A stretch of DNA of 64,000 nt, from contig CANTVF010000003.1 of assembly GCA_947852905.1 (NCBI GenBank), forward strand, positions 186,001-250,000, given 5' to 3'. The DNA comes from an uncultured Tidjanibacter sp. (GTDB lineage Bacteria; Bacteroidota; Bacteroidia; Bacteroidales; Rikenellaceae). Of this stretch, positions 1 through 64,000 are shown piece by piece. How positions within the stretch are numbered: position 1 is the stretch's first letter; each line of letters begins with the position of its first letter. Under the pieces are notes generated by a model. The model worked only from the letters and a program-made list of their open reading frames with translations. It was not told the DNA's origin and did no database searches. The position numbers and the translations under genes were made by a program.

Positions 1-806
1 ATGTTCTCTATCTTGGCACCCCGGAACGAATATATGCTCTGCGCGTCGTCACCCACTACGCATACGTTAGAATGAGCCTGCGCAAGACGCCTCACTATCA
101 GATACTGCGCATAGTTCGTATCCTGATACTCGTCCACGAGTATATATTTGAACTTATCCTGATAACGCGCCAGCACCTCCGGAAAATCGCGGAACAGGAT
201 ATTGGTATATATCAACAGGTCGTCGAAATCCATCGCATTGTTGGCCTTGCAACGACGCGCGTATTCCGAATATACGGCGGCGAACTCCGGCCGCTTGCGG
301 TGACGGTCCTCGGCCAGAAACGATTCGTTGGACGCATACGCTTCGGCCGTCACGAGATTGTTCTTGGCGAGCGATATGCGCGAATGTATGTCCCTCGGCT
401 TGTATTCGTCCGTACTGAGATTCTTCTCCTTGACTATCGCAGAAATAAGGCTCTCGCTGTTGGCAGTGTCGTATATGGTGAAATTGCCGTCGAAACCCAG
501 ACACGCCGCCTCCTGACGCAATATACGGTAAAATACGGAATGGAACGTTCCCATCCATATATAACGCGCACGACCGTCGGGAACGATAGCCCCTATACGC
601 TCGCGCATCTCCCGTGCGGCCTTGTTGGTGAAGGTCAGCGCCAGAATGGAGCCGGGATGAACCCCCTGCTCTATCATGTACGCTATCCGGCTGGTCAGCA
701 CCCGCGTCTTGCCGGAACCCGCGCCCGCCACTATGAGCGACGGTTTGTCGTAATTGAGTACGGCCTCCCTCTGGGCCGGATTGAGCGTATCTGTAAAATG
801 AGGCAT
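1..806 (-). CDS. UvrD/PcrA-like ATP-dependent DNA helicase, N-terminal part (runs off the window start)
   Basis: Minus-strand translation from ATG at 806: MPHFTDTLNPAQREAVLNYDKPSLIVAGAGSGKTRVLTSRIAYMIEQGVHPGSILALTFTNKAAREMRERI...; Walker A GAGSGKT and helicase motif DEYQDTN. Not in the ORF track as a complete ORF because it is truncated. Confidence 0.93.
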   Translation of the reverse strand, partial: MPHFTDTLNPAQREAVLNYDKPSLIVAGAGSGKTRVLTSRIAYMIEQGVHPGSILALTFTNKAAREMRERIGAIVPDGRARYIWMGTFHSVFYRILRQEAACLGFDGNFTIYDTANSESLISAIVKEKNLSTDEYKPRDIHSRISLAKNNLVTAEAYASNESFLAEDRHRKRPEFAAVYSEYARRCKANNAMDFDDLLIYTNILFRDFPEVLARYQDKFKYILVDEYQDTNYAQYLIVRRLAQAHSNVCVVGDDAQSIYSFRGAKIEN

Positions 807-1158
807 TATGCGAAAGCTGATAAATTGCGTAAACAGTAGTACCGCCCTACCGTAAAGTCTTCGTACGGCAAGGCATGCAAAGGTACTCAAAATAGCCCTA
901 TCTTCACACCCCCGCGGGCCATACCGCCACGACACTCCACGCCGTACAACCAAAGAAACGTCGCTTCGCACGATGCAAACCACGTAGAAACAGAAAGAGA
1001 TGCACGACATTCAAAAAATTATGTATTTTTATACTAACTTTGAATGCAGGCCGTTACTAATTTTTGCAGGCGCTACAACAGACGCGGTTTGCCGGCAGCG
1101 GTTTCACCGACTGCGGATACACACTTACCGGAATCAAGACAAACAACAAATAAGAGAC

Positions 1159-2157
1159 ATGAACGAAGTAGTGAATATCAATGAATTGAACGAACGCATC
1201 GAGCGCGAAAGCCAATTCGTGGATACCCTCTGCCGCGAAGTGGGCAAGGTGATCGTAGGCCAACGTCACCTGATCGACACATTACTTATCGGCCTCCTGT
1301 CCAACGGCCACATCCTCCTCGAGGGCGTACCGGGACTGGCTAAAACGCTGGCCATAACGACGCTCGCCAAAGCGGTAGACGCCAAATTCAGCCGTATACA
1401 GTTCACTCCCGACCTGTTGCCGGCAGACATAATAGGTACGCTGATCTACTCCCAGCGCAACGAGGAGTTCCACGTCAAGAAAGGACCGATATTCGCCAAT
1501 TTCGTCCTCGCCGACGAGATAAACCGTTCTCCGGCCAAAGTGCAGAGCGCACTGCTGGAAGCCATGCAGGAACGTCAGGTGACCATAGGCGAGGAGACCC
1601 ACCGACTGCCGCAGCCGTTCCTCGTGCTGGCCACGCAGAACCCTCTCGAACAGGAGGGAACCTATCCCCTGCCAGAAGCTCAGGTAGACCGTTTCATGCT
1701 CAAGGCAAAAATCACCTACCCGAAGAAACAGGAGGAACGCGACATCATACGCATGAATCTGCTCGGAGGCGGATTTCCGGAGCCGGCACGCATCGTCAGC
1801 CCCGAAGACATAGTACGCGCCCGCAAGGTGGTAACAGACGTCTACATGGACGAGAAGATCGAACAATACATAATCGACATCATATTCGCCACACGCGAGC
1901 CGCAGGAATACAAACTGCAACGTCTCGCCTCCATGATAGCCTACGGAGGATCGCCCCGTGCCAGCATATCGCTCGCCAAGGCTGCCAAAAGCTATGCGTT
2001 CATACGTCGCCGCGGATACGTCATTCCGGAGGACGTGCGTGCCGTATGCCACGACGTACTGCGCCACCGTATAGGTCTCACTTACGAAGCCGAGGCGGAA
2101 AACGTGACGACGGAAGAGATCATAACCGACATACTCAATGCCGTAGAAGTGCCGTAA
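1159..2157 (+). CDS. MoxR-family AAA+ ATPase
   Basis: GVPGLAKT Walker A, LADEINRSPAKVQSALLEAMQERQVTIG, LATQNPLEQEGTYPLPEAQVDRF. Start reassigned from 1000 to ATG at 1159. Confidence 0.95.
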   Translation: MNEVVNINELNERIERESQFVDTLCREVGKVIVGQRHLIDTLLIGLLSNGHILLEGVPGLAKTLAITTLAKAVDAKFSRIQFTPDLLPADIIGTLIYSQRNEEFHVKKGPIFANFVLADEINRSPAKVQSALLEAMQERQVTIGEETHRLPQPFLVLATQNPLEQEGTYPLPEAQVDRFMLKAKITYPKKQEERDIIRMNLLGGGFPEPARIVSPEDIVRARKVVTDVYMDEKIEQYIIDIIFATREPQEYKLQRLASMIAYGGSPRASISLAKAAKSYAFIRRRGYVIPEDVRAVCHDVLRHRIGLTYEAEAENVTTEEIITDILNAVEVP

Positions 2158-2262
2158 CACCCAGTCCCGGATACCGATAGATTATACCGTAACCCTCCGG
2201 CACGAAATGTAACGCCGCTTGAGGAAACGGTGCATGAAATCACATTCCCTTCTTACTAAAGC

Positions 2263-3147
2263 ATGGACAACGGAAGCAGCGACATACTCAAACAGGTACG
2301 CAAGATAGAGATAAAAACGCGCGGCCTGAGCAACGATATCTTCGCAGGGCACTATCACAGCGCCTTCAAAGGACGAGGTATGGCTTTCAGCGAAGTACGC
2401 GAATACCGTGCGGGAGACGACGTCAGGGACATCGACTGGAACGTGACGGCACGCAGCCGCAATCCGCATATCAAAGTATACGAGGAGGAGAGGGAACTGA
2501 CCATGATGCTTCTGGTAGACGTCAGCGGATCGAGGACGTTCGGCACGGCCGAAAAGCTGAAAAAGAACATAATCACCGAAATAGCCGCCGTACTCGCGTT
2601 CTCCGCCACGGAAAACAACGACAAGGTGGGATGCATATTCTTCAGCGACCGTATCGAAAAGTTCATACCGCCCAAGAAAGGGCGCTCGCACATATTGATG
2701 ATAATCCGCGAACTCATAGAGTTCACGCCTCAGAATGCGGGCACTTCGTTGTCCGAGCCGCTTAAATATCTGACCAACGTAATCAAGAAACGCTGTACGG
2801 CATTCCTGCTGTCGGACTTCATGTACCCGGAAGACGACAGGAAAGGTTTCGAGGACTCATTGAAAATAGCGTCGAGCAAACACGACATAGTGGCCGTCCA
2901 GGTTTACGACCGCCGCGACGCAGAGCTTCCCGACATAGGTATCGTAGAGGTACAGGACGCCGAAACCGGGACGAAACAATGGGTGGACACCTCGCTTCGG
3001 GCTGTACGCGAAGGATATCGCCGCGCATGGAGCGAACGGTCGGCACGGACTGCGGCTACCCTCAACCGCTGCCGTGTGGACAATGTGTCGGCGGCTACGG
3101 ACGAAGACTATGTGAAAACGTTGATAAAACTGTTCAAGAAGAGATAG
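2263..3147 (+). CDS. DUF58 domain-containing protein
   Basis: GRGMAFSEVREYRAGDDVRDIDWNVTARSRNPHIKVYEEERELTMMLLVDVSGS is a classic DUF58 signature; located after moxR. Confidence 0.93.
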   Translation: MDNGSSDILKQVRKIEIKTRGLSNDIFAGHYHSAFKGRGMAFSEVREYRAGDDVRDIDWNVTARSRNPHIKVYEEERELTMMLLVDVSGSRTFGTAEKLKKNIITEIAAVLAFSATENNDKVGCIFFSDRIEKFIPPKKGRSHILMIIRELIEFTPQNAGTSLSEPLKYLTNVIKKRCTAFLLSDFMYPEDDRKGFEDSLKIASSKHDIVAVQVYDRRDAELPDIGIVEVQDAETGTKQWVDTSLRAVREGYRRAWSERSARTAATLNRCRVDNVSAATDEDYVKTLIKLFKKR

Positions 3148-3156
3148 GCAAGCTCA

Positions 3157-4167
3157 ATGATGAAAAGAATCGTCGCCTTACTGACGGCCTGCATGGCAAT
3201 GGTCTCGATACCGGCTACGTTACGCGCCGCCGCTCCGACAGTACACGCCTCTCTGAGCGCGGATACGGTACTCATCGGGGATCGTTTTACGCTCGAAGTA
3301 ACGATAGACAAGGATATGATGCAGGTGGTATCGCTGCCGTATTTCGAAAACAAGATGCTCGCACCGGGAATAGAAATATTGTCCGAGAGCCATTTGGATA
3401 CAATTGCGACCGAAGGACGGCGGCAGACGCTGCGCAAGGTATACGACCTGACCTCGTTCGACGCCGGAGCCTACGACCTCGGCCGATATCCGGTAATGTA
3501 CGGTGACAAGAACATCGTCGATACGCTGGAATCTGACACTCCGCTGCACATCGTAATCGACACTTTTCCGGTAGATACCCAGAACAACACCGTATACGAC
3601 ATAAAAGCGCCGGAACAGACTCCTTTCATGATAAGCGAAATCAGCGGATACGTAATAACGGCACTCCTCGCCGCCTGCGTAGTCGCAGCCATAACGATAC
3701 TTGTGATCCGCAAACTCAAACGTCGCCGGAAGCTGATGCCGGACGGGAAACCGGAGCCGGCGATACCTCCCCATGTACGCGCCATACAGGATCTCGAAGA
3801 GCTTCACAACCGCAAACTGTGGCAAAGCGGCAAGGTCAAACAATACTACACCGCCCTGACTGACATACTCCGTACCTATATTACGGAGCGTTACGGCTTC
3901 GGAGCAATGGAGATGATATCCGACGAAATCATGGCGAACATAACTCCGTTGGGTTTGCCGGATAAAAACCGCGACGAACTCAACCGTCTGCTTCGCACGG
4001 CCGACCTCGTGAAATTCGCGAAACACTACCCCTCGGCCGACGAAAACGAAGAATTGTACTATGCGGCCTACTACTTCGTCGAGGACACGAAACAGCAACC
4101 AGAAACACCCGACACAGGCGCACAAGATACCGAAACCGGCGAAAATCCGACGAGCGATGAAAAATAG
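3157..4167 (+). CDS. Bat operon membrane protein (signal peptide plus one central TM helix; BatD/DUF4381-like)
   Basis: Position between the DUF58 and TPR/VWA genes; N-terminal beta domain, TM ISGYVITALLAACVVAAITILVI, cytoplasmic tail. Confidence 0.7.
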   Translation: MMKRIVALLTACMAMVSIPATLRAAAPTVHASLSADTVLIGDRFTLEVTIDKDMMQVVSLPYFENKMLAPGIEILSESHLDTIATEGRRQTLRKVYDLTSFDAGAYDLGRYPVMYGDKNIVDTLESDTPLHIVIDTFPVDTQNNTVYDIKAPEQTPFMISEISGYVITALLAACVVAAITILVIRKLKRRRKLMPDGKPEPAIPPHVRAIQDLEELHNRKLWQSGKVKQYYTALTDILRTYITERYGFGAMEMISDEIMANITPLGLPDKNRDELNRLLRTADLVKFAKHYPSADENEELYYAAYYFVEDTKQQPETPDTGAQDTETGENPTSDEK

Positions 4168-5002
4168 CATTGCTACACTGACAATCCGGCTGGCATTCAC
4201 CATTGCCGCCCTGATAACGGGAACGGAGGCATTCGCCCAACAGCATCCCGAACGCCGCAACATACGCGCCGGAAACAAAAGCTACGAAGCGGCGGATTAT
4301 GCGGCAAGCGAAACAAAATACCGTGAGGCGATGGAGAAGACGCCGGAATCTTACGAAGCGGCCTTCAATCTCGCCGATGCGCTCTACAAACAGGAGCGTT
4401 ACGACGAAGCGGCGCAGATTTGGACGCAGTTGTCCGAATCGCCGACGCTGACTCCGCAACAACGCGCCAAAGTATTGCACAACCTCGGCAACACGATGTT
4501 CTCGCAACAGAAACTACAGGAGGCGCTCGAATACTACAAAAGTGCGCAACGGGAAAATCCAGACGATCTTGAGACCAAGTTCAATCTGGCATACGTCCAG
4601 AAAATGCTTCAGGACCAACAGCAAAATCAGGATCAAAACCAGAACCAAGATCAAAATCAAAACCAAAATCAGGATAAGGATCAGCAAAACCAGCAACAAC
4701 AAGATAATCAAGACAATAACGGAGGGCAGAACGACCAAAACGAGAACGACGACAAGAATCAGGACCGCCAGAACGACGAACAGAACGACCAAAACGAAAA
4801 CAACCGTCCCGAAGATCGTAAGGACGACGGCAAAGGCCAACCAGACAAACCCGAAAACGGTAACGGCAAACAGCCGTCGGGAATAAGCCGCGAGGACGCC
4901 GACAACATACTCGACGCCATGCAGCAACAGGAGGACAAAACCCGCGAGAAGGTAAATGCCCAGAAAGCCGTAACGGTGGGACGTTCGGGCAAGAACTGGT
5001 AA
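4157..5002 (+). CDS. BatC-like TPR protein with Q/N/D-rich low-complexity region
   Basis: TPR repeats (AGNKSYEAADYAASETKYREAMEKTPESYEAAFNLADALYKQERYDEAAQIW), NQ-rich stretch, conserved C-terminal DNILDAMQQQEDKTREKV. ATG at 4157 overlaps the previous stop. Confidence 0.85.
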   Translation: MKNSIATLTIRLAFTIAALITGTEAFAQQHPERRNIRAGNKSYEAADYAASETKYREAMEKTPESYEAAFNLADALYKQERYDEAAQIWTQLSESPTLTPQQRAKVLHNLGNTMFSQQKLQEALEYYKSAQRENPDDLETKFNLAYVQKMLQDQQQNQDQNQNQDQNQNQNQDKDQQNQQQQDNQDNNGGQNDQNENDDKNQDRQNDEQNDQNENNRPEDRKDDGKGQPDKPENGNGKQPSGISREDADNILDAMQQQEDKTREKVNAQKAVTVGRSGKNW

Positions 5003-5256
5003 AAACCGTAGTAGGACAACGAAAGAAAACCGACAACAGGTAAGACACGCGACAGCATAGGCACGGTCGAACGAACGATAAAAACGCCGTTCCCACATTG
5101 CGCCTGCTGTGGACGGCACGCCAACGCACGATCCAACACGCAAGGCGGAGAATCCGCACAGGTACAACTACCGGCATGGCGGACATTCCGCCGACAATAC
5201 AGATCCCGCAGGACAAACCTGCATCCGGATATTACAGGAAAGACAGTTAAACGACC

Positions 5257-6252
5257 ATGAAAATAACACAATTCGCAGATCCGCAGCTTCTGTGGCTACT
5301 GACAGTGCTGATACCGATTGCGGCATTGTACATATGGCGCAGACGTAAAGGCGGCGCAGCGATACGGGTATCGTCCGCCGACTCTTTCGCCGGATTGCCC
5401 AAAGGCATACGCTACCGCATGCGCGACCTGCCTTTCGTACTAAGGTGCGCTGCAGTGGCATTGCTCGTAATAGCCATAGCCCGGCCGCAGAACTCCGAAA
5501 CGGGCAGCAGCACGACCACCGAAGGTATCGACATAGTACTGGCCATGGACATATCCACAAGTATGCTGGCGAGGGATTTCGAGCCGGACCGTATCACCGC
5601 AGCCAAAGACGTCGCCGCCAAATTCATAGCCGACAGACGCAACGACCGCATCGGTATCGTGGCTTTCGCGGGCGAAAGTTTTACGCAAAGTCCCCTGACT
5701 ACCGATAAAAGCACGTTGCAGACGTTGCTCGCACAACTGGAAACGGGAATGATAGAGGACGGCACGGCGATAGGCAACGGACTCGCCACGGCAGTAAACA
5801 GACTGCGCGAAAGCGAGGCCAAGAGTAAAGTGGTGATACTGCTGACCGACGGCGTCAACAATGCCGGTCAAGTCTCCCCGTCTACCGCTGCCGAAATAGC
5901 CGCCGGATACGGAATAAGGGTTTACACCATAGGAGTAGGCACCATGGGTACGGCGCCCTATCCCATGCAGGACATGTGGGGCAACATACGTTACGTACCC
6001 GTTCAGGTGGAGATAGACGAACAGATACTTACCGACATAGCATCGCTTACTGGAGGAGAATATTTCAGGGCTACCGACAAGAATACCCTGTCGCAGATAT
6101 ACGGCCAGATCAACGAAATGGAAAAGAGCCGCGTCGAAACCAACGAATTTACGACGCATACAGAACTGGCCGGTCGTTTCATGTTGTGGGCTTTCATACT
6201 TTTGCTGGCTGAATTCGCCGTGCGTTTCTGCTGGCTGCGACGATTGCCATAA
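5257..6252 (+). CDS. VWA domain protein, BatA-like
   Basis: IDIVLAMDISTSMLARDFEPDRITAAKDVAAKFIADRRNDRIGIVAFAGESFTQSPLTTD (MIDAS DxSxS); TM helices at both ends. Confidence 0.92.
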   Translation: MKITQFADPQLLWLLTVLIPIAALYIWRRRKGGAAIRVSSADSFAGLPKGIRYRMRDLPFVLRCAAVALLVIAIARPQNSETGSSTTTEGIDIVLAMDISTSMLARDFEPDRITAAKDVAAKFIADRRNDRIGIVAFAGESFTQSPLTTDKSTLQTLLAQLETGMIEDGTAIGNGLATAVNRLRESEAKSKVVILLTDGVNNAGQVSPSTAAEIAAGYGIRVYTIGVGTMGTAPYPMQDMWGNIRYVPVQVEIDEQILTDIASLTGGEYFRATDKNTLSQIYGQINEMEKSRVETNEFTTHTELAGRFMLWAFILLLAEFAVRFCWLRRLP

Positions 6253-6579
6253 TAACCGACGGTCGGCGTTTCAGGCCGCCGCACAACCGAACATCCTCGC
6301 TCTTGCAAAACGGCAGTCGTCTAACGACGCATATGAGCGAGACGGCATTCGCGTACAATCAATGCCGACGGGTACAGGTAAGCGGCAAAACGGCAGACGA
6401 TGTATCAAGGAGAAATCTACTCGACAGCAAAACCTGCCGGTAGCATACGAAGGTAAAACGGCGGGATGCCGATACAAAACCGCCGACCAATCCGCTTCAG
6501 ACCGTACGGTCGCATACCCGGCAACGGTCAGGGAATACCTGACAGCAACAGACCAAGGAAACAAGAAAAAAATAGAGAT

Positions 6580-7605
6580 ATGTTCAGATTCGCAGAGCCA
6601 GATTACCTTTACCTGCTCATATGCATACCGTTGCTGGCGACGATATATATACTCGCAGTACGTTCTCGGCGCAAACGGCTGGCGCGTTTCGGCAATCCGG
6701 TTACGGTAGGAACGCTGATGCCGGAAGCCTCGCCGCGCCGTACAACCGGCAAGACGGTCATATTTCTGCTCGCCGTAACGGTGCTCGTAATCGCCATGGC
6801 CCGTCCGCAACTCGGCTCCAAACTCAAGGAGGTCGAAAGGGAAGGCGTGGAAATAATGCTGGCCGTAGACGTGTCCAACTCCATGCTCGCCGCAGATTTC
6901 GCGCCCAACCGTCTCGAACGCACCAAATTCGCCGTCGAGAAGGTACTCGAAGGCATAGACGAAGACAAAGTGGGCGTCATAGTATTCGCGGGCGACGCCT
7001 ACGTGCAACTGCCTATAACGTCGGACTATACCACGGCACGCAACTTCGTTTCGCAGATCTCTCCCGACATGGTTTCCAAACAGGGTACCGCACTGGGGAA
7101 AGCCATATCGCTGGCGGCATCATCGTTCTCGACAGGCAGCGAAAACAGTCGCGTCATAATACTGATAACCGACGGAGAAAACCATGAAGACGACCCGATA
7201 GCCGCGGCACGCCATGCGGCAGACCTCGGCGTCAAGATATATACCATAGGCATCGGAACGCCCGAAGGCGCACCTATAGAGTTCGGCGGCGACTTCATAC
7301 GGGACGAGAACGGAGAAATAGTGGTTTCGAGGCTCGACGAAAAAACGTTGCAGGAGATCGCCGTAATTACCGGAGGCGCATATATCCGCGCCGGCAACCA
7401 GTCTATCGGCCTCGAAGAGGTAATAAACGCCATAAACGACACCGAAAAGGCCAAACTGTCGGCCATGGTATTCGAAGAGTACGACGAACGTTTCCAATAT
7501 CTTCTGGCCGTAGTTCTGGCATTGCTCGTCTTGGAACTCGCTATCATGCAGCGCAAGAACAAGCTGCTCGCCAAATACGACATTTTCGCGCCGAAACACA
7601 AATGA
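6580..7605 (+). CDS. VWA domain protein, BatB-like
   Basis: VEIMLAVDVSNSMLAADFAPNRLERTKFAVEKVLEGIDEDKVGVIVFAGDAYVQLPITSDY. Start reassigned to ATG at 6580 (MFRFAEPDYLYLL). Confidence 0.92.
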   Translation: MFRFAEPDYLYLLICIPLLATIYILAVRSRRKRLARFGNPVTVGTLMPEASPRRTTGKTVIFLLAVTVLVIAMARPQLGSKLKEVEREGVEIMLAVDVSNSMLAADFAPNRLERTKFAVEKVLEGIDEDKVGVIVFAGDAYVQLPITSDYTTARNFVSQISPDMVSKQGTALGKAISLAASSFSTGSENSRVIILITDGENHEDDPIAAARHAADLGVKIYTIGIGTPEGAPIEFGGDFIRDENGEIVVSRLDEKTLQEIAVITGGAYIRAGNQSIGLEEVINAINDTEKAKLSAMVFEEYDERFQYLLAVVLALLVLELAIMQRKNKLLAKYDIFAPKHK

Positions 7606-7837
7606 GCCGACATTAGGACTCCGTCCCGGAACTACAACGCTGCCCGCCCATAAACGGTACTACGCTACCGTAAATGTACACCGGACACGCACCGGACATT
7701 GCCCTATCCTCCCGCTCGCGGAATAACCCGCCCGCCAGATTCCGGTGCTACAATGCGGCGGCGCTTAGTTCTGCACTACGCACGGCAATACCGCCACAGA
7801 CGACTTATATATCTACACGACATTTAGACACGGACAG

Positions 7838-8551
7838 ATGACTTATACCGAAAACACGCCTCATCCCTATATCCCGGCAATACACAATCCGACAGATACG
7901 GCTTCATGGCCGCGGCGGGAACACTTCGACTATTTCTACAACCGGCTCAAATGCAAATATAATCTGAATGCCGCCATAGACGTTTCAGCCATGACTGCCT
8001 ATTGCCGCCGGCACGGATTCCGTTTCTTTCCGTCGTTCCTTTACGTGATAATGACGGCCGTGAATCGCAATCCGGAATTTCGGATGTCGTTCGATGCGAA
8101 CGGTACTCTCGGCACATGGAACTACCTATCCCCTTCGTATACGATATTCCACGAAGACGACCACACCTTCTCGGATATATGGAGCCAGTGGAACGAGAAT
8201 TTCGACGTTTTCTACCGCACCGTATGCGACGATATCGCGGCATACGGCAACATCAAAGGCGTACAGGCCAAACCGGGGAAACCGGACAACTTCTGTCCCG
8301 TCTCATGCCTGCCGTGGCTGAACTTCACCGGTTTCGCACAGGATACCTGCACACAGTCGGAACTGTTGTTTCCGATCATACGTTTCGGCAAATACGAAAC
8401 GAGCGGGGACAAGACCGTGCTTCCGCTCTCCGTATTCGTCCACCATGCCGTAGCGGACGGTTATCACACATGCAAACTGATAAACGACATTACGCTCGCG
8501 GCCGGTTCTTTCGGTGAAACCATATCAGGACTACTGCCCCTCTCCGATTGA
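7838..8551 (+). CDS. Chloramphenicol acetyltransferase-family (CAT-like) protein
   Basis: CAT fold landmarks: W-x-R-x-x-HFDYF near the N-terminus and active-site-like VFVHHAVADGYH at the C-terminus. Confidence 0.82.
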   Translation: MTYTENTPHPYIPAIHNPTDTASWPRREHFDYFYNRLKCKYNLNAAIDVSAMTAYCRRHGFRFFPSFLYVIMTAVNRNPEFRMSFDANGTLGTWNYLSPSYTIFHEDDHTFSDIWSQWNENFDVFYRTVCDDIAAYGNIKGVQAKPGKPDNFCPVSCLPWLNFTGFAQDTCTQSELLFPIIRFGKYETSGDKTVLPLSVFVHHAVADGYHTCKLINDITLAAGSFGETISGLLPLSD

Positions 8552-8558
8552 AACGGGA

Positions 8559-9548
8559 TCAATTCAACCACCCGCCCGCATCGGGGGCGACGCTCTCCAC
8601 GACGGCTTCCACCTCGTCGGGCAAGGCGGCGAAAAAATCATACGAAGAGAACACTTCGAGGCTGTCGACACTAACGGCATAGTCGCGCCAGTCTCCGGAA
8701 AGATTCTTCCCGTTGGGCATTATGAAAGCCGCGGCACGCAACCCGTTGCCGTCGCGCAGGAGTACCGTCTTGTAAAAATACTCCGGTATCCCTATACCGC
8801 CATCGAGCGTATCCAGTCCGGGACGCAGGATACCGCCTGCAACGACGCATACGGTATCGTAACGTACCGCCCAACGGCGAACTTCCTCTTCCAGACTTTT
8901 CCACACGCCGCGATTCAGCGCCGGCGACTGCGGCGATATGTTGGACATGACGAACGTACAGTCGTTTTCTGACTGGGAACGCGTCCTGTCGGCCGACGGG
9001 CACAAATGCCCGCGATCGTAACCGCAACCTCTATACTCCGAAGTACGGACGGCGTCATAGCCGAGCGCCTCCACCTGCGGATCCGGCACGAAACGGTCGC
9101 GCCGCGATGCCTTGTGTGCCGTAACATCGCCGCGCGTAAGCACATAGGCAACCCATGCGGCCTGCCTGTACAGCGTATCGTAATTGATCGTATAACGACC
9201 GCCCGCATTGTATATCAGAATATCGTCCTCCGCCGCGGCAGGCAAACATACGCTTTCGTAATCCAGCCGCCACTCTTCCGAAGTGGCCGAAACGGTCCCG
9301 GAAAACGTTTCGGACGGTTGCGGAGTCTCCTTAGAAACATCCCCGCCGACCGGCGATGCCTGTGCCGTCTTCCGCTTCGCGGAATCTTGCGAATGAACGG
9401 ATACCGTCCGCGTATCGCCGGCGAAATAACAGCGATAATACCACACGCACGCAACCGACAGGACGACGAATATGCATATTCCCGCCAGACGGTTGCGGCG
9501 CAACTCGCGCCCGCCTTTTCCACTACTTATCCTCCTGCCGTTACCCAT
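8559..9548 (-). CDS. DNA/RNA non-specific endonuclease (NUC1 family), signal-anchored
   Basis: YDRGHLCPSADRTRSQSENDCTFVMSNISPQSPALNRGVWKSLE contains the DRGH active-site motif and downstream Asn; N-terminal TM. Confidence 0.92.
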   Translation of the reverse strand: MGNGRRISSGKGGRELRRNRLAGICIFVVLSVACVWYYRCYFAGDTRTVSVHSQDSAKRKTAQASPVGGDVSKETPQPSETFSGTVSATSEEWRLDYESVCLPAAAEDDILIYNAGGRYTINYDTLYRQAAWVAYVLTRGDVTAHKASRRDRFVPDPQVEALGYDAVRTSEYRGCGYDRGHLCPSADRTRSQSENDCTFVMSNISPQSPALNRGVWKSLEEEVRRWAVRYDTVCVVAGGILRPGLDTLDGGIGIPEYFYKTVLLRDGNGLRAAAFIMPNGKNLSGDWRDYAVSVDSLEVFSSYDFFAALPDEVEAVVESVAPDAGGWLN

Positions 9549-9795
9549 GACCTACTACCGCCCGAAAAACCATACTGTAGCCGAAATGCACCGGCCCCGT
9601 TCATCCTCGGTCGCAACGACAAAGATAATACGTGCCGCCGAAATACGGGCTACATTTGGGCATAAGGACTTTATGCCTTATCTTTGTTACGGTTTGACCG
9701 TCAGGATACCGGGAACATACCGGAAGCCATATACGGCCACTACCGAACAACTTGGGAATCTTCATCATACACAAACACAAAACACAAGAAGCAGA

Positions 9796-11967
9796 ATGAA
9801 AAGAATTTTCCTGATGGCGCTGTGTGCGCTGACGCTGGGCTTCACGGCCTTTGCGGACGAAGGCATGTGGCTTTTGCCGTACCTTCAGAAAACCAACTAT
9901 GAAGACATGAAGGCTGCCGGCCTGAAACTCAAGGCCAGCGACATCTACAACCCCGACGGGGAATCGCTCAAGGACGCCATAGTGATCTTCGGAAGCGGCT
10001 GCACGGGTGAAATCGTATCCCCGGACGGTCTTCTGTTCACCAACCACCACTGCGGATACAGCAGCATCCAGCAGCTCAGCACCACCGAACACGACTATCT
10101 CGCCAACGGTTTCTGGGCAATGAACCGCGCAGAAGAGATACCCGTTCCGGGTCTTTCGGTACAGTTCGTCCGCAAGATAGAGGACGTGACCGCGGCAGTC
10201 ACGGAGGGCATCACCGACGCCACTCCCTATGAGGAAAGTCTCGCGATGATCGAAAACCGCATCGACGAAGTTACCAAGGCATGGTCGGCCGAATATCCCG
10301 GCAAAAAGATCGTAATCAAGAGCTTCTTCGGCGGCAACCAGTATTTCCTGTTCGTAATGGAGGAATATACCGACATACGTTTCGTCGGCGCTCCGCCCAG
10401 CTCGATAGGCAAGTTCGGCGGCGATACGGACAACTGGATGTGGCCGCGCCACACCGGAGACTTCTCGGTATTCCGCGTATACGCTGCGCCGGACGGCATC
10501 ACTCCGGCCGACTACTCCGCCGAAAACGTACCCTACAAAGCCCCCGTTCACCTCACCATTTCCGCGAAGGGCTACAAGGAGGGCGACTTCACCATGATAA
10601 TGGGTTTCCCGGGCACGACCACCCGTTACATGACCACCTACGAAATCGACGAGATGCTCGATATCGCCAATCCCAACCGTATCCGTATCCGCGGCGAACG
10701 TCAGGACATATTGAAAGCCGACATGGACGCCAGCGACAAGGTACGCATACAGTACTCGGATAAATACGCCAACTCTTCGAACTACTGGAAAAATTCGATC
10801 GGCAAGAGCCAGGCCGTGCGCAAACTCGGAATCCGCGACAGCCGCAAGGAACTCGAAGACCGGTTCACCGCATGGGCTGCAGCCGATCCGTCAAGAGCTA
10901 AATACACCCGTGCGCTGCCCCTCATCGCCGAATCGAAAAGCGTGACCGCTCCTATCGAAGGCGACATGCAGATAATGTACGAAGCCGTAATGTCCAGCAT
11001 CGAAATGGCATACATAGCCGCTATCTCGACACGTGATATTCCCGAAATGAAAGCGACCGCACCCGAATCCGTTTCCGCATTCATCGCATCGCTCTACAAG
11101 GACTACAACGAATCCACCGAAAGGAAAGTGACCAAACGCATGATCGAACTCCTCATGGAGATGATGACTCCCGAAAACATGCCTTCGTTCATACAGAGCG
11201 AGGTAACGGATCGTTTCGGCGGCGACGTGCAGGCCTATGTGGACTGGTTGTATTCGACCTCGGTTTTTGCGAATGCCGATAAACTCACGGCATACGTGAA
11301 CGGAGAGAATTACAATGAAGAGGCTCTCGCCAAGGACCCGGCTACAGCGCTTTACATGTCTACGGCAGCCAAATACATGGAACTGTACCAGAAGATACAA
11401 CAGGAGAAACTCCGCTTCGCAGAGGGTCAGAAACTGCTCATCGCAGGTCTCGGCGAAATGGAACCAGATGTGAAACGTTACCCGGACGCCAACTTCACTA
11501 TCCGCCTTACCTACGGCAACGTCAAACCGTACTCTCCGGCAGACGCGGTATTCTACAATTACTTCACCACCCTCGAAGGAGTGATGGAGAAGGAGGATCC
11601 GTCCAACAACGAATTCATCGTTCCGGAGAAACTCAAGGAACTTTATATCGCGCAGGACTACGGCCGTTATGCCGACTATACCGGTCTCACCAAGAAAGAG
11701 ATCAAGGCCGGAGCAAAACACCTCAACACCTGCTTCCTCTCGACGAACGACATTACCGGCGGTAACTCCGGCAGCCCGATCATGAATGCGTACGGCCAGC
11801 TCATCGGCCTCGCTTTCGACGGCAACTGGGATGCCATGAGCGGTGACGTACTGTTCGAACACGACATGCAGCGCTGTATCAATGTGGACGTGCGTTACGT
11901 ACTCTTCGTAATCGACAAGTTCGCCGGCGCCGGCTATCTGCTCGACGAAATGACCATAGTCTGGTAA
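9796..11967 (+). CDS. S46 family dipeptidyl-peptidase (DPP7/DPP11 family; DPP7-like by specificity residue)
   Basis: GMWLLPYLQ, GEIVSPDGLLFTNHHCGYSSIQQLS, TGGNSGSPIMNAYGQLIGLAFDGNWDAMSGD. Start reassigned to ATG at 9796 with signal peptide MKRIFLMALCALTLGFTAFA. Confidence 0.94.
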   Translation: MKRIFLMALCALTLGFTAFADEGMWLLPYLQKTNYEDMKAAGLKLKASDIYNPDGESLKDAIVIFGSGCTGEIVSPDGLLFTNHHCGYSSIQQLSTTEHDYLANGFWAMNRAEEIPVPGLSVQFVRKIEDVTAAVTEGITDATPYEESLAMIENRIDEVTKAWSAEYPGKKIVIKSFFGGNQYFLFVMEEYTDIRFVGAPPSSIGKFGGDTDNWMWPRHTGDFSVFRVYAAPDGITPADYSAENVPYKAPVHLTISAKGYKEGDFTMIMGFPGTTTRYMTTYEIDEMLDIANPNRIRIRGERQDILKADMDASDKVRIQYSDKYANSSNYWKNSIGKSQAVRKLGIRDSRKELEDRFTAWAAADPSRAKYTRALPLIAESKSVTAPIEGDMQIMYEAVMSSIEMAYIAAISTRDIPEMKATAPESVSAFIASLYKDYNESTERKVTKRMIELLMEMMTPENMPSFIQSEVTDRFGGDVQAYVDWLYSTSVFANADKLTAYVNGENYNEEALAKDPATALYMSTAAKYMELYQKIQQEKLRFAEGQKLLIAGLGEMEPDVKRYPDANFTIRLTYGNVKPYSPADAVFYNYFTTLEGVMEKEDPSNNEFIVPEKLKELYIAQDYGRYADYTGLTKKEIKAGAKHLNTCFLSTNDITGGNSGSPIMNAYGQLIGLAFDGNWDAMSGDVLFEHDMQRCINVDVRYVLFVIDKFAGAGYLLDEMTIVW

Positions 11968-11987
11968 CAAACCTGAAGGTTACGTAC

Positions 11988-12025
11988 AAAGGCTGCGTTT
12001 TTTCAGAAAAAACGCAGCCTTTTTT
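11988..12025 (+). terminator. Rho-independent terminator after S46 peptidase
   Basis: AAAGGCTGCGTTTTTT-cag-AAAAAACGCAGCCTTT followed by a T run. Confidence 0.9.
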
Positions 12026-12268
12026 ATTTTACCTCCGACGTCATAAGGCCGACACAAACCAACACCAGCACACACGGAAAGCGCGCAATAACGATAATAA
12101 ACGGAACTTCCAACGCACGGCATGGCGGCATGAAGCGGAAGTGGGGCGAGAACGACCGCCTAATCCGTAACGGCACATATACACTGGTTTTCGAGAAAAT
12201 TACCTTGCGAAATATATAGTTTTGCCGAAACGATTCCAGATAACGAACATAAATCATGTAATTCTGCC

Positions 12269-12634
12269 ATGAGAAAATTTCTACCCGTTGTCCTGTGTTT
12301 ATGCTGTGCAGGCCTAACCTCCTGTTTCCGCACAAACCTCTATGTCAGCAAGGCGAGACCGGAAGATCCGAAAATCGAGGTAAGCAAGGAGCCTTTCAAC
12401 ACCCATTTTGTCGGTGGCCTCATTCCCGGCAAGAATACGACTATGACCGCCTCCGAATACGTCAACGATGCGGACAGTTACGTCGTACAGACCAGCATCG
12501 GATTTCTGAACGGTCTTATAGGAGGAGTGACATGCGGCATCTACACTCCATCGCAAACCAAATTCTATCTGCCGGCCGGCGAAATAGCCAAGAAAAAAAC
12601 TACATCCGACGAATTGGACAAAAACGACAAATAG
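12269..12634 (+). CDS. Bor/Iss-like small lipoprotein
   Basis: Lipobox LTSC; HFVGGLIPGKN...VQTSIGFLNGLIGGVTCGIYTPSQTKFY resembles the Bor family C-terminal pattern. Confidence 0.7.
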   Translation: MRKFLPVVLCLCCAGLTSCFRTNLYVSKARPEDPKIEVSKEPFNTHFVGGLIPGKNTTMTASEYVNDADSYVVQTSIGFLNGLIGGVTCGIYTPSQTKFYLPAGEIAKKKTTSDELDKNDK

Positions 12635-12635
12635 C

Positions 12636-13505
12636 ATGAGACCTACAAAAATAGCTATCATAATGCTTCTGACCGCATTGTGCACGACATCGTGTTATAC
12701 GAGACGTATTTTAATCGGAGACACTCAACCGAAAGAGCCTATGGTCGAAGTCTCTAAGGAGCATAACGCACATTTCATAGGCGGATTGGTCAAGACTGCT
12801 AAAACCGTCGCTGAAGAACACGTCGGCGACGCAGAAAACTTTGCCGTCATGACCCGTTACGGATTCGGCGACATCGTATTGTCGATGATAACGGCGGGAA
12901 TATATACTCCTACGACAACGAAATACTACATCCCGGTAAGATACATGGACGAATTCGACTATTCGTCAATCAAGCCGCGCAATTACCATAAAGACAAAGG
13001 TTTCGTTCTCGGCGTCGAGATCGGCGGCGGAACGTGGCCGGGGGCAAGAAAAAGAATAGACGATATCGACGACTACATGACGGAAATGACGCTCAATACC
13101 GCGCTGACTTTAGGTTATCGGCTGAATCCCCGCCTATACATCGGAGTCGGCGCCGATTTAAGCATAAACGCTTACCGTTCGTCGTCCTCGGCGGAAGACA
13201 TAGATGGCGGTCACTTTTTAATACAACCGTTCGCACGCCTGCGATACACTATGATCGATGCAAAAAACTCGCCTTACATAGGCATAAATGCCGGAGTACC
13301 AATGGAGTTTTATGACGACGGTTCCGAGACGGCATGGTCGGTTACACCCATGTTGGGCTACCGTTTCAGCGTAGGACGCCACCGTAACGGCGCTTTCGAC
13401 ATAGGATTGGGATATCGTATAGGAAAATTTTTCTCACGAATGTACTACAATCCATATAGACTCGACGCCCTGTTAATCAAAATCGGCTTCAGCATAGTCC
13501 TGTAA
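12636..13505 (+). CDS. Bor-like N-terminal domain fused to an outer-membrane beta-barrel-like C-terminal domain
   Basis: CTTSC lipobox; EVSKEHNAHFIGGLV...GIYTPTTTKYYIP parallels the preceding gene; C-terminal alternating strands (LGYRLNPRLYIGVGADLSIN..., PMLGYRFSVGRHRNGAFDIGLGYRIG). Confidence 0.68.
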   Translation: MRPTKIAIIMLLTALCTTSCYTRRILIGDTQPKEPMVEVSKEHNAHFIGGLVKTAKTVAEEHVGDAENFAVMTRYGFGDIVLSMITAGIYTPTTTKYYIPVRYMDEFDYSSIKPRNYHKDKGFVLGVEIGGGTWPGARKRIDDIDDYMTEMTLNTALTLGYRLNPRLYIGVGADLSINAYRSSSSAEDIDGGHFLIQPFARLRYTMIDAKNSPYIGINAGVPMEFYDDGSETAWSVTPMLGYRFSVGRHRNGAFDIGLGYRIGKFFSRMYYNPYRLDALLIKIGFSIVL

Positions 13506-13932
13506 AGAATCGCCGAACAAAATCGGGCGATCTGCCATACGGGGTATACCCGCGCTTCCGCACACCGCATTCGGAAACCGATGCGACAACATTAGCTCCA
13601 CCGGTATCCCCCTACTTTTTCAAGACAAAAGAGCGGTAAAATCCGAACTGTAAATACAAACCGAGACTGTGCACATACATGGTCTCGGTTTATGACATAT
13701 ACCGCTGTAACGTCTTCCCCGTACAGTTTTCACTACCGCCCGGCCGCGGTGCACATCCCACAGAAGACGTCTGCGATACTCTGAAAGCAACGCATACCGC
13801 AACATATCGTTCGCGAATACGGTTACCGGAACAGACGTATATACCGCGCATGGCACGCGGCCTTATCGCTACATGCCGCGTTTTACCACGGCAAGCTGTC
13901 TCAAACCGCAACGGATTTATTATCTTTGGGGT

Positions 13933-14958
13933 ATGACTGAACCCATAGATTTCGTTATAGCGTGGGTGGACGGCAGCGATCCGGCATGGAGACGCGATTT
14001 CGACCGCTGGAAAGCCCTGTATACGCCTGCGCCATATGTCGGCTCGGAGACGGCCGATCCGGGTACGGACACTTCGGAGGAACGTTACCGCGACTACGGA
14101 ATGTTGCGCTACTGGTTCCGTGCCGCCGAACGGTTCGCCCCGTGGGTAGGCAACATATACCTGCTGACATGGGGACATATACCCCAATGGCTCGACGTGT
14201 CGCACCCGAAACTCCGGGTGGTACGCCACGAAGAGTTCATCCCGGAACGATACCTGCCGACATTCAGTTCCTGCCCGATAGAACTTAACATGCACCGTAT
14301 CGGAGGATTATCCGAAAAATTCGTATATTTCAACGACGACATGTTCCTGTGCCGCCCGGTAGCGGCGGAAAGATTCTTCCGCAACGGACTGCCGTGCGAT
14401 GCGGCACGTCTGAGCGTTATCCGGGACGAACAGGTAGATCACAACAAACTGGAGTGCATGCGTATAATCAATATGCGTCACGCACGCCGGGGCGCCATAG
14501 CACGCAATGCGGGAAAATGGTTCAATCCTCGCTATACGATAAGCGACATGATAAAAACGGCAACCCTGCTGCCGTGGAGTTTCTGGCCCGGATTTCAGGA
14601 ATACCACATGCCGCAACCGTTCCTCAAAAGCACTTTCGAGCGCATGTGGCGCGAACAGCCCGACCAGCTGGCCTCCACCTGCCTGCACCGTTTCCGAACA
14701 CCGAACGACGTGTCGCAATGGCTCATGAGATACGAACAGCTCGCGTCGGGTACATTCCACCCTACGGGAATGCGTGACACGCTGCTGTGCAAGCTCTCGG
14801 ACGACAACCGGGCTATAGCCGAAGCGATAACAAGCGGACGTTATTCCATGATCTGCATAAACGACAACAACGAAATACGCGACCCGCAGGCGGCGGCGCG
14901 AACGGTACGCGATGCGTTCGACGCCCTGTTGCCCGAAAAATCGGCCTATGAACTCTGA
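13933..14958 (+). CDS. Stealth-family capsular polysaccharide phosphotransferase
   Basis: PIDFVIAWVDGSDPAW (CR1), RYRDYGMLRYWFRAAERFAPWVGNIYLLTWGHIPQWL (CR2), LSEKFVYFNDDMFL (CR3-like). Confidence 0.88.
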   Translation: MTEPIDFVIAWVDGSDPAWRRDFDRWKALYTPAPYVGSETADPGTDTSEERYRDYGMLRYWFRAAERFAPWVGNIYLLTWGHIPQWLDVSHPKLRVVRHEEFIPERYLPTFSSCPIELNMHRIGGLSEKFVYFNDDMFLCRPVAAERFFRNGLPCDAARLSVIRDEQVDHNKLECMRIINMRHARRGAIARNAGKWFNPRYTISDMIKTATLLPWSFWPGFQEYHMPQPFLKSTFERMWREQPDQLASTCLHRFRTPNDVSQWLMRYEQLASGTFHPTGMRDTLLCKLSDDNRAIAEAITSGRYSMICINDNNEIRDPQAAARTVRDAFDALLPEKSAYEL

Positions 14959-15877
14959 CATTTCCGTAGTCATACCTCTGTACAACAAGGCCGCCGAGAT
15001 AGCCTCGGCGATAGAATCGGTGCTGGCGCAGAAGAGCGCTCCGCTGGAAATAATCGTCATAAACGACGGCTCCACGGACTGTAGTCCGGATATCGTACGC
15101 GGTTATGCGTCACGCGGAGTACGCATGATAAGCCAACCCAACGGCGGAGTATCCGCCGCACGCAACAACGGAGCTCGTGCCGCACGCGGCAGATACATAG
15201 CGTTTCTGGATGCCGACGACCGCTGGCGTCCGGAATACCTCGCAAAAATCACGGAGCTGCAGAAGCTCTATCCGGATTGCGGAGCATACGCGGCGGCTTT
15301 CGACATAGCCAGCGGAGACAAGATAATCCCGAACAAACACCCCGAATGCGAAGGTATAGTGGAGGATTTCTTCCGCGAAGCCATGTCGTCGTACATATGC
15401 CAGCCGTCCGCTACGGTCATTGCGAAAGAGGCTTTGGCAGCAGTCGGCGGTTTTCCGGAAGGCATGAAGATAGGCGAAGACCTCTATCTCTGGATCAGGC
15501 TCGCCGACCGTTACAGGATATGCTTCACGCCTCAACCGCTCGTCATATACAGCCGCACGGCCTCCAACCGCTCTGTCGGCATATACACGCCCGAAAAAAC
15601 GGATTTCTCGTTCGAAGAACTCTACCGGCCTGAAGAGAACGGCTCGATGCGGAACGAATACATAGCCCGGTGTGCGATAGGGAAAGCACTGACTCTTAGC
15701 GCAAAGGGGGATACGGCGTTCGGCCTGCGCACGGAACGTTTCTTCTCGTACACGAAACTCTACAAACGCGGTTGGCACAAGCTGCACATACTCAACCGCA
15801 TCCCGCCTCGCATGCGCCCCGCCGTACATACGTTTTACAACCGGCTGGCATGGGCTATCGCCCGCAAAGGATTCTGA
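14948..15877 (+). CDS. Family 2 glycosyltransferase
   Basis: MNSDISVVIPLYNKAAEIASAIESVLAQKSAPLEIIVINDGSTDCSPDI ... AFLDADDRW. ATG at 14948 overlaps the upstream gene end. Confidence 0.93.
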   Translation: MNSDISVVIPLYNKAAEIASAIESVLAQKSAPLEIIVINDGSTDCSPDIVRGYASRGVRMISQPNGGVSAARNNGARAARGRYIAFLDADDRWRPEYLAKITELQKLYPDCGAYAAAFDIASGDKIIPNKHPECEGIVEDFFREAMSSYICQPSATVIAKEALAAVGGFPEGMKIGEDLYLWIRLADRYRICFTPQPLVIYSRTASNRSVGIYTPEKTDFSFEELYRPEENGSMRNEYIARCAIGKALTLSAKGDTAFGLRTERFFSYTKLYKRGWHKLHILNRIPPRMRPAVHTFYNRLAWAIARKGF

Positions 15878-15943
15878 TGCATACGGTTGCGCACGAAGAA
15901 ACGAAAACGCCTGCGCAACTTATCACATATAGACTAAAAAACT

Positions 15944-15951
15944 TAACTTTG
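15944..15951 (+). promoter_or_regulatory. Bacteroidetes -7 promoter element (TAnnTTTG) upstream of glnS
   Basis: TAACTTTG about 48 bp before the glnS ATG; matches the known Bacteroidetes sigma-ABfr -7 consensus. Confidence 0.5.
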
Positions 15952-15998
15952 CATAACGACCGGGACGATTCTGCGGTCGCTCTAAAACGTTTACCTGT

Positions 15999-17684
15999 AT
16001 GGCGACAATAATCGACGACACAGCTGGAAAAGAACGCCAGCTCAACTTTCTGGAAGAAATAATAGAAAACCATATAGCCGAGACGGACGGCAGGATACAG
16101 ACCCGTTTCCCACCGGAACCCAACGGTTATCTGCACATAGGACACGCCAAAAGCATATGCCTCAATTTCGGTCTGGCGGAAAAATACAACGGCAAATGCA
16201 ACCTGCGTTTCGACGACACCAATCCGGTCAAGGAGGATGTCGAATATGTGGATTCCATCAAGGAGGATATCAAATGGCTCGGATTCCAGTGGGCGGGAGA
16301 ACACTACGCTTCCGATTATTTCGAACAGCTCTACCTTTGGGCTGTAGAACTGATAAAAAAGGGTCTGGCTTATGTGGACGACCAGTCGCAGGAAGAGATA
16401 CGCCTATCGCGAGGAACGGTCACGGAGCCCGGACGTGAAAGCCCGTGGCGTAACCGTTCGGTAGAAGAAAACCTCGATCTGTTCGAGAGAATGCGCAAGG
16501 GAGAATTCGCCGACGGAGAGAAAGTATTGCGTGCCAAAATAGATATGGCGCACCCGAACATGTTGCTCCGCGACCCGATAATGTACCGCATAATCCATTC
16601 GGAACATCACCGCACGGGCGACAAATGGTGCATATATCCCATGTACGATTATGCCCACGGACAGAGCGACTCTATCGAAAAGATAACGCATTCGATATGT
16701 ACGCTCGAATTCGACGTACACCGTACTCTGTACGACTGGTTCATAGAACAACTCGGCATATTTCCCAGTCATCAGTACGAGTTCGCCCGTCTTAACCTTA
16801 CGTATACGGTCATGAGCAAACGCCGCCTGCTCCAGTTGGTAGAGAACAAGATCGTGCGCGGGTGGGACGATCCGCGCATGCCTACCATTTCGGCGTTACG
16901 GCGTAAGGGATACACCCCGGCGTCGATACGTGCTTTCGCAGACCGCGTCGGAGTGGCGAAAAGGGACAATGTGATAGACCTGTCGCTGCTCGAATTCTGC
17001 GTCAGAGAGGACCTTAACAAAATCGCCGAACGCAGAATGGCCGTGCTCGATCCGCTGAAAGTGACCATTACCAACTATCCGGAAGGCAAAACGGAAATGT
17101 TCACGGCGGTCAACAATCCGGAGGACGAAAGCGCCGGCACGAGGCAGATACCCTTCTCGCGTGAAATATACATCGAACGCAGCGACTTCATGGAAAATCC
17201 GCCTAAGAAATACTACCGTCTGTCGCCCGGCAGCGAGGTACGCCTCAGATATTCATACCTCATAAAATGCGAGGAAGCAATCAAGGACGAGCAAGGGAAC
17301 GTCATAGAACTGAAGTGTACTTACGATCCGCAATCGGGAGGCGGCTCCTCGTCTGACGGCAGACGGGTAAAAGGAGTAATCCATTGGGTATCAGCTCCTC
17401 ATGCACAGAAAGCCGAAGTAAGGCTCTATTCCAATCTGTTCGCAAAGGAGAATCCCAACGATGTCGAAGAAGGGAAAACATTCCTCGACTATCTCAATCC
17501 GGACTCTATGAAAATAATAGAAGGATTCATAGAACCGTCGCTTCAGGATGTCGCACCGGGGAGCAAGTTCCAGTTCGAACGGACCGGTTATTTCTGCGCC
17601 GATCCGGACTCGACTCCCGGACACATGGTATTCAACAGAACGGTAAGTCTGAAGGATACGTGGGCGAAAATAGCCGACAAATAA
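15999..17684 (+). CDS. glnS: Glutaminyl-tRNA synthetase
   Basis: [25 protein letters not shown] (HIGH), [18 protein letters not shown] (KMSKS-like). Confidence 0.97.
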
Positions 17685-17871
17685 GTATTCCGCAAACAGC
17701 CCTGCTGCAACAAACAGGCTTAGACAATCAAGCCTTTAGACAACGCCCTGCAAAAATTCCATACGGCTTTTGCAGAGCGTATTTCAAGGAATGCGTTGTA
17801 AACTTTCCGAAGGAATGAAAAGCAACTAACAGGTTTTAGACCTCAACGGACAATTATCAATATCTCCGACC

Positions 17872-18462
17872 ATGAAAAGACATTTCCATTTATGTATCAT
17901 CGCATTATTACTGATAGCGCCTGCAATGCCGGTAATATCATTTGCAGCAAACGTACAACGCACTATTCCACAGCAAGATACAACCACAATCATATCAAAA
18001 TCCACTGACAGCCAAACCTCTGCAATCGAAAAACCTACTGCACCGACACTGTTGCACTACAACGGGAACAGTAGAAACACTACCGAAGCCAATGAAAGCC
18101 AAGACAAACTACAACCGAGCCTTTCGACATACGCTTACTGTTCGGTCCGCATAAAATCCATGAAATTATTCTCATTCGAATATGCCATAATGTTATCTTT
18201 CGATGAAAAATGGTACGATAACGAATTTCCGCTTACATCCCCGTCTGGCTATACGATAACATGCGACAGCAAAGTACAGGCATTAAACATCATGTCTCAA
18301 ATGGGTTGGGAACTGGTAGACGTTCTCATGACATGCGATTGTGAAGAATCGAGTTCCAGCCCGACAAAATACATTTTCCGCAAAAAGGTTGGCGATCTTT
18401 CACCCATCGAAAGGTGGCAATATGAGAAAAGCATGGCGTCACTTAAACAGCAAATGAAATAA
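17872..18462 (+). CDS. Hypothetical secreted protein
   Basis: Signal peptide MKRHFHLCIIALLLIAPAMPVISFA; no recognised domain. Confidence 0.6.
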   Translation: MKRHFHLCIIALLLIAPAMPVISFAANVQRTIPQQDTTTIISKSTDSQTSAIEKPTAPTLLHYNGNSRNTTEANESQDKLQPSLSTYAYCSVRIKSMKLFSFEYAIMLSFDEKWYDNEFPLTSPSGYTITCDSKVQALNIMSQMGWELVDVLMTCDCEESSSSPTKYIFRKKVGDLSPIERWQYEKSMASLKQQMK

Positions 18463-18491
18463 GTCTGCATCCAAAGGGGCAACTCACACTA

Positions 18492-18507
18492 CGTTCCACG
18501 TGGAACA
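18492..18507. promoter_or_regulatory. parS-like ParB binding site 1
   Basis: cGTTCCACGTGGAACa: 14-bp perfect palindrome matching parS consensus TGTTNCACGTGNAACA at 15/16. Confidence 0.85.
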
Positions 18508-18587
18508 TTTACATTGTGCCCCTTGTTTTTATTTCACATGGAACAAAAAAATAGTCCGGCAAATTTTGTGCAGCTTGACAACAAACC

Positions 18588-18627
18588 GATATGGGGAAGT
18601 GTTCCACGTGGAACACTTCCCCATATC
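18588..18627. promoter_or_regulatory. parS-like ParB binding site 2 embedded in a perfect 40-bp palindrome
   Basis: GATATGGGGAAGTGTTCCACGTGGAACACTTCCCCATATC is its own reverse complement; the core TGTTCCACGTGGAACA (18600-18615) is a full parS consensus match. Confidence 0.9.
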
Positions 18628-18776
18628 AATACAAGATAACCGTTCAAATTATAAGCGCACGCGGTTTCGTTCGTCAGGGACTTGCATTGCAAGTGCGCTA
18701 AATTCATTAAGGACAGAAAGCAACCTTAGAAACAACCAGATTGTGCTTACAATCGGGTGCATACAACAACCCGAAT

Positions 18777-20675
18777 CTAGCGCCCGAAGAAAATCAAAAG
18801 CACATTGATATCGGCAGGAGACACCCCCGGTATACGAGAAGCCTGCCCTATCGTAGCCGGTTTTATCCTCGACAATTTCTGCCGCGCCTCTATCGTCAAC
18901 GACGTCAATGACGAATAATCGAAATCCGGCCGTAATTTAATATTTTCCAATCGTTTCATTTTTTCAGCAATGAAACGCTCCCTTTCGATATATCCGCGAT
19001 ATTTTATCTGAATCTCCGCCTGTTCGAGAATCTCCGCATCGACCATTTCCGTTTCGACAAATGTTTTCAGATCAGGCAACTCCGCTACAAGCTCGTCAAG
19101 CGACACTTCATTACGCAAAAGCACATCGTACAACTTACGTCCTTGTTCCAAAGGATTGGTTCCGACCCTTTCAAGATAACCGTTGATCTCGTCTTTGGAA
19201 ACGCTGCGGGTACGAATATAATCTACCAGACGTCGCGTAAGTTCCGATTTGCGTTCGTATGCATGCCGGCGTTCTTCCGACGCAAGACCGAGTTCGATAG
19301 CTTTCGGCGTCAATCTCAAATCGGCATTATCCTGCCGCAGCAATATCCTGTATTCCGCCCTGCTCGTAAACATACGGTACGGCTCGTCCACGCCTTTGGT
19401 TACGAGATCGTCTATTAGCACGCCTATATACGCCTCGTCACGAGCAAGAACGAAGTCGCCGCAACCATTCAATTTATGCACGGCATTTATGCCCGCCATA
19501 AGTCCCTGTGCAGCCGCCTCTTCGTAACCCGTCGTACCGTTGATCTGACCGGCGAAATAAAGTCCCCCGACCAGTTTCGTCTCAAGCGTATGATATAATT
19601 GCGTGGGTGGAAAATAGTCGTATTCTATGGCATATCCGGGACGATAAATGTGTATGTTCTCGAATCCGCGAATTTTGGACATCGCTTTTATCTGTATATC
19701 CAAAGGCAACGAAGAGGAAAATCCGTTAAGATAATATTCGTTCGTTCCCCGACCCTCAGGCTCCAGAAACAACTGATGAGACTGCTTATCGGCAAAAGTC
19801 CGCAACTTATCCTCTATACTAGGGCAATAACGCGGCCCGATCCCCTTGATAGTCCCGTTGAACAGCGGAGAATCCGCGAATCCCTCGCGCAATATATCGT
19901 GTACCTCGGCAGTGGTATGTACCATGTAACACGGCACCTGCTCCTCAACGGCGTAGCTCGACGGCAAGAAGGAAAACTTCGAAGGAAGTTCGTCCCCGTA
20001 TTGCGGCTCGAAACATGAAAAATCGACGCTACGACCGTCTATACGCGCAGGTGTCCCCGTCTTCATTCTACCCGCTTCGAATCCCAGATTGCAAAGGCAC
20101 TCCGTAAGACCGTACGATACGCCGTCGCCAGCTCTGCCGCCCGGCGCGTGCGAACGACCGGTATGCATGAGACCGTTCAGGAACGTCCCGTTGGTCAACA
20201 CCACGGCACCGGCACGGAACTCTACACCCATGACGGTACGCACTCCCGCCGCATATCGCATACCTGAAACGCCGTCAACACTCACAGGCTCAGTAATCAC
20301 CTCATTAACAGAATCTTGCCAAAGGTATAGATTATCGGTATTCTCCAACGTAGTCCGCCACAGCGCCGAAAATCGTGCCTTGTCGCATTGCGCTCTCGGA
20401 CTCCACATGGCGCTACCTTTAGACCGGTTAAGCATACGGAACTGTATGGTCGAAGCATCGGTTATTATACCCATTTCGCCGCCTAAAGCATCTATTTCCC
20501 TGACAATCTGTCCTTTAGCTACGCCTCCGACAGCAGGATTGCAGGACATATTGGCAAATTTGGTCATATCCATAGTTATGAGCAATGTTTGCGCACCGAG
20601 ACGCGCGGCCGCCAAAGCCGCCTCGCAACCGGCATGTCCGCCGCCCACAACTATCACGTCGTATTCGTACTTCAT
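18777..20675 (-). CDS. mnmG: tRNA uridine-5-carboxymethylaminomethyl modification enzyme MnmG (GidA)
   Basis: YDVIVVGGGHAGCEAALAAARLGAQTLLITMDMTKFANMSCNPAVGGVAKGQIVREIDALGGEMG. Confidence 0.97.
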   Translation of the reverse strand: MKYEYDVIVVGGGHAGCEAALAAARLGAQTLLITMDMTKFANMSCNPAVGGVAKGQIVREIDALGGEMGIITDASTIQFRMLNRSKGSAMWSPRAQCDKARFSALWRTTLENTDNLYLWQDSVNEVITEPVSVDGVSGMRYAAGVRTVMGVEFRAGAVVLTNGTFLNGLMHTGRSHAPGGRAGDGVSYGLTECLCNLGFEAGRMKTGTPARIDGRSVDFSCFEPQYGDELPSKFSFLPSSYAVEEQVPCYMVHTTAEVHDILREGFADSPLFNGTIKGIGPRYCPSIEDKLRTFADKQSHQLFLEPEGRGTNEYYLNGFSSSLPLDIQIKAMSKIRGFENIHIYRPGYAIEYDYFPPTQLYHTLETKLVGGLYFAGQINGTTGYEEAAAQGLMAGINAVHKLNGCGDFVLARDEAYIGVLIDDLVTKGVDEPYRMFTSRAEYRILLRQDNADLRLTPKAIELGLASEERRHAYERKSELTRRLVDYIRTRSVSKDEINGYLERVGTNPLEQGRKLYDVLLRNEVSLDELVAELPDLKTFVETEMVDAEILEQAEIQIKYRGYIERERFIAEKMKRLENIKLRPDFDYSSLTSLTIEARQKLSRIKPATIGQASRIPGVSPADINVLLIFFGR

Positions 20676-21221
20676 ACGATCAAAACAAACTCATCTATTA
20701 ACGCAGCGAAAAACGGCATTTTCCGCCTCTTATACCCGATAGACATTCCCCACCGGAAAGTCCACAAAAATACAAATAACAGCGATTAAAACCGCAATGC
20801 GCCCACAAGTCGCAACGACGACGGACTGTCTGCACATCTCCTCACATACATTCCGGCACATCATCAAAGGTACAGCGCACCTCGCCCCAAAACGACAAAT
20901 CTCCGAAACGGCGTCACACCGTACACACACGACTATCCGCTATGGTAAGCCGGCAGATAAAATCGGCCAAATATAATACCGCAGAGAAGCCGCAAGGCAA
21001 TATACCTGAACAGACACTGTCAACTATCGCAGCAATACCGGCTACCAATAAGGATACCGACTCCAATACCCGAAACCGCAAAACAACAACCGGGAAACGT
21101 TCTAAATCCGGATGCATATCCCGCGCACAGGGAACTGACAACAGCCCGTATAGGAAAAACATAGCGGCATGTATCGACCGATACCGGACATTACACGCCG
21201 CACTTTTCGTCCTTTTCCACT

Positions 21222-21674
21222 TCAATCGAACGGCGGATAATCGCCGTAGGTCTGTACGTAAAGTTTCAGATAACGTTCCTCCAACGCCCTCATGGCTTTC
21301 TCCTCCGCAGGCGTCTTGTCGCCGTGTCCGCACAAATGCAGTACACCGTGTATTATCACCCTCATCAGCTCTTCCGCCGGCGCTGTCCCCACGATACCGG
21401 CATTGGACCTTACCGTATCCTGATCTATGAACATATCGCCGCTAACCGTAAGGGTATCCTGCAAGTCGCTGTAATCGAACGTTATGACATCCGTATTATA
21501 ATCGTGCTGCAGGTAAGTGCGGTTAATGCCGATATGATAATCGGACGAACAGAATATATAGGCTATATCTCCGGGCTTGTAACCTTCCGCCGCTACGACC
21601 GTCTTGATCCAGGCGGTTATCTTGCGCCTCTGCCGAGGCAGGAAAGTACAATCCTCCGAATGAAAACTTATCAT
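21222..21674 (-). CDS. ybeY: Endoribonuclease YbeY (rRNA maturation factor)
   Basis: ELMRVIIHGVLHLCGHGDKTPAEEKAM: HGxLHLxGHD-type zinc motif. Confidence 0.93.
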   Translation of the reverse strand: MISFHSEDCTFLPRQRRKITAWIKTVVAAEGYKPGDIAYIFCSSDYHIGINRTYLQHDYNTDVITFDYSDLQDTLTVSGDMFIDQDTVRSNAGIVGTAPAEELMRVIIHGVLHLCGHGDKTPAEEKAMRALEERYLKLYVQTYGDYPPFD

Positions 21675-21764
21675 ATCTTCAAAATTTCAATTCCGTTCCA
21701 CGACGCCGGCCAGCGTCATAAATCGTGCATACGATTCTACAACCTCGATGAGCCCGGATACGCC

Positions 21765-22964
21765 CTATTTTGCGAGCCACTTTTCCGGATTCAGGAACGT
21801 GGTTCCCTTCCAAAGTTCGAAATGCAGATACCAATCATCGTTGTTCGTCGTCGCAGGCAGGTTGCCTATCACCTGATTACGCGACACCTTATCGCCCGTT
21901 TTGACCTGCACGCCGGCCAGATTGGAATAAACGGTATAGTAATTACCGTGATTCACCATTACGCAGTTGTTCAGTCCCTTGATGAACACCACCCTGCTTA
22001 CCGTACCCTCGAAGATACATCTTACTGCGGCTCCCTTTTCGCCGGCTATATTGACGCCCTTGTTATCGACGGTCAAACCCCGCTGCGTCGGATGCGGATG
22101 TTTTCCGAAATGATCCACGATGACGCCTCCGCTTACCGGATACGGAAACAGTCCGGCATTCTGCTCGAAATTGTTGCTGAGCTCGGTAAATACCTTTTCC
22201 TCGGCCACGGTACGTTTCTTGGACGATTGTCTGCGCGCCTCCTCTTCCACGAGTTTCTGCAACTGGCGCTGGGCATTCTGCTTCTCACGCTCCTTCTGCT
22301 TTATCTGCCCGGCTATGCGACGCTCGTCGGCGGCAAGTCGGTTGCTCGCCTTCTTGTAATTCTGCTCGTCGGCCTGCAGAGTGGCCAGCTCCCTGTCACG
22401 ATTGTTGCGCGACTCCTCGAGCTGCGCCCGTTGCAGATCTATCTCCCGGATTTCGGCATGAAGCACACCCGACAACGAATCCAGTTCGGCCGCTTTCGAT
22501 TCACGCAACTTGTTGTAACGCTTCATGTAGTTTACCCTTAGGGTCATCTCCTGAAAATCGCGCGAAGCGAATATGAACGCCATGGAATTGTTCAGAATAT
22601 GGTTCTTGTAAGCGGCATATATCATGTCGGCATACTCCTGCTTCAACGTATCTATCTGCCTGCCTATAAGCGTTATCTCCTCGTTTCTGGTCGCTATGTC
22701 CCTCTCGCAGATAGAAATCTGCTCATTGAGCGATTCCACTATGCTGCGACGGTTGGCGATTCTGGAACGGATCAGTTTCAATTCGTTCTGCGTCGTCTTC
22801 TTCTCGCCCTTGATCTTGCCGAGCAACGCCTCGTTACGTTTTATCTCGGCCTCCATACGCGCTATCTGCTCGTTGAGCGACTTTATGGTGGGAGGCGCGA
22901 CGACCGCACCGGCCTGCTGCACTGCAAATATGCAAGCGAACATTAAAAACAACAACCGTTTCAT
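21765..22964 (-). CDS. EnvC-like murein hydrolase activator / M23 peptidase-domain protein
   Basis: Signal peptide, long coiled coil, C-terminal LytM-like FGKHPHPTQRGLTVDNKGVNIAGEKGAAVRCIFEGTVSRVVFIKGLNNCVMVNHGNYYTVYSNL. Start taken at MKRLLF. Confidence 0.9.
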   Translation of the reverse strand: MKRLLFLMFACIFAVQQAGAVVAPPTIKSLNEQIARMEAEIKRNEALLGKIKGEKKTTQNELKLIRSRIANRRSIVESLNEQISICERDIATRNEEITLIGRQIDTLKQEYADMIYAAYKNHILNNSMAFIFASRDFQEMTLRVNYMKRYNKLRESKAAELDSLSGVLHAEIREIDLQRAQLEESRNNRDRELATLQADEQNYKKASNRLAADERRIAGQIKQKEREKQNAQRQLQKLVEEEARRQSSKKRTVAEEKVFTELSNNFEQNAGLFPYPVSGGVIVDHFGKHPHPTQRGLTVDNKGVNIAGEKGAAVRCIFEGTVSRVVFIKGLNNCVMVNHGNYYTVYSNLAGVQVKTGDKVSRNQVIGNLPATTNNDDWYLHFELWKGTTFLNPEKWLAK

Positions 22965-23031
22965 TCCGATTCCATTCAATATAATTACCCCCTAAGGTCA
23001 ATCATGCACAAGCGCCCTTACCGCTCGTACG

Positions 23032-24831
23032 CTATTCCCCGGCGTTTCCCCTCTCCTCGCGCAACATATTCAGCCGTTGCACTATTATTTCCGGATCGTA
23101 ACCGTTTTTCAGAGCGCGTTTCCAGTACACCTCGGCCATGAAATCCTCGCCCATGGCATACAGTATCTCAGCATAATGGAACAACAGTACCTCGCTGTCG
23201 GAAGTATCGTACGATATGGCCTGCAACATTATCTTGCGCGCCTCTTCGTACCGTCCCAACTTGTAAAGTATCCACCCGCGCGTATCGAGCAAAGTGGGAT
23301 CATTGCCCCTCAATTCGCAAGCCCGTTCACTCATCCCGAGAGCCTTTTCGAGGTCTCTGCCCTCCTCGCCGAGAAAATAGGCGTAATTGTTCAGTACGCC
23401 TTCGTTATCGGGAAACAGACGCAACGCCTTGTCGTAACTGGCATAACACCTGCGCATGTCTCCCTTTTCCTGATAGGTGTCCCCTATCATTCCCGTCAAT
23501 ATGCTGCGCACCGAATCGTTCTGCGCTCCGCGGTAAGCCTCCCTGTAAAGTTTCACCGCTCCGTCGTAATCCTTCATCGAAACGTGCGCATAGGCATTGC
23601 TCAACAACATATCCATATCGCCCGGAAAACGCGCCATGCCCATATCGGCATACTTGGCCACCGAATCGGGACGCTGAAGATATGTCTCTATGCCGATTAT
23701 CTGGTAATAAGGCTCCGGCCGGTCGGCCGACGTACTCAGTATCCCCTTATACAAATCGAGCGCCTGTTCTATCTCCCCGCCGCGTATAAGATGCGTAGCA
23801 TACAGCTCCACGGCCGTAAAATCGTTAGGATATTTGACCAGCAGCGTAATCGCCAGTGAATTGATAGCAAAATAGTTCTGACGGTAAAAATCTATGTCGG
23901 AAGTCAGATCCGAAAATATGGCAGCTTTACGTTCCAACGACATGCCGTCGCTGCCGAACAGCAACCGCAACGTAGACAGATAATCGGCAGCGTCGTTGTG
24001 CCGCAAGTAGAAATCGGCCAGTGCAGACAGTGTTCCGACATTGGTAGAATCCAGACGCAACGCCTCAGAGTAATTCGCGAGAGCGAGCGAATCCTTACCC
24101 GTGGCATTGTACAGATCACCGAGCATCAGGTAATTATTTTCGTCATAGGGATAATCGGCTATGAGTTTCTCGGTCTCCTCAACCGCTTTATCGAACAGAC
24201 GCATTCTTACCAGAAGCTCCCTTTTGTACATTGCCAGATCTTCGACACGACCAAGACGCATCTCGGCAGTGTCGAGTATGGCGATAGCCGTGAAAGGCTG
24301 CGAATTATAGTCGTACAAAGCTGCCAACAACCGGTAATTCATGGCATTGCCCGGATCGTCGCGCATCAGAACGGTATATATGTCGAGCGCTTCGTCATAC
24401 TGTTCCGACAGTACGAGCACCTTACCGAGCTGACTGCGGTACGTCAGATTGCCCGTATCGAGCCTGCACGCCTGACGGCTGTAAGGCACCGCATCGGCAG
24501 GTAGCGTATCGGCCAATATCTCCGCTATCTCGTAATAGGCAGGAGCATATGTCGAATCCGCCTCTATGGATTTACGAAAATAACCCAACGCCCTTTCAGT
24601 ACGACCTTCAACAGACCCGGCCTTGATGCCTTCGGTATGATAGTAATAAGGGGCATTGACACCTTCGAATTCGCCTTCGGCCGACAGCAACGAACGCGGT
24701 ACGCGCGAAGTCGCCGTGCAGGAGACCATTCCCGCAACCAAAGCGACACATGCCAGCAATTTAATATCTTTCAAACGCACCACTACCCTAATGTTTGCAG
24801 TCCGCACATCATGCGGCATCCATTCGTACAA
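23032..24831 (-). CDS. TPR-repeat lipoprotein
   Basis: Lipobox-like LVAGMVSC; repeated TPR units. True start may be a GTG near 24780. Confidence 0.85.
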   Translation of the reverse strand: MYEWMPHDVRTANIRVVVRLKDIKLLACVALVAGMVSCTATSRVPRSLLSAEGEFEGVNAPYYYHTEGIKAGSVEGRTERALGYFRKSIEADSTYAPAYYEIAEILADTLPADAVPYSRQACRLDTGNLTYRSQLGKVLVLSEQYDEALDIYTVLMRDDPGNAMNYRLLAALYDYNSQPFTAIAILDTAEMRLGRVEDLAMYKRELLVRMRLFDKAVEETEKLIADYPYDENNYLMLGDLYNATGKDSLALANYSEALRLDSTNVGTLSALADFYLRHNDAADYLSTLRLLFGSDGMSLERKAAIFSDLTSDIDFYRQNYFAINSLAITLLVKYPNDFTAVELYATHLIRGGEIEQALDLYKGILSTSADRPEPYYQIIGIETYLQRPDSVAKYADMGMARFPGDMDMLLSNAYAHVSMKDYDGAVKLYREAYRGAQNDSVRSILTGMIGDTYQEKGDMRRCYASYDKALRLFPDNEGVLNNYAYFLGEEGRDLEKALGMSERACELRGNDPTLLDTRGWILYKLGRYEEARKIMLQAISYDTSDSEVLLFHYAEILYAMGEDFMAEVYWKRALKNGYDPEIIVQRLNMLREERGNAGE

Positions 24832-24932
24832 CCTTCATTACGGAAAACAGCGTCTACATCCGGCCATCCACGCCAACGAATCCCGACACCAATGTATCGT
24901 AATACGGCAACGCATCATGAAACGCTACGACG

Positions 24933-25964
24933 TCAGATCGCCGTATCGAACTGATGCAGGAACCTCACGTCGTTCTCGAAATAGAGCCTGAGATCCTTGA
25001 CGCCGTATTTGAGCATGGAACAACGTTCCACACCCATTCCGAACGCGAATCCGCTGTATTTATTGCTGTCTATGCCGCAAGCCTCCAAAACGTTCGGATC
25101 GACCATGCCGCACCCCATGATTTCGAGCCAGCCGGTATGTTTGCAAACATTGCACCCCTTGCCGCCGCACAGGTTGCAGGAAATATCCATTTCGGCAGAC
25201 GGCTCGGTAAACGGGAAATACGAAGGACGGAGACGTATCTTGGTATCCTCGCCGAAAAACTCCCTTACGAAATAGAGCAACGACTGCTTCATGTCTGCGA
25301 ACGATACGTTCTCGTCGATATACAACCCCTCGATCTGGTGGAATATACAGTGCGCACGGTACGATATGGCCTCGTTGCGGAATACCCTGCCGGGACACAC
25401 CACGCGTATGGGAGGTTTATGCGTCTCCATTGTCCTCACCTGTATGGAACTGGTGTGCGTACGCAACAGTATGTCGGGATTCTTCTCGATGAAGAACGTA
25501 TCCTGCATGTCGCGCGCCGGATGTTCAGGCGGAAAATTGAGCGCCGAAAACACATGCCAGTCGTCCTCTATCTCAGGCCCTTCGGCAACGGTATATCCCA
25601 GTCGCTCGAATATGCCGCATATCTCGTTGCGCACCAGCGATATGGGATGACGGCTGCCGAGCGGCTGACAGTCGCCCGGACGCGTCATGTCGTCTATCGT
25701 ACCGCCTTCCTCGGCCGTTCTGCTCTCCAATTCGCCTTTCAGTTCCGAGATGCGTTCCTGAGCGCGTGTCTTGAGCTTATTGATACGCTGTCCGAGTTCG
25801 CGTTTCAGTTCCGGAGCCACCCCCTTGAACTCTTCCATAATATCGTTGAGTTCGCCTTTGCGGCCGAGAATGCGTATACGGAATTCCTCAAGTTCCGCCG
25901 CGCTGCGCGGACTGAACTCCTCCACTCTCTGCAACAGTCGTTCTATTTTTTCTGTCATAGTCAA
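24933..25964 (-). CDS. pheS: Phenylalanyl-tRNA synthetase alpha subunit
   Basis: DTFFIEKNPDILLRTHTSSIQVRTM, GRVFRNEAISYRAHCIFHQIEGLYID, GFAFGMGVERCSMLKYGVKDLRLYFENDVRFL. Confidence 0.97.
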   Translation of the reverse strand: MTMTEKIERLLQRVEEFSPRSAAELEEFRIRILGRKGELNDIMEEFKGVAPELKRELGQRINKLKTRAQERISELKGELESRTAEEGGTIDDMTRPGDCQPLGSRHPISLVRNEICGIFERLGYTVAEGPEIEDDWHVFSALNFPPEHPARDMQDTFFIEKNPDILLRTHTSSIQVRTMETHKPPIRVVCPGRVFRNEAISYRAHCIFHQIEGLYIDENVSFADMKQSLLYFVREFFGEDTKIRLRPSYFPFTEPSAEMDISCNLCGGKGCNVCKHTGWLEIMGCGMVDPNVLEACGIDSNKYSGFAFGMGVERCSMLKYGVKDLRLYFENDVRFLHQFDTAI

Positions 25965-26285
25965 CTTATGATATTTATTCCTTAGACGTGATTCATGGCA
26001 CGTTCCGACACGCGCCTCTTGTAACTTACAAAGTTAATTATTTTTATCGTTACTTCGCCAACGTCTGTCCAAAGAGTGCTGCACAACGCTTCGAAAAGCC
26101 TCTCCGCAGCTGCCGGCACCGGTTTTCAGCCTAATCGTCCGCCACTCGAACACATCACCAGCCCCCTTTCCGGAAGAACATAATGTACCGAAAGTTTTCC
26201 GTATTCGGCGAATTTGCGTACCTTTAATACCGGATTTTATCCGCCTATGCGGATTACACAATAAAAATCAGAAACTTCAAGTACC

Positions 26286-27593
26286 ATGGCACAGTTTATC
26301 GTGGAAGGAGGAAGGCGTCTCTGCGGCGAAATAACACCGCAGGGAGCGAAAAACGAGGCGTTACAAGTGATCTGCGCCACGTTGCTCACCTCCGAAAAGG
26401 TAACCCTCCACAACGTCCCCGAAATAGCCGACACGCTACAGCTCATAGACCTGTTACGCGCAATGGGCGTAGAGGTGGAAAGGACGGGACGGCAGAGTTA
26501 CACATTCTGCGCAAGAGACATAAATCTCGATTATCTGCTTTCGGACGATTACCGCAAGCGCGGCGCACGCCTTCGCGGATCGGTAATGGTGATCGGTCCA
26601 CTGCTGGCGCGTTTCGGCATAGCCTATCTGCCCAAACCGGGAGGCGACAAAATAGGCCGCCGCAGGCTGGACACACACCTGATCGGATTTCAGAAACTCG
26701 GTGCATGGTTCGATTACGACCTAAACGACAATTACTTCGCCATACGCGCCGACCGTCTGAAAGGAACATACATGCTGCTCGACGAAGCCTCTGTAACCGG
26801 TACGGCCAACATAGTCATGGCCGCCGTAATGGCACGCGGTACGACGACCATATACAATGCCGCATGCGAGCCGTATCTGCAACAGCTTTGCAAAATGCTC
26901 GTGCGCATGGGTGCGAAAATATCGGGCATAGGCTCCAACCTGCTCACTATAGAAGGGGTGGAGAGCCTCGGCGGAACGTCCCACACCATGCTTCCGGACA
27001 TGATCGAGGTGGGCAGTTTCATAGGCATGGCGGCCATGACACGTTCCGAACTGACCATCAAAAACGTTTCGTTCGACAACCTCGGAATAATACCGACGCA
27101 CTTTTCGCGCATGGGTATATATTTCGAAAAACGCGGCGACGACATATACATTCCGGCACAGGAACACTACGAAATCGAAACATTTCTCGACGGCTCCATA
27201 ATGACCATAGCCGACGCTCCGTGGCCCGGCCTGACGCCTGACCTGCTCTCCGTATTCCTCGTCGTCGCCACACAGGCCAAAGGTTCGGTACTCATACACC
27301 AGAAAATGTTCGAGAGCCGCCTGTTTTTCGTGGACAAACTCATAGACATGGGGGCGCAGATCATATTGTGCGACCCGCACCGAGCAACCGTCATAGGCCA
27401 CAATCACGAACGGACGCTGCGCGGCACGATGATGTCCTCGCCGGACATACGCGCAGGTGTGGCACTGCTCATAGCGGCCATGAGCGCCGAAGGACACAGC
27501 GTAATACAGAACGTGGAACAGATAGACCGCGGGTATCAAGACATAGAATTGCGTCTGAATGCATTGGGCGCCAATATTATCCGGGCTGAATAA
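26286..27593 (+). CDS. murA: UDP-N-acetylglucosamine 1-carboxyvinyltransferase
   Basis: QGAKNEALQVICATLLTSEKVTLHNVPEIADT; LPKPGGDKIGRRRLDTHLIGFQKLGA (catalytic loop, Asp at the Cys position). Confidence 0.96.
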   Translation: MAQFIVEGGRRLCGEITPQGAKNEALQVICATLLTSEKVTLHNVPEIADTLQLIDLLRAMGVEVERTGRQSYTFCARDINLDYLLSDDYRKRGARLRGSVMVIGPLLARFGIAYLPKPGGDKIGRRRLDTHLIGFQKLGAWFDYDLNDNYFAIRADRLKGTYMLLDEASVTGTANIVMAAVMARGTTTIYNAACEPYLQQLCKMLVRMGAKISGIGSNLLTIEGVESLGGTSHTMLPDMIEVGSFIGMAAMTRSELTIKNVSFDNLGIIPTHFSRMGIYFEKRGDDIYIPAQEHYEIETFLDGSIMTIADAPWPGLTPDLLSVFLVVATQAKGSVLIHQKMFESRLFFVDKLIDMGAQIILCDPHRATVIGHNHERTLRGTMMSSPDIRAGVALLIAAMSAEGHSVIQNVEQIDRGYQDIELRLNALGANIIRAE

Positions 27594-27717
27594 CCGGCCG
27601 TAGCACACTGAATGGACATAACACGCGGTATGACAACGGACTTATCGCATTACTAAGTTACACACGACGTCCGCAATGCCATACATGACGGTTTCTTCCT
27701 TCTGTCGGCATTTAATT

Positions 27718-27757
27718 AGGGGTTGCCTCAAAACTTAAACATTTTGACGCAACCCCT
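27718..27757 (+). terminator. Hairpin downstream of murA
   Basis: AGGGGTTGCctcaaaac...gttttga-like arms...GCAACCCCT. Confidence 0.7.
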
Positions 27758-27939
27758 TTAAGGTGTATAATAACTGGTAAAATGCAAGGCTATAAATGTG
27801 AGAACGACATGAGTTTTAGTAAATAACATCGCTCGAGGCGCGACAAAAACACAACAGTTTGCCCGTTACGACACACAGCCGATATTTTACGCAACGATAT
27901 ACCGGACAGGACATATCTACCCGCGACATGCGGCTGATT

Positions 27940-28524
27940 TCAGAATTGCAGCACTGACTTTACCGGCGCAATACGTTCGAGTCTGTCGCGAGCGCCTATG
28001 GAGGTTATCTCGGCCAGAAAAACGAACTCCCGTACCCTGACCGGAATATTACCGTCTACAGTACCGACCGACAATGCGTTAAGCGCAATCGCCATACCTT
28101 CGGCCGTTCCGCCCGTAGCCAGAACATCGTCGAAAACAGTTATCTCGATGACCGAGTCCGCACCGACAGTCCGGCATGCAGCTACGTCAGACTTGCGGAA
28201 ACAGAGGCTATCGCCACCGTACTCCTTCATGACCGGTATTTCTACCAGATCGCCGTCGACATGAGGCAGTTTCCCGCTCTTGCGAAAAGCTATAAGAGTG
28301 TCCACACCGCTGTCTACGGTCAGCAGCGGAGAGGCGAATATGAATCCTCGCGCCTCCGGAACAGCCACGTTGCCGCACGATATGCGCAAGGCTATCTCCC
28401 GCTCTACCTCTCTGAAGACAGCCGCATCGTTCAGCAACGGCAACAAATCTATGAACACAATCCCCTCTTTAGGAAAGCCGTCATAAAACCGTATCTTTTC
28501 CCTTATAACATCCAATGTTTCCAT
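27940..28524 (-). CDS. apt: Adenine phosphoribosyltransferase-like
   Basis: METLDVIREKIRFYDGFPKEGIVFIDLLPLL; GFIFASPL; VFDDVLATGGTAEG PRPP-binding motif. Start reassigned to ATG at 28524. Confidence 0.85.
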   Translation of the reverse strand: METLDVIREKIRFYDGFPKEGIVFIDLLPLLNDAAVFREVEREIALRISCGNVAVPEARGFIFASPLLTVDSGVDTLIAFRKSGKLPHVDGDLVEIPVMKEYGGDSLCFRKSDVAACRTVGADSVIEITVFDDVLATGGTAEGMAIALNALSVGTVDGNIPVRVREFVFLAEITSIGARDRLERIAPVKSVLQF

Positions 28525-28689
28525 AAAACAAATTCTCTTATCGCATTCCCTATCCACATCTGCCGGACTAAACTCCAACGGAGAAACATACGAGGAAAAC
28601 TGTGCGAATGCCGCCGACCGATACCGCACAACCGCATATTCCTGCATACGTTACGTAGCGCTGACCCGTAACAACGTTAAAACACCAGC

Positions 28690-28722
28690 AAAAAAGAGGC
28701 CGGAAATATCGCATTTCCGGCC
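28690..28722 (-). terminator. Hairpin terminating the BACON gene on the minus strand
   Basis: GGCCGGAAAT-atcgc-ATTTCCGGCC with a T run on the minus strand. Confidence 0.8.
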
Positions 28723-28746
28723 CTATCTATATGTACATGTGGCGAT

Positions 28747-30228
28747 CTATCTGAAATCGAGTTTACCCTTATATACACCTACCAGACTGTTGCCCAAATC
28801 ATCCTGCAAATTCATATCCAGAACGTGATCGTCGCCTTCATAGGATATATTCACCGTTCCCGATGCAATAGGTCCGGCGAGTCCGAATTCATTGTCGTTC
28901 ATCTCGACATACCAGCTGCCCATGGGGAAAGTCAGATTATTGCTATCTTTTCCGGCCATTACAGTATTGGGAGTACCTGTAGACAGAGTGCAAACCTTGA
29001 CGGTATACTCTCCGGCTGGTATCTTATAATTGTAATCGGGATCTTTCGGCGTATAACTGCCGAAAATCATCAGATGGATATATGCCCCCGTTCCGAAATA
29101 GCGTCCCGCCGCATTGCGGTACTCTATATCTTTTGTCCATAAACGTATATCCCAACCGGATACGGCGTCTTCCGGCGACTCGTCCTCGTCGTTGGCACTT
29201 ACAACCACGCGACTGTTGACCATCCCGTTCAAATCCACATCATCGGTCAGAGTACTGATATGCTCCTTAGCCGCTTCCTGCGAGAAAAGATACCTTACAG
29301 GCTCCACCTCGCCGCCCGGTGCGAACACAACGACATAAGCTTCGCGCGGAGTCAATTCCGTATTGTTATCAGCCTTGACATCCACCACTGAAAAACCTTC
29401 CGTCATCGGCGTCGCCCTCAGCCACGACTGAGTCTCGCCATTCTCATCCTCTACCCGGACATCCCACTCCAGATTGACCGACTCGACATAAATCGTCTTG
29501 GTGACATCTTTGGCATTGGCGGGAAATACCGGATTGCCCGTAAACTCGGTCTTCAGGGACGGAGGAGCCACATACGCCTCCTGCTGTATGCGCAGAATTT
29601 TCGATTCAACGCCATCCATGCTCGGAACCACATTTATATTGGCCACACGCTCCTTGGGTTCCATATTATCGCCTACGGTAATCTTGATCTTGTCGCCATC
29701 AACTTTCATATCGACCCATTCGGCATTGCCGTCTACAGCTGCACTCCATGTCAACCCTTCGCCCTCTACGGTCACGACAGCCTCCTGAACGTCATTGTCC
29801 GAAGCTCCGAATTTCAATACAGTCGGCTCCACTTTCAGGCCGTACTTTATGTCCTCGCCGGCACCGCTTTGCGTAACGGTAATAATCTGAGGATCGACCT
29901 TTACATTATCCGAAGCATAGACGGTAATCTTGCCCGTCCGTGCCTCCTTGGAAATATTGTTCTCCACCGACACTACGACAGCGTCGTCTGAGCTTTTGAC
30001 GGCCGAAAGCCAGACTTTGTCCTTATCGTCCTGAAGAATATCCCACACTACATCGACCGCATCGACTTCGATTTGCTGCGCTTCGGCACCGACAGCCGCA
30101 AACGAAAGCGTATTGTTCGACACTTTCAATGAAGGCACGGTCACCGGACCGTCCTCTTTACAAGACACGACCAGCAAAGAACATGCTGCAATCGCCGATA
30201 AAATCAATCGGTAAAATAAATTTCTCAT
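28747..30228 (-). CDS. BACON-domain lipoprotein (multiple BACON repeats)
   Basis: SCKEDGP lipobox; repeated BACON-like units (EVDAVDVVWDILQDDKDKVWLSAVKSSDDAVVVSVENNISKEARTGKITVYA..., TWSAAVDGNAEWVDMKVDGDKIKITVGDNMEPKERVANINV). Confidence 0.82.
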   Translation of the reverse strand: MRNLFYRLILSAIAACSLLVVSCKEDGPVTVPSLKVSNNTLSFAAVGAEAQQIEVDAVDVVWDILQDDKDKVWLSAVKSSDDAVVVSVENNISKEARTGKITVYASDNVKVDPQIITVTQSGAGEDIKYGLKVEPTVLKFGASDNDVQEAVVTVEGEGLTWSAAVDGNAEWVDMKVDGDKIKITVGDNMEPKERVANINVVPSMDGVESKILRIQQEAYVAPPSLKTEFTGNPVFPANAKDVTKTIYVESVNLEWDVRVEDENGETQSWLRATPMTEGFSVVDVKADNNTELTPREAYVVVFAPGGEVEPVRYLFSQEAAKEHISTLTDDVDLNGMVNSRVVVSANDEDESPEDAVSGWDIRLWTKDIEYRNAAGRYFGTGAYIHLMIFGSYTPKDPDYNYKIPAGEYTVKVCTLSTGTPNTVMAGKDSNNLTFPMGSWYVEMNDNEFGLAGPIASGTVNISYEGDDHVLDMNLQDDLGNSLVGVYKGKLDFR

Positions 30229-30533
30229 AGTCTCACCATTTTTAATTCCAGGTAACAAATTAGGTTTATCAATAAGTCAATGGGTAAATTTACATATCAA
30301 TATTTAAATATGCAAATTATAGTCAGTCATAATATAGCTTTTATAACAAAATAAGTTCGAATATTCGTTCATAATTTATTCGTAGCGGATAATTATTATC
30401 AGATGCTCACATAAATATTATTAGGATTATACGCCTCGCAGGAGTGTCAAGACGCACTTTCATACTATCCCATAATGCGCAGAGGAGTCCTGCACGGAAG
30501 AATTTGATAACTTTGCAAACAAAAACACATACC

Positions 30534-31097
30534 ATGTACATAGCACAGGCAAAAAGAAAACAAAACATAGCCGAATATATACTGTACTTGTGGCAACTCG
30601 AAGATCTGATACGCGCATTGCAGTTCAGTCCCGAAGCGATATGGAACACTCTCGTGGCTCCACAGGCGACAGACGACCCCGCAAAACAGAACGAACTGCT
30701 GATGTGGTACATCGACCTCGGTTCACTTATGCGCGAAGAGGGCAAAGAGAAATCCGGTCATCTGGACCATACACTGCATCTGATAAGTTCGCTCGAAGAA
30801 CTGCACGAAGATCTGCTGCATGCCCCCGCAGGTGCCCGTTATCGGGAACTGTATGCCGCACTGCAGGGGGAACTTCCGAAACTACGGGAAACAATGGGTA
30901 AGGATATATCCGATATTGAATTGATATTCAGATCGCTCTATGCGGTAATGCTGTATCGCATCAAAGGAGACGAGACAAAAGAAAGCTCGATCTCCGATGT
31001 GATCGAGCTGATGTCGCCTTTGATAGGGGAACTTGCCCGGATATTTCATCTTTCCGAGCGCGGCGAGTTGGATATTTGGGAAGAGAAAACCGAATGA
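30534..31097 (+). CDS. DUF4924-like conserved Bacteroidetes protein
   Basis: MYIAQAKRKQNIAEYILYLWQLEDLIRALQF... is recalled as a Bacteroidetes-conserved family; start ATG at 30534. Confidence 0.6.
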   Translation: MYIAQAKRKQNIAEYILYLWQLEDLIRALQFSPEAIWNTLVAPQATDDPAKQNELLMWYIDLGSLMREEGKEKSGHLDHTLHLISSLEELHEDLLHAPAGARYRELYAALQGELPKLRETMGKDISDIELIFRSLYAVMLYRIKGDETKESSISDVIELMSPLIGELARIFHLSERGELDIWEEKTE

Positions 31098-31265
31098 CAC
31101 TATAAAACACATCGGACTGCCACCGATTTCCGTATGATTTCCTTTTAGTTTCCGTTGCAAACGGTTCCGCACCGTAGTCGCGTGCCCTTAAACACAGCGA
31201 TCGGACTGCCCGAAGACCGTTTACGACAACTTCTCAACCGACCGATACCATACGAGTATATACGA

Positions 31266-31311
31266 CACCGTCCGGCTCTTACATTACTAAGATGCCGGAC
31301 GGTGCGTTTTT
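31266..31311 (+). terminator. Rho-independent terminator
   Basis: CACCGTCCGGC...GCCGGACGGTG followed by cgtttttgtt. Confidence 0.85.
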
Positions 31312-31324
31312 GTTGCATCGGAAA

Positions 31325-32353
31325 TCAAATTTTTTCTTCAGAAAAATATTCGGCTACCGCTGCCTTGAACTTTTCTATAGTCTTATGCATTGATTCAAAG
31401 GATTTTCCGCCCGCAGCATTCTTATGACCGCCACCACCGAAATAACGCGCCGCGAACAGACTGACATCTACCGCTCCACGCGAACGCAACGATATGCGAA
31501 TGAACTTGTGCGTTTCGAGGAACATGGCCGACATCTGAACCGATCCTATCGAAAGAGGATAGTTCACGAATCCTTCACTGTCGCCTATCTGGAAATCGAA
31601 GCGACGAAGTTCATGTTCCTGAAGACCTATATATGCGGCACGACCGTTTTCGATTATCTTCATCTTGTCCATAAGCACATAACCGAGAAGCCGCACACGT
31701 CCCTCGTTATACGCGTTATATACATTTGAATTTATCTCCGGAATATTGATGCCCTTGTCCACGAGACCGGCTACCGCACGGAAAAGGTCGGCTGTCAGAA
31801 AACTGAAAGAGAAATTGCCCGTATCGGTCATTATGCCGACATATAGAGCCACGGCGGCATCCTTGTCGAAAACGTCCAGTCCGACAAAACGCTCGGTAAT
31901 CTTGTAAACCAGATAGGAAGTGGAACACGACTGCGGATCCGAGAACGCCAGCGCATACTCGTTAACAGGCGGATCGAGGTGGTGATCTATCAGTATCCTC
32001 TCGGCACGTTCGTTGCCGACGATATGTTGACGCAGATTTTCCAGACGGTCGATACTATTGAAATCCAGACAAAATATCAGATCGGCATCGTCTATCACTT
32101 CCAACGCCCTGTCGTTATTTTCCTTGGCTATTATAACGTTTCCGATACCCGGCATCCATGCGAGAAACGACGGATACCTGTTAGGTACCATACACGCTAC
32201 GTCATGTCCCAATGAACGCAGCACTTTGGCCCATGCGAGCGAAGATCCTATAGCGTCCCCGTCTGGATTGGTATGCGACAAAACCGCTATTTTTTTCGGT
32301 CCGCCGGAAAGATACTCCTTGAGCCGTTCTATCTTCTGTTCAAAATTCTCCAT
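31325..32353 (-). CDS. nrnA: DHH/DHHA1 phosphoesterase, NrnA-like oligoribonuclease/pAp phosphatase
   Basis: IAVLSHTNPDGDAIGSSLAWA, LIDHHLDP, YFGGGGHKNAAGG. Confidence 0.92.
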   Translation of the reverse strand: MENFEQKIERLKEYLSGGPKKIAVLSHTNPDGDAIGSSLAWAKVLRSLGHDVACMVPNRYPSFLAWMPGIGNVIIAKENNDRALEVIDDADLIFCLDFNSIDRLENLRQHIVGNERAERILIDHHLDPPVNEYALAFSDPQSCSTSYLVYKITERFVGLDVFDKDAAVALYVGIMTDTGNFSFSFLTADLFRAVAGLVDKGINIPEINSNVYNAYNEGRVRLLGYVLMDKMKIIENGRAAYIGLQEHELRRFDFQIGDSEGFVNYPLSIGSVQMSAMFLETHKFIRISLRSRGAVDVSLFAARYFGGGGHKNAAGGKSFESMHKTIEKFKAAVAEYFSEEKI

Positions 32354-32797
32354 ACCGTAATGACTTTTCCCTTATACGGCGTACGGGACATCGTCCGCTA
32401 TCATGGAAAGTTCAACGAGATACGAAGTTACGAAAATTAACCCGAAGAAAAAAATCGCTTCCCGGCAATATATATATTCGAGTACACTTTTACATTTGTA
32501 ATCAACACTATAGAGTGGCGCTAACGGTCCGGCTAAAAATAGACACTACACCTATCTACACGTGATTTACGCAATGATTCGACATATATTGCTGCTGTTT
32601 TGGCACCGCATGAACGCGAGTTCACCGCCCGATGTATCATTACCTCCATGCTTATACATAACGGACAGAAACCGGCACGTAACAAAATTTAATAGCGTAA
32701 AACAGCGACGGAGTAGGCATTAAGGCATATTTTTGTATTTTTGTTATTTTAACATCCGGCACTCGGATATTCCGGAAAACCTCAACGACGAATTATC

Positions 32798-33778
32798 ATG
32801 CTGTACCCGATAAGATTCAAACCCATACTAAAACCCCGGATATGGGGAGGCGACAGGTTCGCCCCAAAAGGCAGACGAGCCGGCTCGACAAACTCCATGC
32901 AAAAGGAAAACATAGGGGAAAAGTGGGCCATATCGGGCATAACCGGCGATGTATCGGTAGTATCCAACGGTTTTCTGAAATCTAACGATCTGGAGGAAAT
33001 AACGGAAGTATACATGGGCGATCTGGTGGGGGACAAAGTCTACGATACTTACGGAACGGAATTTCCCGTACTCGTCAAATTCATAGACACCCGTGATGCG
33101 CTCTCCATACAGGTACACCCGGACGACGACCTTGCCGCAGCACGACACGGCTCCCGCGGAAAAACGGAAATGTGGTACATCATGGACTGCGAACCGGGAG
33201 CTTACGTCTACGTGGGCTTCAACAGGCCGGTAACCCAACAGGAATATCTCGCGGCACTTACCGGAGGCCGTCTTACGGACATACTGCACCGTTACGAGGT
33301 ACGCAAAGGCGACATATACTACATACCGTCAGGTACGATACACGCAATAGGGCCGGGAGTGATGCTGGCTGAGATACACGAAACGTCGGACATCACTTAC
33401 CGTATATACGACTGGGGCAGGGTGGACACGAACGGCAATCCGCGCCAACTGCACACGGCGGAAGCTACCGACGCTATAGATTTCGAATACGGCAAGAATT
33501 ATCTGCTGAAAGTCTCCGCAACCCCCAATACCGCAAACGAAATAATATCGACTCCTTTCTTTACGGCTTGCGAGATGATAATCGACGGAGAGATGCGCCG
33601 CGATTATTACGCTTTGGACAGTTTCGTGGCATGCGTATGCACCGAAGGAGAACTCAGGGTCGCCACTCAGGGAGGCGAAGAACTGCTCAAGGCCCAAGAT
33701 ACGGTACTTTTACCGGCGGAAACGGAAGAGGCCGTAATTACCGGCCGGGGCACAATGCTCGAAATATTCATGAAATAG
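32798..33778 (+). CDS. manA: Class I mannose-6-phosphate isomerase
   Basis: ERVYDTYGTEFPVLVKFIDTRDALSIQVHPDD, YYIPSGTIHAIGPGVMLAEIHETSDITYRIYDW. Confidence 0.93.
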   Translation: MLYPIRFKPILKPRIWGGDRFAPKGRRAGSTNSMQKENIGEKWAISGITGDVSVVSNGFLKSNDLEEITEVYMGDLVGDKVYDTYGTEFPVLVKFIDTRDALSIQVHPDDDLAAARHGSRGKTEMWYIMDCEPGAYVYVGFNRPVTQQEYLAALTGGRLTDILHRYEVRKGDIYYIPSGTIHAIGPGVMLAEIHETSDITYRIYDWGRVDTNGNPRQLHTAEATDAIDFEYGKNYLLKVSATPNTANEIISTPFFTACEMIIDGEMRRDYYALDSFVACVCTEGELRVATQGGEELLKAQDTVLLPAETEEAVITGRGTMLEIFMK

Positions 33779-33831
33779 AGCCGGAAAGCAACCGTGCAAC
33801 CTGATCCGGCTTATTGGTAACCAAACAGACA

Positions 33832-34341
33832 ATGGAAACTGTACCGGAGATAACATTCAGACAGGCGACACGTGCCGATAATGATGCCATAACGAGCATC
33901 ATAGACGCCCGCATAAGATGGTTTACGGAGAACGGAATGCATCAATGGAACGAAACCGGATACCGTGAAACCTATCCAGACTCATATTTTCTTGCCAGAA
34001 TCGAAGCGGGCGAAATGTTCGTGCTTGAAACGGAAGGAGAGATAGCGGGAATAGCCGGACTTTTCGGTTCCGACGGACGTTGGGACGACGACGATTCATA
34101 TCTATACCTGCACCACCTTGCGACTTTGCCGCGTCATTCAGGCATCGGATCGCTCATATTAGAAGAAGCGGAACGATATGCCGCCGACAGAGGTTTTCTC
34201 GGAATAAGACTGGACTGCCAAAAAGACAATGCCAAGTTGAACCGCTTTTACGAAAGCAGAGGTTATGAAGCTGCGGGAGAGATACGTGAAGGCTCGTACA
34301 CGGGCGTGAAACGCCAGAAGTCGTTTCGTGCTGAAAAATGA
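33832..34341 (+). CDS. GNAT family N-acetyltransferase
   Basis: YLHHLATLPRHSGIGSLILEEAERYAADRGFLGIRLDCQKDNAKLNRFYESRGYE. Confidence 0.9.
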   Translation: METVPEITFRQATRADNDAITSIIDARIRWFTENGMHQWNETGYRETYPDSYFLARIEAGEMFVLETEGEIAGIAGLFGSDGRWDDDDSYLYLHHLATLPRHSGIGSLILEEAERYAADRGFLGIRLDCQKDNAKLNRFYESRGYEAAGEIREGSYTGVKRQKSFRAEK

Positions 34342-34380
34342 TTATCGCCGTCTGTTACCCGACAGAAAAATATTATAAAA

Positions 34381-35022
34381 ATGACCACCGAAGAGAGATA
34401 CGCAGGCATCATAGAATGGTTTTCGGAAAACATGCCGGTAGCCGAAACAGAATTGCAATACGCCACAGGTTACGAATTGCTCGTAGCCACCATACTGTCG
34501 GCACAATGTACCGACAAACGCGTCAACATGACCACGCCGGAACTGTTCCGCAGATTTCCCACGCCGGAAGATATGGCCGCAGCCTCACCGGAAGAGATAT
34601 TTCCGTACATCAAAAGCATATCGTATCCCAATAACAAGTCGCGCAATCTCGCAGCCATGGCACGAATGCTGGTAGACGAGTTCGGCGGAACGGTACCCGA
34701 TACGGTAGAAGAGTTGCAGCGTCTGCCGGGAGTAGGCCGAAAAACAGCCAATGTAGTGGCTTCCGTTATTTTCCACAGGGAAGTTATGGCGGTCGATACA
34801 CACGTATTCAGGGTATCGCGCCGGTTGGGACTGACCAAAAACGCGAAAACACCGTTGCAGGCCGAACAGCAACTTACCGCGCACATACCGTCACACCTGC
34901 TACCCAAAGCGCACCACTGGCTGATACTTCACGGCCGCTATGTATGTACGGCACGCAATCCGCACTGCGAAGAGTGCGGCATATACCGCTGGTGCAGGAA
35001 TCCGGTCAAAAAACCGGCATAA
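34381..35022 (+). CDS. nth: Endonuclease III
   Basis: LLVATILSAQCTDKRVN, LQRLPGVGRKTANVV, VDTHVFRVSRRLGL, C-terminal 4Fe-4S CTARNPHCEECGIYRWC. Confidence 0.96.
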   Translation: MTTEERYAGIIEWFSENMPVAETELQYATGYELLVATILSAQCTDKRVNMTTPELFRRFPTPEDMAAASPEEIFPYIKSISYPNNKSRNLAAMARMLVDEFGGTVPDTVEELQRLPGVGRKTANVVASVIFHREVMAVDTHVFRVSRRLGLTKNAKTPLQAEQQLTAHIPSHLLPKAHHWLILHGRYVCTARNPHCEECGIYRWCRNPVKKPA

Positions 35023-35027
35023 ATTCC

Positions 35028-35035
35028 TAACTTTG
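35028..35035 (+). promoter_or_regulatory. Bacteroidetes -7 promoter element (TAnnTTTG) upstream of tyrS
   Basis: TAACTTTG in the nth-tyrS intergenic gap. Confidence 0.45.
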
Positions 35036-35169
35036 CCGAATACGATACAACGGTAGCCGTATAAAAATAGAAAACTGTGTCGCGACATGCGTAATAGTCA
35101 ACTTAAAAAGAACGTGAAGTACGCATTTCCGATAACCGACAAGAAAACGATAAACATAAAAATATTCCG

Positions 35170-36459
35170 ATGAATTTCGTAGAAGAACTCAAATGGAGGG
35201 GAATGATCCACGATATGATCCCCGGAACGGAAGAATATCTCGCCAAAGGAATGGCAACGGCATACCTCGGATTCGATCCGACGGCCGACTCGCTTCACAT
35301 AGGCCATCTCGTAGGTGTCATGATACTCAAACATCTGCAACGTTGCGGACACCGTCCTATAGCGCTTATAGGAGGAGCCACCGGAATGATCGGCGACCCG
35401 TCCGGCAAATCGCTCGAACGCAACCTGCTCGACGAGGATACGCTGCGACACAATCAGGAATCTATCCGTAAACAGCTCGCTAAACTAATCGACTTCGACT
35501 CCGACGCTCCCAACGCAGCGATCATGGTCAACAACTACGACTGGATGAAAGATATGGGATTCCTACAGTTTATACGCGACATAGGAAAACATATCACCGT
35601 CAATTACATGATGGCCAAGGATTCCGTAAAGAAACGCTTCAACGGCGAAGGAGACGGAATGTCTTTCACGGAATTCACTTACCAACTGGTGCAGGGATAC
35701 GACTTCCTGCAACTGTTCGAACGTTACGACTGCCGTCTGCAGTTGGGCGGCTCGGATCAGTGGGGCAACATAACCACCGGAGGCGAACTCATACGCCGCA
35801 TAAAGGACGAACAGGTATACGCACTCACTTGTCCGCTAATCAAGAAATCGGACGGCACCAAATTCGGAAAGACAGAGAGCGGAAACGTATGGTTAGACGC
35901 AAGATATACGTCGCCTTACAAATTTTATCAATTCTGGCTCAACGTCAGCGACGAGGATGCCAAAAGTTACATCAAAATATTCACGATGCTCGACAGGCAG
36001 ACGATAGAAAACCTCATAGCCGAACACGACGCAGCTCCGCACGAACGCAAGTTGCAGAAAACGCTCGCAAAGGAACTTACCTGCGCAGTACATTCTGAAC
36101 AGGAGTACGAAAAGGCTGTCGAAGCGTCGTCGATACTCTTCGGTGGCGCAACGCACGAAGCTCTCAAACGTCTGGACGAAGATACTCTGCTTCAGGTATT
36201 CGACGGAGTTCCCCAATTCCGTATCGGCAGACAGGACATAGAAAACGGAATTCCCGTCATGGAACTGTGCGTCGAAAAGTGCAACATATTCCCCTCGAAA
36301 GGCGAAATGCGCAAACTGATTCAAGGAGGCGGCGTTTCAATGAACAAGGAAAAGATAGATTCTCCGGAAAGAACGGTAAATACCGAAGATACGATAGCCG
36401 GAAAATACATACTGGTACAAAAGGGTAAGAAAAACTACTTCCTGATAATAGTGGAATAA
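35170..36459 (+). CDS. tyrS: Tyrosyl-tRNA synthetase
   Basis: [46 protein letters not shown] (KFGKT), C-terminal S4-like domain. Confidence 0.97.
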
Positions 36460-36480
36460 AATACATGACTCAATAACGTC

Positions 36481-36513
36481 GAAGCCGTCCAATTATCGAA
36501 ATTGGACGGCTTC
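36481..36513. terminator. Hairpin between tyrS and CGGC-domain gene
   Basis: GAAGCCGTCCAATT...AATTGGACGGCTTC, 14-bp perfect stem between convergent genes. Confidence 0.7.
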
Positions 36514-36559
36514 AGCATACTATGCATATCGGTCTTACCCGGACCACATCCTCCGAACG

Positions 36560-36892
36560 TCAGTGGGTATAATCCAACAGACGGATTCCTTCGGGAAGGT
36601 CTGCCTGTATAATCTCTTTCATCTTACGGGCGAACGGACACGGATAGCCTATAGGCGTACCCTTCTGAATGCACGATGCGAAGGCTATCGTATCGGCACC
36701 CCGTTTCACGAGTTCCCTCGCACGCAATACGGACTTTTTGCCGGGACATCCGCCGCAATTCGCAAAACCCACTATCTCTATCTCCTCGGAAACTCCCGAA
36801 AACATACCGCTGCGCTCCCTGACAGCTCTGAAGTCGCCCGTACCCGGACAAAAGTCTTCCGTCTGAAGACATCTTATTATTCCCAATTTCAT
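36560..36892 (-). CDS. CGGC-domain (predicted metal-binding) protein
   Basis: IVGFANCGGCPGKKSVLRARELVKRGADTIAFASCIQKGTPIGYPCPFA. Confidence 0.85.
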   Translation of the reverse strand: MKLGIIRCLQTEDFCPGTGDFRAVRERSGMFSGVSEEIEIVGFANCGGCPGKKSVLRARELVKRGADTIAFASCIQKGTPIGYPCPFARKMKEIIQADLPEGIRLLDYTH

Positions 36893-37051
36893 ATTGCCTG
36901 ACTGCTAACCTAAAAAAATACACTATATTACTACGGCAAATTTATTACCGTAACTGATAAAATCCATATTTTTACGTAAACGAAAAACATTTACATACTC
37001 TTCAACAGATTCGGAAACATAATCATCTCACAACACATAAAACAAAATAAT

Positions 37052-38512
37052 ATGAAAAAAGCTGTCCTGTTACTATCGGTCGCATCGTTTTTGGCTGTTC
37101 ATACCATGAACGGCCAGACGGAAGATCTGAAAGGAAATCTTGAAAGACACGTATATACGCTCTCATCGGACGAATATCTCGGTCGCGAAGCCGGAAGCCC
37201 GGAGGCATATATGGCCGCAGAATACATAGCCGCAGAATTCGAAAACATAGGTCTCGAACCGGGCATAGTGAAAGACGGAGAACGCAGTTACATGCAAAAT
37301 TTCCGTTGGGATGGCAAGCAATGCTGCAATGTAGTCGGATTCATTCCCGGCAACGATCCGGAACTCAGAGAAGAGTATATAGTGATAGGCGCCCACTACG
37401 ACCATATAGGAAGCAAGATTTCGGGAAACGACACGATCGTATACCACGGTGCGGATGACAATGCCTCCGGAACCGCCATGCTCATAGAACTCGCAAGGAT
37501 ACTCAAGCAACGTGAAGACGAGTTACAGAGAACGGTGATATTCGCGGCTTTTGATGCCGAAGAGGCTAGGCTCGGAGGATCGCAGGCAGCCGTAAAGAAC
37601 ATGGACGCGCAAAACGTTCGCTTCATGATAAACATGGATATGGTAGGCTGGCTCGACGATAAAGGGACACTCGAAATAAACGGCGTATCCACGCTTGACA
37701 ACGGTCGTAAAACAATAGGTGTCATACCGTGTCCGCAAGGTTTGCAAGTAAAACTCAACAACCGCAACAACACTGCGTTTACGGCATCGGATCACGATTC
37801 GTTCCGCTATAACGACATACCGGCCATACACGTCACGACAGGAAAAAGATCGCCTTACCACAAGCCGGAAGATACGGCCGACAAGATAAATTACGAAGGA
37901 ATGGAACTGATAACCGGATACATGGCAGACATGTCGGTAGCATTTGCGGATATGGAAGAAATAGAGCCGGCCGGCCCCTGCAAACTGAGTGCGGGAATAG
38001 CGGCATCTATAGGGTCAGGATACGCCATGTTCCGCAAAAACGCAGTACAGGGTAGGGCGGCGACATCGTTCAATGCCGGAGCATTCCTTCAATACAATTT
38101 CAACGACTATCTGGCTCTGCGCCCCGAAGTACAATACACGTATTTTCAAGCCAGATACCCGCACTCCAACTCCTCAGGCGAACTGATAATAAACAACTCG
38201 TACCGTTGGGCAAATTCGCAAGCCTTGACAGTTCCGGTCAACATTCTCGTCAGTCCGGATCTTACCGACGAAATACATACGTACATAGGATTGGGCCCAT
38301 ACTATTCGTATATATTCGATGCAGGAATAAACAGAACACCGCTTAAAAATCATAACATGCACGAATGGGGTATCTCCATGAACATCGGCCTCGAAATAGA
38401 ACATGTCGGTATGGCATTCACAGGCTACTTTTCACTAACTCCCATATCGAAGGAAGATATAGTAAAGGCTTATCGCAACTCATGCTTCTTCACCGTCTAT
38501 TATAGATTTTAA
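37052..38512 (+). CDS. M28-family metallopeptidase with C-terminal outer-membrane beta-barrel-like domain
   Basis: YIVIGAHYDHIG, YHGADDNASGTAMLIELARIL, AAFDAEEARLGGSQ; C-terminal approx. 180 aa with LSAGIAASIGSGYAMF...FLQYNFNDYLALRPEVQYTYF...TVYYRF ending in aromatic F. Confidence 0.87.
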   Translation: MKKAVLLLSVASFLAVHTMNGQTEDLKGNLERHVYTLSSDEYLGREAGSPEAYMAAEYIAAEFENIGLEPGIVKDGERSYMQNFRWDGKQCCNVVGFIPGNDPELREEYIVIGAHYDHIGSKISGNDTIVYHGADDNASGTAMLIELARILKQREDELQRTVIFAAFDAEEARLGGSQAAVKNMDAQNVRFMINMDMVGWLDDKGTLEINGVSTLDNGRKTIGVIPCPQGLQVKLNNRNNTAFTASDHDSFRYNDIPAIHVTTGKRSPYHKPEDTADKINYEGMELITGYMADMSVAFADMEEIEPAGPCKLSAGIAASIGSGYAMFRKNAVQGRAATSFNAGAFLQYNFNDYLALRPEVQYTYFQARYPHSNSSGELIINNSYRWANSQALTVPVNILVSPDLTDEIHTYIGLGPYYSYIFDAGINRTPLKNHNMHEWGISMNIGLEIEHVGMAFTGYFSLTPISKEDIVKAYRNSCFFTVYYRF

Positions 38513-38533
38513 AAGTGAACAAATATAAAACGT

Positions 38534-38558
38534 TGAGGGAGGGTAAAACCCTCCCTCA
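38534..38558. terminator. Bidirectional hairpin between M28 gene and nadA
   Basis: TGAGGGAGGGT-aaa-ACCCTCCCTCA between convergent genes. Confidence 0.8.
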
Positions 38559-38592
38559 GCATTTTAAAGCCACTTCGCACGGCAATGGAAAC

Positions 38593-39531
38593 TTATTTCG
38601 ACATGGCCAGCATGTTGCGTATGGATACTTCGGCACGGCGGCGTATATCCTCATCTATCGTCACCTCCGGCGTTTCGTTTACGAGAGCATCGTATATCTT
38701 TTCCAACGTTACGAGCTTCATATATTCGCAATCGTTACAACCGCACGTAGAATCCATCGGAGGGGCGGGAATAAAATTCACCGCAGGATATTTCTCGCGC
38801 AATTCGTAAAGTATACCCGATTCGGTGGCTATTATATATTCCTTTCCGCCGTCGGTACCTATATAGTTTATGATAGCTGCCGTACTGCCGACGAAATCGG
38901 CAGCCATAAGAACCGGTTTCTTGCATTCGGGGTGTGCGAGTACCTTGGCTCCGGGATACTCTTTCTTGAGTTCGAGTATCTTCTCCAGAGAGAACTTCTC
39001 GTGAACATGACAAGCTCCGTCCCACAGGACTATGTCGTTCCGTCCCGTCATACGTTTTATATAATCGCCGAGATTGCGGTCGGGCGCGAATATGATCTTC
39101 TGACCGGCAGGCATCGCCTCCACGATTTTCAAAGCGTTGGACGAAGTACAGCATACGTCGGTTAGAGCCTTGACGCCGACCGAAGTGTTGACATACGATA
39201 CCACCTTATGATCCGGATACTTTCCGATGAATTTCTCGAACTCCGCCGCATCGCACGAATCGGCCAGCGAACACCCTGCCGCCGGATCGGGAATCAGCAC
39301 TTTCTTCTGCGGAGACAGCACTTTTGCCGTTTCGGCCATGAAATATACGCCGGCGAACAGTATGATGTCGGCATCGGTATCTGCCGCTTTCTGCGATAGG
39401 GCCAGCGAATCACCTATGAAGTCGGCTATCTGCTGCACTTCAGGCCGCGTATAATAATGCGCGAGTATTACGGCATTCTTTTCTCTTTTCAGAGCCTTTA
39501 TCCTTTCGACGAGGATCGAGTTGTCAACCAT
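38593..39531 (-). CDS. nadA: Quinolinate synthase
   Basis: VILAHYYTRPEVQQIADFIGDSLALSQKAADTDADIILFAGVYFMAETAKVLSPQKKVLIPDPAAGCSLAD. Confidence 0.97.
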   Translation of the reverse strand: MVDNSILVERIKALKREKNAVILAHYYTRPEVQQIADFIGDSLALSQKAADTDADIILFAGVYFMAETAKVLSPQKKVLIPDPAAGCSLADSCDAAEFEKFIGKYPDHKVVSYVNTSVGVKALTDVCCTSSNALKIVEAMPAGQKIIFAPDRNLGDYIKRMTGRNDIVLWDGACHVHEKFSLEKILELKKEYPGAKVLAHPECKKPVLMAADFVGSTAAIINYIGTDGGKEYIIATESGILYELREKYPAVNFIPAPPMDSTCGCNDCEYMKLVTLEKIYDALVNETPEVTIDEDIRRRAEVSIRNMLAMSK

Positions 39532-39539
39532 GATTATTT

Positions 39540-40105
39540 ATTTTTATTTTTTTCTTATTTAAATCTTAAAAAGATAATAACAATAATAAAGCCTGTTGAT
39601 AATGTTCATAAGTTGCGGTATACGTTAGTAATGTATAGTTATTACTTTTTATCAACAGACTGTCGTTCTGTCGGCATGTATATGTTTCCGCATCGGTATT
39701 TCCGCTAACTCGCATTCACTCCGAATGTTATATTTAAAGTATTAATTCATTGCGAGTTATACTTTAATGTTCGGAATCGTTCCAACATATAAACCGTTGT
39801 CGTACAACATGCTTTTATATTTCGTTCCATTTTTCATGCAACTTGCCGCATGCGTTTTTCTCAGCTGTTTGCGTCATGTTGTCAACATATGTTCATAAAG
39901 TTATCGACATATCGACAGACATATTTTGGAGTTGATAGTGTGCGTTATGCTGTCGATAAAACATGAACGTATTTTAGTGTTTTTTTCTTGTTTTTTCCGT
40001 TCGTGTTCCGTGTATACGGATTTTCCGGATTTACCAGAAAAAAATGTTTTCGTCCGTCATTATTTATGAACAGGTTCCTGTTGTGTTGTCAACAGATATG
40101 TGACG
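39540..40105. other. Putative chromosomal origin of replication (oriC)
   Basis: Non-coding, AT-rich tract plus clustered DnaA-box-like 9-mers: TTATCAACA (39594-39602 minus, 39649-39657 plus), TTATCGACA (39901-39909 plus, 39951-39959 minus), TTATGAACA (39603-39611 minus, 39890-39898 minus, 40064-40072 plus), TTGTCAACA (39879-39887, 40086-40094). + strand composition switches from C/A-rich to G/T-rich across this gap. Confidence 0.75.
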
Positions 40106-41173
40106 TTATTTCTTAAGGTTTTCAACAATTCCGTCTGCTATCGCACGATAGTACCTTTTTACCTCTTCGTTTGTGGAAACCGCAGGGGTACCGCTTTCTC
40201 CTCCTTCCATAACAGACTGTATTATAGGTATATCGCCGAGAAAATCTATACCTTCGGTGCGTGCGAGATTACGGGCTCCGCCTTGCCCGAAAATGTAATA
40301 CCTGTTTTCGGGAAGTTCCGAAGGGGTGAACCATGCCATGTTTTCTATTATTCCGAGCACCGGTACGTCTATACCTTCGGTTTGGAACATGTGTATTCCC
40401 CGTCTTACGTCTGCCAGCGCTACCTGTTGCGGTGTAGATACTATTACGGCTCCGTTCACCTTTATTTCTCCGACTACGGAGAGATGGACGTCTCCTGTTC
40501 CGGGAGGCATGTCTATGAGCAGGAAATCGAGTTCTTCCCACAATGTCTGGTGCAGAAGCTGTTTCAGTGCGGTAGTCGCCATCGGACCACGCCATATGAG
40601 CGCGTCGTCCGGCGAAATGAAGAAACCTATTGACGAGATTTTTATGCCGTCCCTTTCGGCGGGTATTATGTAGTCGCGTCCGTCACGTGTTGTGCCTTCT
40701 GGAATGTATCCTTCGAGCGAGAACATTTTTGGCATCGATGGGCCGTAGATGTCCGCATCGAGTATTCCGACCTTGTAACCCATGTCGCGCAGAGTTGCTG
40801 CGAGGTTTGCCGTTACGGTGGATTTACCCACGCCTCCTTTGCCGGAAGCGACGGCTATGGTGTGTTTTATATTTCCAGTGGAGGTTATTGATTTCAGATC
40901 GTTCTCTTTTTTCTGTTCCGGCGCCTCTTCACGGATGCTGACCGTTATCTTGCCTTCGAGTTCAGGATAGTTTTCTGTAACGGCGGTTATTATTTGTCTC
41001 TTTATGGAGTTGGCGAAAGGATCCTTGCGTTTTCTGAAAAACAGGGTTACGGTCGCACCGTTTTCGGCGATGACAATGTTTTCAACTATACCCGACGAAA
41101 CTATGTCGTTTCCGGTTTCGGGATGTACTATTTCCGAAAGGACTTTTTTTATCTGGTTTTCTGTAACGGCCAT
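40106..41173 (-). CDS. Mrp/NBP35-family iron-sulfur cluster carrier ATPase
   Basis: IAVASGKGGVGKSTVTANLAATLRDMGYKVGILDADIYGPSMPKMF; N-terminal DUF59/MIP18-like domain. Confidence 0.95.
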   Translation of the reverse strand: MAVTENQIKKVLSEIVHPETGNDIVSSGIVENIVIAENGATVTLFFRKRKDPFANSIKRQIITAVTENYPELEGKITVSIREEAPEQKKENDLKSITSTGNIKHTIAVASGKGGVGKSTVTANLAATLRDMGYKVGILDADIYGPSMPKMFSLEGYIPEGTTRDGRDYIIPAERDGIKISSIGFFISPDDALIWRGPMATTALKQLLHQTLWEELDFLLIDMPPGTGDVHLSVVGEIKVNGAVIVSTPQQVALADVRRGIHMFQTEGIDVPVLGIIENMAWFTPSELPENRYYIFGQGGARNLARTEGIDFLGDIPIIQSVMEGGESGTPAVSTNEEVKRYYRAIADGIVENLKK

Positions 41174-41435
41174 TGTTGTGTAAGTTATCGGTTATTATCA
41201 TGCAAATATACTAATTATGCTATCTGTTCCTGCCAATATATATAATATATATGTACGGTCTTTCCGGTCTTTGGTCATGTATCTTGAAACATCTGGTATG
41301 ACTTATGTTAATTAATAAAAAAATATCGAATTACGATAATGCAATAAAATTTTATAATTTTGCGCTATATCCGTGTGGACGTTATCGTTTTACACGGAAG
41401 CATGTTTCGTATATCATTAAAATCGCAATATTGTT

Positions 41436-43277
41436 ATGAAACATTTTTTCAGTACGTTCGGCGCTGCGCTTCTGGCGTTTTTCGTAGGCGGCATACTAAT
41501 GTGGGTAGTCGTCGTATTTTCGTTGGCCGGAATGGCGGCATCCATGATGCCTAAACAGAAAACCGCTAAGGCTCCGTCTGGCGAGACGGTTCTCGTGATA
41601 GATTTGCAGAACGGGATAGTCGATTCTCCCGATAACAAGTTCGGAGGTTTCAGCTTGAGCGGCAAGTTTTCGATACCCATGTCCAACACCACGCTCGAAG
41701 TGGGAAACGCTCTTAAGAGCGCTGCCGTAGATCCTAAAATAAAAGGCGTTTACCTCAATTTTACGGGCAACGGCATGTTGAGTTATGCCAATGTCGAGGA
41801 GTTGAGGGATATGCTCGCCGAATTCAAGAAATCCGGCAAGTTCGTCGTGGCATACAACGACGTCTATTCGCAGGCATCGTATTGGCTCTGCTCCGTGGCG
41901 GACAAGGTATTCGTTAATCCGGAGGGCGCTGTGGATTGGCGAGGCATATCTGCCAACGTGATGTTTTTCAAGGGTCTGTTGGACAAGTTGGGCGTTGATA
42001 TGGAAATCGTGCGCCACGGCTCGTTCAAAGCTGCCGTAGAGCCCTATATGACCGATCGTATGAGTTCCGCGAACCGCATGCAGATGAATACGATCGTATA
42101 TTCGTTGTGGAACGTGTTGCTGGGCGATGTGGCCGATTCGCGCGGCATATCGGCGGACGATCTCAAGGCTTATGCTGAAAATATGGAGATCAGGGATACG
42201 GAAGACGCCCTGCGTCTCGGTATGGTCGACGGTCTGCTTTACAGCGATCAGGTGGAAGGCGTACTTTGGGCTATGAGCAATGGCCGGCAGGTGAGCGATT
42301 ATTCCGATATGGACGATTCGCATGTTGTGGATAAAATATCGTTGGGAGACTATATAGCCGTCAACAATATGATGACCTCGTATAATTCGTATGACATGTC
42401 TGCCGATAACAAGATAGCGATAATATATGCCGAAGGTGAGATCGTGGACGGCGAAAGTCTCGGAAGCGGTCAGGTAGGCGGTTTGACGCTTTCGGAACAG
42501 ATAGCTTCCGCACGTAAGGACGATAAGGTAAAAGCCGTCGTTCTCCGGGTGAATTCTCCGGGCGGTAGCGCACTGGCTTCCGAGGTGATATGGCGCGAGA
42601 TGTCTTTGTGCCGCGAAATAAAGCCTGTGATAGTTTCCATGGGAGGAATGGCCGCTTCCGGAGGTTATTACATATCTTCGCCGGCGGATATGATTCTTGC
42701 AGACCGTACTACTCAGACAGGCTCCATAGGCGTATTCGGAATGATTCCCAATGTAGGCAAGGCGCTCGAAGACAAACTCGGCATAACTTTCGACGGAGTG
42801 AAGACAGGCAATGCGGCCGATATGGGCAGTATTTTAAGGCCTATGACTCCGAGAGAGAGGGCTATCGTGCAGGAGAGTGTCGATGAGGTTTACGGTACTT
42901 TTGTGGACCATGTAGCCGAAGGCAGGAACATGACCGTTGAAAATGTCGATGCGATAGGGCAGGGACGTGTATGGCTCGGATTCAATGCCATGCATAACGG
43001 CTTGATAGACGGATTCGGAGGTCTGGACGACGCTATAGCCATGGCAGCCGACAGGGCCGGGATAGCTGGCGATTATACGGTCTACGAAATAGTTTCCGAG
43101 CCTGATCCGTTCATGATGTTGCTTTCCATGTTTGCCGGTTCAGGTAAAAGTCAGGCGCAGACTTCTGCCGTGGAAGCGAATGCGGAGAAGCTGTTTGACA
43201 GTTGTCGCGCGTTGATGCAGGCTGCCGAGAAGGGTGGCGTCATGGCTCGTGCTGCTTACGATATAGAATTTTATTAA
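41436..43277 (+). CDS. sppA: Signal peptide peptidase SppA, 67 kDa type
   Basis: VVLRVNSPGGSALASEVIWREM, MGGMAASGGYYISSPADMILADRTTQTGSIGVFG; duplicated S49 domains. Confidence 0.95.
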   Translation: MKHFFSTFGAALLAFFVGGILMWVVVVFSLAGMAASMMPKQKTAKAPSGETVLVIDLQNGIVDSPDNKFGGFSLSGKFSIPMSNTTLEVGNALKSAAVDPKIKGVYLNFTGNGMLSYANVEELRDMLAEFKKSGKFVVAYNDVYSQASYWLCSVADKVFVNPEGAVDWRGISANVMFFKGLLDKLGVDMEIVRHGSFKAAVEPYMTDRMSSANRMQMNTIVYSLWNVLLGDVADSRGISADDLKAYAENMEIRDTEDALRLGMVDGLLYSDQVEGVLWAMSNGRQVSDYSDMDDSHVVDKISLGDYIAVNNMMTSYNSYDMSADNKIAIIYAEGEIVDGESLGSGQVGGLTLSEQIASARKDDKVKAVVLRVNSPGGSALASEVIWREMSLCREIKPVIVSMGGMAASGGYYISSPADMILADRTTQTGSIGVFGMIPNVGKALEDKLGITFDGVKTGNAADMGSILRPMTPRERAIVQESVDEVYGTFVDHVAEGRNMTVENVDAIGQGRVWLGFNAMHNGLIDGFGGLDDAIAMAADRAGIAGDYTVYEIVSEPDPFMMLLSMFAGSGKSQAQTSAVEANAEKLFDSCRALMQAAEKGGVMARAAYDIEFY

Positions 43278-43290
43278 CGGTTGCCCGTAT

Positions 43291-43317
43291 GGCGGTCCCC
43301 ATTACGTGGGGACCGCC
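43291..43317 (+). terminator. Terminator after sppA
   Basis: GGCGGTCCCC-attacgt-GGGGACCGCC. Confidence 0.7.
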
Positions 43318-43450
43318 GCATAAGTACGATAAGTGTAACCGGAGGAAGGTATTGTACAGAACGGTTTTGCAATACATTTGCGGTAAGTTGCATCATTTTC
43401 TCAAAAATATCGGAAAAAAATCGCACCTTTGCAGTGACGTTTAGTCCGAC

Positions 43451-43522
43451 GGTCCCGTAGTTCAATGGATAGAATATAAGATTCCGGTTCTTACGATATG
43501 GGTTCGATTCCCGTCGGGATCA
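43451..43522 (+). tRNA. tRNA-Arg (anticodon CCG)
   Basis: Acceptor GGTCCCG/CGGGATC, anticodon stem TAAGA-TTCCGGT-TCTTA giving CCG at 34-36, T-arm ATGGG-TTCGATT-CCCGT; CCA not encoded. Confidence 0.93.
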
Positions 43523-43526
43523 CATG

Positions 43527-43567
43527 AATATTCCTTTACTGAAATTTTCCTTCAGTAAAGGAATATT
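43527..43567 (+). terminator. Strong hairpin directly after tRNA-Arg
   Basis: AATATTCCTTTACTGAA-attttcc-TTCAGTAAAGGAATATT, 17-bp perfect stem. Confidence 0.85.
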
Positions 43568-43624
43568 ATTTATATGTTTCTTATGATATTGGAAAATATA
43601 AATGATTAGAAAAGAGGTATTGTC

Positions 43625-44848
43625 TCAGAACGAAATGATTTCATGATAAACTTTAATTGCAAAGTTATCTGTCATTCCTGCAATGAAATCTATAATTGCT
43701 CGTTTGTAATCAATTTCGTTTTCTAAATCATATATTTTTTTATTTTGAAATCGTTTATATTCTTTGGTTTGGTTATCTAAGTTTTGAGAATATTTTATTA
43801 GCCAATTGTAGAATGTATTCATTAACAATGGGAATTGTCTACAGTCGTTTTTGATGGTCTTTAAAAGATTTTTGTTCTCAAAATAGTTTGCAAGGAATTT
43901 ATATATAGTATTTATAATTTTTTCTGAGTATTCTTTATATGACTCTATTCTATGATGTCTATATATGTATTTACCATTAAACTCTTTGATATCTTTAATG
44001 AGACTGTAATATTTATTTGATAGCAATAATCCATTTTCTAAACTGCTGTTTTCACATAAATCTATTATCAAATCATGAATTAAAGCGGTATTATTAAGTG
44101 TTTTGATACCTGAGTACTGTTGGATAAGTTTTTGTAAATCTTTTAATGTCTTTTTATTAAACAAATTTAATTCTATAGCATCTTCTATATCGCGCCCCAA
44201 ATAAGCTATTTTGTCTGATATTTTTACTACACAGGCTTCCCATGTATATGGAGCTATTTCTCCGGGAGACTTTATAGTATATAAGTCAATGTCTTCATTA
44301 CGTGGTTTTAGTTTGTTTTCGTCGATTTCTCCACAGTGAGAAATTATACCGTCCCTAACCGCATATGTAAGATTGAAGTTTTGATGATTGTTAGCTTTAT
44401 CTGGTAATGTAGCGATTTTATCAACTACGTATAAACCGTTTTTCTCATGCCAAAAATCCTCGTTTATTTCATTTTGTGTTATTTTACTTAATCTAGTTTC
44501 TCCTTCATGTCCGAACGGAGCATGGCCAATGTCGTGACTCAAAGCAATTGCTTGGGTTAGTTCGGTGTTTAATCCTAAAAAATTAGCTATTGTATAACTT
44601 ACGGAGGCCACATGGTGTACATGTTCCATGCGAGTACATATGTGGTCATTTTGGGTTGCAAAGAATACTTGTGTTTTGTGTTTCAATCTACTGTATGGTT
44701 GTGAGTGTAACACACGTGTATAATCCCGGTAAAATTCAGATCTTATGTCTTCAGGTTTTTTGTATAATTCTGATTCTCTGGAGATACATTGTATCCATTT
44801 AGGATGCTTATCATATATTCTTTCGCTATAGAATTTGTTTTTTTCCAT
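43625..44848 (-). CDS. dGTPase-like HD-domain deoxynucleoside triphosphate triphosphohydrolase
   Basis: YSRLKHKTQVF, TRMEHVHHVASVSYTIA, AIALSHDIGHAPFGHEGE, KISDKIAYLGRDIEDAI; conspicuously AT-rich coding sequence. Confidence 0.9.
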   Translation of the reverse strand: MEKNKFYSERIYDKHPKWIQCISRESELYKKPEDIRSEFYRDYTRVLHSQPYSRLKHKTQVFFATQNDHICTRMEHVHHVASVSYTIANFLGLNTELTQAIALSHDIGHAPFGHEGETRLSKITQNEINEDFWHEKNGLYVVDKIATLPDKANNHQNFNLTYAVRDGIISHCGEIDENKLKPRNEDIDLYTIKSPGEIAPYTWEACVVKISDKIAYLGRDIEDAIELNLFNKKTLKDLQKLIQQYSGIKTLNNTALIHDLIIDLCENSSLENGLLLSNKYYSLIKDIKEFNGKYIYRHHRIESYKEYSEKIINTIYKFLANYFENKNLLKTIKNDCRQFPLLMNTFYNWLIKYSQNLDNQTKEYKRFQNKKIYDLENEIDYKRAIIDFIAGMTDNFAIKVYHEIISF

Positions 44849-45118
44849 AATGTTTCGCGGTATTGATTTGGTTTTTATTATTAAGCAAATATAATGATTT
44901 TATTGAAAATTATGAGGTGCATTTTAAATTATTGTATACCTTGTGTATAATATTGCTTATTTAATAAGAGTAAATTTAATATAAATTATGTAATATGTAA
45001 ATATAAATATATAATTGTATTTAATAATCATTTACTTATATTTGCAATTGCCACCATTTACAGCAAATCTTTGTGTTTCTATGAATAACTTTTTGAACTG
45101 TATATCTTGAATTATGTT

Positions 45119-45736
45119 ATGAAACTCGACGATTGGCAGCGGATAGAGAAGATAGTTTCTTGGGCCGGGTTGTCCGTCAATGCGTTCGCTTTGAATATAG
45201 GGTTGGGCAGAAGCGAGAATCTGTACCGGATACGGCGCGGCGACAACGGCATCAGCAAGGAACTCGCACGCGCCATAGCCGCACGCTATCCGGAGATAAA
45301 CCCTGCATGGATACTGACGGGGGAGGGGGATATGTTCGTGGGCGGTTCGTCGGAGCGGAACGCGATACCGGTTTACGATGTGGACGCCGCTTTTCTGGCG
45401 GTTACGGACGTCATGCCTCAACCCTCGCATATGATAAGTCTGCCGCGTGTTGCGGACGTTTCGTTCGCTGCCATTACGACTTGTCGCGACATGGAGCCGG
45501 ACATACCGTGCGGCGCTACGCTGCTGCTTTCGAAAACGTCGCCGGACAGGATAGTGCCGGGGTATGTCTATATGGTGGCGACGTCAGTCGGTGCGTTTTT
45601 GCGCACCGTTCGTAAGTGCGATGACGGCAAGCTGCTTCTCGTGGCCTCTGCCGCCGGATTCGGCGATATGGAGGTCTCTGCGGCGGATATAAAAAAGATC
45701 TTTGCCGTAAGGGGATATATACGTTACAATTTTTAA
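45119..45736 (+). CDS. HTH / S24 (LexA/CI-like) peptidase-domain transcriptional regulator
   Basis: N-terminal HTH (LSVNAFALNIGLGRSENLYRIRRGDNGISKELARAIAARYPEINPAWILTGEGDMF) and C-terminal S24-like fold (MEPDIPCGATLLLSK...PGYVYMVATSVGAFLRTVRK). Confidence 0.82.
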   Translation: MKLDDWQRIEKIVSWAGLSVNAFALNIGLGRSENLYRIRRGDNGISKELARAIAARYPEINPAWILTGEGDMFVGGSSERNAIPVYDVDAAFLAVTDVMPQPSHMISLPRVADVSFAAITTCRDMEPDIPCGATLLLSKTSPDRIVPGYVYMVATSVGAFLRTVRKCDDGKLLLVASAAGFGDMEVSAADIKKIFAVRGYIRYNF

Positions 45737-45741
45737 ATACT

Positions 45742-45749
45742 TAACTTTG
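45742..45749 (+). promoter_or_regulatory. Bacteroidetes -7 promoter element (TAnnTTTG) upstream of ribE
   Basis: TAACTTTG 62 bp before the ribE ATG. Confidence 0.45.
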
Positions 45750-45810
45750 TACCGGTCGGTCGGCGGTGCCGGTCGTGCCGTGATTATTGGATACCAAATA
45801 GAGTGGAGAT

Positions 45811-46410
45811 ATGTTTTCGGGAATAGTCGAGAGAATGGCCGTAGTTGCGGCGATCAGCGAGGACAGGCAGAACAAGACGTTTACCATGCGTTCCGACATT
45901 GCGCAGGAGCTGAAAGTAGACCAGAGCGTGTCGCACAACGGCGTTTGCCTTACGGTGGAATCGGTGTCGGAGGATACCTATACAGTGACCGCTATCCATG
46001 AGACGCTCATCAAATCCAATCTCGGCCTGCTGAAGGTAGGCGACAGCGTTAATCTCGAACGCAGCATGCGTCCGGATGCACTGCTCGACGGGCACATAGT
46101 GCAGGGGCATGTGGACCAGACGGCCGTATGTACCGCGGTGGACAATGCCGACGGCAGCTACTATTACACGTTCGAGTACGAGCCCAAGGGAGACAACGTT
46201 ACCGTAGAGAAAGGTTCCGTGGCAGTGAACGGCGTTAGTCTTACGGTGGTGAACTCGCGCGAGGGATCGTTTCAGGTGGCTATCATACCATATACTTTCG
46301 AGCATACCAATTTCAAGGATATCCGTCCGGGTACGGTGGTGAATATAGAGTTCGATATAATCGGGAAATATATAGCCCGTCTGATGAAAAGCTATAGGGA
46401 TCAGCTGTAA
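45811..46410 (+). CDS. ribE: Riboflavin synthase alpha chain
   Basis: MFSGIVE start, SVSHNGVCLTVE, GHIVQGHVDQTA, SVAVNGVSLTVV: duplicated lumazine-binding domain. Confidence 0.96.
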   Translation: MFSGIVERMAVVAAISEDRQNKTFTMRSDIAQELKVDQSVSHNGVCLTVESVSEDTYTVTAIHETLIKSNLGLLKVGDSVNLERSMRPDALLDGHIVQGHVDQTAVCTAVDNADGSYYYTFEYEPKGDNVTVEKGSVAVNGVSLTVVNSREGSFQVAIIPYTFEHTNFKDIRPGTVVNIEFDIIGKYIARLMKSYRDQL

Positions 46411-46578
46411 AGCCGGAATTGCGGAATACGGCGGGCGTGCCCTGCCGACGGTGTGCCGGACTGTTACGCAGCCCGGCATGTTTTTTCGTATGCGGCGGTT
46501 TGTTCTGCCGGCCGGAAACGGACGGTTAGGAAAATACGGAGACGTCGTTATGCGTTATTTAAAGGATATATTTGTATC

Positions 46579-48450
46579 ATGGCGGAAAACAGACAGCAGT
46601 CGGATATGTCGCTCAAGGAACAGGTAGCCCTGCTTCCTGATACTCCGGGCGTTTACCAGTTCATCAACCGCGACGGGGAGGTTATCTATGTCGGCAAGGC
46701 CAAGAACCTGAAACGGCGTGTTTCGTCGTACTTCATGGAGTCGAAAGACCATGCCCCGAAGATAAGGGTCATGGTACGCCAGATCGCATCGTTGAGGCAT
46801 ATAGACGTGCCCACCGAACAGGATGCCCTGCTGCTTGAAAATTCGCTCATCAAAACCATTCAGCCGCGTTACAATACGCTTCTGAAAGACGACAAGACCT
46901 ATCCGTGGATCGTGGTACGCAACGAGCCGTTTCCACGCGTCCAGTCCACACGCCGCCGTGTACGCGACGGATCGCAATATTTCGGGCCTTATTCGTCCGT
47001 AACCGTTCAGAAAAACATGTTAGAACTGCTCCACGGCATCTACCAGATACGCACATGTTCGCTCAATCTCTCTCCGGCCGCCATTGCCCGCGGGAAATAT
47101 GGCGTTTGTCTAGAGTATCACATAGGCAACTGCAAAGGTCCGTGCGCCGGGTATCAGAGCGAAGAGGATTATGCGGCCGGCATAGAACGTATACGTAAAA
47201 CGCTCCGCGGCGATTTGCGTTCCACGCGCGAATATCTCGAAGAACAGATGAAAAGCGCCGCTGCGGAACTCAATTTCGAGGCGGCCGCGCATTTCAAGAA
47301 TCGTCTCGCGCTGCTGGACAACTTCGAGAGCCGTTCGGTAATAGTGAGCAATACGCTGCGGCGTATTGACGTATTTTCGCTGTTGCTGGACGAGGCCGAC
47401 TCAACGGCTTACTGCAACTACGTGAAGGTGGTCGACGGCTCGATAGTCAACAGTTTCACCGTACAGTTGTCGGTGGGTGCCGATGCCGACGACCGCGAGG
47501 TACTTTCCCGTGCGATACTCGACATCAGCGATCGTTTATCGGGTACGCTGGCCAGAGAAGTGGTTGTTCCGTTCATGCCGGAGGAGGGATTGTTCGGCGA
47601 TGTCCGTTTTACGGTACCTACACGCGGCGACAGGCTCAAACTGTTGGAGTTTTCCGAGCGTAATGCACGCATGTACCGTCTGGAAAAACTCAAGAATCTG
47701 GAGATCAAGAATCCCGAAAAACATACCGACCGCCTCATGGAGGCCATGCGCAAGGCGCTGTTCATGGAACGTCAGCCGCGCCACATAGAGTGTTTCGACA
47801 ACTCCAACCTACAGGGTACCAATCCCGTGGCATCGTGCGTGGTATTTCGCGACGGCAAGCCTTCCCGCAAGGAGTACCGCCATTTCAATGTCAAGACCGT
47901 CGAGGGGCCGGACGATTTCGCCTCCATGCGCGAGATAGTCGGCAGGCGTTACAGCCGTCTGCTGGCCGAAGGTGCCGAATTGCCCGACCTTATAGTGGTG
48001 GACGGCGGCAAGGGACAGTTAAGTTCCGCCTATTCGGTGTTGTGCGATCTGGGGTTGGAGAACCGCATTACCATAGTGGGACTGGCGAAACGTATCGAGG
48101 AGATTTTTTTTCCGAACGATCCGATGCCGTATTATCTCGACAAGACCGGCGAACCGTTGAAAGTCATCATGCATCTGCGCGACGAGGCTCACCGTTTCGG
48201 CATCACGTTCCATCGCGACAAACGTTCGGCGGCTTTCATTCGCACCCAGTTGGAAGAGATAGAGGGTATAGGCAGCAAAAGCGCCGATCTGCTGCTCAAA
48301 CGTTTCCGCAGCGTCAACAGAATTAGACAGGCTACCAAGGAACAGCTGGCCGATGCGGTGGGGGCGGCCAAGGCGCAACGCGTATACGTCCATTTCCACG
48401 GCGATGAAGTATCGTCTGAACGTTCTTCCGGCACGCCGGCCGATATGTAA
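46579..48450 (+). CDS. uvrC: Excinuclease ABC subunit C
   Basis: LPDTPGVYQFINRDGEVIYVGKAKNLKRRVSSYF (GIY-YIG), HIECFDNSNLQGTNPVASCVVF, C-terminal HhH. Start ATG at 46579. Confidence 0.96.
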   Translation: MAENRQQSDMSLKEQVALLPDTPGVYQFINRDGEVIYVGKAKNLKRRVSSYFMESKDHAPKIRVMVRQIASLRHIDVPTEQDALLLENSLIKTIQPRYNTLLKDDKTYPWIVVRNEPFPRVQSTRRRVRDGSQYFGPYSSVTVQKNMLELLHGIYQIRTCSLNLSPAAIARGKYGVCLEYHIGNCKGPCAGYQSEEDYAAGIERIRKTLRGDLRSTREYLEEQMKSAAAELNFEAAAHFKNRLALLDNFESRSVIVSNTLRRIDVFSLLLDEADSTAYCNYVKVVDGSIVNSFTVQLSVGADADDREVLSRAILDISDRLSGTLAREVVVPFMPEEGLFGDVRFTVPTRGDRLKLLEFSERNARMYRLEKLKNLEIKNPEKHTDRLMEAMRKALFMERQPRHIECFDNSNLQGTNPVASCVVFRDGKPSRKEYRHFNVKTVEGPDDFASMREIVGRRYSRLLAEGAELPDLIVVDGGKGQLSSAYSVLCDLGLENRITIVGLAKRIEEIFFPNDPMPYYLDKTGEPLKVIMHLRDEAHRFGITFHRDKRSAAFIRTQLEEIEGIGSKSADLLLKRFRSVNRIRQATKEQLADAVGAAKAQRVYVHFHGDEVSSERSSGTPADM

Positions 48451-48911
48451 CGATATATTTTCCTAATATGGCCGTCGAATGTATACGGCGGTTCCGATGC
48501 CGGAAAACGATTTATACAGTTTATTTCGGATTTAGATTTATTCGAATAATATATATTTACGAGGTATTGGTTGAATGTATATATTGAAAAGTCTGATTAT
48601 TATATGTGTTCGTGCGGATATGTATCGAGATATCTGTCGAGATTAGTGATAATGGGCGTGTCCAATATCGTGCTGAATATATATTGATATAGTAAATGTG
48701 TAATGAAATGGTATGTAGGCCATAAAAATTTATTTTTATAATTTGTTTTGGAATAAGTTTAAAATAATAATATATTTGTAAAGAAGAATTGGAATATATA
48801 TTTAAACTGACCTCGTGGGCGATATTAGTTCGGTAATATTGATTACCATAAATATTTTAATTGACTGAACAACCTATTACTTTATTATACGCTTATTAAC
48901 TTAAAGACAAC

Positions 48912-50366
48912 ATGAAAAGGATTTTTGCTATTACAGGTACATTCCTGTTTGCAGCGGCCGTTTTAGCCGGTTGTAACAAGGTGGAAACCGACTATCAGTA
49001 TCTGAGGTTGGATATGGCTAACGTTTCGTTCCTCGGGGACGGCAATGCGCCGGTGACAATAAAGGTTTCCGCCACAGGAGCATGGGAAGTGGAGCCCTCG
49101 GTATCTTGGCTCAAGATCGGTGATAAGACCGATGGCAGCGTTACCGTTACCGTGGACGATAACGATACCGAAGCCGAACGCGAGGGCAAACTCGTGTTCA
49201 CGAGCGGAGAAGTTACCGAAGAGCTTCCCGTAAACCAGTTGCCTATGGCGAGCGGCGGTTATGTGTACCGTTCTCCGGTTTTTCTGGATATGGGACTTGC
49301 GATGTCGCCTAACGGCAAGTATGTGGTCGGTGAGGACAATGTGCTGCAGGATGACGAGACTTTCAATTTCGATGTTTACATTTACGATCTCGATACCGAC
49401 GAATATCGTGTCGTGGGATCGTATCCGCAATCTCTGTTCACCTTGCAGAAGCCGATGTGCATTACCGACCAGGGACTCGCTTTCATAAGCGATACGCAGA
49501 GCCGTACCGTAGGTATAGACCTCGATGGCAATGTTATCTATCCCGAGGGAGTTGACGAATTCCAGGGCAGTTTCAATGTGCAGGGTTCCGGTGACGGTGG
49601 CAGGATTCTGGTGGGTTATCAGATGGACAGGCCGGGCGGTAGGTATTTACCTATCATTTCCGAGAACGGTGTGGCGAGACAACTCGAAATACCTGAATTG
49701 AATGCCCATGACGAGCCTTTGGTTACTGGTGTCATGGCGCGTGGTTGCAGCCACGACGGCAAAGTGATTTACGGCAGTTCTTGGGACAATATGGAGAACA
49801 GTACGTGTTATTGGAAGGCCGATGACGGTTACAAATTCCATTGGGCTGCCGCTTCGGATCGTACGAAAGAACAGGTGGAAACTATAGATGCTTCCGACCA
49901 GCTCATAACCGTTACTCAGATTTCCGGACCGAAAACCTCGGCGGAGTTGACATGCATAAGTCCTAACGGTAAGTGGTTGGCCGTGACGTGGCAGCGCGAA
50001 TATTATACAGAAGGGGCGTTCGGATACAGTCAGGTGAGGTTCCCCGCTTTCATAGACCTCGAGAACGACAAGGCTTATCTGTTCGAGGATCTTCCCGGCG
50101 GAGCCAAACATGTGACCGACGACGGTATAGGGTTCACTATCAACGGTCTTATGACCAATAGCGGACAGGTGGTAGATATAGAGAACGGTGTTGTGCTCGG
50201 CAATATGTATGATTGGATTCTGGATAACTATGGTATAGCTACCGGTCCCGGCAGCATAGTGTATATGACACCGGACAAGCAGAGATTTCTGAGTCTGTGG
50301 ATTGCAGACAGTGCCGGCGGAGGCAAGACCGCTCACTGGTTCGTTGCTCCGAGGCCTGCAAAATAG
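48912..50366 (+). CDS. BACON-domain lipoprotein with C-terminal propeller-like repeats (paralog 1)
   Basis: MKRIFAITGTFLFAAAVLAGC lipobox, BACON domain (SFLGDGNAPVTIKVSATGAWEVEPSVSWLKIGDKTDGSVTVTVDDNDTEAEREGKLVFTSGEV), SPNGKYVVG / SPNGKWLAVTW repeats. Confidence 0.82.
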   Translation: MKRIFAITGTFLFAAAVLAGCNKVETDYQYLRLDMANVSFLGDGNAPVTIKVSATGAWEVEPSVSWLKIGDKTDGSVTVTVDDNDTEAEREGKLVFTSGEVTEELPVNQLPMASGGYVYRSPVFLDMGLAMSPNGKYVVGEDNVLQDDETFNFDVYIYDLDTDEYRVVGSYPQSLFTLQKPMCITDQGLAFISDTQSRTVGIDLDGNVIYPEGVDEFQGSFNVQGSGDGGRILVGYQMDRPGGRYLPIISENGVARQLEIPELNAHDEPLVTGVMARGCSHDGKVIYGSSWDNMENSTCYWKADDGYKFHWAAASDRTKEQVETIDASDQLITVTQISGPKTSAELTCISPNGKWLAVTWQREYYTEGAFGYSQVRFPAFIDLENDKAYLFEDLPGGAKHVTDDGIGFTINGLMTNSGQVVDIENGVVLGNMYDWILDNYGIATGPGSIVYMTPDKQRFLSLWIADSAGGGKTAHWFVAPRPAK

Positions 50367-50403
50367 CTGTTTTCAGATAGGTTAATATTATATAGATTAG
50401 GGG

Positions 50404-50438
50404 AAACGCCGCATGCTGTCAAGTATGCGGCGTTTTTT
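50404..50438 (+). terminator. Terminator after BACON paralog 1
   Basis: AAACGCCGCAT...ATGCGGCGTTT then T run. Confidence 0.9.
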
Positions 50439-50817
50439 CGATATGACTATGTCTTAGAATTTTATGCAGTTTAAAACGAATCGGTTACGGCATGTGCGGT
50501 GAGGTATGAAATAAATAGTGTATTCCTGACGTTTTTCGTAATATGTAATGCGTGTTCCTGAATATTGTGTAGAGATATTTGCAACAGGAAATATACATGT
50601 CTTATTGGCATATAATATCAATCTTTGTTCATATTAGGAATAAATAATTGCTATTACGTATTCGGTTAGATATTTTTTATAAATTTGCAGGCCGTTATTA
50701 CAATCGCATTTCTGTTTTGTAATGGGAATGATATGGTGTAATTTAATAATTTGTTGAGATGTGTTTCAAAATATATAATATCACCTAATTTTAAACAGAA
50801 CCTATTTATTGAAGATG

Positions 50818-50822
50818 AAAAG
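50818..50822. repeat. Left copy of 5-bp putative target site duplication AAAAG
   Basis: ATG|AAAAG|TATAATCGCGCAATTC; matches AAAAG at 54880-54884. Confidence 0.7.
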
Positions 50823-50832
50823 TATAATCGCG

Positions 50833-50849
50833 CAATTCAAATGTACAAA
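50833..50849 (+). repeat. Left subterminal inverted repeat of the element
   Basis: CAATTCAAATGTACAAA. Confidence 0.8.
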
Positions 50850-50852
50850 GTA

Positions 50853-50879
50853 GTGAACTAAAATCATTTTTTAGTTCAC
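50853..50879. repeat. Hairpin near the element left end
   Basis: GTGAACTAAAA...TTTTAGTTCAC, 11-bp perfect arms. Confidence 0.7.
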
Positions 50880-51159
50880 AAAACAACGTACTGATATACA
50901 GTTAAATCTATTATTGTGGTTGCTGTGTTACTTTTCCCTCGGTTTTGTTGTGAACAAAATATAAACCTATGACTTTCAGCGTTGTATATTTTTGTGAACA
51001 ACACAAGAAAAATCAAATGTACATTTTGCAAAATCGTTTAAGTTGCCTTATATCAGCAATTTACGGGAAAATATAATTATCGCCGTCAACTGCATAAAAA
51101 AGCGCGGATTATTGAAATTATATTCATTATCCGCGCTCGGTTGTGCGTTGTGGCGCATT

Positions 51160-51336
51160 TTACATATCCATGTGCGTATTAATATAGGCCAAATAGGTGC
51201 GGTAACTTATTCCCATAACTTTACGTATATAGTTTCGCCATACCGCCTTGTAGCACTTCGATTGGTTACCAGGCTCGTAATACTTCTGTGTAAGTTCATG
51301 AGCCATTTTTATACGTTGTATTGTACTTGCATGCAT
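51160..51336 (-). CDS. Small 58-aa ORF downstream of capsid gene (not in ORF track)
   Basis: Minus-strand translation MHASTIQRIKMAHELTQKYYEPGNQSKCYKAVWRNYIRKVMGISYRTYLAYINTHMDM*, Y/C/W-rich and protein-like; 17 bp downstream of the capsid stop; followed by a GC-rich hairpin (GCGCGGAT...ATCCGCGC, 51098-51135 region). Confidence 0.65.
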   Translation of the reverse strand: MHASTIQRIKMAHELTQKYYEPGNQSKCYKAVWRNYIRKVMGISYRTYLAYINTHMDM

Positions 51337-51353
51337 GGCTTATTCTCCTTGTT

Positions 51354-52226
51354 TTATGCGTTATCACTGACTATTGCACCCACTCCCTTTCCGCGGATAG
51401 GTAGGGCTACAAAACGTTTGTCAAAGCCTACGATCGTGGCGCGTTCTTTCGGATCGTCCTCGCTGGCATACATGTAGATATCCCCGTCCGCTTTCATCAC
51501 CTCTTTTGCATAAAAGGCCACGCTTGCGAACTGTGCCGTTTTCTCGCTGTCGAAAGGCACTTTTGTAAGCACCGTTTCAACTGTTTTGTATGTAGGCATT
51601 TGAGCGAATGAATAACAGCCGAATCCCGCAAATTTGAACGGCTCGCCGTCCTTTATATTGGTAAGTTCCTTGAACAACTCAATATCTTCCAACAACAAGT
51701 CGGAAACATGTTTCGGATGCAGGACAATGTAACGTTCTTCCAATGGTATTTCCGCCTCGTCAAACCGTTCTTTCAGGGTGAGGATATCCGCAAATGTCAT
51801 GCGTTTACGTCCTCCCGTGGCTAATCCCGTGGTAAGTATTACGGGCGTGTCTATTGTGTCATTGGTTGGGGCATATGCGTGTATAGCTTTCATTGCCACA
51901 CTTTTGCGCAATGTTGCTCGGTGCTGCCTTATCACGCTTTCCAATTTGTCGTAACTATACTCGATTGCATCGGGACGGCGCACGATAGTGTTTTCCGTCT
52001 CGAACTTGTCCAATACTATTTCGTTGTCCGAATCATCGCGACCAACCGATTTAATCGGATAGGTAGTATTGTTTATCAATACTTTCGGATCAATACCCGC
52101 TGACGCAATGTGCAGACGGTCGTTTTCCACGAAAGCGGAATAATTCACGGGCTTTTGCAGGAAGCTGTCATCAGGGTAAAAGCCTTCTAAAATCTGGCTT
52201 ATCCAAATCTCCTTATTTATAGCCAT
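51354..52226 (-). CDS. Putative phage major capsid protein
   Basis: AINKEIWISQILEGFYPDDSFLQKPVNYSAFVENDRLHIASAGIDPKVLINNTTYPI... and ASVAFYAKEVMKADGDIYMYASEDDPKERATIVGFDKRFVALPIRGKGVGAIV look like a capsid protein; located directly after a prohead protease gene. Confidence 0.72.
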   Translation of the reverse strand: MAINKEIWISQILEGFYPDDSFLQKPVNYSAFVENDRLHIASAGIDPKVLINNTTYPIKSVGRDDSDNEIVLDKFETENTIVRRPDAIEYSYDKLESVIRQHRATLRKSVAMKAIHAYAPTNDTIDTPVILTTGLATGGRKRMTFADILTLKERFDEAEIPLEERYIVLHPKHVSDLLLEDIELFKELTNIKDGEPFKFAGFGCYSFAQMPTYKTVETVLTKVPFDSEKTAQFASVAFYAKEVMKADGDIYMYASEDDPKERATIVGFDKRFVALPIRGKGVGAIVSDNA

Positions 52227-52238
52227 TCAACGTTTAAT

Positions 52239-53330
52239 TTATTGGTTTTTAGTTTTGTGTTCTTTCTCTTTTTGAAGCAGTTCACGGAATATATCGGGGT
52301 GTTCCCTCAAGTATTCGGGGTTGTTTTTCCTGTACCATTCAAGCGTATGCGGCTCTATGCTTACGCCTGTTTCCGCCTTAACAAGCCGTGCGTACAATTC
52401 TCGGTTGTTTTCCAACTCCTTAGGAGCGAATTTGCGGTAATCCGACAGTGTCCAGTTTGCACGGTCTTTTGTTCGGTTTATCAAATCGGTTGGCTTTATT
52501 GCAGGGCGCAACGTGAAAAGCAATTCTTTCAGCGTCTTAATTCCCATTTCAGCCCCTATGCGTTGATATATACCAGTTTCACAGCCTAATATTTGCCCTT
52601 TCCCTGTGGCGTCTTGTAATAACCTGTTTATTTCGGGTTCCTGTGCTTTACGCTGTGAATCCACATAGGCCATGAAAGCCGCCGGATTTCCTTTGGCCAT
52701 TAGCCGAAAATTATCACGTTGTACTTTTTCTATATATCCGTGTTGTATCGCGTTGTCTACCGCCGTATCCGCCGTTTCTTTGCCGTTTAAGGCGTTTTTA
52801 ACGGCTTGGAGTATGTCCGCTTCGGTTGCGGTATTTTCAAGCCCTAAAAGCTGAATTAAGGCCGTTTTCAGGTCTTCAGGTGTATCGTTATCCAAATCAT
52901 TGAGTTTATAAACATATCCGCCCGAACGTCTGTACAGTTTCACTGCATTTGAATTGCTCGGTATATCCACTATCGAAACCTCAATTAACCGGCATTTAGT
53001 GACCGTTTGAACTCCGTTTAATTTTCCGGTGGCTATCTCTTCAATACCGATTGAGACACAACGCAAAAAACCGTTCTCTACCTGTTTTTTAACAGTTGCG
53101 GCAAGTTCCGTGCTGTCATCGAATACGGCATCGCCGAGTAGCCGCGAACCGTCCTTACGGATGTTCTCCCAGCGGCCTATTACATTGCCGTCCCTGTTAT
53201 GCATGTAAAGCATGACGGGATTACGCTCAAATGTCGTTGTGTCTATACCCGAAGTAAGCACGACAAACCCGTAACTGTTTACACTTTCATCGGATAGTAC
53301 AAAAGTTATTCTGTCGTTTTCTGTTTCCAT
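52239..53330 (-). CDS. Phage prohead protease (HK97 S78 / Mu-I-like) with C-terminal scaffold-like region
   Basis: RITFVLSDESVNSYGFVVLTSGIDTTTFERNPVMLYMHNRDGNVIGRWENIRKDGSRLLGDAVFDDS...VENGFLRCVSIGIEEI...CRLIEVSIVDIPSNSNAVKLY is a typical prohead protease arrangement. Confidence 0.85.
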   Translation of the reverse strand: METENDRITFVLSDESVNSYGFVVLTSGIDTTTFERNPVMLYMHNRDGNVIGRWENIRKDGSRLLGDAVFDDSTELAATVKKQVENGFLRCVSIGIEEIATGKLNGVQTVTKCRLIEVSIVDIPSNSNAVKLYRRSGGYVYKLNDLDNDTPEDLKTALIQLLGLENTATEADILQAVKNALNGKETADTAVDNAIQHGYIEKVQRDNFRLMAKGNPAAFMAYVDSQRKAQEPEINRLLQDATGKGQILGCETGIYQRIGAEMGIKTLKELLFTLRPAIKPTDLINRTKDRANWTLSDYRKFAPKELENNRELYARLVKAETGVSIEPHTLEWYRKNNPEYLREHPDIFRELLQKEKEHKTKNQ

Positions 53331-53500
53331 TCGCTAAACATTTAATGCAAAGGACTATAAAACCCAGATATCCGGCAAAAAGAATGTAAAATATTTACAC
53401 TCTTTTTATGTCAAATTTCGACACTTTGCAAATTTGCGGCATGAATATTTTGCAGGTACAAAAGAAACGGTTACTTTTGTGTATCCTAAATCAAAGTATT

Positions 53501-53680
53501 ATGTATTCCTTTCGAGTAAATCACAGAATTATAGCCACTTATGGTGTGGGTAGCGGAAACGCCCCAGCGCCTCAATACTTTGAGCGTAGGACACCTACGA
53601 GTGGCTTTTATTTATTTCCTAAATCAAAGTATCATGGACAACTCGGTAAATGTACCCGCACTGGTGTACGGAGATGTTAA
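53501..53680 (+). CDS. Small ORF of unknown function inside the element (low support)
   Basis: MYSFRVNHRIIATYGVGSGNAPAPQYFERRTPTSGFYLFPKSKYHGQLGKCTRTGVRRC; start preceded by the same leader as the next ORF. Confidence 0.3.
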   Translation: MYSFRVNHRIIATYGVGSGNAPAPQYFERRTPTSGFYLFPKSKYHGQLGKCTRTGVRRC

Positions 53681-53906
53681 TTTTCAAGCGTTTATAAACT
53701 GCAAATTGACGCTGAAAAACGGGGAACAAACGGTTTTATGGGCATTCGTACCCAAAGGGGTTTCTTTTGAAGACATAGCAATGGGCTTAAATAAAGCCCT
53801 CGAAGCATCCGGAATCGTACACAGCGCAGAAAAAGAGGTTTATACATTACGCAAGAATAAACTTTTATCGCTGTTCTGTTGTTTCAGTAAACGCATTTTC
53901 AAATAA
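53634..53906 (+). CDS. Small hypothetical protein inside the element
   Basis: MDNSVNVPALVYGDVNFQAFINCKLTLKNGEQTVLWAFVPKGVSFEDIAMGLNKALEASGIVHSAEKEVYTLRKNK...; start reassigned to the internal ATG. Confidence 0.55.
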   Translation: MDNSVNVPALVYGDVNFQAFINCKLTLKNGEQTVLWAFVPKGVSFEDIAMGLNKALEASGIVHSAEKEVYTLRKNKLLSLFCCFSKRIFK

Positions 53907-53958
53907 CCACCATTCAGCCCCGTGGTAATCCTGCGGGGCTTTTATAGTTATATATCAA

Positions 53959-54441
53959 ATGAATAGAAAAGCAACAATAATAGAACTACATAAACAAGGC
54001 GTATCGCCTGGCGATATTGCTACGATTTTGGACGTGTCAAAGCGTTATGTGTATCGGTGTCTTGAACCGATAAATGAAGACAACAAGAAATTGACTGTAA
54101 GCAATTACATAAAAGCCGTTAAACGAGGATATGACACGAAAGAAGATTTAGCCCGATTTTTCCATGTTACCAAGAAAAAACTATTTGAGTTTGAGAAAGA
54201 GCACGATATTTTGCAGTCGCTTGCAGAATACTACTACATACAGGGTAAGAGCCTGCCGGAAATAGGACAAATATTACACATGCGTATCGGATCAATACGG
54301 ATTCCATCGGATTTACCCACATTAAACGAAGTGCGCCGCGATTTAAATATGATATTGGATACTTATGCAAAAGTAGCGGAACATGGGGATGCCGAAACGG
54401 TACGATATAATGACCTGAAAAGGATAGTCAGTAAATTATGA
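53959..54441 (+). CDS. Helix-turn-helix DNA-binding protein of the element
   Basis: NRKATIIELHKQGVSPGDIATILDVSKRYVYRCLEP (HTH), second HTH-like YYIQGKSLPEIGQILHMRIGSIRIPSDLP. Confidence 0.72.
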   Translation: MNRKATIIELHKQGVSPGDIATILDVSKRYVYRCLEPINEDNKKLTVSNYIKAVKRGYDTKEDLARFFHVTKKKLFEFEKEHDILQSLAEYYYIQGKSLPEIGQILHMRIGSIRIPSDLPTLNEVRRDLNMILDTYAKVAEHGDAETVRYNDLKRIVSKL

Positions 54442-54461
54442 ATGCTTAAATATGTCCCCCC

Positions 54462-54496
54462 CAAAAACCTAAATCGCGAAAATTCAAATGTACAAA
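54462..54496. repeat. Internal near-copy of the element's left end
   Basis: CAAAAACCTAA followed by ATCGCGAAAATTCAAATGTACAAA, nearly identical to left end ATCGCGCAATTCAAATGTACAAA (50828-50849), same orientation. Confidence 0.75.
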
Positions 54497-54853
54497 TACT
54501 TAAAGTGTTGTTTGCTAAATATTTATTGCCCCAAATTAAGAACCTAACCCCGAAAGAGGACGCAATTTTAATCAGCTTGCAAAAACCTAACTACCAAATG
54601 CAGCCCAAATGACGACATTTGCCCCGGAACACATCGTTAATACCAATGGTGTTGACAGGCCAAAATACAAGCAAAATACAGTCTGAATTCACGTAAAATA
54701 CAAATATAAGCTAACTTAAACGGTCGAAAATTAAAGCTAAATTAAAGCAAATTCACATTTCAAAGCCTCGTTTTTGGGGCTTTTTTCGTTTATACGCCCT
54801 CTTTAAATGCACTGTAATAAGGGTATTTAAGCCTGTTTTCCAAAAACCTAACT

Positions 54854-54870
54854 TTTGTACATCTGAATTG
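54854..54870 (-). repeat. Right subterminal inverted repeat of the element
   Basis: TTTGTACATCTGAATTG = reverse complement of the left repeat with one mismatch. Confidence 0.8.
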
Positions 54871-54879
54871 TGCGCCCGT

Positions 54880-56343
54880 AAAAGGATTTTTTCTTTTGCA
54901 AGCGCATGCCTGCTCGCAGCAGCGGCGCTGACAGGCTGTAGCGAGGTGGAGACCGACTATCGGTATATCAACCTTGATATGGCTAACATTTCGTTTACCG
55001 GTGCAGGGAATATGCCTGTGACCATAAAAGTTTCGGCTACCGGAGCGTGGGAAGTGGAGCCGTCGGCATCGTGGCTTACGATAAGCGACAAAACCGATGG
55101 AAGCGTGACAGTTACCGCTGCCGATAACGACACTGAAAACGAGCGTGAAGGCAAACTCGTGTTTACCATGGGCGATGTTACCGAAGAACTTCCCGTCAAC
55201 CAGCTGCCTATGGAGACTGGAGGTTATGTATACCGTTATCCATCACATTTGGATATGGGGCTGGTGATGTCTCCCAGCGGTAAGTATGTCGGCGGTGAGG
55301 ATCAGGTACTTCAGGATGACGAAACGTTCAACTATCAGATCTGGATTTTCGATCTCGATACCGATGAATCGCGTATGGTTGCCGAAATACCGAATGCGAT
55401 GTACTTTCTGCAGCAGCCTCAGTGTATTTCCGATAATGGTGTCATATTCATAAGCGAACATCATAATGGAGGAACCATAGGTATCGACCTCGACGGAAAC
55501 TTTGTGATTCCTACAAAACCTGAAGGTTTCCAGAATGCTCCGAACGTACAGGGTACTTCCGCCGACGGTAGCATCTGGGTAGGTTACGGGCGCAATGTCA
55601 GCGGCGATGCCGGCATGTATTATCCGATAATCTGGGTGAACAACGAGGCCGAAACGTTGCCTATACCTGATAAGAATGCTCACGGCGCTCCCGTATCGAC
55701 CGGCTTTATGGCTCGCGGTTGCAGTCACGACGGTAAGGTTATCTACGGCAGTTCTTGGGACAATATGGAGAACAGCGCATGTTTCTGGAAAGACAACGGT
55801 AACGGTTACGAGTTCCATTGGGCTGGCGAACCCGACCGTGACCTTCAGATAGTGCCGTCTCTGGATGCGGAGGACAATCCTATCGAAGTTGCGCAGCTTT
55901 CCGGTCCGAAAATTTCTGCGGAACGTACTAATATAAGCCCGAACGGCAAATGGTTGTCCGTAACGTGGTGTAAGGAAACTTATGACGGTAATGGCGGTTA
56001 TTCCGAAGCCAGATTCCCGGCATTCATCGATCTCGAGACTAACAAGGCTTATCTGTTCGAGGATCTTCCCGGCGGCGCAAGACATGCGACGAATGACGGC
56101 TTGGGCTTTACCATAGACGGACTTATGACCAATAGCGGTAAGGTTATCGATATAGAGAACGGTGCTGTGTTGGGCAATATGTACGATTGGATTAAGGACA
56201 ATTACGGTATAGCTACCGGTCCCGGAAGTATCGTTTACATGACTGCCGACATGCAGAGGTTCCTGAGCCTTTGCCTCGCTTCGAGCGTATCCTCGGATGC
56301 TAAAACCACCCACTGGTTCGTAGCTCCCAAACCTGCTGAATAG
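54880..56343 (+). pseudogene. BACON-domain lipoprotein paralog 2, interrupted at codon 3 by the element (possible TTG-started chimera from 54868)
   Basis: KRIFSFASACLLAAAALTGCSEVETDYRYINLDMANISFTGAGNMPVTIKVSATGAWEVEPSASWL... closely parallels paralog 1; its native ATG lies at 50815 beyond the element. The body is an intact reading frame. Confidence 0.75.
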
Positions 56344-56385
56344 TCCGATACGGAGATATGAAGGGATGAATGTCCCTGAAATTAG

Positions 56386-56415
56386 ATACGCCGCGTACTA
56401 CTGTACGCGGCGTAT
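56386..56415. terminator. Bidirectional hairpin
   Basis: ATACGCCGCGTAC...GTACGCGGCGTAT between convergent genes. Confidence 0.75.
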
Positions 56416-56485
56416 TCATTTGCGATGATGTGTTGGCAACGGTGACGCGTTATGTGCATCTGCCGGGAAGTCGGGTCGTGACGGA

Positions 56486-57448
56486 TCAATCTACCATGAG
56501 ATTGCAGCCTCGCGTCTGGGTTTTGTCCATTCTGCCGAGTATAGAGAACGAGCCGTCCGGATAGACTATGCCTGCGTCCTGCGTCTCCAGAAAGGCACAG
56601 GAGTGCAGGTTGGCGAGGTCCGTTATGTTGATTCCTCCACGCCGGCCAGCAGGGAGCCGTTCGAACGGATCGTTGAAGTCGCGGACGGATATTTTCATCC
56701 ACGGTGGAGTCGTGAATATGCCTTCGCCGAATGAATAAGCCTGCGATGTGAGTTCGGCCATTCCGTATTCCGAAGCTATTCTGTCCACGCCGAAACCTTT
56801 GCAGAGTATGGCATGCATCTCCTCTTTCGGCAACTCTTTGCGGCGGCCTTTCATGCCGCCCGTCTCCATTACTACGGTGTCGCGCAATACGGGCGCACAT
56901 TCTTCCGCCAGATCGAGCAGAGCATAACTTACTCCCAGCAGTATCTTTCGTTTCGGATCGTCGGCCATTCTGCGCAACAGTTCTGCGTGGTCGTGCAGAA
57001 AGAAGCCGCCGCCTCCGCTCTTTATCAGGTCGTCGGCCATGAATACGAGCGACGATCCCTCCCTTTCCAGATAACACGGCAACAGGGCGTAGAACGACCA
57101 TTGCGCAGGATCGCCGAAAAACATGGAGAAGGCCTTGCGCAACGTTTTGCGGTAATTGTCGAGTCTCTCAACATAATGTATCGCCGGGGTATCGCCGCCT
57201 GTGGTACTGCTGGTAAACTGCGCTTCCGGAGCTCCGGTACCGCAGTATACCTTGCGGCTTTTGAAAAGTTCTATAGGCATGTACGGGATATCGTCCGTCG
57301 TGCATACCTCGTCGGGCGAAACGCCTATGGCGGTGAGATAGTCGCGGTACGGAGGACATGCCTTAGCCTGAAAGGAGAAGATTTCCAACGCCGCTTTTTC
57401 GAATGCAGCGGCAGAGTCGATCGACAGTATTTCGTCTATGGAGTACAT
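56486..57448 (-). CDS. LuxE/acyl-protein synthetase-like adenylate-forming enzyme
   Basis: MPIELFKSRKVYCGTGAPEAQFTSSTTGGDTPAIHYV, ASEYGMAELTSQAYS. Start reassigned to ATG at 57448. Confidence 0.82.
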   Translation of the reverse strand: MYSIDEILSIDSAAAFEKAALEIFSFQAKACPPYRDYLTAIGVSPDEVCTTDDIPYMPIELFKSRKVYCGTGAPEAQFTSSTTGGDTPAIHYVERLDNYRKTLRKAFSMFFGDPAQWSFYALLPCYLEREGSSLVFMADDLIKSGGGGFFLHDHAELLRRMADDPKRKILLGVSYALLDLAEECAPVLRDTVVMETGGMKGRRKELPKEEMHAILCKGFGVDRIASEYGMAELTSQAYSFGEGIFTTPPWMKISVRDFNDPFERLPAGRRGGINITDLANLHSCAFLETQDAGIVYPDGSFSILGRMDKTQTRGCNLMVD

Positions 57449-57491
57449 GTTGTTGTCCGGAGTATGGTTGAATTTGAATCGTCGTAAATAT

Positions 57492-57525
57492 TTCGCGGAG
57501 GGTTTTTCACTAAACCCTCCGCGAA
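57492..57525 (-). terminator. Hairpin between trxB and the LuxE-like gene
   Basis: TTCGCGGAGGGTTT...AAACCCTCCGCGAA. Confidence 0.75.
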
Positions 57526-57645
57526 GCAGTTCGGATCGTCCGACCGTGCTATACACTCGTATTGTTGGTTCCGATAGCCGGCGGCGTGCGGACTTTTAAA
57601 AAATGACCGCAGTCGTTATATTGCACTTACGGTCGGGTCGTGCCG

Positions 57646-58581
57646 TTATTTCAGATCGTCGCCCATCATGAGGAACTTTTCGCAGTCCATAGCAGCCATG
57701 CAGCCGCTGCCGGCAGCTACGATTGCCTGACGGTAACGCGGATCGCGTACGTCGCCTGCAGCGAATACGCCGTCTACGCTCGTCATGCTCGTCCCCTCTT
57801 TGGTTACGATATATCCTTCGGGATTGAGTTCGAGTTTGCCTTTGAACAAGTTGGTGGCCGGCTGGTGGCCTATGGCGAGGAAGAAGCCCATTACGTCGAG
57901 CTGGCGGGTTGTACCGTCTTTCTTCTCTACAAGAACGCCCGTAACGCCGGAGTCGTCGCCGAGTATCTCCTTGGTCTGGTATTCGAACAGTATCTCGATT
58001 TTCGGATTTTCCTTGACGCGTTTCTGCATGATATGGCTTGCGCGCAATTCGTTGCGGCGCACTATCATGTATACCTTCTTGCATATGTTGGCGAGATAGC
58101 TGGCCTCTTCGCATGCCGTGTCGCCGCCGCCCACTATGGCTACTTCCTGATTACGGTAGAAGAAGCCGTCGCACGTAGCGCAGGCGCTCACGCCCATGCC
58201 TTTGAATTTGTTTTCGGAGGGCAGGCCGAGGTAACGTGGAGTGGCTCCCGTGGCTATGATGAGAGACTCGGCCTCTACTTTGGTCGCGCAGTCTATTGTG
58301 AGAATGAACGGATATGCGTTCAGGTCTACGTCGGTTATGATGCCGCGGCGGAACTCCACGCCGAAACGGGCTGCCTGTTTGCGCAGGTCTTCCATAAGCT
58401 GCGCTCCGGCAACGCCTTCCGGATAGCCGGGGAAGTTTTCGATTTCGGTAGTCGTGGTGAGCTGGCCGCCTGTCAGCATACCTTCGTAGAGCACCGGTTT
58501 TATGTTTGCGCGGCCGGTGTATATGGCTGCCGTATATCCGGCGGGGCCGCTACCCATGATGAGGCATTTGATCCTTTCCAT
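57646..58581 (-). CDS. trxB: Thioredoxin-disulfide reductase
   Basis: CLIMGSGPAGYTAAIYTGRANIKPVLYEG, ACATCDGFFYRNQEVAIVGGGDTACEEA (CATC), GVFAAGDVRDPRYRQAIVAAGSGCMAAM. Confidence 0.97.
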   Translation of the reverse strand: MERIKCLIMGSGPAGYTAAIYTGRANIKPVLYEGMLTGGQLTTTTEIENFPGYPEGVAGAQLMEDLRKQAARFGVEFRRGIITDVDLNAYPFILTIDCATKVEAESLIIATGATPRYLGLPSENKFKGMGVSACATCDGFFYRNQEVAIVGGGDTACEEASYLANICKKVYMIVRRNELRASHIMQKRVKENPKIEILFEYQTKEILGDDSGVTGVLVEKKDGTTRQLDVMGFFLAIGHQPATNLFKGKLELNPEGYIVTKEGTSMTSVDGVFAAGDVRDPRYRQAIVAAGSGCMAAMDCEKFLMMGDDLK

Positions 58582-58920
58582 TTTATACGTCGTATGTGTG
58601 AATTGTTCTTGTGCTGCAAAGATAACCAATCCCTTCGGAATAACTATACGATATTAAACGTATCATGAAGCATTTTGAGTATCCGGTAACCGTGATGACG
58701 GAGGTTTGCCGGGGTATTCCGTCGCATGATTATGGAACTTAGTTGGAGAAAGTCGTTTAAATTTCATAACTTTAACGTGTATTTCCAGTGGCAGTTGCCA
58801 TAGTGAAATGATTTGCAGACGGTTAACCGGTCGAGGATGAAATCCCGTCCACCGGTCTGTGCGGCATGTGGGTTCGTGCGGTTGACCGTCGGGTATTGTT
58901 GTATAATTGAAGTAAATAAG

Positions 58921-59937
58921 ATGCAGACTATGAAATACACGATAGATCCGAATGCCCGCTGTGCCGTGATAGGCGCAGGCAGTTGGGCGACGGCGATAGT
59001 CAAGATATTGCTCGAGAACGAACGCAAGATAGCGTGGTATGTCCGCGAACCCGAAATCAGGGAGAGCATAGCCCTGAACGGTACCAATGCCCTGTATCTT
59101 CAGGATGTGCATTTCGACGCGTCGCGTCTTGAGATATCGGGAGACGTGAACGAGGTAGTTTCCGCTGCCGACATAGTCGTGCTGGCCGTACCGTCGGCTT
59201 TCATAAAGGTGACGTTGCAGCCTTTGAAAGTGTCGTTGGAAGACAAGTTTATAGTATCGGCCGTCAAGGGTATCATCGCCGACGAATACGTTACCGTCGC
59301 CGAGTTCATGAACCGTACGTACGGGGTGCCGTTCGACCGTATAGGTATCGTATCGGGGCCCAGTCATGCCGAGGAGGTGGCCATGGAGCGTCAGACTTTT
59401 CTTACCATGGTGTGCAAGGATATCGACAACGCCCGTATTCTGGGCGGTAAATTCCGTTCGCGTTATATACATACGGTCTATTCGACGGATATATACGGTG
59501 TGGAATACGGCGCCGTGCTTAAGAACATATATGCCGTGGCCGTCGGCATATGTACCGGTCTCGGCTTCGGCGATAATTTCATGGCCGCTCTGATCTCGAA
59601 CAGTGCGATGGAGATGGAACGTTTCATGGCCGGTACCTATCCGGCCGAGAGGGATTTCAATGCGTCGGTGTATCTCGGCGACCTGCTCGTGACGTGTTAT
59701 TCCAAATTCAGCCGCAACCGCACTTTCGGAACGATGATCGGCAAGGGATATTCCGTGAAAAGCACCATGATAGAGATGACTATGGTCGCCGAAGGATACT
59801 ATTCGTCGGCATGTATAAACCAGATAAACAAACGGTTCGGAATCAGAATGCCTATAGCCGATACGGTTTACCGCATACTCTATAACAATGCGCCCGCAGC
59901 ATCGGCTTTCCGCAAGCTGATGGACGAGATGGTATAA
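58921..59937 (+). CDS. gpsA: NAD(P)H-dependent glycerol-3-phosphate dehydrogenase
   Basis: CAVIGAGSWATAIVKILLEN, LAVPSAFIKVTL, VSGPSHAEEVA, LKNIYAVAVGICTGLGFGDNFMAAL. Confidence 0.94.
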   Translation: MQTMKYTIDPNARCAVIGAGSWATAIVKILLENERKIAWYVREPEIRESIALNGTNALYLQDVHFDASRLEISGDVNEVVSAADIVVLAVPSAFIKVTLQPLKVSLEDKFIVSAVKGIIADEYVTVAEFMNRTYGVPFDRIGIVSGPSHAEEVAMERQTFLTMVCKDIDNARILGGKFRSRYIHTVYSTDIYGVEYGAVLKNIYAVAVGICTGLGFGDNFMAALISNSAMEMERFMAGTYPAERDFNASVYLGDLLVTCYSKFSRNRTFGTMIGKGYSVKSTMIEMTMVAEGYYSSACINQINKRFGIRMPIADTVYRILYNNAPAASAFRKLMDEMV

Positions 59938-60030
59938 CCCGCGTACCGCGGCTACGATTTGCGGTCGGTGCGGTACCGTTTGGATAGCGGAACATATCTG
60001 TTTTGAATAACGGAAATCCGATAGGGATGT

Positions 60031-60058
60031 AAAGCCCGCCTTATGCAAGGCGGGCTTT
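60031..60058 (+). terminator. Terminator after gpsA
   Basis: AAAGCCCGCCTT-atgc-AAGGCGGGCTTT then TT run. Confidence 0.9.
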
Positions 60059-60452
60059 TTCGTTGCGTGGATTTGTCGGATGAGGGATTCGTATAGGCTT
60101 GAGGTTATCGATTATATCGGATTCGAAGTTCTTGTTACCTACATTTTCAGATGCTCCATTGTATTTCGACGGCTGGGCAGTATGCGCAATATAGACATGT
60201 GCATGCGATATACAGTTGATTTAATCTAAATAAACTGTATATCTTGTGTTATCCATTTCAATCGGTGGTATTTATTTCATATATTTGAAATAATTAGAGT
60301 AAATGATACATTGTTGTTCGCTGTCAATGTTTGTGACAATCGTGTGTGACAATTGGAAATATTTTCTGCCGGATGCTGTATGAATAATATATCATACAGT
60401 AAATCCGATAGTCGAAATAACCTAAATATTAACCGATTAATCTATTTACTAA

Positions 60453-61907
60453 ATGAAACGAACTTTGTTTTTTGCCGTATTCATATCGTTGGGTATGAGT
60501 ATATCGGTCGGATGCAGTACTAATGTCGTAGAGGAATACGAGTTTATCAGGTTGGATAAAGCGAATATCTCTTTCCTCGGAAAGGGTAACAGTGCTGTGG
60601 AGATAAAAGTGGAGGCTTCTGGCGACTGGAGCGTAGAGTCGTCGGCTTCATGGCTCAAGATCGAGGAACAAACGAATAACAGCGTAACTATCAATGTGGA
60701 TGACAACTATTCCGAGACCGAACGCGAGACCTCTCTCGTGTTTGCTCTTGGCGGAGCACGCGAAGAGTTGCGGGTCAATCAGCTGGTGTGTTCGGGCAAT
60801 TACCTTTACAGGTATCCGAATATATTCGATTTAGGGGCTGTAATGTCGCCTAACGGTCGGTATGTCGGAGGTATAGTGCCGGAACTGGTTGGGGATAATA
60901 CATGGATAAAGCATGTGGTTATCATAGATCTTGCAACCGATGAATGGCATTATGTGGCGTCGGAATACGATTCGCCGGAAATTTCGTTGAGCGCTCCGTA
61001 TGCCATTACCGATCAAGGGTTGTTTTTCGTAATGGATGCGAGTAAAATCGGTTTCGGCTCTGTAGGATACGATTTGGAGGGCAATGTGGTTTTTCCGAGT
61101 AAAGTGCCCGGTTTTCAGCAAGAAGGAAATGTACAGGCTGTGTCGGCCGACGGACGTACATGGGTAGGTTATGCTACCGATAAAAGGTTGGGAGACGGCG
61201 GATTGTACTATCCCGTAAAATGGGAGGATAATGTGCCTGTCGTGCTCGAAATGCCGGAGAAAAATTATCGCGGATATGATTTTTATATGGGAGGAATTAT
61301 GGCCAGAGGCATGAGTCATGACGGACGAGTGATTTATGGCACCTCGTGGGATGACAAGGACATGGGCATGTGTTACTGGAAAGACGGTAAGTTTGCATGG
61401 GTAGGAGAGGACCAGCGTACCATGCACGAGGTGGAGCTTGATACCGGAACGGGAAGCACTGTAACGGAAACGATAGTCGACGGTATGACATGCGGTGCCG
61501 AATTGACCAATATCAGTCCCAACGGTAAATGGATTGCAGGCACTTGGCGTGAAGAGACGGCACCGGGAATTGGTACGGAGTATCCGGGATTTTTCGATAC
61601 TGAAAATGAAAAAACATATATTTTCAGGGATATGCCGGGATGTCGTGGAGCGCATGCTACGGATGACGGAGTCGGATTCATCCATGGCGGATTCATGTCT
61701 AACACAGGTACCGTGGTGGATATAGAGGCAGGCGTTGTCTTAGGAACTATGAAGGAATGGATACAGGATAATTTCGGCATGGTCAGCGGCGACGGTACCA
61801 TAGTGTATGTCACTCCGGATAAGCAAACGTTGCTTAGTTTCGTAATCGAATTCAATGCCGTAGGACCTAGAACCGTTTATTGGTATATAACGCCGGACAT
61901 ACGTTAA
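60453..61907 (+). CDS. BACON-domain lipoprotein (paralog 3)
   Basis: MKRTLFFAVFISLGMSISVGCSTNVVEEYEFIRLDKANISFLGKGNSAVEIKVEASGDWSVESSASWLKIEEQTNNSVTINVDDNYSETERETSLVF; same C-terminal architecture as paralogs 1 and 2. Confidence 0.82.
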   Translation: MKRTLFFAVFISLGMSISVGCSTNVVEEYEFIRLDKANISFLGKGNSAVEIKVEASGDWSVESSASWLKIEEQTNNSVTINVDDNYSETERETSLVFALGGAREELRVNQLVCSGNYLYRYPNIFDLGAVMSPNGRYVGGIVPELVGDNTWIKHVVIIDLATDEWHYVASEYDSPEISLSAPYAITDQGLFFVMDASKIGFGSVGYDLEGNVVFPSKVPGFQQEGNVQAVSADGRTWVGYATDKRLGDGGLYYPVKWEDNVPVVLEMPEKNYRGYDFYMGGIMARGMSHDGRVIYGTSWDDKDMGMCYWKDGKFAWVGEDQRTMHEVELDTGTGSTVTETIVDGMTCGAELTNISPNGKWIAGTWREETAPGIGTEYPGFFDTENEKTYIFRDMPGCRGAHATDDGVGFIHGGFMSNTGTVVDIEAGVVLGTMKEWIQDNFGMVSGDGTIVYVTPDKQTLLSFVIEFNAVGPRTVYWYITPDIR

Positions 61908-61933
61908 AGTTTTTTTATTTGGGAGTTTTTTAC

Positions 61934-61958
61934 GACGGGGAGCCTGTTCATGGGTTTC
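61934..61958 (+). terminator. Terminator after BACON paralog 3
   Basis: GACGGGGAGCC...GGTTTCCCGTC then TTTTTG. Confidence 0.65.
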
Positions 61959-62288
61959 CCGTCTTTTTGTTGCCTTTTATTGTCGAAGTCGGATCGTAAG
62001 CGTTTTCTCATCTTCGTACCATGTGTTATGAGGTTTGTCCTGCTTGGTCGATAAAGCCCCGAATATGTGTCGGACAGTTGATTATTGCGGATTTTTAAAC
62101 CGTTTGAATGTACTTTATGTTAATAGGCCGATTTATTTTCATTACTTTTATGTACGCTCCAGTCCGATGACGGAATTGCCGTGTTTCCGCAGTGTGTGTA
62201 TTTACAGGCAAGTATGCCGGTATGAAGTCCGCTGTCTGGAAATAGGTCTGGAATGATCGATTTTGTTTAACATAAAACTGTTTTTATC

Positions 62289-63686
62289 ATGCGCAGATTA
62301 GTTTGTTTGTTGTTGTTCGTCGCCTTGGCGGGAACGTGCCAAGCCCAGTGGGCTGCAAAGGTGGATCCGCGTTTCGAACTTACGAGTATCGTGTTCCGGC
62401 TTGTAGGGGCACAGGAGTATTCCCAATGCGGTATTCCGTCGTATGCTGCCGATATAGACGAATATTTCGCCGATTATGCCGAACATCCGGTCGTTAGTTT
62501 CGCCCGTCAGATACGGGCGACCCACGGCATAGGTTATAATGCCGTATCGGGTACGGCCGACTGGCTCGTAATAGAGGACGGACATGTCAAGCTCAGTCCG
62601 GAATACGTGTTCAAGGAGGCAGCGAAAGCCGATTCGCGATGGACGCCTTCGCTGCTGAGACGTTACGTCAAACTGCTCGACGACTTTTACCGCGAGACCG
62701 ATTTCCAGAAGTTTTATGACAACCATGCCGAACTGTACCGTTATGCCGAGAGTCAGCTCGACAATCTTATGGCCGAGGTCGATCCCGAGTGGTTCGTGTC
62801 GTTTTACGGCAAGGAGTTCGGCGATCCGGACATATTCATAGGAATGTGCAACGGCCCCAGCAACTATGCACTCGTTTCCGGTTCGCGAAAGTCGGGTTAT
62901 GGAATAGTGGTCGGCTGTAACAGCGACAATAACGGTCGCCCCGCATACAATCCTTTGTTCCTTACAATCATACTGCATGAGTTGGGACATAACTTTTCCA
63001 ATCCCCTGTCGGAGCAATACTGGCCGGAAATGGAGGCTGCGGCGGATATCATCTATCCCCATGTAGCCGAAATCATGGCCATGCAGGCGTACGCCGATGC
63101 GCGTATCGTTACAGGGGAGTGGTTCAACAATCTTTGCGTAGCCATGTGTTACAGGGAGATGGGGTCTCCTTACTACGATTATGTGGTCAACGGTTATCAG
63201 GCATCCGGGTACGTCTGGATGAGACGTGCCGTAGAGTTTATGGACGAATTTTATGCGGATAGGGAACGTTATCCCCACATAAGCGATTTCATGCCGCGGA
63301 TAGTGGAGTTTTACGACAGTGTCGCGGCCGATTACGATGAGATAGAAAGGGAGTATAACGAGCAACTGCCCGCTATAGCTGAGATTACGCCTGCGGCAGG
63401 AAGTACCGTGTCCGCAGACGCTCTTCCTTCGGAACTCGTAGTGCGTTTCTCCAAACCTATGTCGGGCGGATACGGTGCAAATTGGGTGGACGACCCTCAA
63501 GTGATTGCGATACCTCTGGACGGCGGTTGTTACTGGCGCGACGAATGTACTCTGGTATATCCGCTGAAAACAGATCAGCTCGAAAGCGGCAAGACATACG
63601 GTCTGATGTTGCTCGGCTGGGCTTTCGTGTCGGCCGACGGGTATGCTTTGCCCGGTTACCACGACGTGACCTTTACGGTGGAATAA
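62289..63686 (+). CDS. DUF4932-like secreted putative metallopeptidase
   Basis: Signal peptide; LTIILHELGHNFSNPLSEQYWPEMEAAADIIYP (HExxH with downstream Glu); C-terminal Ig-like region. Confidence 0.75.
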   Translation: MRRLVCLLLFVALAGTCQAQWAAKVDPRFELTSIVFRLVGAQEYSQCGIPSYAADIDEYFADYAEHPVVSFARQIRATHGIGYNAVSGTADWLVIEDGHVKLSPEYVFKEAAKADSRWTPSLLRRYVKLLDDFYRETDFQKFYDNHAELYRYAESQLDNLMAEVDPEWFVSFYGKEFGDPDIFIGMCNGPSNYALVSGSRKSGYGIVVGCNSDNNGRPAYNPLFLTIILHELGHNFSNPLSEQYWPEMEAAADIIYPHVAEIMAMQAYADARIVTGEWFNNLCVAMCYREMGSPYYDYVVNGYQASGYVWMRRAVEFMDEFYADRERYPHISDFMPRIVEFYDSVAADYDEIEREYNEQLPAIAEITPAAGSTVSADALPSELVVRFSKPMSGGYGANWVDDPQVIAIPLDGGCYWRDECTLVYPLKTDQLESGKTYGLMLLGWAFVSADGYALPGYHDVTFTVE

Positions 63687-64000
63687 CGCGACCGTTCGAC
63701 CGAATTTTTAGGTTATCGGGGGGAGTATGGCAACAATTTGTTGCCGTATTCCCTCCGTTGATTATTGTAGACGGAAACCTGCGGTGGCATGTCGTCCGGG
63801 ACGATCGGTATGGTAAAATGCCTGTACAGTATTGTATGGTATACCGCTGGATTTGTCGTAAAATATGCGGGTGATGTCGGATTAAAAATTACTGACGGTA
63901 GCTATAAACGAAAAAACTGTATAACTTTATGGTCGTTTGCCGGTAAATGAAAATTCCGACAAAAAAAACGACGGCACTTCCGTATATCCGGAAGAGGTCG

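Follow-up and report, generated by a model that had tools for sequence, protein, structure and literature searches.

The 4,058-bp element at positions 50823-54880 of the window (the whole stretch analyzed here, 64,000 nt of contig CANTVF010000003.1 of an uncultured Tidjanibacter sp., GCA_947852905.1) belongs to a family of elements in Bacteroidales, apparently undescribed, that are probably non-autonomous transposable phage satellites, moved by the transposase of a helper phage, forming a shell of their own and using the packaging and tail proteins of the helper. Comparison of the loci shows that this family has been inserted at many unrelated sites, with phage-type ends and 4-bp duplications of the target. 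As is characteristic of satellites, phage structural or packaging genes are retained under selection and the virion gene set is incomplete. No description of transposable satellites was found in the open PMC literature.

The earlier note, made from the sequence alone, had read in the element a prohead protease, a major capsid protein (MCP), a 58-aa ORF, small ORFs and a helix-turn-helix (HTH) protein, and all of these are indeed present. On the minus strand lie the 58-aa ORF (51160-51336), with homologues in nearly all of the satellites and in full Mu-like phages, the MCP gene (51354-52226; 290 aa) and the gene for a 363-aa protease with a Mu-I-like C-terminal region (52239-53330); divergent from these, on the plus strand, are a 90-aa ORF (53634-53906), with homologues in some satellites, and the gene for the HTH protein (53959-54441; 160 aa). 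By eye, the 90-aa ORF resembles a small gene found between transposase B and GemA in compact self-transposing relatives. The identities assigned by profile to the protease and the capsid protein are firm: the protease matches Pfam Peptidase_S78 and Mu-like_Pro above the cut-off, as well as phrog_80 and phrog_328, and the MCP matches the major head protein family phrog_267 (E=2e-16), as do all 10 of its aligned relatives, and a solved MCP, 9jwb_A (E=4.7e-4). The identity of the MCP is based on sequence profiles because its AF2 model is poor (pLDDT 51.7) and its Foldseek matches, mostly phage capsids, are not significant. Also as the earlier note had stated, there is no transposase (neither DDE transposase A nor ATPase B), integrase, terminase (checked for the large subunit, TerL), portal or tail gene within the element; transposase A was not found in the host genome either. 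Since the element has a shell gene and Mu-like ends but encodes no enzymes for jumping or for filling a shell, it is probably a parasite of Mu-like viruses.

Whether the HTH protein is a small terminase is about an even bet, which rests on position and on a weak profile match. Its gene stands beside that of the protease, located and oriented as the small terminase gene is in full phages, and hhalign matches it weakly to small terminases (92% probability, E=5.5e-7); HMM cross-hits between the two groups have E values of 2e-4 and 0.007, and one homologue of the HTH protein matches phrog_2538. The protein itself matches HTH_23, and its AF2 model (pLDDT 87.8) has tandem HTH units followed by a C-terminal helical hairpin, for which a Foldseek fold search returned nothing significant. 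Some satellites have no HTH protein.

The element interrupts, in its third codon, a lipoprotein gene (start codon and first bases at 50815-50822, plus strand, with the ATG at 50815; resuming at 54881-56343), the second of two paralogous lipoprotein genes that stand in tandem, the first being at 48912-50366. Excision of the element in silico regenerates ATGAAAAGGATTTTTTC, the start of the lipoprotein gene. The terminal inverted repeats are near-perfect over 50829-50849 and 54854-54874. The 'right' end, of the TATAATCG type (TATAATCGCGCAATTCAAATGTACAAA, 50823-50849, plus strand), has the same core as full Mu-like phages, and the 'left', GGG-type end reads TACGGGCGCACAATTCAGATGTACAAA inward (54854-54880, minus strand); the end score is 32, as against 22 or less in 20 shuffles. 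A further copy of the repeat, AATTCAAATGTACAAA, lies inside the element (54481-54496, plus strand) and is a putative transposase site.

The earlier note had placed the element at 50823-54879, with transposition-generated boundaries marked by inverted repeats and a 5-bp direct repeat. The start and the inverted repeats stand, whereas comparison with relatives moves the end to 54880 and reduces the duplication to the 4 bp AAAG, at 50819-50822 on the MCP side and 54881-54884 on the HTH side. AAAAG is present on both sides, the fifth matching base being due to chance; the extra A is part of the end of the element (TACGGGCG...). Phage Mu duplicates 5 bp of its target. A duplication of this type was rejected in favor of 4 bp, given that, when ends were picked by the quality of the inverted repeats and their likeness to consensus cores, blind to the duplication, an exact 4-bp duplication was found at 17 of the 22 loci scored (the window included; chance expectation of a 4-bp match, 1 in 256) and a 5-bp duplication at none. 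At least one of the five loci that show no exact duplication, L064, is a short contig.

When bacterial genomes and viral contigs were scanned on the basis of the capsid, 22 further loci emerged, in hosts of several Bacteroidales families, each with the protease and with an MCP that is 65-96% identical. None has a gene for transposases A and B, TerL, portal or tail, as judged from blastp seeds within 10 kb and from how small the elements are once delimited (3.9-4.7 kb, and 5.7 kb in one case). Independent insertions with the same ends, for which the earlier note had proposed a search, were thus found, with 4-bp duplications and unrelated flanks, no flank homology being seen among the 16 insertions compared. 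Purifying selection on the capsid gene is strong, with dN/dS values of 0.02-0.10 (0.06-0.36 for the protease) in pairs with measurable dS. In the MCP tree, the satellites form one clade (93/92) and the compact relatives that encode A and B another (99/95), with full phages outside both. Two satellites, L057 and L058, share a protease-MCP-58-aa core that is 98.4% identical, and their HTH regions and right ends are unrelated, as if a putative helper-recognition part had been exchanged as a module. At another locus (L002, 3816-12980, an insertion type shared with L084), the satellite adjoins early genes (ParB-like, AAA ATPase, helicase and recombination) of an apparently different, non-Mu prophage.

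The termini of Peternella_1 and of P. gingivalis phage006a have the same cores as the satellites: a TATRGGGG-like one at the terminus nearer the repressor and TATAATCG at the opposite terminus; AAACGAA-like repeats come next. Prophages of 34,269, 35,110, 35,266 and 40,149 bp likewise combine ends of this kind with 4-bp duplications. Bounding repeats of 4 bp are on record for the transposable phages of P. gingivalis (PMC10367356). Among viral sequences, 111 stretches contain the end motif, many of them located on contigs of 33-42 kb; small IMG/VR contigs with the motif were considered as new satellites and rejected, as they look like phage ends. Transposition of the satellites through phage-type ends is well supported by these sequence comparisons. 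Moreover, the correspondence extends to variants of the ends: that of L062 is identical to that of the G269 phage and that of L071 to that of the G173 phage (21/21 in both), the right end of L068 matches the G275 phage at 24/24 positions, and L067 matches the same phage over its terminal 26 bp (96%) and at an internal site (27/27) at similar depth, a site common to L067-L069 and this phage. Overall, L067-L070 group with G275, and L055 and L083 with G018. Such matches between satellites and particular phages are expected if a particular transposase must recognize the satellite. L062, L071 and L073 also carry an extra small gene, of the phrog_17154 family, which the G173 and G269 phages have as well; of these carriers, L071 and L062 are those whose ends match the two phages, respectively.

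The suggestion of the earlier note that the element might be mobilized in trans is therefore sustained by ends that match full Mu-like phages variant by variant, and falls short for the window's own variant, which is of the CAATTCARATGTACAAA type: no phage with it was found in 268 genomes of the family or in IMG/VR. Across the family, recognition sequences are shared with putative helper phages, and the window's variant is one with no cognate found. Nor did the helper prophage that the note had proposed to seek in the same genome turn up, as no Mu-like transposase or terminase of such a kind was found there. A full phage, by the presence of TerL, resides in only 3 of 20 satellite hosts, and in G269 and G275, where the ends of both are known, the end variant of the resident phage differs from that of the resident satellite.

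Overlooked in the earlier note was a c4-2 antisense RNA (RF02944; 53532-53609, plus strand; 63.9 bits against a gathering threshold of 41, E=5e-14), located downstream of the promoter region and ahead of the 90-aa/HTH operon. Its loop, AATACTTTGA (53574-53583), is complementary to two targets on the plus strand, one at 53491-53500, directly 5' of the ATG of a leader ORF (53501), which co-varies in 12 satellites, and one at 53624-53632, directly 5' of the ATG of the 90-aa gene (53634). The window element thus has the conserved c4 fold and a loop complementary to leader targets, the features of c4-type RNAs; a leader c4 RNA with complementary targets is the arrangement that underlies c4 immunity in P4 and P1/P7. 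Rfam detects c4-2 in the window and in seven further satellites and a motif search in 12 loci, including the window and L068, for 18 satellite loci overall. Loop and targets co-vary, their complementarity being element-specific, with a mean of 9.4 nt as against 5.2 in mismatched pairs (12 loci), and at the level of sequence this shows an antisense circuit in the satellites. The RNA scored below the gathering threshold in 7 full-phage loci and in 8 other loci (compact elements and a P. gingivalis phage). We rejected c4-2 as a marker exclusive to satellites, because it also adjoins integrase and replication genes of apparently ordinary prophages. These loci (L264-L271), in which the RNA lies near integrase- or replication-type genes, are apparently ordinary prophages or islands of the same bacterial family.

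How might such an element be propagated? In the resident state, the c4-type RNA would silence the HTH/90-aa operon, its loop pairing at the beginning of both the leader ORF and the 90-aa gene; possibly, this operon includes a small-terminase-like packaging specificity factor. With an active Mu-like helper in the same cell, the helper's transposases A and B would act on the ends of the satellite, moving or copying it. The satellite would contribute a protease/scaffold and a capsid protein of its own, and the resulting shells, which may be smaller, would be joined with the portal, large terminase and tail of the helper, which may itself be excluded or out-competed. Packaging may begin at the GGG-type end; hankyphage is packaged by the headful from its repressor end (PMC12135933). 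In this reading, the satellite would be encapsidated. An explanation that dispenses with this step, and to which we give a distinctly smaller though real chance, is that the element is a helper-mobilized intracellular transposon, itself unpackaged, whose capsid protein and protease serve to spoil the capsids of the helper, as a dominant-negative anti-phage module. The conservation of MCP and protease and the absence of portal, TerL and tail would suit such a module, and capsid interference is a known strategy of satellites (PMC10690885, PMC12409344). However, unlinked insertions across bacterial families are easier to explain with packaging, and strong selection on the whole of protease and MCP exceeds what interference would need.

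The compact relatives appear, from their gene content, to be a second class, self-transposing and capsid-encoding. They carry repressor, Ner, transposases A and B, often GemA, protease, MCP and a short ORF, and neither terminase nor portal (L003, L004, L006, L008, L010, L012, L074, L075, L077, L078, L080, L081 and L090). Some have a single tail gene after the capsid gene, either a baseplate hub (phrog_4930) or a tail collar gene (L010, 8803-9763; L012, 7144-8103; L007, 3350-4294; L076, 11505-12386). L010 itself, 8,344 bp long, sits inside a gene for glycerate kinase and shows a duplication of CATG. It is very unlikely that these elements, rather than full phages, are the main mobilizers of the satellites. 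Their MCP clade is sister to that of the satellites and L010 has TATAGGGGG/TATAATCG ends with its 4-bp duplication, but satellite-type ends were not seen in most of them, their ends having mostly stayed undelimited, and it is the full phages that match the satellites by end variant. We give equally little weight to a domesticated shell, that is, an encapsulin-like compartment spread by a transposon to the benefit of the host: an HK97-type capsid protein that comes with neither portal nor terminase would fit, yet the maturation protease is kept, no cargo enzyme is conserved, and c4 antisense control and helper-matched ends indicate phage biology. Least credible of all, and rejected for the family, is the other reading offered by the earlier note, a one-off remnant of a Mu-like prophage after internal deletions, since, for all that the ends and the gene neighborhood (HTH/TerS, protease, MCP) are as in full phages, there are more than 20 relatives at unrelated sites with the same core genes and similar size, exact ends in 17 independent insertions, a separate MCP clade, the low dN/dS of the capsid gene, and no c4-2 RNA found in the Mu-like phages tested.

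We therefore favor the non-autonomous satellite and, with slightly less assurance, see in it a lineage that parasitizes transposable phages through their own ends, in which the transposase of the helper stands in for integrase and replicase, all that the satellite contributes is the shell (protease and MCP) together with a packaging/regulatory factor, and the c4-2 RNA sets immunity. If so, few capsid-encoding DNA satellites would be as small as these (about 4 kb), and exchangeable ends and HTH modules would let one capsid core change helpers. Satellite families described in the papers surveyed integrate or replicate with enzymes of their own, or else shelter within virulent helpers, and those encoding capsids bring portal and terminase; an element able to make do with transposon ends, two shell proteins (protease and capsid protein) and one antisense RNA would be a much smaller route to phage parasitism. 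The family would also extend satellites to Mu-like phages and to Bacteroidota, suggest what one group of c4-2 RNAs does, and offer a concrete system for the hijacking of capsid size and packaging specificity.

With the Mu-like phages of Bacteroidota (the Winoviridae phage Peternella_1, the P. gingivalis phages and, by the literature, hankyphage) the satellites share ends, the 4-bp duplication, a protease-MCP pair oriented divergently to the terminase side and the 58-aa protein family; unlike these phages, which measure 33-40 kb, they have at about 4 kb no repressor, A, B, Gam, TerL, portal, tail or lysis genes, and they carry the c4-2 RNA. As in P4 and in P1/P7 c4 immunity, a c4-type leader RNA has complementary targets upstream and downstream, although the RNA is of a different family (c4-2). 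P4 is far larger than the satellite, has an integrase and a replicase, and has no MCP. Like the satellite, MiniFlayer and MulchRoom have capsid genes of their own; unlike the window element, they encode terminases and portal, depend on virulent helpers, have direct terminal repeats and are not transposons. The cf-PICIs also encode their own capsid protein and protease, but in addition have portal, connectors, both terminases and HNH (PMC10690885), whereas the satellite stops at protease and MCP and lacks an integrase. Finally, as with MITEs or hitcher elements, the helper's transposase would move the satellite by recognizing its ends; in contrast to MITEs, which have no protein genes (PMC11389934), the satellite encodes a shell.
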